Shown piece by piece: positions 1 through 64,000 of a stretch of DNA of 64,000 nt. This DNA comes from Bartonella bacilliformis Ver097 (GTDB taxonomy: Bacteria > Pseudomonadota > Alphaproteobacteria > Rhizobiales > Rhizobiaceae). Each line of letters starts with the position of its first letter. The first letter of the stretch is position 1. The translations under genes were made by a program, and so were the position numbers. A model generated the notes under the pieces. That model was given only the letters and a program-made list of their open reading frames with translations. It searched no databases and was not told where the DNA came from. The stretch lies in NCBI RefSeq assembly GCF_000709795.1, contig NZ_KL503803.1:248001-312000 (forward strand). Reading direction: 5' to 3'.

Positions 1-345
1 TCTACACTATGTATGGGGCAAGCTGCATCTATGGGATCACTACTTTTAACAGCAGGAGCAAAGGGGCATCGTTTTTCATTGCCGAATGCACGTATTATGG
101 TACATCAACCATCTGGTGGTTTCCAAGGTCAAGCTTCTGATATTGAACGGCATGCACAAGATATTATAAGGATGAAACGGCATTTGAATGAAATTTATGT
201 CCAACATACAGGGCAGGATTACGAAATTATTGAGAACACGCTTGATCGTGATCATTTTATGACAGCAGAAGAAGCTAAGATATTTGGTTTGATTGACGAT
301 GTTATACAATATCGTGCAGAAACTGAAAAAGAAGAGAAAGATTAG
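1..345 (+). CDS. clpP: ATP-dependent Clp protease proteolytic subunit (3' part)
   Basis: The reading frame is already open at base 1, so this is the C-terminal 114 residues of ClpP, the serine peptidase barrel that degrades proteins unfolded by ClpX or ClpA. The catalytic triad is visible: Ser in GQAASMGS (visible residue 10), His in MVHQP (residue 35) and Asp in LDRDHF (residue 84). The spacings of 25 and 49 residues match E. coli ClpP. The gene lies 206 bases before clpX, its partner ATPase, as in many alphaproteobacteria. The true start is outside the window; the ATG at base 13 is internal. Confidence 0.96.
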
Positions 346-551
346 GGAGTTTTTTACAGAAAATAGCATTTATTAAACATGTAAGGATTGCCTTTAAAAT
401 AACTATTTTTAAATATAAAATCCTACGAAGATAGTAAATATTTAAAAATATTGTAGCGTTCTTAATTTTTTATAGTCTTTATATTTGTGGTTATGAAAAA
501 CTTCTTTAATAGAGACGAGCTGTTTGTGTGTTGGAGTGAAAGGAAAGTGAA

Positions 552-1826
552 ATGAGCAAAGTTAGCAATAGTGGGAGCGAACCAAAAAATACACTCTATT
601 GCTCATTTTGCGGCAAAAGTCAGCATGAAGTGCGTAAGCTCATTGCAGGACCTACTGTATTTATCTGTGATGAATGCGTAGAGCTGTGTATGGATATTAT
701 TCATGAAGAAAATAAGTCTTCAGGTATTAAGACGCGTGATGGTGTTCCTACTCCACAAGAGATTATAGAGGTTCTTGATGATTATGTTATTGGGCAGCGA
801 TATGCAAAGCGTGTTCTTTCTGTTGCTGTTCATAATCACTATAAGCGTCTTGCACATCAGTCTAAAAATAATGCTATTGAGTTAGCAAAATCAAATATTC
901 TTCTTGTTGGACCAACGGGATGTGGAAAAACTTATTTAGCACAAACATTGGCACGCATCATTGATGTACCTTTTACTATGGCAGATGCCACGACCTTGAC
1001 TGAAGCGGGTTATGTAGGTGAAGATGTTGAAAATATTATTTTGAAACTTCTTCAATCCGCTGATTATAATGTTGAACGTGCACAGCGTGGTATCGTGTAT
1101 ATTGATGAAGTTGATAAAATCTCTCGTAAAGCTGATAATCCATCGATTACAAGGGACGTTTCGGGTGAGGGGGTTCAGCAAGCATTGCTAAAAATTATGG
1201 AAGGGACAATAGCCTCTGTTCCTCCGCAAGGTGGGCGTAAGCATCCACAGCAAGAATTTCTTCAAGTTGATACAACAAATATTTTGTTCATTTGTGGGGG
1301 CGCTTTTGCTGGCTTGGAACGTATTATTTCGGGGCGTGGTGAAAAAACTTCAATTGGTTTTTCTGCTACTATTAAAGCGCCAGATGAGCGTCGCGTTGGT
1401 GAAATTTTTCACGATTTAGAGCCTGAAGACCTTGTTAAGTTTGGTTTAATACCAGAATTTATTGGTCGTCTTCCCATTATTGCTACCTTGGAAGATTTAG
1501 ATGTTGATGCACTTGTTCGAATTTTGTTACAGCCAAAAAATGCTTTAGTTAAGCAGTATCAACATCTTTTTGAGATGGAAAATGTCGAATTAACGTTTCA
1601 TGAAGACGCTTTACGCGCTATTGCTAATAAGGCGATTGAGCGTAAAACAGGTGCTCGTGGTTTACGTTCGATTATGGAGAAAATTCTTCTTGATACTATG
1701 TTTGAATTACCAGCTCTTGAAGGTGTTCAAAAGGTAGTGATTTCAAGTGATGTTGTTGAAGGAAAGGCACATCCTCTCTATATTTATTCAGAGCGTGTAG
1801 AAGATAAAGAAAACGTATCTGCGTGA
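552..1826 (+). CDS. clpX: ATP-dependent Clp protease ATP-binding subunit ClpX
   Basis: This 424-residue AAA+ unfoldase has the family's usual length. The N-terminal zinc-binding domain has four cysteines (C17, C20, C39, C42). It is followed by Walker A GPTGCGKT (120-127), the substrate-gripping pore loop GYVG (about 153-156) and Walker B IVYIDE (about 181-186). It feeds unfolded substrates into ClpP, whose gene lies just upstream, and lon follows, so the first 4.4 kb is a protein-quality-control cluster. The start follows a purine-rich stretch (aaaggaaagtga). Confidence 0.97.
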
Positions 1827-2003
1827 TGTAAGGTTATTGTATAAACGATAATAGGCACTATTTGGAATATATGTCTCTGGGCATTGTGATATGATTCTTG
1901 ATTTATTTATCTATCGTTACCATCTTCACTTATTATAGGTGGCTAGGTTTTTCTAGAGATGGTTTATAGAGTGAGGGAATCGTCAATTCCAGAAAGGTAA
2001 GAT

Positions 2004-4427
2004 ATGCAGTATATTGATGAAGAGACTAAGGTGATGGGAGAGCTTTACGCTGTTTTACCGCTCCGTGACATTGTTGTATTTCCACATATGATTGTTCCGC
2101 TTTTTGTTGGCAGAGAAAAGTCAATTCATGCTCTTGAAAAAACAATGGCAGAAGATAAGCCAATATTATTGGCTACGCAAAAAAATGCTGCTGATGATGA
2201 TCCAAAAGCAGAAGATATTTATGATATTGGTACGGTTGCTAATATTCTTCAGCTTTTAAAGCTTCCTGATGGGACTGTGAAGGTTTTGGTTGAAGGTACG
2301 GCGCGTGCAAAAATTAGCCAATTCATCACTAATGAAGATTATTATCAAGTTTATGCAGCTATTACAGAGGAATTTGAGGAAGATGAAGTTGAGATTGAAG
2401 CTCTTTCTCGATCGGTGATGGTTTATTTTGAAAAATATGTAAAACTTAATAAGAAAATTTCTCCTGAAGTTGTAAGTGCGGTTAGTCAGGTTTATGATCC
2501 TTCTAAACTCGCTGATACTATTGCTTCCCATTTAGTCATTAAACTTTCGGATAAGCAGGAAATTTTGGCTTTGTTGTCTATACGTGATCGTCTTGAGCGT
2601 GTACTTTCCTTTATGGAAGGAGAAATTTCTGTTTTACAAGTTGAAAAACGTATTCGCTCACATGTTAAACGGCAGATGGAAAAAACTCAACGAGAATATT
2701 ATTTGAATGAGCAGTTGAAGGCTATTCAGAAAGAGTTAGGAGCAAGTGACGATAGTCGCGATGAACTATCTGAGTTAGAAGAACGCATTAAAAGAACAAA
2801 ACTTTCAAAGGAGGCACGTGCAAAGGCTGGTGCAGAGCTTAGAAAATTACGTAATATGTCTCCTATGTCTGCAGAGGCAACAGTTGTACGTAATTATCTT
2901 GATTGGCTTTTAGCTGTACCTTGGGGAAAAAAATCAAAAATTAAGAATGATTTGGACTTTTCTGAAAAAGTGATGGAAAATGAACATTTTGGTCTTGAGA
3001 AAATTAAAGAACGAATCATTGAATATTTAGCAGTACAAAGTCGATCATCGAAAATAAAAGGTCCTATTATTTGTCTCTTAGGTCCTCCAGGTGTTGGAAA
3101 AACATCACTTGCACGCTCTATAGCAAAGGCGACAGGTCGTGAATATGTTCGCATTTCATTAGGAGGGGTCCGGGATGAATCAGAGATTCGTGGACATCGT
3201 CGGACTTATATTGGTTCTATGCCTGGAAAAATTATTCAATCCATGAGAAAATCTAAAAAAACCAATCCTCTTTTCTTGCTTGATGAAATTGATAAAATGG
3301 GTCAAGATTTTCGTGGGGATCCTTCATCAGCTTTACTAGAAGTGCTTGATCCTGAACAAAATGGTACATTCATTGATCACTATTTGGAAATAGAGTATGA
3401 TCTTTCCGATGTGATGTTTGTTGCAACTGCAAATACGCTTAACATTCCAGGGCCATTAATGGATCGAATGGAAATTATTCGTATTGCAGGTTATACTGAA
3501 TGTGAAAAGATGGAGATTGCTAAACGGCATCTTTTACCAAAGGTATTAAAGGAACATTCTCTATCTAAAAAAGAGTTCAGTGTTTCTGATGATGCAATAA
3601 GGTCGATTATTCAGTTCTACACACGTGAAGCTGGGGTCCGTAACCTTGAGCGTGAGGTAATGAAATTAGCTCGCAAATCAGTTACAAAAATTCTTAAAAA
3701 TAATCAGAAGTCTATAGAAATTACAGAAGATAATATTGGCGATTTTCTAGGAATAAAGCGTTATCGCTTTGGTCAAGTTGAAGGGGAGAATCAGATTGGT
3801 GTTGTTACTGGGCTTGCATGGACTGAAGTTGGTGGAGAATTGTTGACCATTGAAGGAGTGATGATGCCTGGTAAAGGCAAAATGACTGTGACTGGAAATT
3901 TACGTGATATCATGAAAGAATCAATTTCTGCGGCGGCGTCTTATGTACGTTTTCGTGCTGTTGATTTTGGCATTGAGCCAACGCTGTTTGAAGAGCGTGA
4001 TATTCATGTTCATGTCCCAGAGGGAGCAACACCAAAGGATGGTCCATCAGCTGGGATCGCAATGGTGACAGCAATTGTTTCAGTATTAACGGAAATAGCT
4101 GTTCATAAAGATATTGCAATGACTGGTGAAATTACTTTGCGTGGGCGTGTTTTACCGATTGGTGGATTGAAAGAAAAATTACTTGCGGCTCTTCGGGGAG
4201 GAATTAAAAAAGTTCTCATTCCTGAAGAAAATGCAAAGGATTTGGTTGATATTCCTGATGATGTCAAAAATAATATAGAAATTGTTCCTGTAAGTCATGT
4301 TAGTGAAGTACTTAAGCATGCGTTAGTTTGCTTTCCTGAAGCTATTGAATGGACAGATCCTTCTAAAAAAGTATCTACGACTGTTAGAACAGGAAGCGAT
4401 GATGAAAGCATACCGGTTGCACATTGA
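2004..4427 (+). CDS. lon: ATP-dependent protease La (Lon)
   Basis: This 807-residue protein has the full Lon layout. An N-terminal substrate-recognition domain (about 1-300, including a coiled-coil stretch around 215-270) is followed by an AAA+ module with Walker A GPPGVGKT (360-367) and Walker B FLLDEID. The C-terminal peptidase has the Ser-Lys dyad: S682 in KDGPSAG and K725 in GGLKEK, 43 residues apart as in E. coli. Lon degrades misfolded and some regulatory proteins in the cytoplasm. A ribosome binding site (gaaagg) precedes the ATG. Confidence 0.97.
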   Translation: MQYIDEETKVMGELYAVLPLRDIVVFPHMIVPLFVGREKSIHALEKTMAEDKPILLATQKNAADDDPKAEDIYDIGTVANILQLLKLPDGTVKVLVEGTARAKISQFITNEDYYQVYAAITEEFEEDEVEIEALSRSVMVYFEKYVKLNKKISPEVVSAVSQVYDPSKLADTIASHLVIKLSDKQEILALLSIRDRLERVLSFMEGEISVLQVEKRIRSHVKRQMEKTQREYYLNEQLKAIQKELGASDDSRDELSELEERIKRTKLSKEARAKAGAELRKLRNMSPMSAEATVVRNYLDWLLAVPWGKKSKIKNDLDFSEKVMENEHFGLEKIKERIIEYLAVQSRSSKIKGPIICLLGPPGVGKTSLARSIAKATGREYVRISLGGVRDESEIRGHRRTYIGSMPGKIIQSMRKSKKTNPLFLLDEIDKMGQDFRGDPSSALLEVLDPEQNGTFIDHYLEIEYDLSDVMFVATANTLNIPGPLMDRMEIIRIAGYTECEKMEIAKRHLLPKVLKEHSLSKKEFSVSDDAIRSIIQFYTREAGVRNLEREVMKLARKSVTKILKNNQKSIEITEDNIGDFLGIKRYRFGQVEGENQIGVVTGLAWTEVGGELLTIEGVMMPGKGKMTVTGNLRDIMKESISAAASYVRFRAVDFGIEPTLFEERDIHVHVPEGATPKDGPSAGIAMVTAIVSVLTEIAVHKDIAMTGEITLRGRVLPIGGLKEKLLAALRGGIKKVLIPEENAKDLVDIPDDVKNNIEIVPVSHVSEVLKHALVCFPEAIEWTDPSKKVSTTVRTGSDDESIPVAH

Positions 4428-4490
4428 TTCATTTTTTGAATTTATAATTGTATTTCTCACAGTAATGAAAGCCATTTTTTGGGAAAGGAC

Positions 4491-4515
4491 TTTATTTTTT
4501 TTGAAAAAAAATAAA
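4491..4515. repeat. Perfect A/T-only palindrome upstream of hup
   Basis: Twelve bases (4491-4502) are followed by one G and then their exact reverse complement (4504-4515). Both arms contain only A and T, so this would be a weak hairpin in RNA but a strongly bent, easily melted tract in DNA. It lies in the lon-hup gap. It may be a weak terminator for lon or an upstream promoter element for hup; neither is shown by the sequence. Confidence 0.4.
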
Positions 4516-4653
4516 AAAAACGTAAATAACTGTGATTATTGCTAAAAAAACAATGTACTAAGATAAAATAATTCTTCAGTTTACTACAGTTTTCAATAAA
4601 CTTGCTCATAATCGGTTAAGTTATATCCGGTGATACAGGAAAGGAAATATTCA

Positions 4654-4932
4654 ATGAATAAAAGTGAATTGGTTAACTCCATTGCTGCAAAAGCAGGTGT
4701 CTCAAAAGCACAAGCTGGTTCTGTTTTAGATGCCTTTATTGCTTCTGTAACAGAAGCTTTAGGAGAAGGGGGTGATGTGCGTCTTCCAGGTTTTGGTTCT
4801 TTTGAAGTTTCTCGGCGTGCTGCTACAAAGGGACGTAATCCTTCGACAGGTGCAGAAATTAATATTCCAGCGCGTTCTGTCCCTAAGTTTTCTGCGGGCA
4901 AAAATCTTAAAGAAGCTGTTAATAAACGGTAA
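4654..4932 (+). CDS. hup: DNA-binding protein HU
   Basis: This 92-residue histone-like protein compacts and bends DNA. The family signature is clear: start [15 protein letters not shown], the GFGSFEV turn, and the beta-arm with the conserved GRNPSTG and IPA elements. An upstream in-frame ATG at 4630 would add eight residues. I chose 4654 because the HU family starts with MNK and because aggaaagga lies at a suitable distance before it. A strong terminator follows directly, so the gene is probably monocistronic. Confidence 0.96.
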
Positions 4933-4947
4933 TTTGAATTCCGTTTT

Positions 4948-4982
4948 AAAAACCCGGTTTATTAATAAGCGGGTTTTTTTGA
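4948..4982 (+). terminator. Rho-independent terminator of hup
   Basis: A stem of AAACCCG (4950-4956) with CGGGTTT (4970-4976), a 13-base loop and a run of T lies 18 bases after the hup stop codon. Confidence 0.85.
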
Positions 4983-5220
4983 AGAAAGCTTTTTAGTCTT
5001 TTTTCAAAGATAGGCATTTTATAAAGAGTTGTTAGCAGGGGGGGAGTGTGGCATTTATCCTTTACGTTTTCAGATAAGATATTGCCAGTTTATGAGCGCT
5101 GATTTTGGGTGTAAATAGTAATTTTGATTTTCGACTAATATACTGATTGATCTATATAGTTGAATTTACCATGATAACTAGAGTATTGGCTATTGGCTCT
5201 ACATAAAGTTATTGTTGATT

Positions 5221-5260
5221 ATCGCTAATTATTTTAGAGAATGTTATTAGCGATTTTTTC
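5221..5260 (+). terminator. Orphan rho-independent terminator
   Basis: A perfect 9-bp stem, ATCGCTAAT (5221-5229) with ATTAGCGAT (5246-5254), is followed directly by a T run. It reads on the plus strand, but no plus-strand gene precedes it after the hup terminator 240 bases upstream. It may therefore end a small RNA, or be the remnant of a lost gene. Confidence 0.6.
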
Positions 5261-5392
5261 AAGGGGAAAAAGATATAATCCTAGTTATATTTTATGATGA
5301 GCTTTCATTAAATTAAGAGACTTAAAATGTTTTTTCTCTTAAACTGTTTAACAAGTGTTAAACTAGAGTTGGTGTTTATTGATATAGATAGC

Positions 5393-5424
5393 CCAAAATA
5401 ATTGATTTACCAGTGTGTAAATCA
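5393..5424 (-). terminator. Possible terminator of trmFO
   Basis: An 8-bp perfect stem (5403-5410 with 5417-5424, loop of 6) is followed on the minus strand by a T-rich tract. It lies about 210 bases beyond the trmFO stop codon. The long distance makes this tentative. Confidence 0.35.
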
Positions 5425-5636
5425 TTAATATACAGGCTATTAAAATAGAGAGAAAATTTTTTAGACGTTAAAGCTTCTACTTGGAGTGTTCATATTCGTC
5501 CAGGCATTCTTTTTCAAAATTGGAAAGAGCAATAGGGTTTTTGTGCTGTACTGATTAAAAGTTTTTAAACAGATCGAAGGTGAGTCAACAGGTGTTTTAT
5601 TAAGATCAAGTCCAAAAATTGATTTTAAAGTTATTT

Positions 5637-7025
5637 TTATCTGTTTAACCACCGTGTGCAATCATTTAAGGCTCGTTCAACGATAGCTCGCCTCTTTGCT
5701 ATTTTTTTTTCTTTGTGTTGCATAGTTTTTCTTTGATGATTTGTAGAATCAATAGGTGGAAAAAGACCAAAATTGATATTCATTGGTTGGAAGGATTGTT
5801 TTTCTGTTTCTTGAGTTACAATATGCCCGCTGGTAATGTGATTTAAAAGGGCTCCGAATGCTGTAGTTTTTGGTGGCAAAGATGGGTAAGTATTATTATA
5901 TTCAGCAACAGCGAAGCGTCCGGCAAGAAGTCCTATTGCAGATGATTCTACATAGCCTTCGCAACCTGTAATTTGTCCAGCAAAACGCAATTGAGGTTTC
6001 TTCTTTAAACGAAGAGTTTCATCTAGAATGGTTGGTGAATCGAGGTAGGTATTGCGGTGAAGACCACCAAGACGTGCAAACTCTGCTTTTTCAAGACCGG
6101 GGATTGTTCTAAAGATACGAACTTGTTCATTATATTTCAGTTTTGTTTGAAAGCCAACCATATTATAGAGAGTGCCAAGCATATTATCTTGCCGTAATTG
6201 TACAATGGCATAAGCTTTAATTGTAGGGGTATGGGTATTAGTTAATCCCATAGGTTTCATGGGACCATGCCTTAAGGTTTCAACACCACGTGCGGCCATA
6301 ACTTCGATTGGTAAGCATCCATCAAAATAAGGTACATTTTCAAATTCACGAAATTCTATTTTTTCTCCATCTTTTAACGCTTGAATAAATGCTTCATATT
6401 GTTTTTTATCGAGAGGGCAGTTAATATAATCTTTGCCAGTTCCTCCAGGACCAATTTTGTCATAGCGAGATTGATACCAACAAATATTCATATTAATGCT
6501 ATCGGTATAAATGATGGGTGCAATGGCATCAAAAAAAGAAAGAGCTTCTGTTCCTGTTATTGTTTGTATTGCATGAGCAAGTGCAGGTGAAGTAAGAGGA
6601 CCGGTTGCAATAATAACATTGTGCCAGTTTTCAGGAATATCATAGATTTCTTCACGTTTTATGGTTATAAGAGGATGATTTTTGAGTGCTTCTGTAACAG
6701 TTTGAGAAAATCCATCACGATCAACAGCAAGTGCGCTTCCAGCTGGCACTTTATTGGCATCTGCAGCTTTCATAATTAGGGATTTAGCTAATCGCATTTC
6801 AGCATGTAAAAGTCCTACAGCATTTGTTAATGAATCATCCGAACGGAATGAATTTGAACAGACGAGTTCTGCAAGTTTATCGGTTTTGTGAGCTTCAGAT
6901 AGTCTTTGTGGTCGCATTTCGTGCAAAATAACAGGGATTCCTAATTGAGAAATTTGCCAACTTGCTTCACTTCCTGCTAAACCACCGCCGATGATATGGA
7001 TTGGGAGATTTAATTTATTTAACAT
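5637..7025 (-). CDS. trmFO: Methylenetetrahydrofolate--tRNA-(uracil-5-)-methyltransferase TrmFO
   Basis: This 462-residue folate- and FAD-dependent enzyme makes 5-methyluridine at position 54 of the tRNA T-loop. The N-terminal FAD-binding motif is [12 protein letters not shown] (about residues 11-22). Further TrmFO signatures are [17 protein letters not shown] and, later, [14 protein letters not shown]. The usual family length is about 440-470. It is transcribed opposite to its neighbours and stands alone between a hairpin-rich gap and tRNA-Leu. The older name for the family is gid. Confidence 0.95.
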
Positions 7026-7115
7026 GATTTAACTTTAGCAAAAGCAATGTTGTCTGAAAAGCATAGATTTTTTATCTATAAATTTTGTGAAAAAATATAT
7101 TTCTAGTTTTTTTCT

Positions 7116-7143
7116 TTGATTGGTTGAAATTGAATGGTATAGA
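7116..7143 (+). promoter_or_regulatory. Candidate sigma-70 promoter of tRNA-Leu
   Basis: TTGATT (7116-7121) and TATAGA (7138-7143) are 16 bases apart and lie about 40 bases before the tRNA. Both boxes resemble the vegetative consensus. This is a pattern match only. Confidence 0.4.
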
Positions 7144-7181
7144 AACACCGCTTGTATGAGATTATTGGTTTACAGGTTTAA

Positions 7182-7264
7182 GCGGGTGTGGCGAAATTGG
7201 TAGACGCACCAGATTTAGGTTCTGGCGGGAAACTGTGGGGGTTCGAGTCCCTCCACCCGCACCA
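7182..7264 (+). tRNA. tRNA-Leu (anticodon UAG)
   Basis: The cloverleaf closes with acceptor GCGGGTG paired to CACCCGC. The anticodon stem CCAGA/TCTGG holds loop TTTAGGT with anticodon TAG at 7216-7218. A variable arm is present as expected for class II tRNA-Leu, and the T-loop is GTTCGAGTC. The 3' CCA is encoded. Confidence 0.96.
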
Positions 7265-7425
7265 AGGCGATTGCTTTGTATGCAACGGATTTCCGAATAT
7301 TTTGAAAATCCATTTCATGTAAACTGGACATTCAAGTGTTAGCATGTTGGTCTGGCACATAGTGTTGGATATCGTTGTTCCCGGAGCGAGGTTATGAGCC
7401 TCCTCAAAGAAATGAAGGTTGTTCG

Positions 7426-8853
7426 ATGCAGGTTACCGAGACAATTAATGAAGGACTGAAGCGCGAAATTCAAGTCGTGATTCCAATGAAAGATTTGGAA
7501 GCGAAGTTAAATGAACGATTGGATGATACTAAGGGGAAAATCAAGTTGAATGGTTTTCGCCCTGGTAAAGTGCCTTTTAGTTATTTACGAAAAATGTACG
7601 GTAAATCTTTTATGGTTGAAGTTTTGAATGAAATCATTAATGATGCTCCTCGTTCTATTTTGGTTGATCGCAATGAACGTTCAGCAGTGCAACCACAAAT
7701 TGACATCAATGAAGATCAAAAAGTTCTAAATGGCGAGGCCGATTTTATTTTCAATTTAAAATATGAAGTTTTGCCAGAATTTGAAATTAAAGATTTTAAA
7801 GATATAGAAATCACTCGTGAAATTGCTGATGTTTCTGAACAGGAGATTGATGAGGAAGTAAAAAAAATCCTTTCTTCTACTCGTAGTTATTTGGAAGGGG
7901 ATGGTCCTTCTGAAGATGGTGATCGCGTTACAATCGATTATCTCGGAAAAATTGATGATGTCTCATTTGATGGTGGAACAGGTCATGATGTGCAATTGGT
8001 TCTTGGCTTGAACCAATTTATTCCTGGCTTTGAGAAACAGTTAGTTGGTGTAAAAGCTGGTGATACAAAAGCGATTTCTGTTAAGTTCCCTGATAATTAT
8101 GGTGTTGCACATTTAGCTGGTAAAGATGCAGTTTTTGACATCACTGTTAAGGCTGTATCCAAACCAGATGAGCTAAAAATTGATGATGAAGCAGCTAAAA
8201 AGCTTGGTTTAGAATCTCTCGACCGTTTGCGTGAAGTTGTTCGAGGGCAGATTGAAAATCAATATGGCTTAATGACGCGTCAAAAAATTAAGCGTCAAAT
8301 TCTTGATTCATTAGATGCTGATTATAATTTCGTGATTCCTGAACGTCTTGTAGAAATTGAATTTAATAATATATGGGCTCAAGTTAATAGCGATTTACAA
8401 AAGTCGGGTAGAAGTTTTGAAGATGAAAATACTACAGAAGAAAAAGCACGGGAAGAATATCATATGCTTGCGCAGCGTCGTGTTCGTCTTGGTTTAGTGC
8501 TTTCTGAAATTGGGATGAAAGCTAATATTCAAGTCAGTGAAAGTGAGTTACAAACAGCAATTTTTGAGCAGGTTCACCAATATCCTGGGAAAGAAAAAGA
8601 AATTATGGATTTTTTTCGTCGTACGCCAGAAGCTATCGCGAATTTACGTGCACCTATTTTTGAAGAAAAAGTTATTGATTATTTACTGACACATATAAAA
8701 ATTAAAGATGAAAAAGTAACAGTCGAAGAATTGATGAAAGAATTTGATGAATCAGATGCAATCAAAAAAAGCTCAGTTAGGAAAACAGCTGCTTCAGATA
8801 ACAAAGAATCTACCGCAGTTAAAAAAAAGATCTATAGTGGAAAAAAAGTGTAA
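7426..8853 (+). CDS. tig: Trigger factor (ribosome-associated chaperone/prolyl isomerase)
   Basis: This 475-residue chaperone binds ribosomal protein L23 at the exit tunnel and shields nascent chains. The ribosome-binding signature GFRPGKVP is in the N-terminal domain. An FKBP-type domain follows in the middle (around 150-245, with [13 protein letters not shown] and PGFEKQLVG), then the helical C-terminal substrate-binding domain, ending in a lysine-rich tail. I chose ATG 7426, where the family start MQVTET lies, over an upstream in-frame start at 7375. A gaagg ribosome binding site precedes it. Confidence 0.95.
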
Positions 8854-8918
8854 AAGAATAGGAAGATGTAGCCAAAAAAGACACCTAAAAGCGTAATTTG
8901 TGAACTGATAGAATGGAT

Positions 8919-8949
8919 CTAATAAAACTGAGCCTTTTATTAGTTTTTT
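8919..8949 (+). terminator. Rho-independent terminator of tig
   Basis: A perfect 9-bp inverted repeat, CTAATAAAA (8919-8927) and TTTTATTAG (8935-8943), has a 7-base loop and is followed by six T. The stem is AT-rich but has the canonical form and lies 66 bases after the tig stop. Confidence 0.7.
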
Positions 8950-9022
8950 GTGCTATGTTTGCCCTAATGGCAATTGTAGATTAGCCGTTGAGTATGTTAA
9001 AATATTGATAATGGATTAACCA

Positions 9023-10522
9023 ATGCAAATGATTGATATTCGTACATCTGATCCTAAGCGCTTTATTCCTGGATCTACAGGTGATTGGGAGGTTGTTATT
9101 GGCATGGAGGTTCATGCACAGATTGTATCAGATTCGAAACTTTTTTCGGGTGCATCAACAAAATTTGGTGCTGAACCAAATAATCATGTATCGCTTATTG
9201 ATGCAGCTATGCCTGGTATGTTGCCTGTTGTTAATCAAGAATGTATTCGCCAAGCTATTCGAACTGGTTTAGGGCTAAAAGCTCAAATTAATTTGAAATC
9301 TGTTTTTGATCGTAAGAATTATTTTTATCCAGATTTACCACAGGGATATCAGATTTCACAGTTTCATTATCCGATCGTCGGTGAAGGAAAAGTCACTATA
9401 TCAATTGGGCCAGATTCAAATGGTCAATTTGAGGATGTTGAAATTGGAATTGAGAGGCTTCATCTTGAGCAAGATGCTGGAAAATCGATACATGATCAGC
9501 ATCCAACCATGTCTTTTGTAGATCTTAATCGTTCTGGTGTAGCCTTAATGGAAATTGTTTCCAAGCCTGATATACGTTCATCAGAAGAAGCGAAAGCTTA
9601 TATAACAAAATTGCGGATGATTCTTCGCTATTTGGGTACTTGTGATGGCAATATGGATGAGGGCTCTATACGTGCAGATGTCAACGTATCAGTTCGCCGT
9701 CCTGGGGAGCCTTTGGGAACTCGTTGTGAAATTAAGAATGTTAATTCTATTCGTTTTATTGGTCAAGCGATAGAGTATGAAGCACGTCGTCAAATTGCAG
9801 TGCTAGAAGATGGCGGTGTAATAGATCCAGAGACTCGGCTCTTTGATGCAGCTAAATGTGAAACGCGGTCTATACGTTTAAAGGAAGAGGCTCATGACTA
9901 TCGTTATTTTCCTGATCCTGATCTGTTGCCGTTGGAATTTGATCAAGCGTTTGTTGATGCTTTAGCTTCAGAATTGCCGGAGCTTCCGGATGATATAAAA
10001 GCGCGTTTTATCAATGACATGGGATTGACTGTTTATGATGCTTCTATTCTCATAACAGAAAAAGAAATTGCTGATTATTTTCAAAAAGTAGCACGTGGGC
10101 GTGATGGAAAAATGGTTGCTAATTGGGTGATCAATGATCTTTTAGGTGCTTTGAACAAAAATAATTGTAAAATTGAAGATACGCCAGTTAAACCAGACCA
10201 ATTAGGAGCAATTATTGATCTGATAGAAGAAGGGATTATTTCTGGAAAAATTGCCAAGGATTTATTTGAGATTATTTGGCATAAAGGGGGGGATCCACGT
10301 CAAATTGTGGAAGAACGTGGTATGAAGCAGGTGACAGATACAGGGACTATTCAAAGCGCTGTTGATGAAATTATGGCTAGTAACCCGGATAAAGTTTCTC
10401 AAGCAAAAGAAAAACCTGCTTTAATTGGTTGGTTTATTGGGCAAGTTATGAAGAAAACAGGAGGCAAAGCTAATCCTCAAACTGTTAATAAACTGATTAA
10501 AATGAAATTTGAAATAGATTAA
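9023..10522 (+). CDS. gatB: Aspartyl/glutamyl-tRNA(Asn/Gln) amidotransferase subunit B
   Basis: This 499-residue subunit is the kinase/tRNA-binding part of GatCAB, which converts Glu-tRNA(Gln), and in many bacteria Asp-tRNA(Asn), to the correct amidated form. Family landmarks are [12 protein letters not shown] near the N-terminus, then [23 protein letters not shown] and [13 protein letters not shown], and a C-terminal YqeY/tail domain. Its presence fits a genome that makes Gln-tRNA indirectly, and a gltX lies in this window. gatA and gatC are not adjacent. Confidence 0.96.
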
Positions 10523-10714
10523 TCTCGTAAAGTAGAAAATATTTCTAGTCTGATATTTTCTCAGAGGGAGAACAATAAAAATTGAAAGTTTGTTGTTTGA
10601 AAGAGTTTTTAATGGTATTTCGTAAGAGTTTTCTTGCCTTTGGTGATTTTAAGAGTGATGTGAGTTTACTTCGATGATTAAGCTTATTTGCACTAGAGAA
10701 GTGAAATAGAGAAA

Positions 10715-11113
10715 ATGGCTGGCTTTTTAAAACAAATCTTTACGTGGTGGAATGGTAATACCATTAATACGCGCTTTTTTACGTGGCGCAAGGGGAAGCG
10801 TATAGGAGAAGATCAGTTTGGCAATATTTATTATGAAGGCGGTCGTCATAAAGATGGTTATCCGCGCCGTTGGGTGATTTATAAAGATTTTTCTGAGGCT
10901 TCTACTATTCCTTCAGGTTGGCATGGCTGGATTCATCATCGTTGTGATATGCCACCTACAGAAGAGAATTATAAAGCATATGAGTGGGAAAAACCTCATA
11001 GTCAAAACATGACAGGAACAAGAAAAGCATATCGACCAAAAGGATCTATCGCTTATAATGCTGAGCATCTTTCTGCGCGTAAAGATTATGATGCATGGTT
11101 TCCTAAAAAATAG
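10715..11113 (+). CDS. NADH:ubiquinone oxidoreductase subunit NDUFA12 family protein
   Basis: This 132-residue protein belongs to the NDUFA12/17.2 kDa family, an accessory subunit of respiratory complex I found in alphaproteobacteria and mitochondria. Recognisable segments are DQFGNIYYEGG, the RRWVIY block and the motif SGWHGWIHH. The C-terminal half has YRPKGS and ends in DYDAWFPKK. It lies apart from the nuo operon, which is not in this window. The DUF2155 gene follows closely, an association I know from related genomes. Confidence 0.9.
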   Translation: MAGFLKQIFTWWNGNTINTRFFTWRKGKRIGEDQFGNIYYEGGRHKDGYPRRWVIYKDFSEASTIPSGWHGWIHHRCDMPPTEENYKAYEWEKPHSQNMTGTRKAYRPKGSIAYNAEHLSARKDYDAWFPKK

Positions 11114-11201
11114 AGTGTTTTAATTGATATGTTATTTTATTTCCTTAACTGGCTATATTTAGAGCCGAAATTGTTTATTTGAATTAATTGATGTGGTGTT
11201 T

Positions 11202-11600
11202 ATGAAATTTTGTTTAGTATCAAAATTCAGGCATTTTTCTTGCGTTTTTTTAATGGGAATGATGGGGGGGGTGTTGTGGGTAGGGAATATGCAAGCAAAA
11301 CGTGTTAGCAATACGATTGCTGTTTTTTCTGGCCTTGATAAAATTACTGGTCGAACTACTCGTTTTGAGGTTGCTATTGATGAGGTTTATCAATTTGGTG
11401 CTTTGCAAGTAACACCACGAGTGTGTTATACAAGTTCTGAGGGTGAGCCCGCTCGTACAACTAGTTTTATTGAAGTCAATGAAGTAATGTTAGATAAAAA
11501 AACGCGACGTATTTTTACGGGGTGGATATTGGCAGATAGTCCTGGTTTGAATGCAGTTGAGCATCCTATTTATGATGTATGGCTAAAAGATTGCAAATAA
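11202..11600 (+). CDS. DUF2155 domain-containing periplasmic protein
   Basis: This protein has about 132 residues and an N-terminal signal-peptide-like segment (basic start, hydrophobic stretch with MGMMGGVLWVG, possible cleavage after MQA). It then matches the DUF2155 pattern: a block starting IAVFSGLDKITGR and FEV, a Cys in PRVCYTS, FIEV and GWILADSPGLNAVEHPIYD, and a terminal Cys. Function is unknown. The two conserved cysteines in the exported domain could form a disulfide. An in-frame GTG at 11193 would add three residues. No clear ribosome binding site decides between the two starts. Confidence 0.85.
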   Translation: MKFCLVSKFRHFSCVFLMGMMGGVLWVGNMQAKRVSNTIAVFSGLDKITGRTTRFEVAIDEVYQFGALQVTPRVCYTSSEGEPARTTSFIEVNEVMLDKKTRRIFTGWILADSPGLNAVEHPIYDVWLKDCK

Positions 11601-11776
11601 AATATCGTTAACTTTCCCGCTGAATGATTTTAAAAGTAATTATTCTTAGAATAAAATTGCATGCAGGAAAAGGTTTTTAATTTTTTTCAGTGAGTGTTGT
11701 TAATTTTATGTAAGCTTGACACAAGGATAGTTTTTTAAACTGTAATGGTCACTTTTTTCTTGAAGGAATCAATGAT

Positions 11777-12256
11777 ATGCATACCTTTACATTTAACAAA
11801 AAATTATTAGCTGCTGCACTTATGATAACTCTGGTAAGGTGCCAATTATCATAATTATGATATATAGGTCACAGAAGTAAGTTCAGGAAATTTCTATTAC
11901 GCCCATAATCCTTTAATTCTGTTTGAGATGCAAGCGAGGTGGATTAGTAATCAAGGGTATGTTCTTGATATAACAACAACTTCAACTAATTCAGGTGATC
12001 TTAATTTAACTTTAGCATGGTCTCAAAATCGCAATTATCGTTATATTCCAGGAGGGAAATAGTAATTATGTGTGTTATTGGTTGTATAGTGTCTGAAAAG
12101 GGACGCTTGTTTATCCCTGAAGATGAATTTCATACATATGCACGTACGGGCTTTAAGTTTCAATTGATAGGGCGTGGTAATTCTGTAAATGGTTTTCTTG
12201 ATGCACGTTCTTTTCGGCGTGTTTTGTCTAAGATGCAAGTTTTACCACGCAAGTGA
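11777..12256 (+). pseudogene. Decayed small lipoprotein-like gene
   Basis: Three pieces in shifting frames look like one former gene. The first (11777-11854) starts after a gaagg ribosome binding site and encodes MHTFTFNKKLLAAALMITL then VRCQ, a signal peptide ending in a damaged lipobox where Arg replaces the usual Gly/Ala/Ser before Cys. The second (11868-12062, another frame) contains VSSGNFYYAHNP and LNLTLAWSQNRNYRYIPG. The third (about 12063-12256, a third shift) contains SEKGRLFIPEDEFHTYARTG and ends KMQVLPRK. At least two frameshifts and one stop separate them. I do not recognise the family. Confidence 0.65.
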
Positions 12257-12361
12257 TATCCGATATTGAGAAGTGCACACTAGAAAAGTCTAGAGTTGAT
12301 GATTTTTTCATTATTACAGTTGGCATACTGAGATTTTTTTATAGTGGAGATTGTATGTAAA

Positions 12362-13096
12362 ATGAAAATTACTCATTCTCAATATGATGATGCTTTATTT
12401 TCACAAAATCGGCCTAAAGAACCGTTATTAAATGTTCCTTTTATTATAATTTTTTTGATAGCATTTTGTTTTTTCATTTATTTTGTTTCTCATTTTGTTT
12501 CTGATCAGCTTCATGCTAGAATTTTTGTGTTATTTGCATTTATACCGGTTTTTTTCAAGGCTGATCCTGTAGGCTGTTTTCATACTGTTGTTAGTTATTC
12601 ATTTATGCACGGTAGTTTAAGACATATTGCTCTTAATATGATTTGGCTTTTGGTCTTTGGGTCTCCTTTGGTAAGGCATTTAGGCAATTTACGTTTTTTA
12701 ATTTTTTGGGTCTTAACAGCAGTTGCATCTGTATTGACTTATTTTATTTTTCATCAAAACAGTGAAATACCGCTTATTGGAGCATCAGGTGCGATTTTTG
12801 GAATGATGGGAGCTGCTGTACGTTACTTTTTTTCTACTTGTTCTAATTCTAGTACAAGAGATGGAAAATTTGAGAGACCTTTATTGTCGATCAGGGAAGC
12901 TCTTCATTCAAGGACTGTACTTATTTATCTTGGTGTGTGGTTTATGATTAATTTTATCACAGGCATATTTCCATATTTTAGCGAAGAAGATAATGTTTCA
13001 ATAGCATGGGAAGCTCATGTTGGTGGTCTGATTTCAGGATTTTTATTGATTAGTTTTTTTAACATTCCATGGAGAAAATCAAAAATTACGGTCTAA
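12362..13096 (+). CDS. Rhomboid family intramembrane serine protease
   Basis: This 244-residue multi-pass membrane protein has at least five to six hydrophobic segments. The catalytic Ser is in GASGAIFG (S142) and the catalytic His in AHVGG (H219). The HGSLRHIALNM segment matches the conserved loop/TM2 region of rhomboids. These enzymes cleave transmembrane helices within the bilayer; the substrate here is unknown. A GTG start at 12344 is also possible, but ATG 12362 is preceded by ggag and gives the more usual N-terminus. The 3' end overlaps the convergent rlmB by 11 bases. Confidence 0.9.
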   Translation: MKITHSQYDDALFSQNRPKEPLLNVPFIIIFLIAFCFFIYFVSHFVSDQLHARIFVLFAFIPVFFKADPVGCFHTVVSYSFMHGSLRHIALNMIWLLVFGSPLVRHLGNLRFLIFWVLTAVASVLTYFIFHQNSEIPLIGASGAIFGMMGAAVRYFFSTCSNSSTRDGKFERPLLSIREALHSRTVLIYLGVWFMINFITGIFPYFSEEDNVSIAWEAHVGGLISGFLLISFFNIPWRKSKITV

Positions 13097-13916
13097 GATA
13101 TTTATGAGTTGCGTAGAGAGCAATTGTTGCTGCATTTGAAACATTTAATGATTTAATATTTCCAGGCATATCAAGGCGTGCCAATGTGCAAACAGTTTCG
13201 CGTGTTTTTTTGCGCAAACCTTTTCCCTCTGCTCCTAAGATTAGGGCAATTTTTTGACCTGTTAATGCGATCTCTAGTGGTTTTTCACCCTCTGAATCAA
13301 GTCCAAAGCTAATAAAATCAGCTTTATGGAGTTCTTTAAGTGCTTCAGCGAGGTTACATACAGTAATATAATCGATCATTTCCAAAGCTCCAGAAGCTGC
13401 TTTAGCAAGTACACCGCTTTCTTGTGGTGAGTGGCGATGAGTGGTAATGAGTGCTCCAGCTTTAAATGCAACGGCAGAACGCATGATGGCGCCAACATTA
13501 TGGGGATCAGTAATTTGATCCATTACAACAACAAGATCAGAATGAGTGAGTTCGGATAAATGGCGTGGTTTGAGAGGTTCAGTCTCTAAGACAACACCTT
13601 GATGCACTGCGTCACTTCCAATAAGGGTATCCAGTTTTTTAGGCGAGCACAATTCTAGAGGACAAGGTAGGTTTGATTCAACTATATTTAGCCGTTTTAA
13701 GGCGTTTGGTGTGACATAAAGACATTTTAAGACTCTATTAGGATTTTGAAGACCTGCATTAACCGCATGGATACCATAAAGACGGATTTTTCCTGCTATT
13801 AATGGAGAAGGGCCGTATTTGAAACGTGCTGAAGGTGAGGAAATGAAACCCTTTGTATCACGATATTGGCGACGAAGGTTTGCAAAATAAGAATTTTTAC
13901 GTGCTTTTTCTATCAT
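13086..13916 (-). CDS. rlmB: 23S rRNA (guanosine-2'-O-)-methyltransferase RlmB / TrmH family
   Basis: This 276-residue SPOUT methyltransferase probably methylates the ribose of a conserved guanosine in 23S rRNA (G2251 in E. coli). An N-terminal substrate-binding domain (LYGIHAVNAGLQNP) is followed by the knotted catalytic domain with the three TrmH motifs: DQITDPHNVGAIMRSA, LILGAEGKGL and MPGNIKSLNVSNAATIALY. The N-terminus carries a roughly 45-residue basic extension. It ends inside the convergent rhomboid gene. Confidence 0.9.
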   Translation of the reverse strand: MIEKARKNSYFANLRRQYRDTKGFISSPSARFKYGPSPLIAGKIRLYGIHAVNAGLQNPNRVLKCLYVTPNALKRLNIVESNLPCPLELCSPKKLDTLIGSDAVHQGVVLETEPLKPRHLSELTHSDLVVVMDQITDPHNVGAIMRSAVAFKAGALITTHRHSPQESGVLAKAASGALEMIDYITVCNLAEALKELHKADFISFGLDSEGEKPLEIALTGQKIALILGAEGKGLRKKTRETVCTLARLDMPGNIKSLNVSNAATIALYATHKYLRP

Positions 13917-14012
13917 ATTTTTCTTATAACCCGTTAATCGAAAATATTGGTAAAAAATAAAGATAAATTTAGATTATTATTAGGAAATTTGTATAAAATT
14001 GTATTTATTTTG

Positions 14013-14041
14013 TTGACAGATACAAGACTAATCGTCATAAC
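14013..14041 (+). promoter_or_regulatory. Candidate promoter of the tRNA-Tyr/tRNA-Gly/tuf transcription unit
   Basis: A perfect TTGACA (14013-14018) is followed after 17 bases by CATAAC (14036-14041), about 80 bases before tRNA-Tyr. This fits a strong housekeeping promoter for a stable-RNA and tuf operon. It is a pattern match only. Confidence 0.5.
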
Positions 14042-14120
14042 CGCTGCGCAACTAACTTTGATTTTAGAAAAATTGTTATTAGTTATGGTGATGGTTTTCG
14101 CAAAACTCTACTGATTTAAT

Positions 14121-14204
14121 GGAGGGGTGCCCGAGTGGTTAAAGGGGGCGGACTGTAAATCCGTTGCGTATGCTACGTTGGTTCGAATCCAACCCCCTCC
14201 ACCA
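14121..14204 (+). tRNA. tRNA-Tyr (anticodon GUA)
   Basis: Acceptor GGAGGGG pairs with CCCCTCC. The anticodon stem GCGGA/TCCGT holds loop CTGTAAA with anticodon GTA at 14155-14157. A long variable arm is present as in bacterial tRNA-Tyr, and CCA is encoded. It is the first gene of the conserved tRNA-Tyr, tRNA-Gly, tuf, tRNA-Trp, secE order. Confidence 0.96.
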
Positions 14205-14227
14205 TTTGTCAGATAGCGAGTTAGGAT

Positions 14228-14301
14228 GCGGGTATAGCTCAATGGTAGAGCAGCAGCCTTCCAAGCTGAATATGCGGGTTCGATTCCCGCTACCCGCTCC
14301 A
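14228..14301 (+). tRNA. tRNA-Gly (anticodon UCC)
   Basis: Acceptor GCGGGTA pairs with TACCCGC. Loop CTTCCAA carries anticodon TCC at 14260-14262, the T-loop is GTTCGATTC, and CCA is encoded. It lies 23 bases after tRNA-Tyr. Confidence 0.96.
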
Positions 14302-14463
14302 GATATTTGAGGATTAAGCAGAGATCGTGGTAGAGTTTTTTCTATCATGAATGAGGCGGATTTTTTCGTCTTTTGGTATAATAGTCGGACTGGTAATCAG
14401 CCCGGTAGAGTTTAGTGCTGAAGACCTGTTTCACAGGTGCTAAGAGACAAGAGATCGACGGCG

Positions 14464-15639
14464 ATGGCAAAGAGCAAATTTGAACGTACGAAGCCGCATG
14501 TTAATATTGGCACAATTGGTCATGTTGATCATGGTAAGACGTCGTTGACAGCAGCGATTACGAAGTATTTTGGTGAATTTAAGGCCTATGATCAAATTGA
14601 TGCGGCCCCTGAAGAGCGGGCGCGTGGGATTACCATTTCTACTGCACATGTTGAATATGAAACAGATCAGCGTCACTATGCGCATGTTGATTGTCCTGGG
14701 CACGCAGATTATGTGAAGAATATGATCACAGGGGCAGCGCAAATGGATGGTGCTATTCTGGTGGTTTCTGCAGCAGATGGTCCGATGCCTCAAACTCGTG
14801 AGCATATTTTGTTGGCGCGTCAGGTTGGTGTTCCTGCGATTGTTGTTTTTTTGAATAAAGTTGATCAGGTTGATGATGCTGAGCTTTTGGAGCTTGTTGA
14901 GCTTGAGGTTCGAGAGCTTCTTTCAAAATATGATTTTCCAGGAGATGATATACCGATTGTTAAGGGGTCAGCATTAGCTGCTCTTGAGGATTCAGATAAA
15001 AGCATAGGAGAGGATGCTGTTCGTTTTTTGATGAGTGAGGTTGATAGATATATACCGACTCCTGAGCGTCCAATTGATCAACCATTTTTGATGCCGATTG
15101 AGGATGTATTTTCGATTTCAGGGCGTGGAACGGTTGTGACCGGTCGTGTTGAGCGTGGAGTTATTAAAGTTGGTGAAGAAATTGAGATTGTAGGGATACG
15201 TCCAACGTCTAAGACGACGGTTACTGGTGTTGAGATGTTTCGCAAGCTTTTAGATCAAGGTCAAGCGGGTGATAATATTGGTGCGTTGCTTCGTGGTATT
15301 GACCGTGAGGGAATTGAGCGTGGTCAGGTTTTGGCGAAACCTGGTTCAGTGACTCCGCATACCAGATTTAAAGCAGAAGCTTATATTTTGACGAAAGATG
15401 AAGGTGGACGTCATACGCCGTTTTTTACGAATTATCGTCCTCAATTTTATTTTCGTACGACAGACGTGACAGGGATTGTTACGCTTCCTGAGGGGACAGA
15501 AATGGTTATGCCTGGTGATAATGTTGCGATGGATGTATCTTTGATTGTTCCTATTGCCATGGAAGAGAAGCTTCGTTTTGCGATCCGTGAAGGGGGTCGT
15601 ACTGTTGGGGCTGGTATCGTTTCTAAAATCATCGAGTAA
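14464..15639 (+). CDS. tuf: Elongation factor Tu
   Basis: This 391-residue GTPase delivers aminoacyl-tRNA to the ribosome. All G motifs are present: GHVDHGKT, the RGIT switch I, DCPGHAD, NKVD and SAL. Domains II and III follow, with [18 protein letters not shown] and the C-terminal [13 protein letters not shown]. An in-frame start at 14437 would add nine residues; [14 protein letters not shown] at 14464 is the family start. This is the copy linked to secE-nusG; alphaproteobacteria often carry a second one in the str operon, which is not in this window. Confidence 0.97.
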
Positions 15640-15684
15640 TTAAAATAATTGTTTAGGAGCGTCTTTGGTTTTTTCTTAAGAGTT

Positions 15685-15757
<73 letters not shown>

Positions 15758-15795
15758 CCGTATTAATTGCCATTTTAGTCGTATTACTCTGAGTG

Positions 15796-15834
15796 AAAAG
15801 TAAAGAAGAAGGTTAACTTCTTTTTTTACTTTTT
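15796..15834 (+). terminator. Probable terminator after tRNA-Trp
   Basis: An A-rich arm ending GAAG pairs with CTTC followed by a T-rich arm (ACTTTTT), with a loop around GGTTAA. The imperfect stem with a T tract lies about 40 bases after tRNA-Trp and would separate the tuf unit from secE. Confidence 0.5.
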
Positions 15835-15987
15835 GTATAAGACTTGTTTTTTTGTATATGAATCGGTATTAAATAGAAAATGAAAAGACCTCATAAAGAG
15901 GGGAAGAGATTTTTTTATTTTTATATCATTTGTTTATTGCATGATTTGTAATAAAATTGGAAAGAATATAGTGTAACTGATGATGTC

Positions 15988-16191
15988 ATGACCAATCCAA
16001 TTGCCTTCTTAAAACAGGTTCGTGCAGAAATCACGAAAATAAAGTGGCCTACACGTCGTGAGACGGTTATTTCTACTGTTATGGTGTTGGTAGTGACGGC
16101 AGTTGCTTCAGCTTTCTTTTTTATTGTAGATCAGGTTATAAATTTTAGTGTGTGGCAGGGTATTGATTTCTTAAAGTATATTTTTGGTTAA
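15988..16191 (+). CDS. secE: Preprotein translocase subunit SecE
   Basis: This 67-residue single-span protein of the SecYEG channel has the usual short bacterial form. An amphipathic segment has the conserved EITKIKWPTRRET, followed by one transmembrane helix (about residues 28-50). It lies 20 bases before nusG, the universal secE-nusG pairing. Confidence 0.95.
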   Translation: MTNPIAFLKQVRAEITKIKWPTRRETVISTVMVLVVTAVASAFFFIVDQVINFSVWQGIDFLKYIFG

Positions 16192-16211
16192 TCCTATAAG
16201 GAAGTGTAGCA

Positions 16212-16742
16212 GTGGTTGCTCGTTGGTATATTATTCAAGCATATTCGAATTTTGAAAAAAAAGTGGCAGAGGCTATTAGTAAAGAGGCGAAGAAAAAAGG
16301 GCTTGATCATTTGTTCAAAAAGATTTTTGTTCCAATAGAGCGTGTTGTTGAAGTTCGTCGGGGGCGTAAAGTTGATTCTGAGCGCAAATTTTTTCCTGGT
16401 TATGTTCTTGTTTGTGCTGAATTGACGGATGAGGTTTATCATCTTATTAATAATACTCCTAAAGTAGCTGGTTTTTTAGGTTCAGATGCACGACCTGTTC
16501 CTATTTCTGATAGAGAGGCTGAGCAAATTCTGAAACAGGTTCAGGAAGGCGTTGAATCTCCGAAATCCTCTGTTACATTTGAAGTTGGTGAGCAGGTACG
16601 AATAGCTGATGGGCCTTTTGTTTCGTTTAATGGTGTTGTTCAGGAAGTTGAAGAAGATCGTTCTCGTCTTAAAGTTGAGGTGCTAATTTTTGGGCGTCCT
16701 ACGCCTGTTGATTTAGAATTTGGTCAAGTTGAAAAACTTTGA
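16212..16742 (+). CDS. nusG: Transcription termination/antitermination protein NusG
   Basis: This 176-residue protein joins RNA polymerase to Rho or ribosomal protein S10. The NGN domain has RWYIIQAYSNFEKKVAEAI and FPGYVLV. The C-terminal KOW domain contains VRIADGPFVSFNGVVQEV. The start codon is GTG, preceded by aaggaag. It leads into the rplK operon after a 152-base spacer that holds a structured leader. Confidence 0.96.
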   Translation: MVARWYIIQAYSNFEKKVAEAISKEAKKKGLDHLFKKIFVPIERVVEVRRGRKVDSERKFFPGYVLVCAELTDEVYHLINNTPKVAGFLGSDARPVPISDREAEQILKQVQEGVESPKSSVTFEVGEQVRIADGPFVSFNGVVQEVEEDRSRLKVEVLIFGRPTPVDLEFGQVEKL

Positions 16743-16803
16743 TTGAAATTGAAGTGATTTTTTATCACTTTAAATGATAGGTGGAAGGTGATTTTATGGT
16801 TTT

Positions 16804-16850
16804 TGCCAGCTTAATGACCCAGACCACCCAACTGCAGTGGGTATTTGGCA
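16804..16850 (+). promoter_or_regulatory. Structured leader of rplK-rplA
   Basis: Two nested inverted repeats lie 45-90 bases before rplK: TGCCA (16804-16808) with TGGCA (16846-16850), enclosing ACCCA (16826-16830) with TGGGT (16838-16842). In E. coli, L1 represses this operon by binding its leader mRNA. Here this is inferred from position and pairing only. Confidence 0.4.
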
Positions 16851-16894
16851 TAATGAAGTGCCAGTTTACCGATGTTAAGTAAAGGCAGATTATT

Positions 16895-17323
16895 ATGGCA
16901 AAAAAAAGTGCAGGTCAGTTAAAATTGCAAGTTCCAGCAGGAACAGCTACTCCTTCTCCGCCAATAGGTCCTGCTCTTGGGCAGCGTGGTATTAATATAA
17001 TGGAGTTTTGTAAAGCTTTTAATGCAGCTACGCAAGAGATGGAAAAGGGAGCGCCAATTCCAGTAGTTATTACTTATTATCAAGATAAATCTTTCACATT
17101 TTCTTTAAAGACGCCTCCTGTGTCCTTTTTTTTGAAAAAAGAAGCAAATTTGAAATCTGGTTCAAAAGAGCCTGGTAAGGTGTTTGTAGGGACTATATCT
17201 CGTGACAAAATTCATTCAATCGCAGAAGCGAAAATGAAAGATCTTAACGCAAATGATATTGAAGCAGCGATGCGCATGATTGAAGGTTCTGCTCGCTCTA
17301 TGGGTTTAGAAGTGGTAGGCTAA
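16895..17323 (+). CDS. rplK: 50S ribosomal protein L11
   Basis: This 142-residue protein of the GTPase-associated centre has the standard family length. It has the conserved start [19 protein letters not shown], then [19 protein letters not shown] and [11 protein letters not shown]. The C-terminal rRNA-binding domain has the ending [12 protein letters not shown]. rplA follows after four bases, so the two genes are co-transcribed. Confidence 0.97.
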
Positions 17324-17327
17324 TGTT

Positions 17328-18026
17328 ATGGTAAAAGTAGTGAAAAGAATAAAGAAAATTCGTGAAGGCATTAATTTTAATGAACTTTATGCTTTAACAG
17401 ATGCTGTTTTGATGGTTAAAGAGCGTGCAGTGGCTAAATTTGATGAAACGATAGAGATTTCGATGAATTTGGGTGTCGATCCTCGTCATGCAGATCAGAT
17501 GGTGCGTGGTGTTGCTCATCTGCCTAATGGAACGGGAAAAAATATTCGTGTTGCTGTTTTTGCGCGTGGTGACAAAGCTGAAGAGGCTAAAGCTGCTGGT
17601 GCTGATATTATTGGTGCCGAAGATTTGTTTGAGACAGTTAACTGTGGGACGATAAGTTTTGATCGTTGTATTGCAACACCAGATATGATGCCTCTTGTTG
17701 GTCGTCTCGGTAAGGTTCTTGGTCCAAGAAGTTTAATGCCAAATCCCAAAGTTGGAACTGTGACAACGGATATTGCTGGTGCTGTTAAAGCGTCTAAAGG
17801 AGGAGCTGTTGAATTTCGTGTTGAAAAGGCTGGAATTGTGCACGCTGGTGTTGGTAAGGCTTCTTTTGGAGCTGAACAGCTTGTAGAGAATATTAAAGCC
17901 TTTGCTAGTGCGGTTATTAAGGCTAAGCCACAAGGTGCAAAAGGTGAATATATTAAGCGAGTTGCAGTGTCTTCAACTATGGGTATCGGGATTAAAGTTG
18001 ATCCTGCAACGATTCGTTCAGAGTGA
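17328..18026 (+). CDS. rplA: 50S ribosomal protein L1
   Basis: This 232-residue protein forms the mobile L1 stalk and typically represses its own operon. Conserved elements include [39 protein letters not shown] with [11 protein letters not shown], and the C-terminal [20 protein letters not shown]. It follows rplK after four bases. Confidence 0.97.
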
Positions 18027-18089
18027 ATTTTTAAAAATATAATCTTATTTCGGATTATATTTGGGGTGTTGGTTTTTTCTGACATCTAC

Positions 18090-18300
18090 TTATCTGAGCT
18101 TTATTAAGCTCGGGTCATGCCGAAAGAAATTTCGGAATGTCCTGTCCGAGATTGTAGGTGATACTTTGGGTATCTTAATCAAAGAAAGCCTGCATGAGAC
18201 TGAGGTAAGAACTTTTAGGGTTAAGGAACTAAAGGGATTTGAGTCAGGGTTACCTTTGATCGTTTGTGCGTGAAGAAGGGGACAGGATCCTCATCGATGG
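18090..18300 (+). promoter_or_regulatory. Structured leader of rplJ-rplL (L10 leader type)
   Basis: The 347-base gap between rplA and rplJ holds several clean hairpins: GAGCT/AGCTC (18096-18100 with 18107-18111), CCGAAA/TTTCGG closing a GAAA tetraloop (18120-18135), and GATAC/GTATC (18150-18164). A bacterial L10 leader to which L10-L12 binds for feedback control is known at this place. I infer it from position and folding, not from a covariance search. Confidence 0.55.
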
Positions 18301-18373
18301 TATAAAACTTTATGCTGTTAAAGGTAATGAACAGGTTTGTTTTTTAAGTAAACTTGTTAAATGGAGAAAGACA

Positions 18374-18892
18374 GTGAATAGAGCAGAAAAACGTGAATTT
18401 GTCACATGGCTTAACGGGATTTTTCAGGAGTCTGGTTCTGTTGTTGTTGCACATTATTCTGGTTTAACAGTTGCACAGATAAGTGATCTTCGTTCAAAAA
18501 TAGATGAAGCTGGTGGTGCTGTTAAAATTGCCAAAAACACTCTTGCTAAAATTGCTCTTCAGGGTACGCAATCTGAATCGATGGTAGATTTATTCACCGG
18601 GCAAACACTTATTGCTTATTCAAAAGATCCAATTGTAGCACCAAAAGTTGCTGTTGATTTTGCGAAAACCAATGATAAATTGGTTATCCTTGGTGGTTCG
18701 ATGGGGGCAGTAAGTTTGAGTGTTGATGCTGTGAAGTCTTTGGCTTCATTGCCTTCACTGAACGAATTGCGGGCAAAGCTTGTGGGTATGATTTCTACAC
18801 CTGCAACTCGTGTTGTTCAAGTTATCAAAGCACCTGCTGGTCAGGTTGCACGTGTAATTGGTGCATATGCTCAAAAGGGGGAGGCTGCTTGA
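18374..18892 (+). CDS. rplJ: 50S ribosomal protein L10
   Basis: This 172-residue stalk base protein anchors L7/L12 dimers. The conserved start is [10 protein letters not shown], followed by [30 protein letters not shown] and the C-terminal L12-binding helix. The open frame extends upstream to 18266. I chose GTG 18374 because it gives the family start and has ggagaaag just before it, whereas the upstream part lies in the structured leader. Confidence 0.95.
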
Positions 18893-18994
18893 AGCTTATG
18901 TTCGTAATTTATTTTACGAAATGGCTTTGGGATTTTCTGTTTTTTGGATAAGTTTAAATAATAATTCAAATCTTTTAACTTAAGGAATTAAAAC

Positions 18995-19369
18995 ATGGCT
19001 GATCTAGCAAAGATCGTAGAAGACCTTTCTAACCTTACTGTTTTGGAAGCTGCTGAGCTTTCAAAATTACTTGAAGAAAAATGGGGAGTATCTGCTGCTG
19101 CTTCTGTAGCAGTTGCTGCTGTTAGCAGTGGTGCTGCTGCTCCAGCTATTGAAGAAAAGACAGAATTTGATGTTGTTCTTGTTGATGGTGGCACTCAGAA
19201 GATAAATGTTATTAAAGAAGTTCGAGCTCTTACTGGTCTTGGTCTTAAAGAGGCAAAAGACTTGGTTGAAGGAGCACCTAAGCCGATTAAAGAGGGTGTT
19301 TCTAAAGATGAGGCAGAAAAAATTAAAGCTCAACTTGAAGCAGCTGGTGCTAAAATTGAACTTAAATAA
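18995..19369 (+). CDS. rplL: 50S ribosomal protein L7/L12
   Basis: This 124-residue stalk protein recruits translational GTPases. An N-terminal dimerisation helix ([20 protein letters not shown]) is followed by an Ala-rich hinge (about 40-53) and a C-terminal domain with [18 protein letters not shown]. It lies 102 bases after rplJ with a clear aaggaat ribosome binding site. Confidence 0.97.
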
Positions 19370-19379
19370 TTTTTTATCG

Positions 19380-19404
19380 GCAGACATGTATGTCTTATGT
19401 CTGC
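19380..19404 (+). promoter_or_regulatory. Hairpin between rplL and rpoB
   Basis: A perfect 8-bp stem GCAGACAT/ATGTCTGC with a 9-base loop lies 10 bases after the rplL stop and is followed by a mixed T-rich tract. In many bacteria partial termination here lowers rpoBC expression relative to rplJL. That role is inferred from position. Confidence 0.45.
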
Positions 19405-19658
19405 TGATTTCTCTTTTTCGTTAAAGGAGTTTAATTGTTTCAGCCATTTCCTAACAGTTTATAGCTATAAGGAGATGAGTTGTATCTGTGAGAATTTTAG
19501 CAATTAGACCAAGTGATAAAACTTGGTTGAAGTGTATAGAATTAAAAATAGTGCCTATTTTGACAGGGCATTAAATAAACGGGTCTGTATGTGCAGACTA
19601 ATAACGTAAAGCTTTTAAGGTTTAGTCTACTTTGAATAGTGAAAATCGAGGAGCGACA

Positions 19659-22600
19659 ATGGCTCAGACTTTGGCAATGATGTCTCAATTCAATGGTCGT
19701 AAGCGCATACGCAAATTTTTTGGTAAGATTCCTGAAGTTGCAGAAATGCCGAATCTTATAGAGGTTCAAAAAGCGTCATATGATCAATTTCTCATGATTA
19801 AAGAGCCGAAAGGTGGGCGTCCAGATGAAGGCCTGCAAGCTGTTTTTAAATCGGTATTTCCTATTTCGGATTTTTCCGGTACAGCTATGCTCGAGTTTGT
19901 TCGTTACGAATTTGATGCACCAAAGTTTGATGTTGAAGAATGTCGTCAGCGCGATCTAACTTATGCAGCACCATTAAAGGTGATATTACGCTTAATCGTA
20001 TTTGATGTTGATGAAGATACCGGTTCTAAAGATATTAAGGATATCAAAGAGCAAGGTGTCTATATGGGCGATATGCCTTTAATGACGAGTAATGGTACTT
20101 TTATCATTAACGGTACAGAGCGTGTTATTGTTTCGCAGATGCATCGTTCTCCTGGTGTGTTTTTTGATCATGATAAAGGAAAATCTCATTCATCAGGAAA
20201 GTTTCTTTTTGCAGCCCGTGTAATTCCCTATCGTGGTTCTTGGTTAGATATTGAATTTGATGCGAAAGATATCGTTTATGCTCGTATTGATCGGAGACGA
20301 AAGATTCCGGTTACGAGCTTTCTGATGGCATTGGGGATGGATGCATCAGATATTTTGTCAACCTTTTATAATAAAGTTACTTATGAGCGGGTTGAAAATG
20401 GGTGGCGTATTCCTTATTCAGTGGATCGTTTTAAGGGAGTAAAATTAGTTTCTGATCTTATTGATGCAGAGAGTGGAGAGGTTGTTGCTGAGGTAGGTAA
20501 AAAGCTAACAACTCGTACTGCAAAGCTTTTAGTAGAAAAGGGGCTAAAAGCAATTAAAGTCAGTGAAGATGAATTGTTAGGATCTTATTTAGCAGATGAT
20601 ATCGTTAATTATGAAACAGGTGAGATTTATCTTGAAGCTGGTGATGAAATTGATGAAAAAGTATTAAAAATTTTATTTGATGTTGGTGCTGATCAAATCA
20701 ATATTCTTGATATTGATCACATGAGCGTTGGAGCATATATCCGCAATACTTTAAAAGTAGATAAAAATGAAAGTCAGCAAGATGCGTTATTTGATATTTA
20801 TCGGGTGATGCGTCCAGGAGAACCACCAACAATGGATACAGCGGAAGCTATGTTCCATTCGTTATTTTTTGATTCCGAGCGTTATGATCTTTCGGCTGTT
20901 GGTCGTGTTAAGATGAATTTGCGTATGGGGTTTGATTGCCCTGATACGGTTCGTGTTTTGCGTCAAGAAGATATTATTGGCGTTGTTAAGATGTTGGTTG
21001 AATTGCGCGATGGCCGTGGTGAAATTGATGATATTGACAATCTTGGTAATCGTCGTGTTCGATCAGTTGGGGAATTGATGGAAAATCAATATCGAGTTGG
21101 CTTGCTTCGCATGGAGCGTGCCATAAAGGAGCGCATGTCTTCAGTTGAAATTGATACTGTTATGCCACAAGATTTGATTAATGCGAAACCAGCTGCAGCA
21201 GCTGTTCGTGAATTTTTTGGATCTTCGCAATTATCGCAGTTTATGGATCAAACTAATCCATTATCAGAAATTACTCATAAACGTCGTCTTTCTGCTCTTG
21301 GACCAGGTGGTTTAACTCGTGAGCGTGCAGGTTTTGAAGTGCGTGATGTGCATCCTACACATTATGGTCGTATTTGTCCTATTGAAACACCTGAAGGTCC
21401 AAATATTGGGTTGATTAATTCTTTAGCAACTTTTGCGCGAGTTAATAAATATGGTTTCATTGAAAGCCCATATCGCAAAATTACTGATGGTAAAGTAACA
21501 ACTGAGGTTGTTTATTTTTCTGCTATGGAAGAAGCAAAACATTATGTAGCTCAGGCCAATTCTTCACTAGATTCAGAAGGACGTTTCACAGAAGAGTTTG
21601 TAGTTTGTCGTCATGCAGGTGAAGTTTTGATGGTGCCACGTGATCACATAGATTTAATGGATGTTTCACCAAAACAGTTGGTTTCTGTAGCTGCTTCTCT
21701 TATTCCATTTTTGGAAAATGATGATGCGAATCGTGCGTTAATGGGATCAAACATGCAACGTCAAGCGGTTCCATTAATTCGTTCTGAAGCACCATTTGTT
21801 GGTACAGGTATGGAAGCAATAGTGGCTCGTGATTCAGGTGCTGCTGTTAGTGCAAAACGTGGTGGTATTGTTGATCAAGTTGATGCAACACGTATTGTTA
21901 TTCGTGCAACAGAAGATTTAGATCCTTCAAAGTCTGGTGTTGATATTTATCGCTTGCAAAAATTTCAGCGTTCCAATCAATCTACATGTATTAATCAGCG
22001 TCCTCTTGTACATGTTGGTGACCGGATAGAAAAGGGTGATATCATTGCTGATGGTCCATCAACTGATCTTGGTGATTTAGCTCTTGGGCGGAATGTTCTT
22101 GTAGCATTTATGCCTTGGAATGGGTACAATTACGAAGACTCTATTTTGCTTTCTGAGCGTATCGTTGCTGATGATGTATTTACTTCGATTCATATTGAAG
22201 AATTTGAGGTTGCTGCACGCGATACAAAACTTGGGCCAGAAGAGATTACTCGTGATATTCCTAATGTTGCAGAAGAGGCATTAAGGAATCTTGATGAAGC
22301 TGGTATTGTCTATATTGGTGCTGAAGTTCAACCTGGTGATGTTTTGGTTGGTAAAATTACCCCAAAAGGCGAAAGTCCAATGACACCAGAAGAAAAGCTT
22401 TTGCGTGCAATTTTTGGTGAAAAAGCCTCAGATGTTCGTGATACTTCTATGCGAATGCCTCCAGGAACTTTTGGGACTGTTGTAGAGGTTCGTGTTTTTA
22501 ACCGTCATGGTGTGGAAAAAGATGAACGCACAATGGAAATTGAACGTGAAGAAATTGAGCGTTTAGCTAAAGATAGAGATGATGAGCAGTCGATTCTTGA

Positions 22601-23810
22601 TAGAAACGTTTATACGCGTCTTGCAGATATGTTAAAGGATAAAAGTGCAATAAGAGGTCCGAAAGGGTTTGAAAAAGACCAAAAAATTGATAGCACAGTG
22701 CTGAATAATTATCCACGGTCACAATGGTGGCAGTTTGCTGTTGATGATGAAAAGGTTCAAAGTAAAATTGAAGCTTTGTGCAATCAATATGATGAGTCGA
22801 AAGAGGCGTTGCAACGTCGCTTTATGGATAAAGTTGAAAAAGTTCAACGAGGCGATGAAATGCCTCCAGGCGTCATGAAAATGGTAAAAGTTTTTGTGGC
22901 TGTGAAGCGCAAAATTCAACCTGGTGATAAAATGGCAGGACGTCACGGTAATAAGGGGGTCGTGTCGCGTATTCTTCCAGTGGAAGATATGCCATTTCTT
23001 GAGGATGGAACCCATGCTGATATTGTATTGAATCCACTAGGTGTTCCTAGCCGTATGAATGTTGGTCAAATTCTTGAAACCCATCTTGGTTGGGCATGCG
23101 CAGGCATGGGAAAAAAGATTGGAGATTTGATAGACTTTTATCAAGAAACTGGGGATATACTTCCTCTGCGTCAGCGTATTGAAAATCTCATTCCTAATAA
23201 TGATCGTAATGAGCCAGTACGTCAGTATGATAATGAAAGTCTTCTTAAATTGGCACATCAGATGAGAAAGGGTGTTTCAATTGCAACGCCTGTTTTTGAT
23301 GGAGCACATGAAGCTGATATTAATGCAATGTTAGAAGATTCTGGTTTAGATAGTTCTGGGCAGGTTACCCTTTATGATGGTCGTACTGGAGAGCCTTTTG
23401 ATCGTCAGGTGACGGTAGGTTATATCTATATGCTTAAATTGCATCATCTTGTTGATGATAAGATTCATGCACGTTCAATAGGACCTTATTCACTTGTTAC
23501 GCAGCAGCCATTAGGTGGTAAAGCGCAATTTGGTGGTCAGCGTTTTGGTGAAATGGAAGTTTGGGCTCTTGAGGCTTACGGTGCTGCATATACTTTGCAA
23601 GAGATGCTGACAGTTAAATCAGATGACGTGGCAGGTCGTACAAAAGTTTATGAAGCGATTGTTCGTGGTGATGATACTTTTGAAGCAAGTATACCTGAAA
23701 GCTTTAACGTTCTGATCAAAGAAATGCGTTCACTTGGTTTGAATGTAAAGCTTGATGATGCACGTGAATTTATGGCGCAACAAGCATTGTCTGAAGTGGT
23801 AGAAAATTAA
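19659..23810 (+). CDS. rpoB: DNA-directed RNA polymerase subunit beta
   Basis: This 1383-residue beta subunit has the alphaproteobacterial length. The rifampicin-pocket segment [17 protein letters not shown] begins near residue 521 and reads as the normal sensitive type (Q, D, H and S positions intact). Other landmarks are [31 protein letters not shown] and the C-terminal [20 protein letters not shown] chose ATG 19659 ([16 protein letters not shown]) over an in-frame start at 19632 because gaggagcg precedes it and the family begins there. Confidence 0.97.
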
Positions 23811-23969
23811 TTATAAGAACGTACTGAGAATTATGCACTCTAATTATCTTAAGAACTTTAATAAAGAGGTTTTTAAAAGATAATAATATAGACGATTTTG
23901 CAGTAGAAATGAATTTCTAGTAAAGCTGTGAGAGAAGGAAGAGCTTAAGAATCTTCAAAGGAGAACGGA

Positions 23970-26900
23970 ATGAACCACGAGGTTATGAATCTTTTCAATC
24001 CTCAAGCACTGGTACAGACATTTGACTCTATTCGTATATCGATTGCGAGTCCTGAGAATATTCTGTCCTGGTCGTATGGTGAGATCAAAAAGCCAGAAAC
24101 TATTAATTATCGTACGTTTAAACCAGAGCGCGATGGTCTTTTTTGTGCACGTATATTTGGCCCTATTAAAGACTATGAATGTCTTTGTGGCAAATATAAA
24201 CGTATGAAATACAAAGGCATTATTTGTGAAAAATGTGGTGTAGAAGTTACTCTTTCGCGAGTACGCCGTGAGCGCATGGGGCATATTGAGCTTGCAGCAC
24301 CAGTTGCTCATATTTGGTTTCTTAAATCACTACCAGGTCGCATATCTACTCTTTTAGATTTAACTTTAAAGGATATTGAAAGGATTCTGTATTTTGAAAA
24401 TTATATTGTCACAGAACCCGGGTTAACATCTCTTAAGCTACACCAGCTTCTTTCTGAAGAAGAATATATGCTTGCTATTGATGAATTTGGAGAAGATCAG
24501 TTCACGGCGATGATTGGTGCTGAAGCTATTTATGATCTTCTTTCTGGGATGGAGTTAGATAAAATTGCGAATGATTTGCGTGCTGAATTAGCGAAAACGA
24601 CTTCAGAGTTAAAACAAAAAAAGCTCATTAAGCGGCTTAAGATTGTTGAAAATTTTCTTGAATCTGGTAATAAACCGGAATGGATGATTATGAAAACAAT
24701 TCCGGTTATTCCACCGGATTTGCGTCCATTGGTTCCGCTTGATGGTGGACGTTTTGCAACATCGGATTTAAATGACCTCTACCGACGTGTTATAAACCGT
24801 AATAATCGTTTGAAGCGGCTTATTGAATTGCGTGCTCCTGGAATTATTGTGCGTAATGAAAAGCGTATGGTGCAGGAAGCTGTTGATGCGTTATTTGATA
24901 ATGGCCGCCGTGGCCGCGTGATTACAGGGGCAAATAAGCGCCCGTTAAAGTCACTTTCAGATATGCTGAAGGGTAAACAAGGGCGTTTCCGTCAGAACTT
25001 ACTTGGGAAGCGTGTTGATTATTCAGGTCGTTCTGTTATCGTGACGGGGCCTGAATTAAAGTTGCACCAATGCGGTCTTCCGAAAAAGATGGCTCTTGAG
25101 TTGTTCAAGCCATTTATTTATGCGCGACTTGATGCAAAGGGCTATTCATCTACTGTGAAGCAGGCAAAGAAGCTTGTTGAAAAAGAACATCCAGAAGTTT
25201 GGGATATTTTGGATGAAGTTATTCGTGAACATCCTGTTTTGCTTAATCGTGCGCCGACACTTCACCGTTTGGGGATCCAGGCTTTTGAGCCTGTGTTGAT
25301 TGAGGGAAAAGCAATACAACTTCATCCACTCGTCTGTACTGCTTTTAATGCAGATTTTGATGGTGATCAGATGGCGGTTCATGTTCCGCTTTCTCTTGAA
25401 GCACAGCTAGAAGCTCGTGTTTTGATGATGTCGACTAATAACATTCTTCATCCAGCCAATGGTGCGCCAATTATTGTTCCATCGCAAGACATGGTTCTTG
25501 GTCTTTACTATCTTTCGATTGTTTCTGAAAAGGAACCAGGGGAGGGGATGGCTTTCGCTGATATGGGTGAGCTATATCACGCTTTAGAAAATAAAGTCGT
25601 AACTCTTCATACGAAAATTAAAGGTCGTTTTAAAAATATTGATAAAGATGGAAAAGAAGTTGCTCAACTCTACGATACGACGCCTGGTCGTTTAATTATT
25701 GGTGAATTATTGCCAAAAAATCCAAATATTTCGTTTGATATTGTCAATCAGGAGATGACCAAAAAGAATCTTTCTAAGATAATTGATCAAGTTTATCGGC
25801 ATTGTGGGCAAAAAGAAACTGTTGTTTTCTGTGATCGTATTATGCAGCTTGGTTTTTCTCATGCATGTCGTGCTGGGATTTCATTTGGTAAAGACGATAT
25901 GGTTATTCCTGAGAGTAAGTCACGTTTGGTCGCAGAAACGGAAGCTTTAGCTAAAGAATATGAACAGCAATATGATGACGGTTTAATTACACAAGGTGAA
26001 AAGTATAATAAGGTTGTTGATGCGTGGGGTAAATGCACTGATCGTATTGCAGATGAAATGATGAAGGGTATTCAAGCTGTTAAATTTGATCCTAAAACGG
26101 GTCGTCAGCAGAAAATGAATTCGATTTATATGATGTCTCATTCTGGTGCGCGTGGTTCTGCTAATCAGATGAGACAGTTAGCTGGTATGCGTGGATTGAT
26201 GGCAAAACCATCAGGTGAAATTATCGAAACACCAATTATTTCTAATTTTAAAGAAGGTCTGACTGTTAATGAGTATTTTAACTCAACTCATGGTGCGCGT
26301 AAGGGGCTTGCTGACACTGCGTTGAAAACTGCTAACTCAGGTTATTTAACACGGCGTCTTGTTGACGTTGCACAGGATGCTATTATTTCGGCAGTTGATT
26401 GTGGTACTGTTAAGGGGCTTACCATGCAGCCAATTATTGATGCAGGACAAATTGTTGCATCACTTGGTCAGAGAATTCTTGGTCGTATAGCACTTCTTGA
26501 TATTTTGCATCCAGTTTCTGGTGAAGTCATTGTTGAAGGAGGGATAATGATTGAGGAAGCTGATGTTCTTAAAATTGAAGAGGCTGGAATTCAATCAGTT
26601 CAGATCCGTTCTGCTTTGACATGTGAGACGCGTCTTGGTGTTTGCGCTAAATGTTATGGTCGTGATTTGGCACGTGGAACACTGGTTAATCAAGGTGAGG
26701 CGGTTGGTGTTATTGCAGCTCAGTCGATTGGTGAACCAGGAACACAGCTTACTATGCGTACTTTCCACTTAGGTGGAACAGCGCAGGTTGTTGACTCATC
26801 TTATTTTGAATCCTCTTATGAAGGTATAGTAGAACTTCGTAATCGTAATGTTGTTCGCAATTCTGAAGGGCATTTGGTTGTGATGGGACGCAATATGGCT

Positions 26901-28181
26901 GTTCTTATCAAAGATGAAAACGGTAAAGAACGTGCTGTGCACCGTATTAATTATGGTGCGCGTCTCTTTGTTGATGATGGTGATATTATTAAACGTGGTC
27001 AGCGTATAGCTGAGTGGGATCCTTACACTCGTCCGATTCTAACTGAAGTTGATGGTTATGTAGGGTTTGAAGATATGGTTGATGGTTTATCAGTTACTGA
27101 AACAACTGATGAATCGACAGGAATCACGAAACGTCAGGTGATCGATTGGCGTGTTAACCCACGTGGTGCTGATCTAAAACCAGCAATGATTATTCACTCA
27201 GATAAACAAGGTAAGAATATTGCTAAATTGCACAAAGGAGGAGAAGCCCGTTATGTGATGTCAGTGGAAACTATTCTTTCTGTTGAACCTGGTTCGCATG
27301 TTAAGGCAGGTGATGTTATCGCACGCTTACCAATGGAAAGTGCCAAGACAAAAGATATTACAGGTGGTTTGCCGCGTGTAGCTGAGCTTTTTGAAGCACG
27401 GCGTCCAAAAGATCATGCTATCATTTCTGAAATTAGTGGTACGGTTCGGTTTGGGCGTGGTTACAAGAATAAGCGTCGTATTATCATTGAGCCTGATGAT
27501 GAGACACTTGAGCCAGTAGAATATTTGATCCCAAAAGGTAAGTTGTTCCATCTGCAAGAGGGTGATCAAATTGAAAAAGGTGATTATATCCTAGATGGTA
27601 ATCCAGCACCTCATGATATTTTGGCAATTAAAGGTGTTGAAGCTTTGGCATCTTATCTGGTTAATGAAATTCAGGAAATTTATCGTTTGCAGGGTGTTTT
27701 GATTAATGATAAACATATCGAAGTCATTGTTCGTCAAATGTTGCAAAAGGTTGAAATTACTGAATCAGGAGATTCTGATTATATTCCAGGTGACAATGTT
27801 GATCGCATTGAATTGGACGAAATTAATGATCATTTGATTGCAGAAGGTAAAAAACCTGCTTCTGGTACTCCTATACTTCTTGGAATTACAAAAGCATCTC
27901 TTCAGACACCATCCTTTATTTCAGCTGCGTCATTTCAGGAGACAACTCGGGTTCTTACTGAAGCAGCGGTTTCTGGAAAAATTGATACTTTACAAGGGCT
28001 TAAAGAAAATGTCATCGTCGGTAGACTTATTCCCGCGGGTACAGGTGGTACAATTGCTCAAATTCGTCGTATTGCTACTGTTCGTGATGATTTGATTGTA
28101 GATGAACAGCGCAAATCTAGCAATGATGGAATACCTAAAGCTATATTGACAGATATGATGGCGAATGCGGCTGCTGAATAA
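23970..28181 (+). CDS. rpoC: DNA-directed RNA polymerase subunit beta'
   Basis: This 1403-residue subunit carries the catalytic Mg-binding motif NADFDGDQM near residue 460. It has the N-terminal zinc site [13 protein letters not shown] and ICEKCGVEV, and the second zinc cluster [15 protein letters not shown]. The bridge helix/trigger loop region includes [16 protein letters not shown]. It follows rpoB after 159 bases, with aaaggagaa before the ATG, and ends the transcription unit at a strong terminator. Confidence 0.97.
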
Positions 28182-28209
28182 TTTTAATAGATGTTAGAAA
28201 AAAATGTGG

Positions 28210-28240
28210 AAACGCCTGAATTTCATTCAGGCGTTTTGAG
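28210..28240 (+). terminator. Rho-independent terminator of rpoBC
   Basis: A perfect 11-bp stem (28210-28220 with 28226-28236), a 5-base loop and a terminal T run lie 28 bases after the rpoC stop. Confidence 0.92.
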
Positions 28241-28542
28241 TTTTAGAATGCAGGAATAAATAGAAGTTTTTTCATAAAATAAATATGATTATAAAAACTA
28301 TAAGGTGATTATAATTTTAAAGAATTCTTGTCGTTGATTATATTCATGAGGTTTATCGAAATGGTAAATATCCAAAATTTATTGGAGCTACGTAATACGT
28401 ACAAGATCAAATTTTTGGATCGAGGGTAGCTTGTTTTAATAGTTATATTGGGTTCTCTTTTACAATTATTGATTACAGCAAATTTTCTTTACTTGAGTAA
28501 ATAACATTGAAGTTTATTGTTTTTGTAAGGAGACAGCAAAAA
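28241..28542. other. AT-rich gap before the nitroreductase gene
   Basis: I see no gene here. Short open stretches around 28340-28430 lack ribosome binding sites and recognisable motifs. The last 30 bases carry the ribosome binding site of the next gene. Confidence 0.5.
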
Positions 28543-29226
28543 ATGATGAATTGTACCACTGATATTTTTCAATCTATCTTGTCACGAAAGTCAATTCGGG
28601 CTTTTACTGATCGACCTGTTGAACAGGAAACAGTTGAGAAAATTTTAAAACTTGCAGCACGAGCACCATCAGGAACGAATTTGCAGCCTTGGCAGGTAAT
28701 TGTTGTGGTGGGAGAGGCATTGCAACAGTTAGGACAAGAGCTTTCACAACTTGCACTATCAGGTGTAAAAGGAGAGCGTGAATATCATTATTATCCACGT
28801 CAGTGGCGAGAACCTTATCTTTCTCGACGTAGAAAGATTGGTTTAGATCTTTATAAGAGTCTTGGAATCCAAAAAAATGAGAATGAAAAAATGCTTCGTC
28901 AACAAGCGCGCAATTTTTTATTTTTTGGTGCACCTGTTGGACTTTTGTTTACCATGGATCGAGATATGGAAATGGGGAGTTGGCTTGATCTGGGTATGTT
29001 TATGCAGACAGTTATGTTAGCAGCACGAGGATTTGGATTGGATACATGTCCTCAGGCTTCTTTTGCTGATTACCATCAGAAAATTCATATGATTTTATCT
29101 GTGCCTCCTGAGCGCCAGATTATCTGTGGTATGGCACTTGGTTATCGTGATACGAGCGCTCCAGAAAACAATTTCGAAACTGAACGTGAGCCAATTGAGA
29201 ATTTTGTTCGTTTTGTTCAATCATGA
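28543..29226 (+). CDS. Nitroreductase family protein
   Basis: This 227-residue FMN-dependent oxidoreductase belongs to the nitroreductase fold. The signature near the N-terminus is SRKSIRAFTDRPV followed by ARAPSGTNLQPWQ, which binds FMN phosphate. Later GSWLDLGMFMQTVMLAA and CGMALGYRD complete the family pattern. The physiological substrate is not deducible. An in-frame start at 28507 would add 12 residues; I chose ATG 28543 because taaggag lies ten bases before it. It stands alone. Confidence 0.88.
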   Translation: MMNCTTDIFQSILSRKSIRAFTDRPVEQETVEKILKLAARAPSGTNLQPWQVIVVVGEALQQLGQELSQLALSGVKGEREYHYYPRQWREPYLSRRRKIGLDLYKSLGIQKNENEKMLRQQARNFLFFGAPVGLLFTMDRDMEMGSWLDLGMFMQTVMLAARGFGLDTCPQASFADYHQKIHMILSVPPERQIICGMALGYRDTSAPENNFETEREPIENFVRFVQS

Positions 29227-29556
29227 TAATAGAGCATTTGAGCGCATTAAAGCATAAGTTTTTAAACGCTTGAGAATTGTAAAAATATCTCAGTGTGAGT
29301 TTATTGTGTTCATTTTATTTTGATGTTGCATGTTAACACTTATTTTACTAAATTGATTATATCAAAATAATGATTATTTTAACAATGAGTTGGTTCCTCA
29401 ATTGAGTATGGAAAATACTATAGAGAAAAGCTGTTGGGTTGTAGCAAGGCGTGCAACACTCATATTTGTTGCTATTATTTTTTTAGTTTATCTTACCGTT
29501 TGATTTTAAGTAGAAAAAAAATTTATTTTTTAGATTCATCTTTGGTTTGGGGGCTG
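29227..29556. other. Gap between nitroreductase and the sdaA remnant
   Basis: This 330-base AT-rich stretch has no credible gene. A short hydrophobic reading frame near 29408-29508 has no ribosome binding site and no family match that I recognise. Confidence 0.45.
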
Positions 29557-30789
29557 ATATTTTTGTCTGTTTTTGATATTTTAAAAGTTGGTATTGGTCC
29601 TTCCAGCTCACATACAATGGGGTCTATGAAGGCTGCATGTTTTTGTAAGAGATCACTTCTGTAGTATCTTCTTGGCCATTGCATATTAAAATTTCTTGTA
29701 TTCGTGTTTATCTTCATGGTTCATTAGCTTTCACAGGAGTCAATTATTCTACAAATAGAGCTATTGTGCACTAAGGCTGTTAGGAGGGGAATCTTTTACA
29801 GTTGATTTTGATTATATAGATTTGATGGTAGAAAAAGTTAAATGTGAAAAAGGTGCAGCCAGAAGGTATCCTTCTTATCACTTTAATTGGCAAAATGATC
29901 TTATTTTTGAACAGAAAACAGTTTTACCTGGACATACTAATGGCATTGCCTTTGAAGGACTTGATGTTGATAATAATGTTCTCTTAAGGAGGGTTTATTA
30001 TTCCATTGGTGGTGGTTTTGCTATAGCTGAAGATGAATTGGGTGATCTAAGTTGTAATACAAAACTTGAAATATCTAAGGTGCCATATTCTTTTGATCCA
30101 GCAGGAAAAATGTTATTGATGGCAGAAAATTCAGGTCTTTCAATTGCTGCAATGAAACGTATAGATGAAGAGACTAAAATGGATCGTGTTGCTTTTAATA
30201 CTGCACTTGATATGATGGATTGTATTAATAGGGGGCTTTCACGAGAAGGTAAGTTACTGGGTGGATCCATATTCCAAGACGCGCTAGAAAGTTGTACGAT
30301 AAGCTTTTAGAGGATCAGAAAAAAATCATCACTATCCATTTGAGACAAATGATTGGTTTTCTATATATGTTATGGCGATCAATGAAGAAAATGCCACGGG
30401 TGTGGTCGTATTGTAACTGCGTCAACAAATGGTGTATCTGGTGTTATTCCAGCTGTTTTACGTTATTGCTTGCAATTTAATGATGATTCAGATCGAGAAG
30501 GGATATATAATTTTTTACTAACGACAGCAGCTATTGGTATGGTATCATTAAACGTAACGTTTCTATCTCTAGTGTGGAAGTTGGTTATCAAGGTGAAGTT
30601 GCAGGCCTTGACAGGTTCCTTGTATTGAGCCCAATACTATGGGAGCTTAAGGCCGTAACGATTTCATCGTTCGCTTTGCATGGTAATGATGTTTGTGCTG
30701 AGACGATGTGTTAAACGGGGCGTGATATGAGTGAGCGCTATAAAGAAACAAGCTAAGATGGTTTTGCATTCAGTGCTATCTCTTGTTGA
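29557..30789 (+). pseudogene. sdaA: L-serine ammonia-lyase (serine dehydratase) remnant
   Basis: The former gene can be read in pieces across all three frames. It begins FLSVFDILKVGIGPSSSHTMG at 29557, where the start codon is ATA, followed by a frameshifted stretch. A long piece at about 29775-30300 follows with DFDYIDLMVEKVKCEKG, YYSIGGGFAIAEDELGDL and NSGLSIAAMKRIDEETKMD. After more shifts come [18 protein letters not shown] and [17 protein letters not shown]. An internal stretch between GYQGEVAG and [10 protein letters not shown] is missing, taking conserved Fe-S cluster residues with it. The end reads DMSERYKETS. The enzyme deaminates serine to pyruvate; this copy cannot work. Confidence 0.9.
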
Positions 30790-31547
30790 GTTATATGATA
30801 GTAAACACTTTAACCTGAAAATTGTATATTTAGCTTTTTAGTGAAGGAGAATTATTTTGCACGCTTAAAGAAGCATAGGTTTAATGAGTGTGTCCAACAA
30901 CATGTAGAATATATAGGTTGTATTATGCAGTGTGGCTGTTTAATGGGGTAAAGAAATATACGAAGGCAAAAAGCTTTTAAAGCATTAACAGTAACGGTAA
31001 AAGAGCTTTCAACAGATTTCATTTTGTCTAGAATTTCAAAAGATATTCAATATTTTTTTAGATATTCTTTAAAGATAGTAAGATTGAAATGTTAACGGTA
31101 TGTGTTGAAATAAACCCATGACAACGTAATCTTTGCAGATTTAAGATGAGAAAATTTATTTATGTATTAAAGTTTCTTTAAAATAATAGAGAATAAGCAG
31201 ATATTTTATGAATAAAATGCTTTCTTATGTTGAGAATCAGTTATTTGTTGCTCCTAAACGAAGTTTAACAGGTACATTACCTGTTTGGCTTGCTACTCGT
31301 AAATGGATACGTACAGGAGGGATAGCGGAGCGATAGTTTCGATTTGTTTGACAAATCAGAAGGTTAACAAGAGAATATGTACTAAGTATAGTTGGGGTAT
31401 ATTTAAAATGCGCAAATTTAGTTGCAGCATCATGAAGAAGGTGTAAAGAAAGGAATGACGATTGCTTTAACAGTTTTTCTTTTTTAAAAGATATAGAGTG
31501 AGTATTATATCTCATATAGTGTGCCTCTCACGTAGATTTTAGAATTT
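30790..31547. other. 758-base non-coding stretch with possible gene debris
   Basis: No intact gene is present. Two open stretches may be debris. One, at 30841-31095, is readable in a single frame apart from one TAA at 30949-30951, and includes YFARLKKHRFNECVQQHVEY and FKALTVTVKELSTDFILSR. The other, at 31208-31336, is a 42-codon frame with VENQLFVAPKRSLTGTLPVW. I recognise no family in either. Confidence 0.45.
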
Positions 31548-32900
31548 TTAATATGCTACGGTATAACAATTAAATTTTTCTCTCTTTAGAGCAGAACAAG
31601 TATCAAATGCAGCTTTTTTTGATTGAAAACCAACAAATCGTGCACGATAATGACGCTGTCCGTTTTTTTCAAATAATTGCATGTGTGAGGATACATTTCG
31701 TAAATTTTCAGGAGCGGCGTTTTTCGCTTTTATAAGTATAGAGTTTGCTTGTTTTTTACTGGGAAGAGAACCAATTTGAATAGCCCATCCACTATTTGTT
31801 GATAAAGAAGCTGTTATGATTTTTTCAATTTTAATAGATGTATCTTTGTGAGGATTTGGAGTTGGTATAATTGCCTGATTAACAGCAGTTATTGCTGTAT
31901 TGAAGTCATTAGGCTCTGCTGCAAGCGCTGTCAAAAGGGAAGAAATATCGTTTTCCAAATTGCTTTGATTTGCTTTTGCAACAGGTATAGGAGCTTTTGC
32001 GCCAGTTGGTAAGTTATGGTATGTAGCAGCCGCTATCAAGCGTTTGTCAGTTTTTACAGGACTTGCTTTTGGTAGATATGTATTTAGTAAATTAGCCATA
32101 TGGATATCACGTTCGACGGATGATTTCCCTCCCATCACGACGGCAACGATAGAACGTCCTCCTAAGCGCATCGATGTTGCTAAATTAGAACCTGACATTT
32201 GTGTGTATCCTGTTTTAATGCCATCAACACCTTTCATTGTTTGGACTAATTTATTGTGGCTATTAATTGTTTGTCCGTGAAAAATGAAATTTTTTATTTT
32301 AAAAAGTTTATATTGTTGCGGAAAATGTTCGCGTAAAGCTAATGACAAAATAGCTAAATCCTGAGCTGTAGAGTAGTTACGCGTATCTGGGAGGCCTGAA
32401 GCATTTGCAAAATTAGTATTTATCATGCCTAATTGGCGGGCTTTAACTGTCATCATTTGAGCGAATTTTTGTTCGCTTCCTCCAAGATATTCACCAATAG
32501 CTGCTGCTACATCATTAGCTGATTTTGTAATAAGAGCTTTAGCAGCTGCTTCTGCAGGAATTGTTTGGCCTGTTTTAAAGCCAATTTTTGTTGGTGGTCG
32601 TGTTGATGCATAAGCTGATATAGGGATAGGCGTGTTTGGTGCTACGCGACGTACTTGCATGGCTTCAAAGAGCATGTACAATGTCATCATTTTTGTTAAG
32701 GAAGCCGGATATCTTTTCATAGTTGCATTGGTTTGAAACAAGGTTTTTCCTGTATTTGCATCTATAACGATAGCTGCATATTTATCGGCGTGAACACCTT
32801 TAGGAGCAGCTTCTACCCAAGAGTAAGAAGCTACAAAAATAACAAGAAAAATTGCTATTTTTTTATAGAATTGCGCAATTTTTTTATTGTTTATATACAC
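31548..32900 (-). CDS. D-alanyl-D-alanine carboxypeptidase with C-terminal SPOR domain
   Basis: This 450-residue penicillin-binding protein of the DacA type (peptidase S11) trims the terminal D-Ala of peptidoglycan stem peptides in the periplasm. An N-terminal signal segment (hydrophobic residues 14-27) is followed by the catalytic SxxK (S67-LTK70), SAN (S127-N129) and KTG (K229-G231). The last 80 residues (WAIQIGSLPSKKQAN to the end) form a SPOR domain, which binds denuded glycan at the division septum and so suggests septal recruitment. It is divergent from clpS. Confidence 0.92.
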   Translation of the reverse strand: MYINNKKIAQFYKKIAIFLVIFVASYSWVEAAPKGVHADKYAAIVIDANTGKTLFQTNATMKRYPASLTKMMTLYMLFEAMQVRRVAPNTPIPISAYASTRPPTKIGFKTGQTIPAEAAAKALITKSANDVAAAIGEYLGGSEQKFAQMMTVKARQLGMINTNFANASGLPDTRNYSTAQDLAILSLALREHFPQQYKLFKIKNFIFHGQTINSHNKLVQTMKGVDGIKTGYTQMSGSNLATSMRLGGRSIVAVVMGGKSSVERDIHMANLLNTYLPKASPVKTDKRLIAAATYHNLPTGAKAPIPVAKANQSNLENDISSLLTALAAEPNDFNTAITAVNQAIIPTPNPHKDTSIKIEKIITASLSTNSGWAIQIGSLPSKKQANSILIKAKNAAPENLRNVSSHMQLFEKNGQRHYRARFVGFQSKKAAFDTCSALKREKFNCYTVAY

Positions 32901-33217
32901 GTTATTTGCCTTAAAATTTTTGTTAAGATTTTTCTATGACAGCTTATTGGGACGCATTTTAGATGAATGGGATTACTAATTTGTTTATAAGAATATTTTT
33001 TAGTTGCTACATTAGAATTAATATGTCCCATAAGGAAAAATTTTTTCATCCTATAGTACAAATCAGCTATTGTAATGGTTATGAAAGGATTTTAAATTAA
33101 TGGTCAGGTTATATTCTATGGAAAATCATGATGATATTAATTGTGAATTTTATGCTCTATGCCAATGCAGCATGAAAAAACAAAAGTAGGAATAAGGGGA
33201 AGCATAGCTTCATTATT
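32901..33217. other. Divergent promoter region between the D,D-carboxypeptidase and clpS
   Basis: This 317-base AT-rich gap must hold the promoters of both flanking units. A 29-codon open frame at 33101-33190 (MVRLYSMENHDDINCEFYAL at its start) has no recognisable family, and I did not call it. Confidence 0.45.
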
Positions 33218-33496
33218 ATGCCTCAAGTTAGACAAAAACTTCAAAAGCCTAAATTATATCGCGTTTTATTGCTGGATGATGATTATACCCCCATGGATTT
33301 TGTTGTGTTTATTTTAAAGAATTTTTTTAAGAAAAATTTCGAAGAAGCAACACGTATTATGTTAAATATTCATCATAGTGGAATAGGTGAATGTGGTACT
33401 TATACCTATGAAGTGGCTGAAATGAAAGTTGTGCAAGTTATGGAGTGTGCACGTCAAAATGAGCACCCATTACAATGTGTAATAGAAGCAAAGTGA
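33218..33496 (+). CDS. clpS: ATP-dependent Clp protease adaptor ClpS
   Basis: This 92-residue adaptor delivers N-degron substrates to ClpA. The family core is [17 protein letters not shown], the [18 protein letters not shown] segment and the ending with [16 protein letters not shown]. The Asp pair and Met of the N-degron pocket (DDDYTPM) are present. It is six bases upstream of clpA, so the two are co-transcribed. Confidence 0.95.
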
Positions 33497-33502
33497 GGGG
33501 TT

Positions 33503-35866
33503 ATGCCGTCTTTTACACCCAGTCTTGAAGAAGTTTTGCATCGTGCATTAACAATTGCTACTCAAGCGCAGCATGAATATGCTACATTAGAACATCTTCT
33601 ACTTGCTTTACTGGATGATGCTGATGCAAGTTCAGTTATTTGCGCTTGTCAGGTAAATGTAGAAGAATTACGGGAGCGCTTAGTCAATTATATTCAGTCA
33701 GAATTAGATGCACAAATTAGAGCAGACCAGGATACAAAACCAACGGTGTTTTTTCAGCGTGTTATTCAACGTGCAGTTATTCATGCACAATCAGCAGGAA
33801 AAGATGAGGTTTCAGGAGCAAATGTCCTTGTTGCAATTTTTTCTGAACGTGAAAGTCATGCAGTGTATTTTCTTCAAGAGATAGGCATGACACGTTATGA
33901 TGCTGTACGTTTTATTTCACATGGTATTGTTCGTGATGATGGGTTGTCTCTTCTGCTTGAAGATCTTGAAGAACATCTAGATCAACAGGCTTTAGAAAAT
34001 AACGAAAAAGTACCAAGCGCGCTTTCTACTTATTGTGTGAATTTGAATTGCAAAGCACGCAGTGGCAACATTGATTCATTAATTGGTCGTGACACAGAAA
34101 TTTCACGAATGATTCAAATTTTATGTCGAAGATCAAAAAATAATCCGCTTTTGGTTGGTGATCCTGGTGTTGGAAAAACGGCTATCGTTGAAGGGCTGGC
34201 TAAACGTATTATTGATGGGCAAATTCCTGAAGTTTTGTCAAATGCAACAATATTTTCTCTTGATATGGGAGGGTTGGTTGCTGGAACACGCTATCGTGGT
34301 GATTTTGAAGAGCGGTTGAAGCAGGTTGTTCAAGAGCTTGAACAATATCCAGACGCTGTTTTATTTATTGATGAAATTCATACATTGATTGGAGCAGGGG
34401 CTACATCAGGAAGCAATATGGATGCAGCAAATCTTTTAAAACCTGGGTTATCTTCAGGTGATATTCGGTGTATTGGATCAACGACTTATAGGGAATATCG
34501 TAAAATTTTTGAACAAGATCGAGCTTTGGAACGTCGTTTTCAGAAAATTGATGTTAATGAGCCATCTGTTGCTGATGCAATTAAGATTTTGCAGGGATTG
34601 AAACCTTATTTTGAAGATTTTCATCAAATTAAATATACTGATGAGGCGATGAGGGCATCTGTAGAATTATCCTCACGTTATATAGCGGATCGTCGGTTAC
34701 CAGATAAAGCGATTGATGTTGTCGATGAAAGTGGTGCGGCACAGATGCTTTTACCGAAGAAGCAGAGAAAAAAAAGTATAGGCGTCAAAGAAATTGAATC
34801 TACCATTGCGGCTATAGCAAGAGTTCCATCAAAAACAGTTTCTAGAGATGAGAGGAAATTGCTTAATAATCTTGAAAAAGAGCTGAAACATGTTGTTTAT
34901 GGACAGGATCAAGCAATTACAGCATTAGTATCATCAATTAAATTAGCACGAGCAGGATTGCGTGAACCAGAAAAGCCAGTAGGGAATTACTTATTTTCAG
35001 GTCCAACAGGTGTTGGAAAAACTGAAGTTGCAAAGCAACTCGCATCTTCTTTAGGTATTGAACTTTTACGTTTTGATATGTCGGAATATATGGAGAGGCA
35101 TACGGTTGCACGTTTGATAGGAGCTCCTCCAGGTTATGTAGGATTTGATCAAGGTGGTCTTCTTACAGATGCGGTTGATCAAAAGCCTCATGCCGTTGTG
35201 TTGTTAGATGAAATTGAAAAAGCTCATCCAGAGTTGTTTAGTATTTTATTGCAAGTGATGGATTACGACAAATTAACAGACAGCAACGGAAAAAAAATTG
35301 ATTTTCGCAATATAATTTTGATTATGACAACCAATGCTGGCTCTGCGGATATGGAAAAGTCAGCAATTGGGTTTGGTTCGGTGCATCGCGATGGTGATGA
35401 TATAGAGGCTATTAATCGATTATTTACACCAGAATTTCGTAACCGGTTAGACGCAGTTATTCCATTTACACCTCTATCTCAGTTAGTCATTAGTCAAATT
35501 GTGCAGAAGTTTATTTTTCAGCTTGAGGCGCAACTGATTGATCGAGGAGTTACCTTTGAACTCAGTACTTCTGCGATGATATGGCTTGCTAATAAAGGGT
35601 ACAACGCTCAAATGGGTGCACGTCCACTGAGCCGTGTCATACAAGAACATATTAAGAAGCCATTAGCTGATGAAATTTTATTCGGAAAGTTACGCAATGG
35701 TGGCATGGTTCGTATATTCACAAACAAGATAAATGAAGGGAGAGAGACACTACAGTTAGAAATTTTATCTTCTATATGTTCAAAAAGTGGCAAAACCCTT
35801 AAAACTTCGTTAGGGGCTACAAAACAACGTATAAGCAAAAAAGCTTTGCAACATAAAATATTCTAA
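33503..35866 (+). CDS. clpA: ATP-dependent Clp protease ATP-binding subunit ClpA
   Basis: This 787-residue two-ring AAA+ unfoldase works with ClpP and ClpS. The N-terminal domain with two Clp-N repeats (about 1-145) binds ClpS. The first AAA module has Walker A GDPGVGKT (219-226) and LFIDEIHTLIGAG. The second has GPTGVGKT (500-507) and VVLLDEIEKAHP. The long M-domain coiled coil of ClpB is absent, which separates it from ClpB. The C-terminus is basic. It ends four bases inside the convergent HIT gene. Confidence 0.95.
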   Translation: MPSFTPSLEEVLHRALTIATQAQHEYATLEHLLLALLDDADASSVICACQVNVEELRERLVNYIQSELDAQIRADQDTKPTVFFQRVIQRAVIHAQSAGKDEVSGANVLVAIFSERESHAVYFLQEIGMTRYDAVRFISHGIVRDDGLSLLLEDLEEHLDQQALENNEKVPSALSTYCVNLNCKARSGNIDSLIGRDTEISRMIQILCRRSKNNPLLVGDPGVGKTAIVEGLAKRIIDGQIPEVLSNATIFSLDMGGLVAGTRYRGDFEERLKQVVQELEQYPDAVLFIDEIHTLIGAGATSGSNMDAANLLKPGLSSGDIRCIGSTTYREYRKIFEQDRALERRFQKIDVNEPSVADAIKILQGLKPYFEDFHQIKYTDEAMRASVELSSRYIADRRLPDKAIDVVDESGAAQMLLPKKQRKKSIGVKEIESTIAAIARVPSKTVSRDERKLLNNLEKELKHVVYGQDQAITALVSSIKLARAGLREPEKPVGNYLFSGPTGVGKTEVAKQLASSLGIELLRFDMSEYMERHTVARLIGAPPGYVGFDQGGLLTDAVDQKPHAVVLLDEIEKAHPELFSILLQVMDYDKLTDSNGKKIDFRNIILIMTTNAGSADMEKSAIGFGSVHRDGDDIEAINRLFTPEFRNRLDAVIPFTPLSQLVISQIVQKFIFQLEAQLIDRGVTFELSTSAMIWLANKGYNAQMGARPLSRVIQEHIKKPLADEILFGKLRNGGMVRIFTNKINEGRETLQLEILSSICSKSGKTLKTSLGATKQRISKKALQHKIF

Positions 35867-36285
35867 AAAGTCGCTCGGATTTTTTGTGCCTGCTCTTCGA
35901 GTATCTCCGTGGGAGTTATAACGTTATTATGGGATTCGAGCTCTACTCCTTTCATACGTGGTATAACATGGAAGTGGAGATGATAAACGGTTTGTTGGCT
36001 AGCCGCTTCATTAAATTGCATAACCGTTACGCCATCTGCTTGAAAGGCTTTTTTGACAGCGTTGGCGATTTTTTGAACAACTTTAATAACGGAGGATAAT
36101 GTTTCAGTATCTGCATCCAATAAATTTCTGGAGCCTTTTCTAGGAATCACCAGCGTATGGCCTGGTGCTTGAGGCATGATATCCATAAATGCAATAACGT
36201 CATCATCTTCATAGACACGAACAGAAGGGATTTCATTGCGAATCAATTGAGCAAAAATATTATTGCTATCATAAACTTGTTTCAT
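35863..36285 (-). CDS. HIT family nucleotide-binding protein
   Basis: This 140-residue histidine-triad protein has the active-site motif HLHFHV (H102, H104, H106), the start IFAQLIRNEIPS and the PGHTLVIPR block. Such proteins hydrolyse nucleoside phosphoramidates or dinucleoside polyphosphates; the substrate here is not deducible. The ATG is preceded by aaaggaac on the coding strand. It is convergent with clpA. Confidence 0.92.
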   Translation of the reverse strand: MKQVYDSNNIFAQLIRNEIPSVRVYEDDDVIAFMDIMPQAPGHTLVIPRKGSRNLLDADTETLSSVIKVVQKIANAVKKAFQADGVTVMQFNEAASQQTVYHLHFHVIPRMKGVELESHNNVITPTEILEEQAQKIRATF

Positions 36286-36369
36286 AGAACCGTTCCTTTT
36301 AACAGTATTTTTTCAAAACGATACTTTTAACATTCAGTATTCGCATTATGTGGGTATTTTTATGAAAAG

Positions 36370-36814
36370 TTAGATCTTTATAATGGCTTCTACTTTTACC
36401 GGAGTTCCCATAGAAAGAGAAGTAACACCAATAGCAGAATACACGTGTTTACCAGCTTCACCAAGAACTTTAATTCATAAAACAGAAGTTCCATTAGCAA
36501 CAAGAGGAATGTTAGTAAACTTAGGATCTACAGCAATAAAAACGGTAATTTTTACTATATGTTCTATTTTATTTAAGTTACCAAGGAATAATTTCATTTA
36601 TGCGAGAATATTAAGAGCGCATACCTCAACTGATTTTTTTTGCTTGTTCAACACTAACAGTTGCGCCAACTTTTCCAATTGCTATAGGGATTCCTGTTGG
36701 TAAGTGGTAGCTAGCCAAAGACAAAAAACTGTTTACCACTTTGGTGATACTGTTGTGTAATTTGCAATGGATGACATTGCTTCTTTTAGACAGCTTTCCG
36801 ATTAAGTTCGTCAT
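36370..36814 (-). pseudogene. RidA family (YjgF/UK114) remnant
   Basis: On the minus strand the remnant starts MTNLIGKLSK and then regains similarity in a piece reading IGKVGATVSVEQAKK, consistent with the RidA beginning. After a frameshift come ILAxINEIIP and pieces matching KIxHIVKITVFIAVDPKFTN, PLVANGTSV and LGEAGKHVYSAIGV, ending VEAII. These are the usual RidA blocks, broken by shifts and stops. RidA proteins hydrolyse reactive enamines such as 2-aminoacrylate. No intact reading frame longer than about 60 codons remains. Confidence 0.8.
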
Positions 36815-36951
36815 ATTTTAACTCCATAGTTATTCTATAATACACTCTTTCATAACTTATTTTCTGATTTAAGGAAGTGTGTTGTTATTTCCAAGATATG
36901 CATTTTTATCTTTTGATACAATTACATGCGATAGAATAGCTGGAGTTTAAA

Positions 36952-37767
36952 ATGGTTAGATTGTTATTTATTTTAGGTTTACATGTTGCTTTCCTATTTT
37001 CTGCGAGAGCTGAAGAGGCTGTTGTTTTGAGACCTCACCGAATTATTTATGATTTCAAACTTGACGATGTTCCTAGTGAGATGAAAGCATTGGGGATGTC
37101 TGGGAGGTTAGTTCATGAATTAACAGGTTCAGAATGTAAGGGTTATAAGATACGTTCTCGATTTATAAATCGTATGTATACTAAAAATATGCAAGAACGT
37201 GCAATAGATCAGCAAATAGTTAGCTATGAAACAAGTGATGGTCGTGAGTTTCATTTTGAAGTTAATGATAACGTAGGACAAGAGGTTACACATAATATTC
37301 AAGGGATAGCTGAGCGTACTGATGACGGAATCGTGGTTAAACTGAGAAAACCAAAAGAAGATGTTTATAAACTTCCATTAGCTGATTTTCCAACCATGTA
37401 TCTCAAAACTATTATTCGGAAAGCAAAGGCAAACCATAATCTGTATCAAGCAACTGTATTTGATGGAACAGGTAATGCAAATAAAATTATAAAAAAGAGC
37501 GTGATTATTGGAGAAAAGCAGGCGCTGCTATCTGATTCTAAAATGGAAAAATTAGATCGAGAGGACTATTGGCCTGTGCAAATTTCTTATTATGATGATG
37601 AAAAAAATAAAGGTGGTTTACCCACCTATCATATGAACTTTTTTTTAAGTGAAACTGGCATCATGCGCGATTTATCTATAAATTATGGGGAATTTTCAAT
37701 GCGTGCAGATTTGGTAAGTTTTGAGTTGCTCAATGATGAAAAAGATTCGGAGAGTTGCGAACATTGA
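36952..37767 (+). CDS. eipB: Cell envelope integrity protein EipB (DUF1849)
   Basis: This 271-residue exported protein has a signal peptide of about 20 residues (hydrophobic, ending ARA-EEA). The body fits DUF1849: LRPHRIIYDFKL, GRLVHELTGSECKGY and a long beta-rich domain. In Brucella, EipB is a periplasmic beta-spiral protein needed for envelope integrity, with a conserved disulfide. The two matching cysteines, C62 and C269, are both present here and are the only ones in the mature part. It sits alone just before rpsB. Confidence 0.88.
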   Translation: MVRLLFILGLHVAFLFSARAEEAVVLRPHRIIYDFKLDDVPSEMKALGMSGRLVHELTGSECKGYKIRSRFINRMYTKNMQERAIDQQIVSYETSDGREFHFEVNDNVGQEVTHNIQGIAERTDDGIVVKLRKPKEDVYKLPLADFPTMYLKTIIRKAKANHNLYQATVFDGTGNANKIIKKSVIIGEKQALLSDSKMEKLDREDYWPVQISYYDDEKNKGGLPTYHMNFFLSETGIMRDLSINYGEFSMRADLVSFELLNDEKDSESCEH

Positions 37768-37927
37768 ATGATATGTAGAAAATGACTTGAAAAAAAATCA
37801 AATATTAGTACAGTACTTCAATCTCGCACGCGAAATTTGGGTGTTTACTGCAATATTAGGTAAATATCCGCCGGTAGTAGGGTTTTCTTACTTTTTTCGC
37901 GGAGGTTACACCGGAAAGGATAAGATA

Positions 37928-38743
37928 GTGGCATTACCAGATTTTACTATGCGCCAGCTTTTAGAGGCGGGTGTGCATTTTGGCCATCAGACACAGCGCT
38001 GGAATCCGAAGATGGCGCCTTATATTTATGGCCAGCGCAACAACATTCATATTATTGATCTTTCTCAAACTGTTCCGCTTTTGTATCAAGCGCTTAAGCT
38101 TGTTTCAGATACAGTTGCTCGTGGTGGCCGTGTTCTATTTGTTGGTACTAAGCGGCAGGCATCTGATATTATTGCTGACGCGGCTAACCGTTCAGCACAA
38201 TATCATGTTAATGCACGTTGGTTGGGTGGTATGCTAACGAATTGGAAAACGATTTCTAATTCAATACACCGTTTGCGTAAGTTTGATAAAATTCTTGCTG
38301 CTGAAGCACAGGGTTTTACCAAGAAAGAGCGTTTAAATCTTGAGCGTGATCGCGAAAAATTGAATCGTGCACTTGGTGGTATTAAAGATATGGGATCTAC
38401 TCCAGATCTTATGTTTATCATTGATACAAATAAAGAAAATATTGCTATCCAAGAAGCAAAGCGCCTAGGTATTCCAGTCGTAGCTATTATTGATACTAAT
38501 TGTGATCCTGATGGTGTTGACTATCCGATTCCGGGTAACGACGATGCTTCGCGCGCGATTTCTCTTTATTGTGATCTTTTCGCACGTGCGGCTCTTGATG
38601 GTATTGCGCGTCAGAAAGGTGCAATGGGAGTTGATTTAGGTGCTCAGGCTGATGCTCCTATAGAACCAGTTTTGGAAGATGTAGCAGTTGATACATCTGC
38701 TGCGGATCTTATTTCAGAAGATACGATTCCGGTTTCTAACTAA
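37928..38743 (+). CDS. rpsB: 30S ribosomal protein S2
   Basis: This 271-residue protein has the hallmark [20 protein letters not shown] and [14 protein letters not shown], then [12 protein letters not shown] and [13 protein letters not shown]. The frame is open from 37787, but the family start [11 protein letters not shown] lies at GTG 37928, with aaagga seven bases upstream. An acidic C-terminal extension of about 30 residues is typical of alphaproteobacteria. tsf follows, the universal rpsB-tsf order. Confidence 0.95.
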
Positions 38744-38852
38744 GTAATTTAAAAGTGCCTGTTGAGGCATAATTTTCTAAAGAAAAAATGTGAATGTGCA
38801 TAGGAGTTTTTTCCATGCGCGTTTTCTCTGTTATAGAATTAAAGAGGAAAAT

Positions 38853-39776
38853 ATGATCATTACTGCTGCACAAGTAAAAGAACTTCGAGAATTATCGGGC
38901 GCTGGTATGATGGATTGCAAAGTAGCTTTAATGGAAACCAATGGTGATATAAAGGCTGCGGTTGACTGGCTTCGCAAAAAAGGCATCGCCAAGGCAGATA
39001 AAAAGGCTGGACGTACAGCAGCTGAGGGATTAGTTGGTATTGCATCTAAAGGTTTAAGTGCTGTTGTGGTTGAAGTTAACTCTGAAACAGATTTTGTTGC
39101 GCGCAACGATGCATTTCAAACAATTGTACGAAATGTAGCAACCGCTGCTTTAGATACAGAAGGCAGTGTTGAATCTGTTTCTACATCTATTTATCCAGGT
39201 TCTGAGAAAACAGTAGAAGAAGCAATTAAGGATGCAATTAGTACAATTGGCGAGAATATGACATTTCGTCGCTCAGCTAAGTTATCTGTTCAAAATGGTG
39301 CTGTTGCTACTTATATTCATAATGGTGTTGCGGATGGTCTTGGAAAACTTGGAGTTTTGGTTGGTATTGAAACGACAGGAGATAAGGAAGTTGCGGTTGA
39401 TTTTGCTCGCAAAATTGCGATGCATATTGCTGCAACTAATCCATTAGCTTTAACAGTAGCGGATGTTGATGCCAGTATTATCGAGCGTGAAAAAGCAATT
39501 TTTTCAGATCAGGCGCGTCAGTCAGGAAAGCCTGAAGATATTGTTGAGAAAATGGTAGAGGGTCGCATACGTAAATTTTACGAAGAGGTTGTTCTGTTTT
39601 CTCAGGCTTTTGTTCTGAACCCTGATGTTACTGTTGAGGCTTCTTTGAAAGATGCAGAAAAAATGATTGGAGCTCCAGCAAAAATCACAGGTTTTATTCG
39701 CTTTGCGTTGGGTGAAGGCGTAGAAAAGGAAGAGGTCGATTTTGCTGCAGAAGTTGCAGCTGTCGCAAAGGGTTAA
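38853..39776 (+). CDS. tsf: Elongation factor Ts
   Basis: This 307-residue nucleotide exchange factor for EF-Tu has the N-terminal [20 protein letters not shown], then the TDFVARN motif that contacts EF-Tu, and two dimerisation-like core domains. ATG 38853 is the family start with agagga upstream; the in-frame ATG at 38790 would add 21 unsupported residues. Confidence 0.96.
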
Positions 39777-39916
39777 TAGTTTTTTCGATCATTTAGCAGA
39801 AATTTCAAACTGCATTCTAAATAAAAAATATAATTGTCTGAAGGGCATCACGTGACAATGTGGTGCCCTTAGTGTATCGAAAACAAAAAAGTAATGTGCT
39901 TTTTGGGAGATTATAT

Positions 39917-40636
39917 ATGACATTAGCTCTTCGATATAAACGTGTTTTGTTAAAAGTATCTGGTGAAGCACTTATGGGAGAACAAAGTTTTGGAATTGAT
40001 GTTTCAGTTGCAGACCGTATTGCTTCTGATATTGCTGACGTGCGAAAAATGGGTGTGGAAGTCGCTATTGTAATAGGTGGTGGTAATATTTTTCGTGGGG
40101 TTGCTGTTGCTTCGCGTGGTGGCGACCGTGTAACTGGTGATCATATGGGAATGCTTGCAACAGCTATCAATTCTCTGGCGTTGCGAACATCATTGACGAA
40201 GCTAGGTATTGAAACGGTTGTACTCTCTGCAATTGCCATGCCACAAATATGCGAAAGTTTTTCTCAGCGTAAGGCAATGAGCTATATGGAACAAGGAAAA
40301 GTTGTTATTTTTGCAGGTGGTACAGGTAATCCATTTTTTACTACTGATTCTGCTGCTACTTTACGGGCAGCAGAAATTTGTGCGGATGTTTTATTGAAAG
40401 GAACACAAGTAGACGGTATTTATTCTGCTGATCCAAAGATAAATTCTACCGCTAAACGTTTTAATCAACTAACGCATGTTGAAATTTTACGATTAGGATT
40501 GTCTATTATGGATACGACAGCAGTAACTTTAGCACGTGAAAATAATATACCGATTATTGTATATTCCATTCATGAAAAAGGTGGTCTGGCTAAGGTGTTA
40601 AATGGGACAGGGCGGTTTACAGTAGTATCACAATAA
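39917..40636 (+). CDS. pyrH: Uridylate kinase (UMP kinase)
   Basis: This 239-residue bacterial UMP kinase of the amino-acid kinase fold makes UDP. Landmarks are KRVLLKVSGEALMG (ATP site), VIGGGNIFRG, GTGNPFFTTDSAA (UMP site) and KGTQVDGIYSADP. I chose ATG 39917 with gggaga upstream rather than the GTG at 39860. It begins the pyrH-frr pair. Confidence 0.96.
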   Translation: MTLALRYKRVLLKVSGEALMGEQSFGIDVSVADRIASDIADVRKMGVEVAIVIGGGNIFRGVAVASRGGDRVTGDHMGMLATAINSLALRTSLTKLGIETVVLSAIAMPQICESFSQRKAMSYMEQGKVVIFAGGTGNPFFTTDSAATLRAAEICADVLLKGTQVDGIYSADPKINSTAKRFNQLTHVEILRLGLSIMDTTAVTLARENNIPIIVYSIHEKGGLAKVLNGTGRFTVVSQ

Positions 40637-40672
40637 AGATAATTTCAGAACATAATTAAAGGAGGCAGTACT

Positions 40673-41233
40673 ATGAGTGTTACATCAATTATGAATGATC
40701 TGAAACGTCGGATGGATGGTTCTATTTCGGCTTTTAAACACGAGTTAAGTGGTTTGAGGACTGGGCGAGCATCGGCTAGCTTGTTGGAGCCATTGACTGT
40801 TGAAGCTTATGGTTCTGTTGTCCCTATAAAACAGGTAGCAAATATTTCTGTTCCAGAGCCGCGGATGCTTTCAGTTTCTGTATGGGATAAAACGATGGTA
40901 GGAGCTGTGGAGCGTGCTATTCGTGATTGTGGTTTTGGTTTAAATCCCATTGCTGATGGTATGAATTTACGTATTCCTTTGCCTGAATTGAATGAAGAAC
41001 GCCGTAAAGAGTTGGTAAAAATCGCGCATCAATATGCAGAGCAGGCTCGTGTTGCCACTCGCCATGTTCGTCGTGATGGTATGGATAATTTAAAAAAATT
41101 AGAAAAAGAAGGCGAAATTAGCCAAGATGAGGTTCGTAGTTTATCTGAAAAAGTTCAAAAACTCACAGATGACGCTATTGCTGACATTGATAAAATTTTA
41201 ATTATGAAAGAAACCGAAATTATGCAGGTTTAA
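40673..41233 (+). CDS. frr: Ribosome recycling factor
   Basis: This 186-residue factor splits post-termination ribosomes together with EF-G. It has [18 protein letters not shown] at the start of the long helical domain, [16 protein letters not shown] in the beta domain, and [13 protein letters not shown] in the return helix. A strong aaggaggc ribosome binding site precedes it. Confidence 0.97.
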
Positions 41234-41259
41234 GATTTTTTTATCCTTAAAAAAGGTGT

Positions 41260-41665
41260 TGTATCTACGTTGTCTCGTCTGATTATGAATTAGGACCGTG
41301 CAATTTAGTGTATAATTTCTTTATTAATATAAGGTATATTATTTTGCATTATACTGTGTATTATACGAGAAAGACTAGTTTGGATTGATCAGTACTTTTT
41401 CCTTTTAAAAAATATTTAATGAGATTTAGTTAATTAAAAAGATTTTTAAAGTTTTTTGTTAAACTGTACAGTAAGGAAATTCATATTTGTTCTATTGGCA
41501 ATCATCAGGTATCCTGAGGTTATTTCAGCAGCGTTAGTAGATGTAAAGATATGATGTCTTGTAATGGCACTTTAACTTATCATTTTATTTAATTATAAAG
41601 GGTATAATTAACCAGTTGAGCAACTTTTGCTTCGTGCAATGATTTTTTATCTTCTGAATAATCGT
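41260..41665 (+). pseudogene. uppS: Undecaprenyl diphosphate synthase remnant
   Basis: uppS normally lies between frr and cdsA. Here only scattered UppS-like blocks in three frames remain. LKRFLKFF and KEIHICSIGNHQ (from 41434) match the LxxF...RxxIIGD region. After one in-frame TGA, MMSCNGTLT (41551-41577) matches LTxxNxxLT. LIILFNYKG, one frame on (FNY at 41588), matches the AxNYGGR block. QLSNFCFVQ (41613-41639, third frame) matches the RxSNFLLWQ block. SRLIMN near 41273 may be the start of the IMDGNGRWA block. About 45 residues, including the expected RTxGE motif, are gone. The call rests on the ordered blocks and the locus. Confidence 0.7.
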
Positions 41666-41973
41666 GAGTATTTTTCGGTAATAAAAAATATTTAGATATA
41701 AAAATGCTAAATCTTGATTGCATTGTTAATATAAACGGTAAATAGCATTTTGAGCTTACTTTTATAGTAAGCCACAGAGTCTGATCATTATATTTCATAA
41801 TGTTTTGAGTTACATTTTGATTGAATAAACCTTTGGAGTGACAATAATTAATTATTGGATTGTTGTGATAAGTCTAAATAAAGTTACAGAGGTATAACTG
41901 TAAAAACAGTGTATAGCAGATTTTGTTTTTGCAATTAGTTTTTGCCTTTTTGGTTATGTTTGGAGATATAACT

Positions 41974-42792
41974 TTGTCTAACCTTTTTTTGCGCATTCTT
42001 ACAGCTTTTGTTTTTGGCACTATTACTTTATGCTTAACATGGTTTGGAGGAGCTTTATTTTTCTTATTTATATGGGGAATTGGAGGTTTTATCCTATATG
42101 AGTGGATTACGATCACTAAAGATAAATGGAGCTTTTTACAAAAAATATTGGCAGGTGTTTTTTATTTTGTTTTTTGTATATTCTTATTATTAGGCACATC
42201 CGCTCTGTTAATTTTTGGTATTTTGATAGCTTTAGCAGTATTTTTGGGTAGTGTTGGACTCTTCAAAAATATTGGCTGGGTTTTGTGTGGTTTTCTTTAC
42301 GCATCTTTGCCTGTTGTATCTTTGTCTTTTTTACGAGGTTATGAGATATTAGGGCTTCGGATGGTTATTTTTTTATTTATGATAGTATGGGGAACAGATA
42401 TTGCCGCGTATTTTATTGGTCGCGCGTTTGGTGGCCCTAAATTAGCACCAAAATTTTCTCCTAATAAAACATGGTCCGGAGCTATAGGTGGTACCCTAGT
42501 TGGAGTTTCTGGTGGTGTATTTGTTGTCTTTTTTGTTTTTGACATGGGCCAAATAACTATTATTGTACCATTATTGGCTTTAATTATATCAATTATTTCA
42601 CAAATTAGTGATTTAGGCCAATCGTGGTTGAAGAGGCGATTTTCTGTTAAAGATTCTGGTTATTTTTTACCTGGACATGGTGGGTTCATGGATCGTATGG
42701 ATGGGTTAGTTGGTGCTGCTTTTATGCTTTATTTAATCAGTTCTTTTATGTCTGGTCTGAATACACCTTTTAATTTCTTTTATATGATTTAG
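41974..42792 (+). CDS. cdsA: Phosphatidate cytidylyltransferase
   Basis: This 272-residue, eight- to nine-span membrane enzyme makes CDP-diacylglycerol, the precursor of phosphatidylglycerol and other phospholipids. The CDP-alcohol synthase signature is complete near the C-terminus: SWLKRRFSVKDSGYFLPGHG followed by GFMDRMD. I chose the TTG start at 41974 because ggag lies eight bases before it and SNLFLRILTAF fits the family's short N-terminus. ATG 41956 and TTG 41923 are in-frame alternatives. It sits between the decayed uppS and the decayed rseP yet shows no damage. Confidence 0.9.
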   Translation: MSNLFLRILTAFVFGTITLCLTWFGGALFFLFIWGIGGFILYEWITITKDKWSFLQKILAGVFYFVFCIFLLLGTSALLIFGILIALAVFLGSVGLFKNIGWVLCGFLYASLPVVSLSFLRGYEILGLRMVIFLFMIVWGTDIAAYFIGRAFGGPKLAPKFSPNKTWSGAIGGTLVGVSGGVFVVFFVFDMGQITIIVPLLALIISIISQISDLGQSWLKRRFSVKDSGYFLPGHGGFMDRMDGLVGAAFMLYLISSFMSGLNTPFNFFYMI

Positions 42793-42800
42793 TGGGGGCA

Positions 42801-43945
42801 ATGTTTTGGAATTTTTAAATCATATCCTTAGTGGAGTTGAGGCACTTTGGAGAGACTTTGGTATTGTCTTTATCATTATGGTTATTATTTTTGTTCACGA
42901 GATAGGACATTATCTTGTTGGACGATAGTGCGGTATTAAAACATCGTTTCTCGCTTGGATTCGGACCATCTATACTGAATTATACAAACAAACATGGCAC
43001 ACGGTGGTGTTTAGGATTAATTCTTTTTGAAGGATATGTAAAATTTATCAATGATCAGGATGGGATCAGTATGCTGTCGCCAGAATCATCATCGTTGATG
43101 CATGGTTGATTTGCTGGCGTTCGTGCTTGAAAAGGGCTTCTACCGTTTTTGCTGGTCCTTTATTCAATATTCTTTTTAGTATTATTATTTAACGTTTTTT
43201 TCTTTTCTCATGGGCGCGTAACCATTGAGCTTGGAGTTGGTTCTTTGGAAAAAGATTCTCCTGCTGTTCAGGCAGGTTTGATATTAGGCGATCGTTTTAT
43301 TGAAATGAATGGTAAAAGAGTTAAAAGTTTTGAAAATTTAGTAACATATGTGACTTTTCATAGTGGAGATCGCATAAAATTTAAAATGGAGTGCATGGGA
43401 AGAGTGTTTAGTACGGTGATTACATCGATAGTGACAGAAAAAGATGATGGATTTGGCAATCAAGTTCGGGTTGGCATGATTGGTGTGGGTGTACCTGTTG
43501 ATCCAGGTAACTCCACGCGTTTAGATCAAACTTATAAGAAATATATTCACTATAATTTCTTGGAAGCAATGGAAGAAGCATTAGAGCGTACAACACTGAT
43601 TGTCACGCGAACGTTTTTTATTGGCCGTTTAATAAAAGGACAAGGAAATCTTTGTCAATTAAGTGATCCTTCGAAGACTATTAAAATTGCTTGGCAAATT
43701 AATGAAAAGGTTTTTTCTCTTTTGAATTTTGCAGCTTTTTTTTGGTTAGTATTGATCTCATTAACCTTTTTCCGATTTCTCCGCTTGATGGCGGACACTT
43801 ATTACTTTATATTATTGAAGTTATTGTTGGAAAGCCAGTACCAGCTAAAATTCAGGAAGTTATTTTCCATATAGATCTATTTATTGTTTGCGCATTTATG
43901 ATTTTTGCGCTCTTTAATGATTATTTTTGTTGGTTTAGCTATTAA
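42801..43945 (+). pseudogene. rseP: Site-2 intramembrane zinc metalloprotease remnant
   Basis: The locus (after cdsA, before bamA) and sequence identify RseP. The zinc motif HEIGHY is readable, but it is followed three residues later by TAG (42926-42928), where a Trp codon is expected. After a shift comes FSLGFGPSILNYTNKHGTRW, with stops at the SFAG and AWKR blocks. Another shift opens a long piece (about 43149-43740) with the PDZ region (GSLEKDSPAVQAGLILGDRF). A last shift gives INLFPISPLDGGH, the second zinc-site motif. At least five lesions exclude a working protein from this copy. RseP normally cleaves anti-sigma factors and signal-peptide remnants. Confidence 0.93.
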
Positions 43946-44085
43946 GTTATAGCAAATATTTTGCAAATTAGTTACTATTTAAGAATTAAGGAAATAGGGG
44001 TTAAGAGCTGTTTGCTGTATTCGCAAAGTTACGTATCATAGCTATTAGTAAATTAAGTAGATAAGATACAAGAAGAGCTTTTTGT

Positions 44086-46521
44086 ATGTATGTTCAGGGA
44101 AAAAAATATAAGGTGAAGAAGCCAATGGCCATGAATTCAAAATTTTTTAACGCAGCATCTATGTTGGTATTAATTAGGGTTACAGTTATTCCAGTAATCG
44201 CTGCTGTACCAGTTTCGATTATTGGAAATGCTCAGGCATCTGTTGTTCAGTCTATTGAAATTCATGGTAATAATCTTGTAGATGCTGAGACGATTCAGGG
44301 TAATATAAGTATCAAAGCTGGGAAGACTTTTGAAAGTAGCGATATTAACGCTGCCGTGAAGCAGCTTTTTGGATTAGGTTTGTTTTATGATGTTAAAATA
44401 AATCAGGTAGGCAATAAGCTAATTGTAACAGTTAAAGAATATGAGATTATCAATCAAGTATTGTTTCAAGGAAACAGAGCACTCAAAGAACCTGATCTTA
44501 AACGTTTCATTGCTTTGAAACCGAATGCAACTTTCAGTGCTGCTAAGCTATCAGCTGACATCAAGACGATTAAGGACGCTTATCGCACTGTTGGTCGTAG
44601 TAATATTTCTGTTTCAGCCCAAACTATTAACTTAGGAAAAGGGCGTGTGAATGTTATTTTCAAGATTGTTGAGGGTCAGAGAACAAAGATTAAGAATATC
44701 GTATTTGAAGGGAATAAAGCATTTGGAAGTCGTCGTTTACATGATGTTATTTCAACAAAATCTTCAGGAATCTTCTCTTTATTAATGAGGGGTGATGTTT
44801 ATACTGAAGAACGTTTGGCTGCAGATGAGCAAGCGCTGCGTCTTTTTTATTATAATCGTGGTTATGCCGATTTCCGTATTGTTTCATCCAAAGCATTGTT
44901 TGATGAAGTTAATAATAGCTATGAGATTTACTTCGTTCTTGATGAAGGAGCGCGCTATAAAATTGGTAATGTAGGTGTTGAAAGCGATATTGATGGAATT
45001 GATACTAAATCCATGACAAGTATGCTTAAAACCCGTCCAGGTGATGTTTATAGTGCAGAGCTTATTGAGCGGTCTGTTGCAATTATCAATAATAAAGTTG
45101 CTGATTCTGGATATGCTTTCGCCAAAGTTGATCCTCGGGGAAATCGTGATTTTCAAAATCACACAATTTCTATTCTTTATAATATTGAGCAAGGGCCACG
45201 GGTTTATATTCAAAGGATTGATATACGTGGTAATGAAAAAACTCGTGATAATGTTATCCGTCGTGAAATTGATTTGAACGAGGGTGATGCATATAATCAA
45301 ACATTAGTGCGACGAGCACAACGTCGGTTAGAAAATTTGGGTTTTTTCAAAACAGTTAATATTTCGATGGTACCGACTAGTGAGTCTGATCAGGTTACCT
45401 TAGTTATAGATGTAGTAGAAACGCCAACAGGAGATTTTTCTTTCTCTGGTGGTTATACTACAGGTGGTAATAGTCCAGGTATGTCGCTTGAAGCATCTGT
45501 GACTGAACGGAATCTTGGAGGCTATGGTCAGTATGTTCGTTTAGGTTTAGGTGCTGGTCAGGGAAATTCTCGTAATTACAATTTATCATTTGTTGAGCCT
45601 TATTTCCTAGGTTATCGCTTGTCTTCAGGTATTGATATTTTCCGTAGTACCTCTCGTGTTGATAAGGCATATGATTCGCAGCAAACAGGTGGTTCTCTTC
45701 GATTTGGGGTATCAATTAATGAGGAAATTTCTGCAAGTTTAGCTTATTCTTACGTGCAGGAAGAATATAATTTTGGTAGCAATTATGATTTAACCGATGA
45801 TGCAGTTATAGAAGAGTTGTATGATAAATATTCTGGCGCGATTGTTCAGGCTGCAAAGAATAGTCCTTGGAAGCGTTCATCAGTCATTTGGGGTCTAACT
45901 TATAACTCTGTTGATAATATGAGAAATCCGCATGACGGTTTGTATATTCGTGCGTTGCAAGAATATGCAGGACTTGGTGGAAACGCAAAATTCTTAAAAA
46001 CGACAGGTAAAGCGATGATGTATAAAACATTGTCTGATGAAATGGATCTCGTTGGTTTGCTTTCTGTTGGTGCTGGTTATATACATGAAATAAGTAAAGA
46101 TGGTGTTCGTATTTTTGATATGTTTAAAAGCAATACTGATATAATTCGGGGATTTAGGTATAATGGAATAGGCCCGCGTCAGATTTCTAATACGGGTGAG
46201 GTGTCTTTCTTAGGAGGAACAACATATATGAATGCAACTGCTGAAGCACAGTTTCCTATTCCTCTTATTCCTGATAGTTTAGGTTTTCGTGGTGCTGTAT
46301 TTGCAGATGCTGCAACACTTTATGGTAATAATTATAAACCTGTTTTACAAAATGAAAAGCCGGTTACAGATCTTGGCAGTGCATGGCGTACATCTGCAGG
46401 TGTTAGTTTAATGTGGGAGTCACCGTTTGGTCCACTTCGTGTTGATTATGCTTGGCCAATAACTAAGCAAAACGGTGACCAAGTGCAGAATTTGAATTTT
46501 GGTATTTCTACTAAGTTTTAA
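44086..46521 (+). CDS. bamA: Outer membrane protein assembly factor BamA
   Basis: This protein of up to 811 residues inserts beta-barrel proteins into the outer membrane. A signal peptide ends near NAQA-SVVQ. Five POTRA repeats follow, visible as repeated elements such as IEIHGNNLVDAETI, VLFQGNRALKEPDL, IVFEGNKAFGSRRL, VGVESDIDGIDTKS and IDIRGNEKTRDNVIRREI. The barrel has TPTGDFSFSGGYTT, a stretch around IRGFRYNGIGPR (lid-loop motif) and a terminal aromatic residue, NFGISTKF. Starts at 44125 or 44131 would give a shorter, more ordinary signal peptide. Despite loss of rseP next door the gene is intact. Confidence 0.94.
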   Translation: MYVQGKKYKVKKPMAMNSKFFNAASMLVLIRVTVIPVIAAVPVSIIGNAQASVVQSIEIHGNNLVDAETIQGNISIKAGKTFESSDINAAVKQLFGLGLFYDVKINQVGNKLIVTVKEYEIINQVLFQGNRALKEPDLKRFIALKPNATFSAAKLSADIKTIKDAYRTVGRSNISVSAQTINLGKGRVNVIFKIVEGQRTKIKNIVFEGNKAFGSRRLHDVISTKSSGIFSLLMRGDVYTEERLAADEQALRLFYYNRGYADFRIVSSKALFDEVNNSYEIYFVLDEGARYKIGNVGVESDIDGIDTKSMTSMLKTRPGDVYSAELIERSVAIINNKVADSGYAFAKVDPRGNRDFQNHTISILYNIEQGPRVYIQRIDIRGNEKTRDNVIRREIDLNEGDAYNQTLVRRAQRRLENLGFFKTVNISMVPTSESDQVTLVIDVVETPTGDFSFSGGYTTGGNSPGMSLEASVTERNLGGYGQYVRLGLGAGQGNSRNYNLSFVEPYFLGYRLSSGIDIFRSTSRVDKAYDSQQTGGSLRFGVSINEEISASLAYSYVQEEYNFGSNYDLTDDAVIEELYDKYSGAIVQAAKNSPWKRSSVIWGLTYNSVDNMRNPHDGLYIRALQEYAGLGGNAKFLKTTGKAMMYKTLSDEMDLVGLLSVGAGYIHEISKDGVRIFDMFKSNTDIIRGFRYNGIGPRQISNTGEVSFLGGTTYMNATAEAQFPIPLIPDSLGFRGAVFADAATLYGNNYKPVLQNEKPVTDLGSAWRTSAGVSLMWESPFGPLRVDYAWPITKQNGDQVQNLNFGISTKF

Positions 46522-46593
46522 TTTAGATTTTCTCTAGGGAGGAGGAGGAGGCTTCTAAAGGAAATGAATTAAGCTAGGAGAGAAATTGTTTTG

Positions 46594-47640
46594 ATGGCAG
46601 ATACATTTTTTTTTATGCCGTCTCGGCGATTGACGGTTGCTGATGTTGTTGAGCTGACGGGTGCAGGGCTTCGTGACCCAAAATTTTCCAATATAGTTAT
46701 AAAAACTCTTTCTTCTATTGAAAATGCTCGAGAAGGTTCTCTTGTGTTTTTAGAAAATCAGAAATTTGCAGATGTTTTATTAGGTAGTTTTGCAGCTGCA
46801 GTTTTCTGTAGGAGTGATGTCGTTGTTAAAGTTCCTGAATCAATAGCAGCTTTAGTAACATCAACGCCACAACGCGATTTTGCTCAAATTGGGCGCATTT
46901 TATTTCCTGATTCCGTTAAGCCAACGCCTTGGTTTGGCCAAAAGGAAATTTCACCACATGCGCATATCCACCCAAGTGCCAAGATTGAAGATGATGTCTG
47001 TATTGAAGCAGGGGCGATTATTGGTAAAAATGTTGAAATTGGTGCAGGAACTCTTGTTTCGTCAACTGCTGTTATTGGTGAAAATTGTCGTATTGGGCGT
47101 GAGTGTTATATTGCTCCCAGAGTAACGGTCCAGTATTCTTTGATAGGTGATAAAGTTCGACTTCATCCTGGTGTTTGCATTGGACAGGACGGTTTTGGAT
47201 ATGTTAGTGGTGCTTTTGGCGTTGAAAAAATTCCGCAACTTGGTCGTGTTATCATTCAAGATGGTGTAGAAATTGGCGCAAATACAACAGTTGATCGTGG
47301 AACATTTGAAGATACAATTATTGGTGAGGGTAGCAAAATCGATAATTTAGTACAGATCGCTCATAATGTGAGGATAGGTCGTTATTGCCTCATTGCTGCT
47401 CAGTGTGGCATTGCTGGAAGTACATCTATAGGTGATATGTCTCGACTTGGTGGGAGCGTTGGGGTTGTAGACCATGTTACAATAGGTGAAGGAGTTCAGA
47501 TTGCTGCTGGTAGTGGCGTTATGAATGATATTCCCGATGGCGAAAAGTGGGGTGGAAGTCCAGCTCAGCCATTTAAAAAATGGTTTCGTGAAATGGTGGC
47601 GTTGCGCAATATTGGCCAGGTTAAAAGGGAGAAACGCTAA
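46594..47640 (+). CDS. lpxD: UDP-3-O-acylglucosamine N-acyltransferase
   Basis: This 348-residue enzyme of lipid A synthesis adds the second (N-linked) hydroxyacyl chain. An N-terminal uridine-binding domain (to about 105) is followed by a left-handed beta-helix of hexapeptide repeats from about residue 110. The catalytic His lies in [14 protein letters not shown] helical C-terminal end follows. ATG 46594 is preceded by aggaga. fabZ starts one base after its stop codon. Confidence 0.95.
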
Positions 47641-47641
47641 T

Positions 47642-48106
47642 ATGGTTAATACAGGAGAAATTAAAAATCTAGAGGCTATAGATATTGTTAAATTACTATC
47701 TGTGTTACCGCATCGTTATCCATTTTTATTAATTGATCGTATTATTGAAATTGATGGTGATCGAAAGGCTATCGGTATTAAAAATGTGACGGTTAATGAA
47801 CCACATTTTGTAGGACATTTCCCTGAAAATCCAGTTATGCCTGGCGTTTTAATTTTAGAGGCAATGGCGCAAACAGCAGGAGCTATTTCACTTTTAGCGT
47901 TAGGTAAAGGAAAAGAGGATTTAGTCTATCTTATGACTATTGATAATGCAAAATTTCGTAAACCTGTTGTTCCTGGTGATCAGTTGAGAATTCATGTTCA
48001 ATTGTTAAAGAAACGGTCTGAAGTTAGGCGTTTCTTGTGTATTGCAGAAGTAGAGGGCACCCGCGTTTCTGAAGCAGAAATTTCTGCGATGGTTGTCAAA
48101 TCATAG
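47642..48106 (+). CDS. fabZ: 3-hydroxyacyl-[acyl-carrier-protein] dehydratase FabZ
   Basis: This 154-residue hot-dog-fold dehydratase of fatty acid synthesis has [13 protein letters not shown], the catalytic His in [12 protein letters not shown] and the catalytic Glu in LILEAMAQ. I chose ATG 47642, just after lpxD, rather than an upstream in-frame start inside lpxD. It competes with lipid A synthesis for hydroxyacyl-ACP, which fits its place between lpxD and lpxA. Confidence 0.95.
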
Positions 48107-48131
48107 CAAATAATAAAATAGGAATTTAGAA

Positions 48132-48956
48132 ATGTCTGGGACGAAAATTCATCCAACTGCCTTTGTGGAGGAGGGCGCACAGCTTGGTGAGAATGTATCT
48201 ATTGGACCATTTTGTCATATTGGTCCACGAGCTGTAATTGGTGATGGATGTTGTTTGATGAGTCATGTTGTGATTATGGGAAATACAATATTAGGTGCTA
48301 ATAGCAAAGTATTTCCCCATGCAATTTTAGGTGGAGATCCACAAAATAATAAACATAAAGGGGGGCATACAAGTCTCTCTATTGGTAAAAATAGTATGAT
48401 TCGCGAAGGTGTCACAATGCATAGGGGATCTGATACATGCGTAGGGAAGACGATTGTTGGCGATAATTGTCAATTCTTTTCTTATGCACATGTTGCGCAT
48501 GATTGTCATGTGGGGCATCATGTAACATTTGCTAATAATGCTATGATTGGCGGTCACGTTACAGTTGGTGATTATGTTATTATTGGTGGTGGTTCCGCTG
48601 TTCATCAGTTTGTTCGTGTTGGGCATCATGCGTTTATTGGCGGTGTATCTGCATTAGTTGGCGATTTGATTCCCTATGGAATGGCTGTTGGTGTACAAGC
48701 AAAACTTGCGGGATTAAATATTATTGGTATGAAACGTGCTGGTCTTGAGCGGAAAGAAATTCGTTCATTACGTCATGCAGTGAGTATGCTTTTTGATCAT
48801 AGCAAGCCGCTGAGAGAACGTGTATACGATGTCTTTTCTTTCTATTCTACGTCTCAATCTGTGATTGATATTGTTAATTTTATTCAAGAAAAAGGGAAAC
48901 GTTTTTATTGTACGCCTAGATTTGAAAATGACACAATGCGCTTAAATAAGGATTAA
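48132..48956 (+). CDS. lpxA: Acyl-[acyl-carrier-protein]--UDP-N-acetylglucosamine O-acyltransferase
   Basis: This 274-residue enzyme performs the first step of lipid A synthesis. Hexapeptide repeats begin at IHPTAFVEEGAQLGENVSIG. The catalytic His is in AHVAHDCHVG. The GGDPQNNKHKGG loop and the helical C-terminal domain with LKRAGLERKEIRSL-type pattern (here MKRAGLERKEIRSL) follow. The gene lies 25 bases after fabZ. Confidence 0.96.
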   Translation: MSGTKIHPTAFVEEGAQLGENVSIGPFCHIGPRAVIGDGCCLMSHVVIMGNTILGANSKVFPHAILGGDPQNNKHKGGHTSLSIGKNSMIREGVTMHRGSDTCVGKTIVGDNCQFFSYAHVAHDCHVGHHVTFANNAMIGGHVTVGDYVIIGGGSAVHQFVRVGHHAFIGGVSALVGDLIPYGMAVGVQAKLAGLNIIGMKRAGLERKEIRSLRHAVSMLFDHSKPLRERVYDVFSFYSTSQSVIDIVNFIQEKGKRFYCTPRFENDTMRLNKD

Positions 48957-48958
48957 AA

Positions 48959-49831
48959 ATGTCTTCCTCAAATGTTAGAAGTTTTCTTTCTGGTCGGACT
49001 GCTATTATAGCAGGAAATGGTGTTTTACCTATTGCTGTTGTTCAAGCTCTTAAAAAATGTGGAAAAAAACCTTTTCTTATCCTTTTACATGGTGAAGCAG
49101 AGTCTACACTTTATAACTATGAGCATTGTGAATTATCAATCGTAGAATTAGCGCGACTATTTAAAATTTTGAAAGAAAAAGAGATTTGCAATATTATTTT
49201 AGCGGGGGGAGTAAGAAAGCGGCCTGATCTTTTCAAGTTACATTTCGATTGGAAAACTTTGTTAGCTTTACCTAAGTTATTTAAGATATTGGGGAGTGGA
49301 GATGATATATTATTAAAAGGCTTTATACAGCTTATTGAAGCACGTGGCTTTTGTGTTGTTGGTGCTCATGAAGTAGTACTAGATTTATTAGCTCCCGTGG
49401 ATTTTAGTTTAACATCGCGGCGTGCTACTCAAAAGGAAAAAAATAGTATTCTATTAGCAGCTAAGGCTGCAAAATTGTTAGGTCACTTAGATATTGGTCA
49501 AGCCGTTGTGGTTATTAATAATTGGGTGGTTGCAGTGGAAGGAGCAGAAGGGACTGATGATATGCTGAAGCGAGTCCAGGAGATGCGGAAAAAAAAGCAA
49601 ATACCATTTAAAGGGGGTATTCTGGTGAAATGTGCAAAGCCACAGCAAGAGCATCGAGTAGATTTACCATCAATTGGGCCGACAACAATCGTTAATGCTG
49701 TAAAAAGTGGATTGGTTGGTGTTGCCGTAGAGGCAGATAGAAGTTTAATATTATCTTGTAAACAAACAATAGAAGAGGCCAATAAACATTTGTTGTTCGT
49801 GGAAACATTTAGGATATCTGATGACGAATAA
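48959..49831 (+). CDS. lpxI: UDP-2,3-diacylglucosamine pyrophosphatase LpxI
   Basis: This 290-residue DUF1009 protein cleaves UDP-2,3-diacylglucosamine to lipid X; in alphaproteobacteria it replaces LpxH. Landmarks are TAIIAGNGVLPIAVVQ, LAGGVRKRPDLF, DDILLKGFIQLIEARGF and the C-terminal KGGILVKCAKPQQEHRVDLP and VAVEADRSLI. It begins two bases after lpxA and overlaps lpxB by 11 bases, so the operon is tightly coupled. Confidence 0.94.
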   Translation: MSSSNVRSFLSGRTAIIAGNGVLPIAVVQALKKCGKKPFLILLHGEAESTLYNYEHCELSIVELARLFKILKEKEICNIILAGGVRKRPDLFKLHFDWKTLLALPKLFKILGSGDDILLKGFIQLIEARGFCVVGAHEVVLDLLAPVDFSLTSRRATQKEKNSILLAAKAAKLLGHLDIGQAVVVINNWVVAVEGAEGTDDMLKRVQEMRKKKQIPFKGGILVKCAKPQQEHRVDLPSIGPTTIVNAVKSGLVGVAVEADRSLILSCKQTIEEANKHLLFVETFRISDDE

Positions 49832-51005
49832 TTGTTCTTTGAAAATTGCTGTTATTGCGGGTGAAGAATCTAGTGATTTACTTGGAGCAGATTTGATTTC
49901 TTCTTTGTCCCATCAAACAGGATGCAAGATTCATTTAATTGGCGTCGGTGGTGAGCATTTAAAGGCATTGGGTTTAAAAAGTATTTTTAATTCTGATGAT
50001 ATTTCTTTAATAGGTTTATGGGCGGTATTAAAAAAACTGCTACTGTTGTTGATGCATATTCGTAATGTATCTAGATTTATTGCACGAGAAAAACCTGATT
50101 GTTTGATCATTATCGATAATCCTGATTTTACACACCGTGTTGCAAAAAAAGTGCGAATTTTAGAACCTTCTATTCCAATCATTAAATATGTTGCACCAAC
50201 TGTTTGGGCATGGCGGCCAGAGCGTGCTAAGGCTATGCGCGAATTTATTGATCACATTTTGGCGGTTTTCCCTTTTGAAGAAAAAATTATGAAGAATTTA
50301 GGAGGACCGCCTCTTACTTACGTCGGACATCGTCTTTTAACGTATCCTCCGCTGTTAAAGATTCAATCCCAAAAAGAGTGCTTGGATACTCAGCGAGAAA
50401 CATTCACGATGGTTGTTTTGCCAGGATCACGTAGTTTGGAAGTTCGTTATCTGATGCCAGTTTTCGGAGAAACGGTAGCAATAGCTAAACAACGTATTCC
50501 TAACTTACGTGTTATTTTACCAACTTTATCACATTTAATAGATGAAGTTCATTATTTTGCAAAAAACTGGAAAAATGAGGTCGAGATTGTTGTTGGTGAA
50601 GATGCAAAATGGCATGCTTTTACAGATGCTGACGTTGCTCTTGCAGCACTTGGAACGGTATCACTTGAATTAGCATTAGCAAAAATTCCAATGCTCCTTT
50701 GTTATAAACTGGATTGTTTATCTAAATTTTTTCTTTTTCCAAAGATAACGTTATGGAGTGCTGCTCTTCCAAACATTATTTCTGATAAACCTGTTATTCC
50801 AGAGTATTTTAATGAATTTTTACGTCCTGGTATGTTAGCAAGACAGATTGAACAACTTTTATATAATCATTCATTGCGACAGGTGCAATTGGATGCTTTT
50901 GATGTGATCAAAAAGAAAATGCAGACTGAGTTGCCGTCAGGTGTCATCGCTTCTCAGACAGTAATAAATCTTCTTAAAAACAAGTCAAGATACTTGGGAT
51001 TATAA
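49821..51005 (+). CDS. lpxB: Lipid-A-disaccharide synthase
   Basis: This 394-residue GT19 glycosyltransferase joins lipid X and UDP-diacylglucosamine. Motifs are IAVIAGEESSDLLGADL near the start, VAPTVWAWRPERAKAM, VVLPGSRSLEVRYLMP and the donor-site segment AALGTVSLELALAKIPMLL. It ends the Bam/lipid A cluster and is convergent with the ABC transporter 29 bases away. Confidence 0.95.
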   Translation: MTNNCSLKIAVIAGEESSDLLGADLISSLSHQTGCKIHLIGVGGEHLKALGLKSIFNSDDISLIGLWAVLKKLLLLLMHIRNVSRFIAREKPDCLIIIDNPDFTHRVAKKVRILEPSIPIIKYVAPTVWAWRPERAKAMREFIDHILAVFPFEEKIMKNLGGPPLTYVGHRLLTYPPLLKIQSQKECLDTQRETFTMVVLPGSRSLEVRYLMPVFGETVAIAKQRIPNLRVILPTLSHLIDEVHYFAKNWKNEVEIVVGEDAKWHAFTDADVALAALGTVSLELALAKIPMLLCYKLDCLSKFFLFPKITLWSAALPNIISDKPVIPEYFNEFLRPGMLARQIEQLLYNHSLRQVQLDAFDVIKKKMQTELPSGVIASQTVINLLKNKSRYLGL

Positions 51006-51034
51006 GTGATTATGGAGATATAGAAGGTTTATAG

Positions 51035-51814
51035 TTAGTACTTAATTTTAGCAAGAAAATCACGAGCACGCTGGGTTTTAGGATTAGTAAAAAATATATC
51101 AGATGTCGTATCTTCAATAATTTTTCCATTTTCTAGAAAAAGTATTCTTTCTGAGATTTCACGAGCAAAATTCATTTCGTGGGTAACGCAAAGCATGGTT
51201 ATTCCTGTATTGGTCAGCTGAGCCATAACCTCTAAGACTTCCCTAACATTTTCTGGATCAAGAGCTGATGTTGGTTCATCAAAAAGCAATATTTTAGGCT
51301 CCATGCAAAGTGCACGTGCGATAGCAACACGTTGTTGTTGTCCACCAGAAAGTTGTGAAGGATATTGTTCACAATATTTTTCAATACCAACATGCGTAAG
51401 ATAATAAATTGCTTGTTTTTTTGCTTGTTTTTTAGAAAGTCCGTGGACTGTCATGGGTGCTAAAATGCAATTTTGCATAACAGTCATATGAGGGAATAAA
51501 TTAAAGTTTTGAAAAACCATTCCTACTTTGCGTAGAACATTTTTTTTCTGTTGTATGGAGGCTGCAGCAATATCTACATCGTAGATGTAGATTGATCCTG
51601 TTTGTGCTTGTTCTAATTGATTAATGCAACGAATTAAAGTTGATTTTCCTGATCCAGAAGGGCCACAAATGACTATCCGCTCACCGGCTTTTATATCTAA
51701 ATTGATATTATGCAATACTTGAAAATTTCCATACCATTTACTAAGATTTCGAATAAAAATAACCGGATTTTTATTAATATCGAAGGAGTTATTATTTTTA
51801 TTTTCTGGATTCAT
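51035..51814 (-). CDS. Polar amino-acid ABC transporter, ATP-binding protein
   Basis: This 259-residue ATPase has Walker A GPSGSGKST, the Q-loop in VFQNFNLFPHMTV, the signature LSGGQQQRVAIARAL, Walker B ILLFDEPTSALDPE and the His switch CVTHEM. This set is typical of the GlnQ/HisP/AapP group that powers uptake of polar amino acids. It ends a four-gene unit read on the minus strand: binding protein, two permeases, ATPase. It lies 82 bases after the second permease. Confidence 0.92.
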   Translation of the reverse strand: MNPENKNNNSFDINKNPVIFIRNLSKWYGNFQVLHNINLDIKAGERIVICGPSGSGKSTLIRCINQLEQAQTGSIYIYDVDIAAASIQQKKNVLRKVGMVFQNFNLFPHMTVMQNCILAPMTVHGLSKKQAKKQAIYYLTHVGIEKYCEQYPSQLSGGQQQRVAIARALCMEPKILLFDEPTSALDPENVREVLEVMAQLTNTGITMLCVTHEMNFAREISERILFLENGKIIEDTTSDIFFTNPKTQRARDFLAKIKY

Positions 51815-51896
51815 TTTTTGTATTTTTTCATTGAGGGATTGAATTATATTAATTTAGTGTTTTGGCTTAGTGAAAAATTTTTATGATTATTCTTAT

Positions 51897-52625
51897 TTAC
51901 TGTAAATATCGCGTTAGGCGACGTTCAATAAGAATGATGAAACAATGAATGAGTTCAACGATGAGAAGGTAGATAGTAGCTGCCCAAATATAAACTTGAA
52001 AATCAAGTGTGCGCGCATAAAGTAGTTTAGCAATGCCCATTAAATCATAGATAGTTATGAGTGAAGCAATAGCACTAGATTTCATAATTAAAGTAAACTC
52101 ATTGCCTAGAGGGCGTAATGCTAAAATCATCGCTTGTGGAAGAATAACTTTAAAAAATTTTGTAGAACTATGTAGCCCTAAAGCCTTTGATGCTTCATGT
52201 TGTCCAATTTTTACCGATGAAAAACTTCCTATGAAGATTATAGTTTGATAGGCTGCAGAATTAAGTGCAAAAATAAAAATACAGCAATACCACGCATTTT
52301 GAAAAAACCACCATAACCCAATTTTTTCCCAAAAATCTCTCATTGACCCAAGGCCATAGTAAAAGAGAAATAGTTGCGCTAATAGGGGAGAGCTACGGAA
52401 AAAATAAGTGTAAGTCTGTGCTGAATATTTTAAAAGCTTGTTTTTTGATAAATGACCAAGCGTAATGGGTATGCTCAGAAAAAAGCCAATGAAAAAAGAA
52501 ATAGAAACGAGTTCAAAAGTGACAATAAGGCCATCAAGAAATTTTAGGCCATAACTATCTAAAAGTTCAGGATTGAAAAGAAAATAAAGCCATTCAGGAA
52601 TCATAGGGAAGATACCTTTTGACAA
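51897..52625 (-). CDS. Polar amino-acid ABC transporter, permease (second)
   Basis: This 242-residue inner-membrane protein has about five transmembrane segments. The EAA loop that docks on the ATPase reads HEASKALGLHSSTKFFKVIL, followed by PQAM and LRPLGNEFTLIMKSSA, as in HisM/GlnP-type permeases. It overlaps the first permease by 25 bases, which suggests translational coupling and a heterodimeric channel. Confidence 0.9.
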   Translation of the reverse strand: MSKGIFPMIPEWLYFLFNPELLDSYGLKFLDGLIVTFELVSISFFIGFFLSIPITLGHLSKNKLLKYSAQTYTYFFRSSPLLAQLFLFYYGLGSMRDFWEKIGLWWFFQNAWYCCIFIFALNSAAYQTIIFIGSFSSVKIGQHEASKALGLHSSTKFFKVILPQAMILALRPLGNEFTLIMKSSAIASLITIYDLMGIAKLLYARTLDFQVYIWAATIYLLIVELIHCFIILIERRLTRYLQ

Positions 52626-53323
52626 TTTTCTTGAGTATATGTTTCTAAATAGCGTAAGATTAAAGAAGAAAGTGCTGAAAATAATAGATAAAGTAAGCAG
52701 GCTACAAAATAAAACAGCATAGGTTTACCGGTTGCAGAAACTGCTAAATTTGTTTGTCGCATAAGATCAACAAGTGAAATTGTTGAAACAAGAGATGTAT
52801 CTTTGAGTAATGTGAGCCAATTATTAGAAAGTCCTGGTAAAGCATTACGGATCAATTGAGGAAAGACAATTCTAAAGAATGTTGTAGAGCTTGAAAAGCC
52901 TAGAGCTTTAGCTGCTTCATATTGGCCTTTATTAAAGACTTTAAGTGCACTAATCCATACTTCACAAGAAAAAGCTGCGAAAACCATACTCAATGCGAGA
53001 ACACTGGCAATAAAAGCATTGATACGAAATGTCATTTCAATGTTTAGATAATCAAGCACAGCTTGAATAGGACTTTGCAAGCCATGATAAACAAGAAATA
53101 AGATTAAAAGTTCTGGCAGACCACGGAATATTGCTGAAAATAAAGTCGCTATAATTTTTGCTATTTTAATATTAGATTGAGTCATCATGGCATTAAGAAG
53201 TCCTAAAGGAATCCCTAAAAGAACACAGCACACAGCCAATGATAATGTCATTCCTGCACTTAATAGTATAACCACACCCCATCCACCATTGCTAAAAGAT
53301 AGCAATGCTAAATTTTCAATCAT
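52601..53323 (-). CDS. Polar amino-acid ABC transporter, permease (first)
   Basis: This 240-residue membrane protein has five or so hydrophobic spans. The EAA loop is YEAAKALGFSSSTTFFRIVF, followed by PQLIRNALPGLSNNWLTLLK, typical of HisQ-like subunits. The gene starts 59 bases after the binding-protein gene. Confidence 0.9.
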   Translation of the reverse strand: MIENLALLSFSNGGWGVVILLSAGMTLSLAVCCVLLGIPLGLLNAMMTQSNIKIAKIIATLFSAIFRGLPELLILFLVYHGLQSPIQAVLDYLNIEMTFRINAFIASVLALSMVFAAFSCEVWISALKVFNKGQYEAAKALGFSSSTTFFRIVFPQLIRNALPGLSNNWLTLLKDTSLVSTISLVDLMRQTNLAVSATGKPMLFYFVACLLYLLFSALSSLILRYLETYTQENCQKVSSL

Positions 53324-53382
53324 CTAAAAACTCATATAAAGATTTAATAATTACTCGCTGAAAATATGATTTTTTTCATTTT

Positions 53383-54150
53383 TTAATTTATGTCAAGATT
53401 ATAACTATCTGATTGAAAATATTTTTTTATAATTTTTTTATATGTTCCATCTGCATGAATTTCTTCTATAGCTTGATTAAACTTATTTTTAAGATTTTCA
53501 TTTTTTTTTCGTATAGCAATTGCAACAGGGAGTTTTGTATTCTTAATGACTCCTAAAAATTTACAGCATTCTTTTCCTTCATTTTTAAGCCAGTTTAATA
53601 TTTGTAATTTATCAATAATACTCACATCAAGGCGATGACTTAGAAGATCGCGATTGACTTCTATTGCTGTGGGATAGAGTTTTATGTTTGCTCCTTTAGA
53701 AGCATAATTATCTTCTGCATATATAGCTTGTACCGTATTTGATTGCACACCAAGGTTTTTTCCTTTAAATGCCTCTGCTGAAATTTCTTCGATGTTTGAA
53801 TCTTTAGTAACAATGACTGCTAATTCCGTACTATAATAAGCATTTGTGAAATCTATTTTTTTTAGCCGTTCCTGTGTAGGATTCAGTGATGCGATGATAG
53901 CGTCATATTTTTTAGCAAGGAGACCAGGGATAATTCCATCAAAGTCCTGAGCGATAATAACGCATTCAACTTTCATTTTTTCGCAAAGTGCATAAGATAT
54001 ATCAATATCAAAACCATGAAGTTTATTGTTTGAGTCAATATAACTAAAAGGAGGGTAGGAGCCTTCGCTTGCAATTTTTAGTGTTTCGGCATTAGCCCAT
54101 TGGGTAAACAATGCTACACTTGCTATGAGAGCTATTACCAATAATTTCAT
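53383..54150 (-). CDS. Amino-acid ABC transporter substrate-binding protein (SBP family 3)
   Basis: This 255-residue periplasmic protein has a signal peptide (MKLLVIALIASVALFTQ, cleavage near ANA-ETL). The family core is GSYPPFSYID with GFDIDISYALCEKM, then DFDGIIPGLLAKKYDAIIA and TNAYYSTELAV. The family binds basic or other polar amino acids (Lys, Arg, Orn, His); the exact ligand cannot be told from sequence alone. It is the first gene of the transporter unit and has a gaggag-type ribosome binding site. Confidence 0.9.
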   Translation of the reverse strand: MKLLVIALIASVALFTQWANAETLKIASEGSYPPFSYIDSNNKLHGFDIDISYALCEKMKVECVIIAQDFDGIIPGLLAKKYDAIIASLNPTQERLKKIDFTNAYYSTELAVIVTKDSNIEEISAEAFKGKNLGVQSNTVQAIYAEDNYASKGANIKLYPTAIEVNRDLLSHRLDVSIIDKLQILNWLKNEGKECCKFLGVIKNTKLPVAIAIRKKNENLKNKFNQAIEEIHADGTYKKIIKKYFQSDSYNLDIN

Positions 54151-54499
54151 TATATTCTCCTACAGGATATACAGAAAAATGCCCGATCATCGTATCCTTA
54201 TAATTTGGAAGATTTATTTTAAGAGCAGTAAAAAACACAAAATCTTCCATTGTTTCCATCAGTAAGTATAATAAACAAGTTATGGTAAATTATTATTGAA
54301 TTATTATAGTGTAAATAATTTATTAAAGGTATTAATATCCACTATTTTTTACAAAAATTTATCATGAAAATATTGTTTTTGTGAGAAAATTTCTTAAATC
54401 AAAGCTTTTTGAAATATTTTTATGTTCGTACTATTCGGCCAGTTTTAAAATATTCAAACAATAAAGCCCCAATAAACTGAGGCTTTATTATTTGTTACT
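54151..54499. other. Gap between gltA and the transporter operon
   Basis: This 349-base AT-rich region includes the presumed promoter of the transporter unit and, at its right end, the gltA terminator. I see no gene. Confidence 0.5.
54458..54490 (-). terminator. Rho-independent terminator of gltA
   Basis: AATAAAGCC (54460-54468) pairs with GGCTTTATT (54481-54489), with a 12-base loop. On the minus strand the stem leads into a T-rich tract. It lies about 10 bases past the gltA stop codon. Confidence 0.75.
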
Positions 54500-55792
54500 T
54501 TATAAGCGATTATCTATAGAGATATATTCACGTGCAGTAGGACCTGTATAAAGTTGGCGTGGTCGGCCAATTTTTTGCGCTGGATCTTCAATCATTTCTT
54601 TCCATTGTGCAACCCAACCAACACTGCGTGCTAATGCAAAGAGAACAGTAAACATTTCGGTAGGGAATCCTAAAGCTTTTAATGTAATACCAGAATAAAA
54701 GTCGACATTAGGATAAAGCTTTTTGTTGATGAAATATTCATCATTCAGAGCGATGTGTTCAAGCTCCATCGCTATATCAAGAAGTGGGTCATCTTGAATG
54801 TTGAGCTCTTGTAAAACTTCATGGCAGGTTTTCTGCATAATTTTTGCACGTGGATCATAATTTTTGTAGACTCTGTGGCCGAAGCCCATAAGACGAAAAG
54901 GATCATTTTTATCTTTTGCACGCGCAATAAATTCAGGAATTTTTTTAACAGAACCTATTTCTTGTAGCATTTTTAGACATGCTTCATTAGCTCCACCATG
55001 AGCTGGTCCCCAAAGGCATGCAACACCTGCTGCAATACATACAAACGGATTAGCTCCTGATGAACCTGCAAGGCGTACTGTTGACGTAGATGCATTTTGT
55101 TCATGATCTGCATGAAGAGTAAAGATTCGATCCATAGCTCGAGCAATAACAGGGCTAATTTTGTGTTCTTCACAAGGAACAGAGAAGCACATATGAAGAA
55201 AATTTGTAGCGTAATTAAGGTCATTACGTGGATAAACAAAAGGTTGCCCAATACTATATTTATATGCCATAGCAGCAAGAGTTGGAACCTTTGAGATAAG
55301 GCGAATAGAGGCAATCATTCTCTGTTGAGGATCTGTAATATTAATAGAGTCATGATAAAATGCAGACATAGCACCAAGACAAGCGACCATAACAGCCATA
55401 GGATGAGAATCGCGACGAAATCCGTGGAAGAAGCGTGCAAATTGTTCATGCACCATTGTATGCCGCATAATACAGCGATCAAAATCTATTTTTTGTTGTT
55501 TGTTTGGCAACTCACCATAAAGCAAAAGGTAGCATGTTTCAAGAAAATCTCCATTTTCAGCTAATTGGTCAATAGAATATCCGTGGTAAAGTAATATTCC
55601 TTCATCTCCATCGATATAAGTGATTTTTGATTCACAAGAAGCCGTTGAAGTAAAGCCAAGATCATAAGTGAAAGTGTCAGTTTCTTTATAGAGAGAAGCA
55701 ATCTCAATAACATCAGGACCAATAGTTCCTTTACGTACTGGCAATTCTGTCTTTCTATCATTGATGATAATATATGCTTTATTCTCAGGCAT
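54500..55792 (-). CDS. gltA: Citrate synthase
   Basis: This 430-residue type II citrate synthase makes citrate from oxaloacetate and acetyl-CoA. Active-site segments are [26 protein letters not shown] and [15 protein letters not shown]. The N-terminal domain of about 60 residues is typical of the NADH-sensitive hexameric type. The gene stands as a single unit with its own terminator. It is a standard typing locus for Bartonella, so it could settle the species. Confidence 0.97.
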
Positions 55793-56027
55793 GAAATGTT
55801 CCTTTCGGATCCTTTATCTTTTAAATTATTAAGATGCTGGGTTTATCAGATAGGGAGGTGTGTAGTTGAAGCTTTTCTTAATTATGTTTAGATTATTAAA
55901 TTAACCATAAGAGTTAGTTTATGTAATTTAAAGGTATTTTTTCAGTTTTGCAAAAAATATCTTTAGTTTTTAAAAGACAAAAACAAATCTTGGTTTACTT
56001 TGAGGTATTTGTAATCCGCTGCGCGAT

Positions 56028-57458
56028 TTATGAGCACTTGGTTGTATTGATTTGCTGATTAATACGATTGAGAGATTCATTTCGTCCCAACAAAACAAGG
56101 ACGTCGAAAACACCTGGTGATGTTGCGCGTCCTGTAAGCGCTGCTCGAAGAGGCTGAGCAATGGTTCCAAATTTAAGTTCTTGTTTTTGCGCATAATGTC
56201 GTAAAACTTCATCTAGCGTATTTGTATCCCAATCTGAGCAAGTTTCGAGAATAGGGTAGATGCTTTTTAGGATGGCTTGACCATCTTCATTTAAGAGCAT
56301 TTTTGCTTTTTCATCAAGCAATAACGGCTGTTTTGTAAAGATAAAGGATGCACCGTCAATAAGTTCAAGAAGTGTTTTGGAACGCTCTTTTATATGGGGT
56401 ATTGCGGCTAGAAATTGGGTACGGTGTTTTTCATCAAGCTTGTCTATTATTTCTAAACCGCTTTCAATCTCTGGTAAAATACTCAAAGCAGAATCAAAAA
56501 GATCTTGATCAGTGCTCATACGTATGTAGTGTCCATTGATGGCATTTAATTTTTTGAAATCAAAACGAGCAGCACCTTTATTAATATCATCAATATTAAA
56601 CCAAGAAATCATATCTTCGGTTGAGATGATTTCATCATTACCATGGCTCCAACCTAAGCGAACAAGATAATTGCGCAAAGCAGCAGGAAGATATCCCATT
56701 GCTCGGTAAGCATCAACACCTAGTGCTCCATGTCGCTTTGATAGTTTTGCACCATCTTCACCATGAATGAGTGGAATATGTGCCATAACAGGGATTTTCC
56801 ACCCCATTGCATTAAAGATAATTGTTTGGCGTGCTGCATTTGTGAGATGATCATCACCACGAATGATATGCGTGATTCCCATATCATGATCATCAACAAC
56901 AACAGCAAGCATATAGGTTGGAGTACCATCGGAACGTAAAATAATAAAATCATCTAGGTCTTTATTCAGAAAAAGAACATCACCTTGAACACGATCGCGC
57001 ACAATTGTTGCTCCCTCTTTGGGTGTTTTCATGCGAATGACAGGTTTTATACCTTTAGGAGCTTCAGAAATATCACGATCACGCCAATGTCCATCATAAT
57101 GTGGTGGGCGGCCTTCTGCACGCGCATTTTCTCGCATTTCAGCTAATTCTTCAGGTGATGCATAACAATAATAAGCTTTACCATCTTTGACTAATTGTTC
57201 TGCAACTTCACGATGACGTTCTGCTCGCTCAAATTGTGAAATATGATTTCCATCATAGCTAAGTCCTATCCAATGCAAGCCATTAATAATTGCTTTAACA
57301 GCGGCATCTGTCGAGCGTTCTCGGTCTGTATCTTCAATGCGTAAAAGCATTTTTCCACCATGATGTTTTGCATAAAGCCAATTAAAGAGAGCAGTGCGGG
57401 CTCCACCAATATGAAGAAAACCTGTGGGCGATGGTGCAAAACGGGTAATGACAGACAC
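56028..57458 (-). CDS. gltX: Glutamyl-tRNA synthetase
   Basis: This 476-residue class I synthetase has the HIGH-type motif in [18 protein letters not shown] and the KMSKS-type motif in GAKLSKRHG. The C-terminal anticodon-binding helical domain ends with [18 protein letters not shown]. With GatCAB in the genome (gatB in this window) a non-discriminating enzyme is plausible, since Gln-tRNA would be made by amidation. It diverges from comEC across 115 bases. Confidence 0.96.
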
Positions 57459-57573
57459 GGATATTATCCTCTACATTAAGATTGTTATTTATAGAACTGT
57501 ATCGTGGAATTATGTTAGCATAGCTGATAAGATGTGCAATAGTAGCATTGCAGGTCAATGTGGGGGGGTGCGA

Positions 57574-59847
57574 ATGCTCGACCCAAATAAAATTAATGAT
57601 GATCTATCAATAGGAAATTTCTCAAAAAAGAGAAATTTGATCCTATCGCAACGAGGTTATCCTTCTATTATTGATGGTTCCAATAATGCTACTTATAACG
57701 AGAAAAAGCTTTCTTTATTCAATATTTTAAAAGACTTCATAATTCTTGTTTGGCAGTGGCTAATAGAGTGCATAAAAAAAGAAATTTCTTTTGGTCTACT
57801 CTTTTTATTGATTTTAGTGTTCTCTACTACAGGTGTTATCTTTTATTTCAGTTTAGACCAAGAGCCAAATTGGGAACAATTCGTTGTATTGATCATTTCA
57901 TTTCTTGGAATATTATATATTTTACGTTGTTATAGGGGAATATGGCTTGTCGTTGGGTTTTTATTTTGTGTTTTATTAGGTGCTTTAGCAGCAAAAATAG
58001 AAACGTGGCGTATGTCTACGCCAATGTTGAGCAATAATGTTTCCACTACATTAACTGGGCGCATTGTTTCTATTGAAACGATGGAAAAAGGGGGATTTCG
58101 TTTAATTGTAGATGTTTTAAAAACAGAAAATCCAACTTTACATCATGGTCCTGATCGTGTTCGTTTAGTTGTAAGACATTTGCCTGATGGATCCGTTCCC
58201 GGTGATGGCTTATATGGTAAAGTAAGACTTCGTGCTTTATCCGGACCTGTACGTCCAGGAAGTTATGATTTTAGTTTTCATAACTATTTTAATAAAATTG
58301 GTGCTCAAGGAGCTTATTTCGGGAAACCGATCAAAATATCAGTTTCTCAATCTGATACTGTATTAGGTATGGCATCACAGAAAATTGAAAATCTGCGAAT
58401 GAAAATGACGCAAAGAATCCGTACAACAATTAGTGGAGAAGAAGGTAGTGTTGCTGCTGCTTTAATAACAGGACAACGGGGAGCTATTTCGAGTGACACT
58501 AATGAAGCATTGCGTATGTCTGGATTGGCCCATATCTTGTCAATATCAGGTTTACATATGGCTCTACTTAGTAGCATGGTTATTATTGTTATTCGTAGTT
58601 TTTTTGCGTTGTTTCCAGTTTTTTCATCCTATTATTCGACTAAGAAATTTTCTGTTATCGTTGCGTTAATAATTACAGCTTTTTATTTGATTTTGTCTGG
58701 TGCGGCTGTCGCAGCACAAAGAAGTTTTGTGATGGTTGCAGTGATGTTGATTGCTGTATTATGCAACCGTTCTGGTATGACAATGCGTAATTTTGCTATT
58801 GCTGGTTTGGCCATTATGGTTGTTGTTCCGCATGAAATATTAGGTCCCAGTTTTCAAATGTCATTTTCAGCAACTATAGCTTTAATTGCTGCTTTTGAGT
58901 GGTGGAACAAAAGGTACTCTTTTTACAGGAGAAAAATAACACCATCTCATGTTGGAAAAAAGATAGTTCATTTTGCTTTCTTATCAGTTTTTTCAACTTG
59001 TTCATCTTCTTTTGTAGCAGGGCTTGCTAGTGGAATTTATGCTGCTTATCATTTTACAAATGTAGCACCTTTCAGTATTATAAGTAATGCTTTGGCCCTA
59101 CCTATCGTATCCGTTTTGGTGATGCCTTTTGGATTGATAGCAGCATTTGCAATGCTTTTGGAATTTGAATGGTTGCCATTACAAATTATGGGTTTTGGTA
59201 TCAGTCTTGTAACGAAAATTGCTTATTTTATCACAGCTATTTCTCCAGTTATTAATCCTGGATTTATACCATTATCTACGTTGATTTTATTAAGTTTAGG
59301 TTTAGTTGGACTGACTTTTTTTAAAACATCTCTGAGATTCTTTTTTATTATTTTTATTTTTATAGGTATTTGGGTTTACGTGATACGTTCACCTGTGCAA
59401 TTAATCATAGCAGATAATATGAATCTTGTTGGTATTATAAATGAGAAAACATTGTATGCTGATCGTTCACGTGTTTCCAAATTTACGAAATCTGTATGGG
59501 AAAAATCATTCTATATAAACGAAATCATTAAACCAACAAAAATTGGTCCTGCATTGAACGGACAATTTATTTGTGATGATAACATTTGTACAGCCTTATT
59601 AGAAAATGGGTTAAAAGTTGTCGTGTCGTATAAAAAAACAGATCAATGTATCAAATCAGATGTTCTAATTCAGACATTTATGATGCGTAGTAAAACATGC
59701 AATGATGTTGCAGGAATAATGTTTACGCCTCAGCAACTTTTATTACGAGGTAGTGTTATGATGATGAAAAACAAAGATATTATCTGGTCTTATACAGCTT
59801 TCCATCGACCATGGAATGCCCATAGACAAAAATTACAAAATTTATAA
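57574..59847 (+). CDS. comEC: ComEC/Rec2 family DNA-uptake membrane protein
   Basis: This 757-residue multi-span protein has an N-terminal OB-like DUF4131 domain (LTGRIVSIETMEKGGFRLIV, then VPGDGLYGKVRLRALSGPV with RPGSYDF). The competence core follows: ALITGQRGAISSD, MSGLAHILSISGLHMALLS and LGPSFQMSFSATIALIAAFE. The C-terminal part (after about 610) has no metallo-beta-lactamase HxHxDH motif but ends in a short domain with CDDNICTALL and FHRPWN, the form I know from rhizobia. ATG 57574 follows a G-rich stretch; the frame is open from 57424. Confidence 0.88.
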   Translation: MLDPNKINDDLSIGNFSKKRNLILSQRGYPSIIDGSNNATYNEKKLSLFNILKDFIILVWQWLIECIKKEISFGLLFLLILVFSTTGVIFYFSLDQEPNWEQFVVLIISFLGILYILRCYRGIWLVVGFLFCVLLGALAAKIETWRMSTPMLSNNVSTTLTGRIVSIETMEKGGFRLIVDVLKTENPTLHHGPDRVRLVVRHLPDGSVPGDGLYGKVRLRALSGPVRPGSYDFSFHNYFNKIGAQGAYFGKPIKISVSQSDTVLGMASQKIENLRMKMTQRIRTTISGEEGSVAAALITGQRGAISSDTNEALRMSGLAHILSISGLHMALLSSMVIIVIRSFFALFPVFSSYYSTKKFSVIVALIITAFYLILSGAAVAAQRSFVMVAVMLIAVLCNRSGMTMRNFAIAGLAIMVVVPHEILGPSFQMSFSATIALIAAFEWWNKRYSFYRRKITPSHVGKKIVHFAFLSVFSTCSSSFVAGLASGIYAAYHFTNVAPFSIISNALALPIVSVLVMPFGLIAAFAMLLEFEWLPLQIMGFGISLVTKIAYFITAISPVINPGFIPLSTLILLSLGLVGLTFFKTSLRFFFIIFIFIGIWVYVIRSPVQLIIADNMNLVGIINEKTLYADRSRVSKFTKSVWEKSFYINEIIKPTKIGPALNGQFICDDNICTALLENGLKVVVSYKKTDQCIKSDVLIQTFMMRSKTCNDVAGIMFTPQQLLLRGSVMMMKNKDIIWSYTAFHRPWNAHRQKLQNL

Positions 59848-60206
59848 ATTTATTGTATCAAGCTGATATAGCTATAATTTTTCAATTAATTTATGGAATT
59901 TATTAAAGATTACAGATAATTAATTGCAATATTTTTTGATAACTGGTTTATAAATTTGCAAAAATCATAACTCTACAATAAAATAATAGATTTCGAAAAT
60001 AAGATCTAAATTTAAACTGTCTATCAAGTTGTGTAAACGCAAACAGGTTCAAAAAATACTGCATTCTATTATTAATATATTTCTATGGTAGCTAAATTTT
60101 TGAGTCAGAGGATTATAAATAAGTTTATGAAAAATTAATAAGGTAATAGATTTTTTATTATCAATTCATAACGAATATGGATGATTTATAAAAGAAAGAA
60201 TGATTC
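59848..60206. other. AT-rich gap between comEC and rpiA
   Basis: These 359 bases contain only short broken frames. I see no gene, tRNA or strong terminator. The rpiA ribosome binding site (aaagaaag) is at the right end. Confidence 0.45.
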
Positions 60207-60911
60207 ATGAATGTCCAAGGATTGAAAAAGATGGCGGCTGCTAAAGCACTTGAGTTTGTTCAAGATGGTATGCGTCTCGGTATAGGGTCGGGTTCTACAG
60301 CTAATGAATTTATTCGCCTTCTTGGTGAACGTGTTGCAAATGGTTTGCGTGTTATCGGCGTTGCTACTTCACATTATTCTGAACAATTATGTCGTCAAGT
60401 TGGGGTACCTGTCACTACTTTAGAACAAATGCCTGAGCTTGATCTTGATATTGATGGGGCAGATGAGATTGGTCCTAATATGACCTTAATTAAAGGGGGA
60501 GGTGGGGCGTTGCTACGTGAAAAAATTGTTGCTGCAGCATCTCATGAAATGCTTGTTATTGCTGACGAAACAAAAGTGGTCAAAACACTTGGTGCTTTTG
60601 CACTACCAATTGCAGTCAATCAGTTTGGTCTGAGTGTTACACACAGTGCTATCGAAAAAATGGCTGAAGGTTTAGGTCTTTCAGGAAAAGTGACGTTAAG
60701 AATGAATGGGGATAATCCTTTTGAGACGGATGATAGCCATTTTATTTTTGATGCATCTTGGGGGCAGATTGTTCAACCAAAACTTTTATCAAATGCACTA
60801 TTTGAGATTCCTGGTGTTATTGAACACGGACTTTTTTTGGGAATGGTGTCGCGTTCAATTATAGCGATGGCAGATGGTCAAATAAAAATTTTAGAATTGA
60901 AGAATTGTTGA
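60207..60911 (+). CDS. rpiA: Ribose-5-phosphate isomerase A
   Basis: This 234-residue enzyme interconverts ribose 5-phosphate and ribulose 5-phosphate in the pentose phosphate pathway. Conserved blocks are [41 protein letters not shown] (catalytic region) and [13 protein letters not shown]. The gene precedes the DUF2059 gene by 54 bases. Confidence 0.95.
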
Positions 60912-60965
60912 GAATTTTAATATAGTGACAAATATGAATTACAATAATTATGGAGTAATCATTGA

Positions 60966-61508
60966 ATGAAAAATATATTTTCTCTCCAGCGCTTTATTAC
61001 ATTGTTTAGTGCAGTTGCTATCTTGGTTGTTAATATTGGGCTGGTTCATGCACAAGATGTTAGTGATCAGCACTTAGATGCCGCTAAAAAAATGATTAAA
61101 GCCGTTCATGCAACTGATCAGTTTGATGATTTTTTATTAATTGCTGCACGTGATCTCAAAAATGAATTGATAGGAAATGATCCACATTTAGCAACAATTA
61201 TTTCTGATATTGTTGATAAGCAGACACTTGCTTTAGCTAAACGACGCGCTGATTTAGAAAAAGAAATTGCTCATGTCTATGTAAAGCATTTTAGTCAAGA
61301 AGAACTTGATAAAATCACAATATTTTATAGTTCTGATACTGGTAAAAAATTTTTAAAGGAAGTTCCGAGTATCGCGCGTGATTCTTATGCTGTGTTCGAT
61401 GCGTGGCGTTCCGCTATCGTAAAAGATCTTATGAAAAATGTTGAAGGTGAAATGTCTAAAACACTTAATTTAGATAAGTCTGCTACTCCTATGAAATTAC
61501 CTCTTTAG
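60966..61508 (+). CDS. DUF2059 domain-containing exported protein
   Basis: This 180-residue protein has an N-terminal signal peptide (hydrophobic core ITLFSAVAILVVNIGLV, cleavage near HAQ-DVS). A helical domain follows that fits DUF2059: the segment FSQEELDKITIFYSSDTGKK is its most conserved part. Function is unknown. It probably shares an mRNA with rpiA and ends in a clear terminator. Confidence 0.87.
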   Translation: MKNIFSLQRFITLFSAVAILVVNIGLVHAQDVSDQHLDAAKKMIKAVHATDQFDDFLLIAARDLKNELIGNDPHLATIISDIVDKQTLALAKRRADLEKEIAHVYVKHFSQEELDKITIFYSSDTGKKFLKEVPSIARDSYAVFDAWRSAIVKDLMKNVEGEMSKTLNLDKSATPMKLPL

Positions 61509-61564
61509 GTAGGAACTAAGTAAGTTAATCAATTTTGTTTTTTGGTAAAAGTCTTCTTTCATTA

Positions 61565-61595
61565 AATAAAACGGTAGTAAAACTACCGTTTTAAT
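61565..61595 (+). terminator. Rho-independent terminator after the DUF2059 gene
   Basis: A perfect 10-bp stem AAAACGGTAG (61568-61577) with CTACCGTTTT (61583-61592) has a 5-base loop. It lies about 60 bases after the stop codon. Confidence 0.75.
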
Positions 61596-61710
61596 GGGAC
61601 AGGAATTTTTGAGTATTTGCACTGTTTATGCAAAAAAATAAGGAATTTTATTTGCTAATAAATAGTTAATAGTTTGACAATCTAGACGCACAGGAGAGGG
61701 ATAATTTGTG

Positions 61711-63096
61711 ATGTCTTTTGATTTTGATTTATTCGTTATTGGAGGTGGGTCTGGTGGGGTGCGTGCTGCCCGCCTGGCGGGAGCGCTAGGTAAACGCGTT
61801 GCTATAGCAGAAGAATATCGCATGGGGGGGACTTGTGTTATTCGCGGTTGTGTTCCCAAAAAACTATTCGTTTATGCATCACAATATGCACAAGAATTTA
61901 GTGACAGTGCTGGTTTTGGCTGGAAATATGCAGATTCAATTTTTGACTGGCAAAAGTTGGTTGCAGCTAAAGATAGAGAAATATCAAGGTTAGAAGAATT
62001 TTATCACAAGATATTAAGAAATAATAATGTTCATATTTATAAAAGTCGCGTTGTCTTTATTGACGAACACACATTAGAACTTATTGCAACAGGTGAGCGG
62101 ATAAGAGCAAAAAAGATCTTAATTGCAACAGGAGCAAAAGTTGCGCTAAATACAGTTGTCGGTAGCGATTTATGTCTTACTTCTAATGAGATTTTTGATC
62201 TTAAAAAATTACCCAAATCAATAATAATCATTGGCGGTGGTTATATTGGTGTGGAATTTTCCAATATTTTTCATGCATTAGGAGTGCAAACAACATTGCT
62301 TCATCGTGGTGATTTAATTCTAAGTGGCTTTGATTATGATTTGCGGTATTTGTTAAGCGATGCAATGATTCAAAAAGGGATTTCTGTTATCTATGGTGCG
62401 GCAGTTTCTCAAGTTAAAGTTGAATCTAAATCCTATAATGTTACTTTAGCGAATGGACAAACGATCACTGCTGATCAGGTTATGTGGGCAACAGGGCGTG
62501 TGCCTAATACAAAAGGTTTAGGACTTGAACAAGCAGGGGTTAAGCTTGATAATACTGGTGCGGTTATTGTTGATGAAAAAATGATGACAAATGTTCCTCA
62601 TATCTGGGCGATTGGTGATGTAACAGGCCATCTGCAATTAACGCCTGTTGCTATTCATGAAGCAATGTGTTTCATTAATACTACGTTTAAGAATACTCCA
62701 ACTGTGCCTGATTATGATTTAATTTCGGTAGCTGTTTTTTCACAGCCAGAGATTGGAACAGTTGGTCTTTCAGAAGAAGATGCAATACGCTGTTATAAGC
62801 GTGTTGAAATTTATCGCACGTTGTTTCGTCCTATGCGTAATATTCTTTCCGGTAATTCAGAAAAGATGTTTATGAAACTTGTTGTTGATGGTGAAAGTCG
62901 TATTGTTGTTGGTGCCCATATTTTAGGAGCAGGTGCTAGTGAAATGATACAGCTTATAGGGATATCTCTCAAAGGAAAACTAACAAAAGATGTATTCGAT
63001 GAGACTATGGCATTGCATCCAACCGCAGCAGAAGAATTGGTAACAATGTATGAACCAAGCTATGTATACGAAAATGGAAAAAAATTGGAAAATTAG
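61711..63096 (+). CDS. gor: Glutathione-disulfide reductase
   Basis: This 461-residue FAD/NADPH enzyme keeps glutathione reduced. FAD motif FVIGGGSGGVRAAR is at the N-terminus, the redox disulfide is in GGTCVIRGCVPKKL, and the NADPH motif is IIIGGGYIGVEFSNIF. The second FAD block is IWAIGDVTGHLQLTPVA, and the C-terminal catalytic His-Glu is in LHPTAAEELVTM. ATG 61711 follows aggagaggg by ten bases and is preferred to GTG 61708. Confidence 0.93.
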   Translation: MSFDFDLFVIGGGSGGVRAARLAGALGKRVAIAEEYRMGGTCVIRGCVPKKLFVYASQYAQEFSDSAGFGWKYADSIFDWQKLVAAKDREISRLEEFYHKILRNNNVHIYKSRVVFIDEHTLELIATGERIRAKKILIATGAKVALNTVVGSDLCLTSNEIFDLKKLPKSIIIIGGGYIGVEFSNIFHALGVQTTLLHRGDLILSGFDYDLRYLLSDAMIQKGISVIYGAAVSQVKVESKSYNVTLANGQTITADQVMWATGRVPNTKGLGLEQAGVKLDNTGAVIVDEKMMTNVPHIWAIGDVTGHLQLTPVAIHEAMCFINTTFKNTPTVPDYDLISVAVFSQPEIGTVGLSEEDAIRCYKRVEIYRTLFRPMRNILSGNSEKMFMKLVVDGESRIVVGAHILGAGASEMIQLIGISLKGKLTKDVFDETMALHPTAAEELVTMYEPSYVYENGKKLEN

Positions 63097-63170
63097 AGGA
63101 AGATGCTTGTAGTGAATAATAAGGCTTTCATGCTATATAAATTGCATGGGTAAGCTTTAGAGAGAATACC

Positions 63171-64000
63171 ATGATAGAGAAATGGACACCTGAATCTTGG
63201 AGAACAAAGCCAATTAAGAAAGTTCCAACTTATCCAGATAAATTTTTATTAGCGAATATTGAAAAAAAGCTATGTGGATATCCTCCTTTGGTTTTTGCAA
63301 ATGAAGTCCGTGATTTAAAAAATGAATTAGCAGCTGTTGCAGAAGGGAAAGCTTTTTTATTGCAAGGGGGGGATTGTGCAGAGAGCTTTGTGGAGCATGA
63401 AGCTGATCGTATCCATGATTTTTTTCGTGTATTTTTGCAGATGGCTTTAGTTTTAACTTTTGGCAGTTCGAAGCGAGTTATTAAAACTGGTCGTATTGCT
63501 GGTCAATTTGCAAAACCGCGCTCCTCTGATATGGAAAAAAAGGAAAACGATGAGCTTCCTGCTTATCAGGGTGATATTATTAATGGTATTGAATGTAGTG
63601 AAGCTTCTCGTACGCCTGATCCACGACGAATGTCTATTGTCTACCATCAGTCGGTGGTAACGCTTAATTTATTACGAGCTTTTGTACAAAATGGCCATGC
63701 TAATTTAGAAAATATTCATAAATGGATCGTGAATTTTATTGCTAATAATCTACAAGGTGAGCGTTATGAATTATTGGCAAGACGTATTTTTGAATCAAAC
63801 GACTTTATGCGTTCAATAAATATTTCAGAAAAAATGAATGATGCGTTATGCCAAACACCTCTTTATACGAGTCATGAAGCACTTTTGCTTGGTTATGAAG
63901 AGGCTTTAACTCGGATTGACCCCACTTCTGGAGATTGGTACGCGACATCTGGTCATATGTTGTGGATTGGTGATCGCACACGCCAACTTGATCATGCGCA
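63171..64000 (+). CDS. 3-deoxy-7-phosphoheptulonate synthase, class II (5' part)
   Basis: The frame is open from ATG 63171 to the window edge, 276 codons, about 60% of a class II DAHP synthase. This enzyme performs the first step of the shikimate pathway. Class II landmarks appear in order: the start WTPESWRTKP, FLLQGGDCAESF (active-site Cys), RIAGQFAKPRSS, PAYQGDIINGIE, RTPDPRRMS, LLRAF, YTSHEALLLGYEEALTR and HMLWIGDRTRQL. The C-terminal part lies beyond the window. The ATG is preceded by agagaga. Confidence 0.93.
   Translation, partial: MIEKWTPESWRTKPIKKVPTYPDKFLLANIEKKLCGYPPLVFANEVRDLKNELAAVAEGKAFLLQGGDCAESFVEHEADRIHDFFRVFLQMALVLTFGSSKRVIKTGRIAGQFAKPRSSDMEKKENDELPAYQGDIINGIECSEASRTPDPRRMSIVYHQSVVTLNLLRAFVQNGHANLENIHKWIVNFIANNLQGERYELLARRIFESNDFMRSINISEKMNDALCQTPLYTSHEALLLGYEEALTRIDPTSGDWYATSGHMLWIGDRTRQLDHA

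Follow-up and report, generated by a model that had tools for sequence, protein, structure and literature searches.

Undecaprenyl diphosphate synthase (UppS) has been pursued as an antibiotic target. The mycobacterial members of its family, the cis-prenyltransferases of PF01255, make C50 carriers. A 2025 review (PMC12826051) regards the polyprenyl phosphate carrier as near-universal and virtually every step of its synthesis as essential, and reports that UppS-depleted cells lyse. A survey of intracellular bacteria, likewise represented by an excerpt (PMC5814848), places uppS in almost all peptidoglycan-positive genomes except those of the mycobacteria.

The mycobacteria, too, build peptidoglycan, and their genomes are reported to lack the KEGG orthologue of uppS (PMC5814848). 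They differ by the PF01255 enzymes mentioned above, whereas in the UppS-less Bartonella no PF01255 member was found; their C50 carrier is stated in the review (PMC12826051). Paracoccus denitrificans also has a non-standard carrier, C45-P instead of C55 (PMC12826051, excerpts). For that organism, however, a prenyltransferase is cited (in a title), while the UppS-less Bartonella miss the known family. A further likeness concerns the MEP pathway, in which Bartonella and Brucella have DXR-II in place of DXR-I and thus likewise use an alternative enzyme at an essential isoprenoid step (PMC3847144). There, in contrast to a possible replacement of UppS, the alternative enzyme is known. Finally, the locus described here has the anatomy of pseudogenes left by reductive evolution (stops, indels, falling GC and kept synteny). 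Unlike in the usual case, the lost gene is present throughout the sampled phylum outside the genus, and its pathway is retained.

Excerpts of target-prediction papers on Bartonella mention UppP, MurG or MurE (PMC7416641, PMC11118080). No statement that Bartonella lacks uppS was found in the open-licence papers searched. Essential-gene and drug-target lists made by homology for Bartonella should be read with the uppS gap in mind.

The interval between frr and cdsA

The window, i.e. the whole stretch of 64,000 nucleotides analysed from B. bacilliformis Ver097, has the gene order rpsB-tsf-pyrH-frr-gap-cdsA-(broken rseP)-bamA-lpxD-fabZ-lpxA. Most of these names are our own assignments from the translations; those of frr and cdsA were confirmed by Pfam. 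The gap is flanked by these two intact neighbors, both on the forward strand: frr, encoding the ribosome recycling factor (41,233 being its last position, from 40,673; PF01765, 3.7e-62), and cdsA, encoding phosphatidate cytidylyltransferase (41,974 to 42,792, start approximate; PF01148, 1.8e-50). Upstream, also on the forward strand, lies the syntenic gene that we take from its place to be pyrH, for uridylate kinase (39,917 to 40,636, start approximate; 39,860 to 40,636 in the list of open reading frames). Downstream of cdsA, and serving as context only, follows a forward-strand remnant of the site-2 protease gene rseP with stops and frame changes (42,807 to 43,945, ends approximate).

The position between frr and cdsA is the canonical one, as uppS occupies it in all 14 uppS-bearing Bartonella loci (L001 to L014). 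In the window the corresponding gap is about 740 bases long, with a GC content of about 27% (measured over 41,231 to 41,922). Its longest forward open frame encodes 45 residues, far from the length of a UppS (about 240 to 260). The sole listed frame of at least 50 residues that lies wholly within the gap is on the reverse strand (69 residues, 41,589 to 41,798). When its three forward translations, with X for stops, were put through an ordinary Pfam search, PF01255 was not found, and a profile built from Bartonella UppS proteins gave no match to the relic at E values up to 10. The blank Pfam scan indicates a relic too decayed for an ordinary search.

Frameshift-tolerant local alignment gave a different picture. 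Compared with the UppS of the nearest uppS-bearing relative (L013, genome G006, presumably B. australis), the gap scored 103, against a mean of 31.9 (sd 3.6) and a maximum of 47 in 200 dinucleotide shuffles. The reverse strand of the gap scored 35. A repeat run returned 103 again, with a maximum of 45 in 40 shuffles. In the alignment to the intact gene, 16 indels appear to change the frame and 5 keep it. Among five intact genes aligned in the same way as controls, three were free of frame-changing indels and the others (L014 and L001) had one each, near position 700, where the C-termini diverge. The segment on the forward strand from 41,234 to 41,973 is a dead uppS, heavily decayed and filling the gap.

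The first-pass annotation, which had proposed a decayed uppS at this place from scattered blocks of similarity, is thereby borne out. Three of the quoted blocks, IHICSIGNHQ, MMSCNGTLT and FNYKG, do fit the UppS segments IHVIGDRSS, MTRNNDGL and FSYGG. The fourth, QLSNFCFVQ, does not represent the UppS motif RFSNFLLWQ; it aligns to SRAVRCLAQ instead, and the true counterpart of the motif lies near 41,740 to 41,770. The extent given for the relic (41,260 to 41,665) was too narrow, as the relic spans the whole gap from about 41,234 to 41,973.

The window sequence contains no N. In the sister genome G007, which we take to be B. bacilliformis KC583 and which is the nearest among the genomes compared (frr 97% identical), the gap is equally broken, with a longest forward frame of 43 residues, so that an assembly error of one genome does not account for it. 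The two gaps are 91.8% identical over 734 aligned bases (frr 95.7%, cdsA 94.8%), which indicates that the decay is common to both. A functional RNA in the gap was also considered; the only match, to mir-454 (E 0.037), was below the cut-off and is put down to chance.

Distribution and number of uppS losses

The genome to which the window belongs (1,394,706 bases or 1.39 Mb in 6 contigs, rated 100% complete) has no match to PF01255, while all 14 control genomes do. No other cis-prenyltransferase is thus detectable in it by sequence. The first-pass annotation had raised the possibility of a second UppS or cis-prenyltransferase elsewhere in the genome. Such a copy is excluded as far as a sequence search in assemblies, on which the absence of uppS rests, can exclude it: neither PF01255 nor the Bartonella UppS profile (E up to 10) found one. 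Besides such a copy, the annotation had suggested a diverged replacement or an unusual wall biology; what is left is a replacement, whether diverged or of non-homologous origin, or else a carrier of an unusual kind.

Across the genus PF01255 was found in 15 of 71 genomes (14 of the 67 good ones), in 14 cases as one open frame and in G013 as two pieces. It is missing from the other 56 (53 of 67), 11 of which are single contigs. One of the 56, G062, may merely miss the gene: it is 85% complete and its other genes resemble those of a B. apis relative. The wider samples, which overlap, place this loss in contrast with the surroundings of the genus. In the order sample PF01255 is present in 294 of 297 genomes (294 of 295 outside the genus), the misses being our genome, G014 (also of this genus) and G189, an assembly of 270 contigs with 95% completeness. 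In the phylum sample it is present in 393 of 396 genomes and in all 393 outside the genus; the three misses (our genome, G014 and G028) all belong to Bartonella.

The UppS profile, made from five intact Bartonella proteins, was searched in 24 genomes (E up to 10), 20 of them UppS-less. Only broken or very short pieces directly behind frr, nearly all with stops, were found in 8 of the 20, and no match in the other 12, ours included. From the remaining four genomes uppS was recovered, in G013 as two pieces. A second, named collection gave a similar result. Among its best 80 of 332 loci, the nearest named relatives of the window are Bartonella species, and 45 Bartonella loci contain both frr and cdsA. 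Nine of these have an intact frame of 243 to 263 residues in the gap and 36 do not. One of the 36, L039, does have a 172-residue frame, where the gap was measured to a cdsA match starting at residue 126. In 30 chosen UppS-less genomes of the genus, partly the same as the named loci, the gap is always there, with forward frames of at most 89 residues; one of them is G022, presumably B. henselae Houston-1. The same loss is thus apparent in most genomes of the genus, including all but two of the placeable eubartonellae, the blood-borne Bartonella clade. The genomes named in the comparisons include strains A05 (G047), F02 (G046) and WD12.1 (G040), B. tamiae (G063), B. apihabitans (G003) and B. rochalimae (G036).

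Two loci show the gene or its relic in a particular state. In G013 (L015/L016, G013:C1:1136182-1136897), a 2.9-Mb genome of the B. apis group, uppS consists of two well-conserved pieces in different frames, which reflects either a very recent loss or a sequencing error. In the clarridgeiae/rochalimae group (L048 to L051, L166, L168, L170, L172, L173) the gap has shrunk to about 415 to 460 bases with 20 to 25% GC, and in the aligned loci L049, L050 and L173 about 360 bases have been deleted from the front of the relic.

The strength of the relic signal varies widely, from 399 in A05 (L017), through about 280 to 340 in the melophagi/WD12.1 group, to 103 to 105 in the window and G007. Of 67 relic rows, in which some genomes occur twice, 43 scored above their own shuffle maximum (20 shuffles each, 200 for the window) and 24 did not; L051 and L172 have equal scores and yet fall on opposite sides of this line. 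For the 24 gaps without a signal above the shuffles, the loss rests on absence and synteny.

Lesions were compared in an alignment of 19 relic rows, out of 67, with 6 intact rows. None of the frame-changing lesions in these 19 occurs in all four of A05, the melophagi group, lineage 4 and the window pair. The melophagi group and the window pair, though not all of their members, have in common apparent insertions at reference positions 197, 489 and 491, of which the one at 489 also occurs in L033, L049 and L173. A 1-base deletion at 418 is found in the window pair, in L050 and in all nine aligned rows of lineage 4. The only lesion that A05 shares is a 1-base deletion at 163, with L149. This pattern is compatible with a single loss behind the window pair and the melophagi group, and with an independent one in A05.

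G006 and F02, which belong to the same clade as the losers, keep an intact uppS. The identity between these two genes is 0.87, 0.90 and 0.61 at codon positions 1, 2 and 3, so both look constrained. In a 60-row FastTree of loci with at least 8 of 11 genes, from which both A05 loci (L017, L178) were left out, F02 is sister to lineage 4 and G006 diverges basally within the clade. An IQ-TREE of 38 of these rows, also without A05, needs two changes of the uppS label, while a single clade of losers is not rejected (AU p 0.253). The 15-row tree, built from 15 genes, includes A05 but without its lpxD. Here A05 and F02 are sisters (bootstrap 92, SH-aLRT 97) and three changes are needed; none (0%) of 200 bootstrap trees needs only one, and a single losers' clade is marginally rejected (AU p 0.041). 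On the other hand, the starred branches of this tree alone force at most one change, and three of its rows, one of them in the ingroup, fail the composition test. Both AU tests used LG+G4 without a mixture model. Taken together, a repeated loss of uppS is probable rather than proven.

The retained lipid cycle and the prenyl synthases

The other parts of the lipid cycle are in place: MraY, MurG, the lipid II flippase and a carrier phosphatase are present where the PF01255 carrier synthase is missing. MraY was found in every genome but G062 (70 of 71, and 67 of 67 good ones) and MurJ in all 71, in two of them as two pieces. The phosphatase PAP2 is likewise present in 71 of 71; for the PAP2 of our genome the nearest NCBIfam models are undecaprenyl-diphosphate phosphatases, well below their cut-offs, and PAP2 is likely the carrier phosphatase. 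MurG was seen in our own cluster and in 14 compared genomes. In that cluster, rsmH, ftsI, murE, murF, mraY, murD, ftsW, murG, murC and murB are all open frames; we assigned these names from the translations, and those of mraY and murG were confirmed. An open frame for an mtgA-like transglycosylase, just below its cut-off, adjoins the FPP synthase gene, next to which also lies what is presumably ispG. The predicted MraY, MurJ and PAP2 have thus been kept while uppS was lost.

The two divided murJ genes, each as two overlapping pieces (G042:C1:328012-329348 and G021:C2:1661327-1662633), both occur in UppS-less genomes. BacA/UppP (PF02673) was considered as a clue and set aside, since it is present in 1 of 71 genomes, so that its absence extends over nearly the whole genus and bears no relation to uppS; the sole case is B. 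tamiae (L131, G063:C1:880534-881283). Weak PF00953 matches near PAP2, in open frames of 325 to 341 residues, raised the possibility of a further MraY/WecA-like gene, which was rejected as well. In our genome this neighbor is a 326-residue membrane protein, which we take to be a DUF2232-type protein beside rplI.

The trans-prenyl synthases (PF00348) are represented by two matches per genome in 68 of 71 genomes, with extra fragments in three. Our genome has one FPP-type synthase, above the NCBIfam FPPsyn cut-off, and one long-chain trans synthase, without any extra copy. The latter is nearest to the octaprenyl diphosphate synthase model, below its cut-off, and among solved structures it matches octa- and decaprenyl synthases best. 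The idea that UppS-less species carry an additional intact trans-prenyl synthase could be discarded, as the surplus in G001, G022 and G050 consists of fragments covering 64 to 104 profile positions. These are partial copies of the 3' half of the FPP synthase gene, most with stops, close behind the intact gene (G022:C1:1752501-1753291; G001:C1:788268-788456; G050:C83:65754-66065). An FPP synthase turned long-chain was rejected too, because the short-chain signature, a Tyr five positions before the first Asp-rich motif, is kept in 14 of 14 genomes. We assume here that the bulky residue at this position is the chain-length site.

Signs of adaptation to another carrier were sought in MraY, MurG, FtsW, MurD and the two trans synthases, by comparing five uppS-bearing with nine UppS-less genomes. 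No site in any of these proteins is fixed in the five and absent from the nine. Less strict sites, distinguishing just the two eubartonellae with uppS from every loser, number two in MurG and one in MurD. Stops inside the aligned matches (ftsW in 5 of 14, the long-chain synthase in 3 of 14, the FPP synthase in 1 of 14) were taken for over-long starts. Our MraY aligns over nearly its full length with the solved MraY structures, and eight sites, mostly conservative, set the eubartonellae apart from three others.

Possible carrier sources and other envelope genes at the locus

The machinery that uses the carrier is kept and the sole known kind of enzyme for making it is lost, which calls for a UppS-independent source if the wall is built. 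It is very probable that uppS has been lost and that such a source is needed, whichever the route. With good though somewhat lower probability, this peptidoglycan-building clade obtains its wall carrier without a cis-prenyltransferase of the known family, i.e. from a new synthase, from host polyprenyl phosphate or as an all-trans lipid. Any of these three routes, if true, would be a first as far as the literature searched. A pathogen genus with the lipid II genes but without UppS breaks the rule of essential carrier synthesis, and it offers a natural experiment, with close relatives that have or lack uppS and two uppS-bearers within the same clade.

UppS would have become dispensable in the eubartonella ancestor, a UppS-independent source of polyprenyl phosphate being already there, and the lineages would then have dropped uppS, probably more than once. 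If repeated loss is true, the bypass predates the losses and may exist in the uppS-keeping relatives as well. As its source, an unrecognised enzyme unrelated to PF01255 is favored, which would use the retained FPP and IPP to make a cis carrier of the ordinary kind. It is preferred since no adaptation of MraY to another lipid is seen. The choice is a tentative and weakly held one, drawn from an absence, and it heads a ranking in which host polyprenyl phosphate comes second and a trans carrier third, with only a slight chance left to other routes. If the replacement enzyme exists, it would represent a new enzyme family.

Scavenging from the host, where a polyprenyl phosphate such as dolichyl phosphate would be taken up from blood, host cells or vector to serve as carrier, is rather unlikely. 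It would agree with the trees, in which all losses fall among the eubartonellae and uppS is kept by the B. apis group (by G013 in two frames) and by B. tamiae, and with relics of differing apparent age, as for a niche-supplied product. Against it stands the constancy of MraY, as dolichol is alpha-saturated and longer. Free dolichol would also need another kinase: the DgkA-type kinase (PF01219) occurs in 13 of 71 genomes, namely the 15 with PF01255 minus G006 and F02, and in none of the 56 UppS-less ones, which argues mildly against scavenging of the free alcohol. Furthermore, all eight phylum-sample genomes of at most 1.2 Mb retain PF01255. That an external carrier can be used at all is suggested by Staphylococcus aureus, in which exogenous Und-P suppressed sequestration lethality according to an excerpt of the review (PMC12826051). 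A host-derived carrier would extend host dependence to the cell wall itself.

An all-trans carrier is less likely again. Octa- or decaprenyl diphosphate from the ubiquinone-side trans synthase would be dephosphorylated by PAP2 and used by MraY; both the source, as the only long-chain polyprenyl diphosphate synthase found in our genome, and PAP2, as a genus-wide enzyme, are at hand. However, long-chain trans synthases are general in bacteria that retain uppS, and PF00348 is present in 14 of 14 control genomes. Neither MraY, MurG and FtsW nor the trans synthases show a change correlated with UppS loss. MraY is canonical when compared with the solved structures, and most of the sites that are specific to the eubartonellae are conservative in it, a constancy that speaks mildly against the all-trans lipid.

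The loss of uppS in the course of abandoning or minimizing peptidoglycan is improbable. Other envelope decay in some genomes (rseP; lpxD, lpxA, lpxI and lpxB in A05; the split murJ in 2 of 71) would be in line with it, as would the lysis of UppS-depleted E. coli and the essentiality of virtually every Und-P step in the excerpted review (PMC12826051), but mraY is intact and 83 to 98% identical to ours in 13 compared genomes, MraY is present in every good genome, and our mur/fts cluster and mtgA-like gene are open. Least probable of all is an artefact, with an intact uppS elsewhere missed through masking, assembly gaps or divergence: our assembly is in 6 contigs and G062 is incomplete, but 56 of 71 genomes, 11 of them single-contig, are without the gene, the sensitive profile finds relics only, and 36 of the 45 named Bartonella loci (9 intact) among the best 80 of 332 have a broken gap.

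Further envelope genes near the gap are also damaged in places. Besides the window (42,807 to 43,945) and G007 (L174), in both of which rseP is broken, stops or breaks in this gene are found in six further loci: L018, L032, L040, L050, L181 and L183. L050 and L181 are from the same genome, and L032 and L040 have only one stop each. The gene is in one frame in 53 of 61 loci, in which some genomes occur twice. In Bartonella sp. A05 (L017, L178) lpxD has decayed, only traces of lpxA are left, and lpxI and lpxB were not found beside fabZ, where they usually lie, the locus being the region searched; this strain may thus be without ordinary lipid A. The remaining loci have complete lpxD and lpxI genes and, save for one stop in L020, a complete lpxA; their lpxB is either whole or a long partial match, taken as cut by the end of the stretch.
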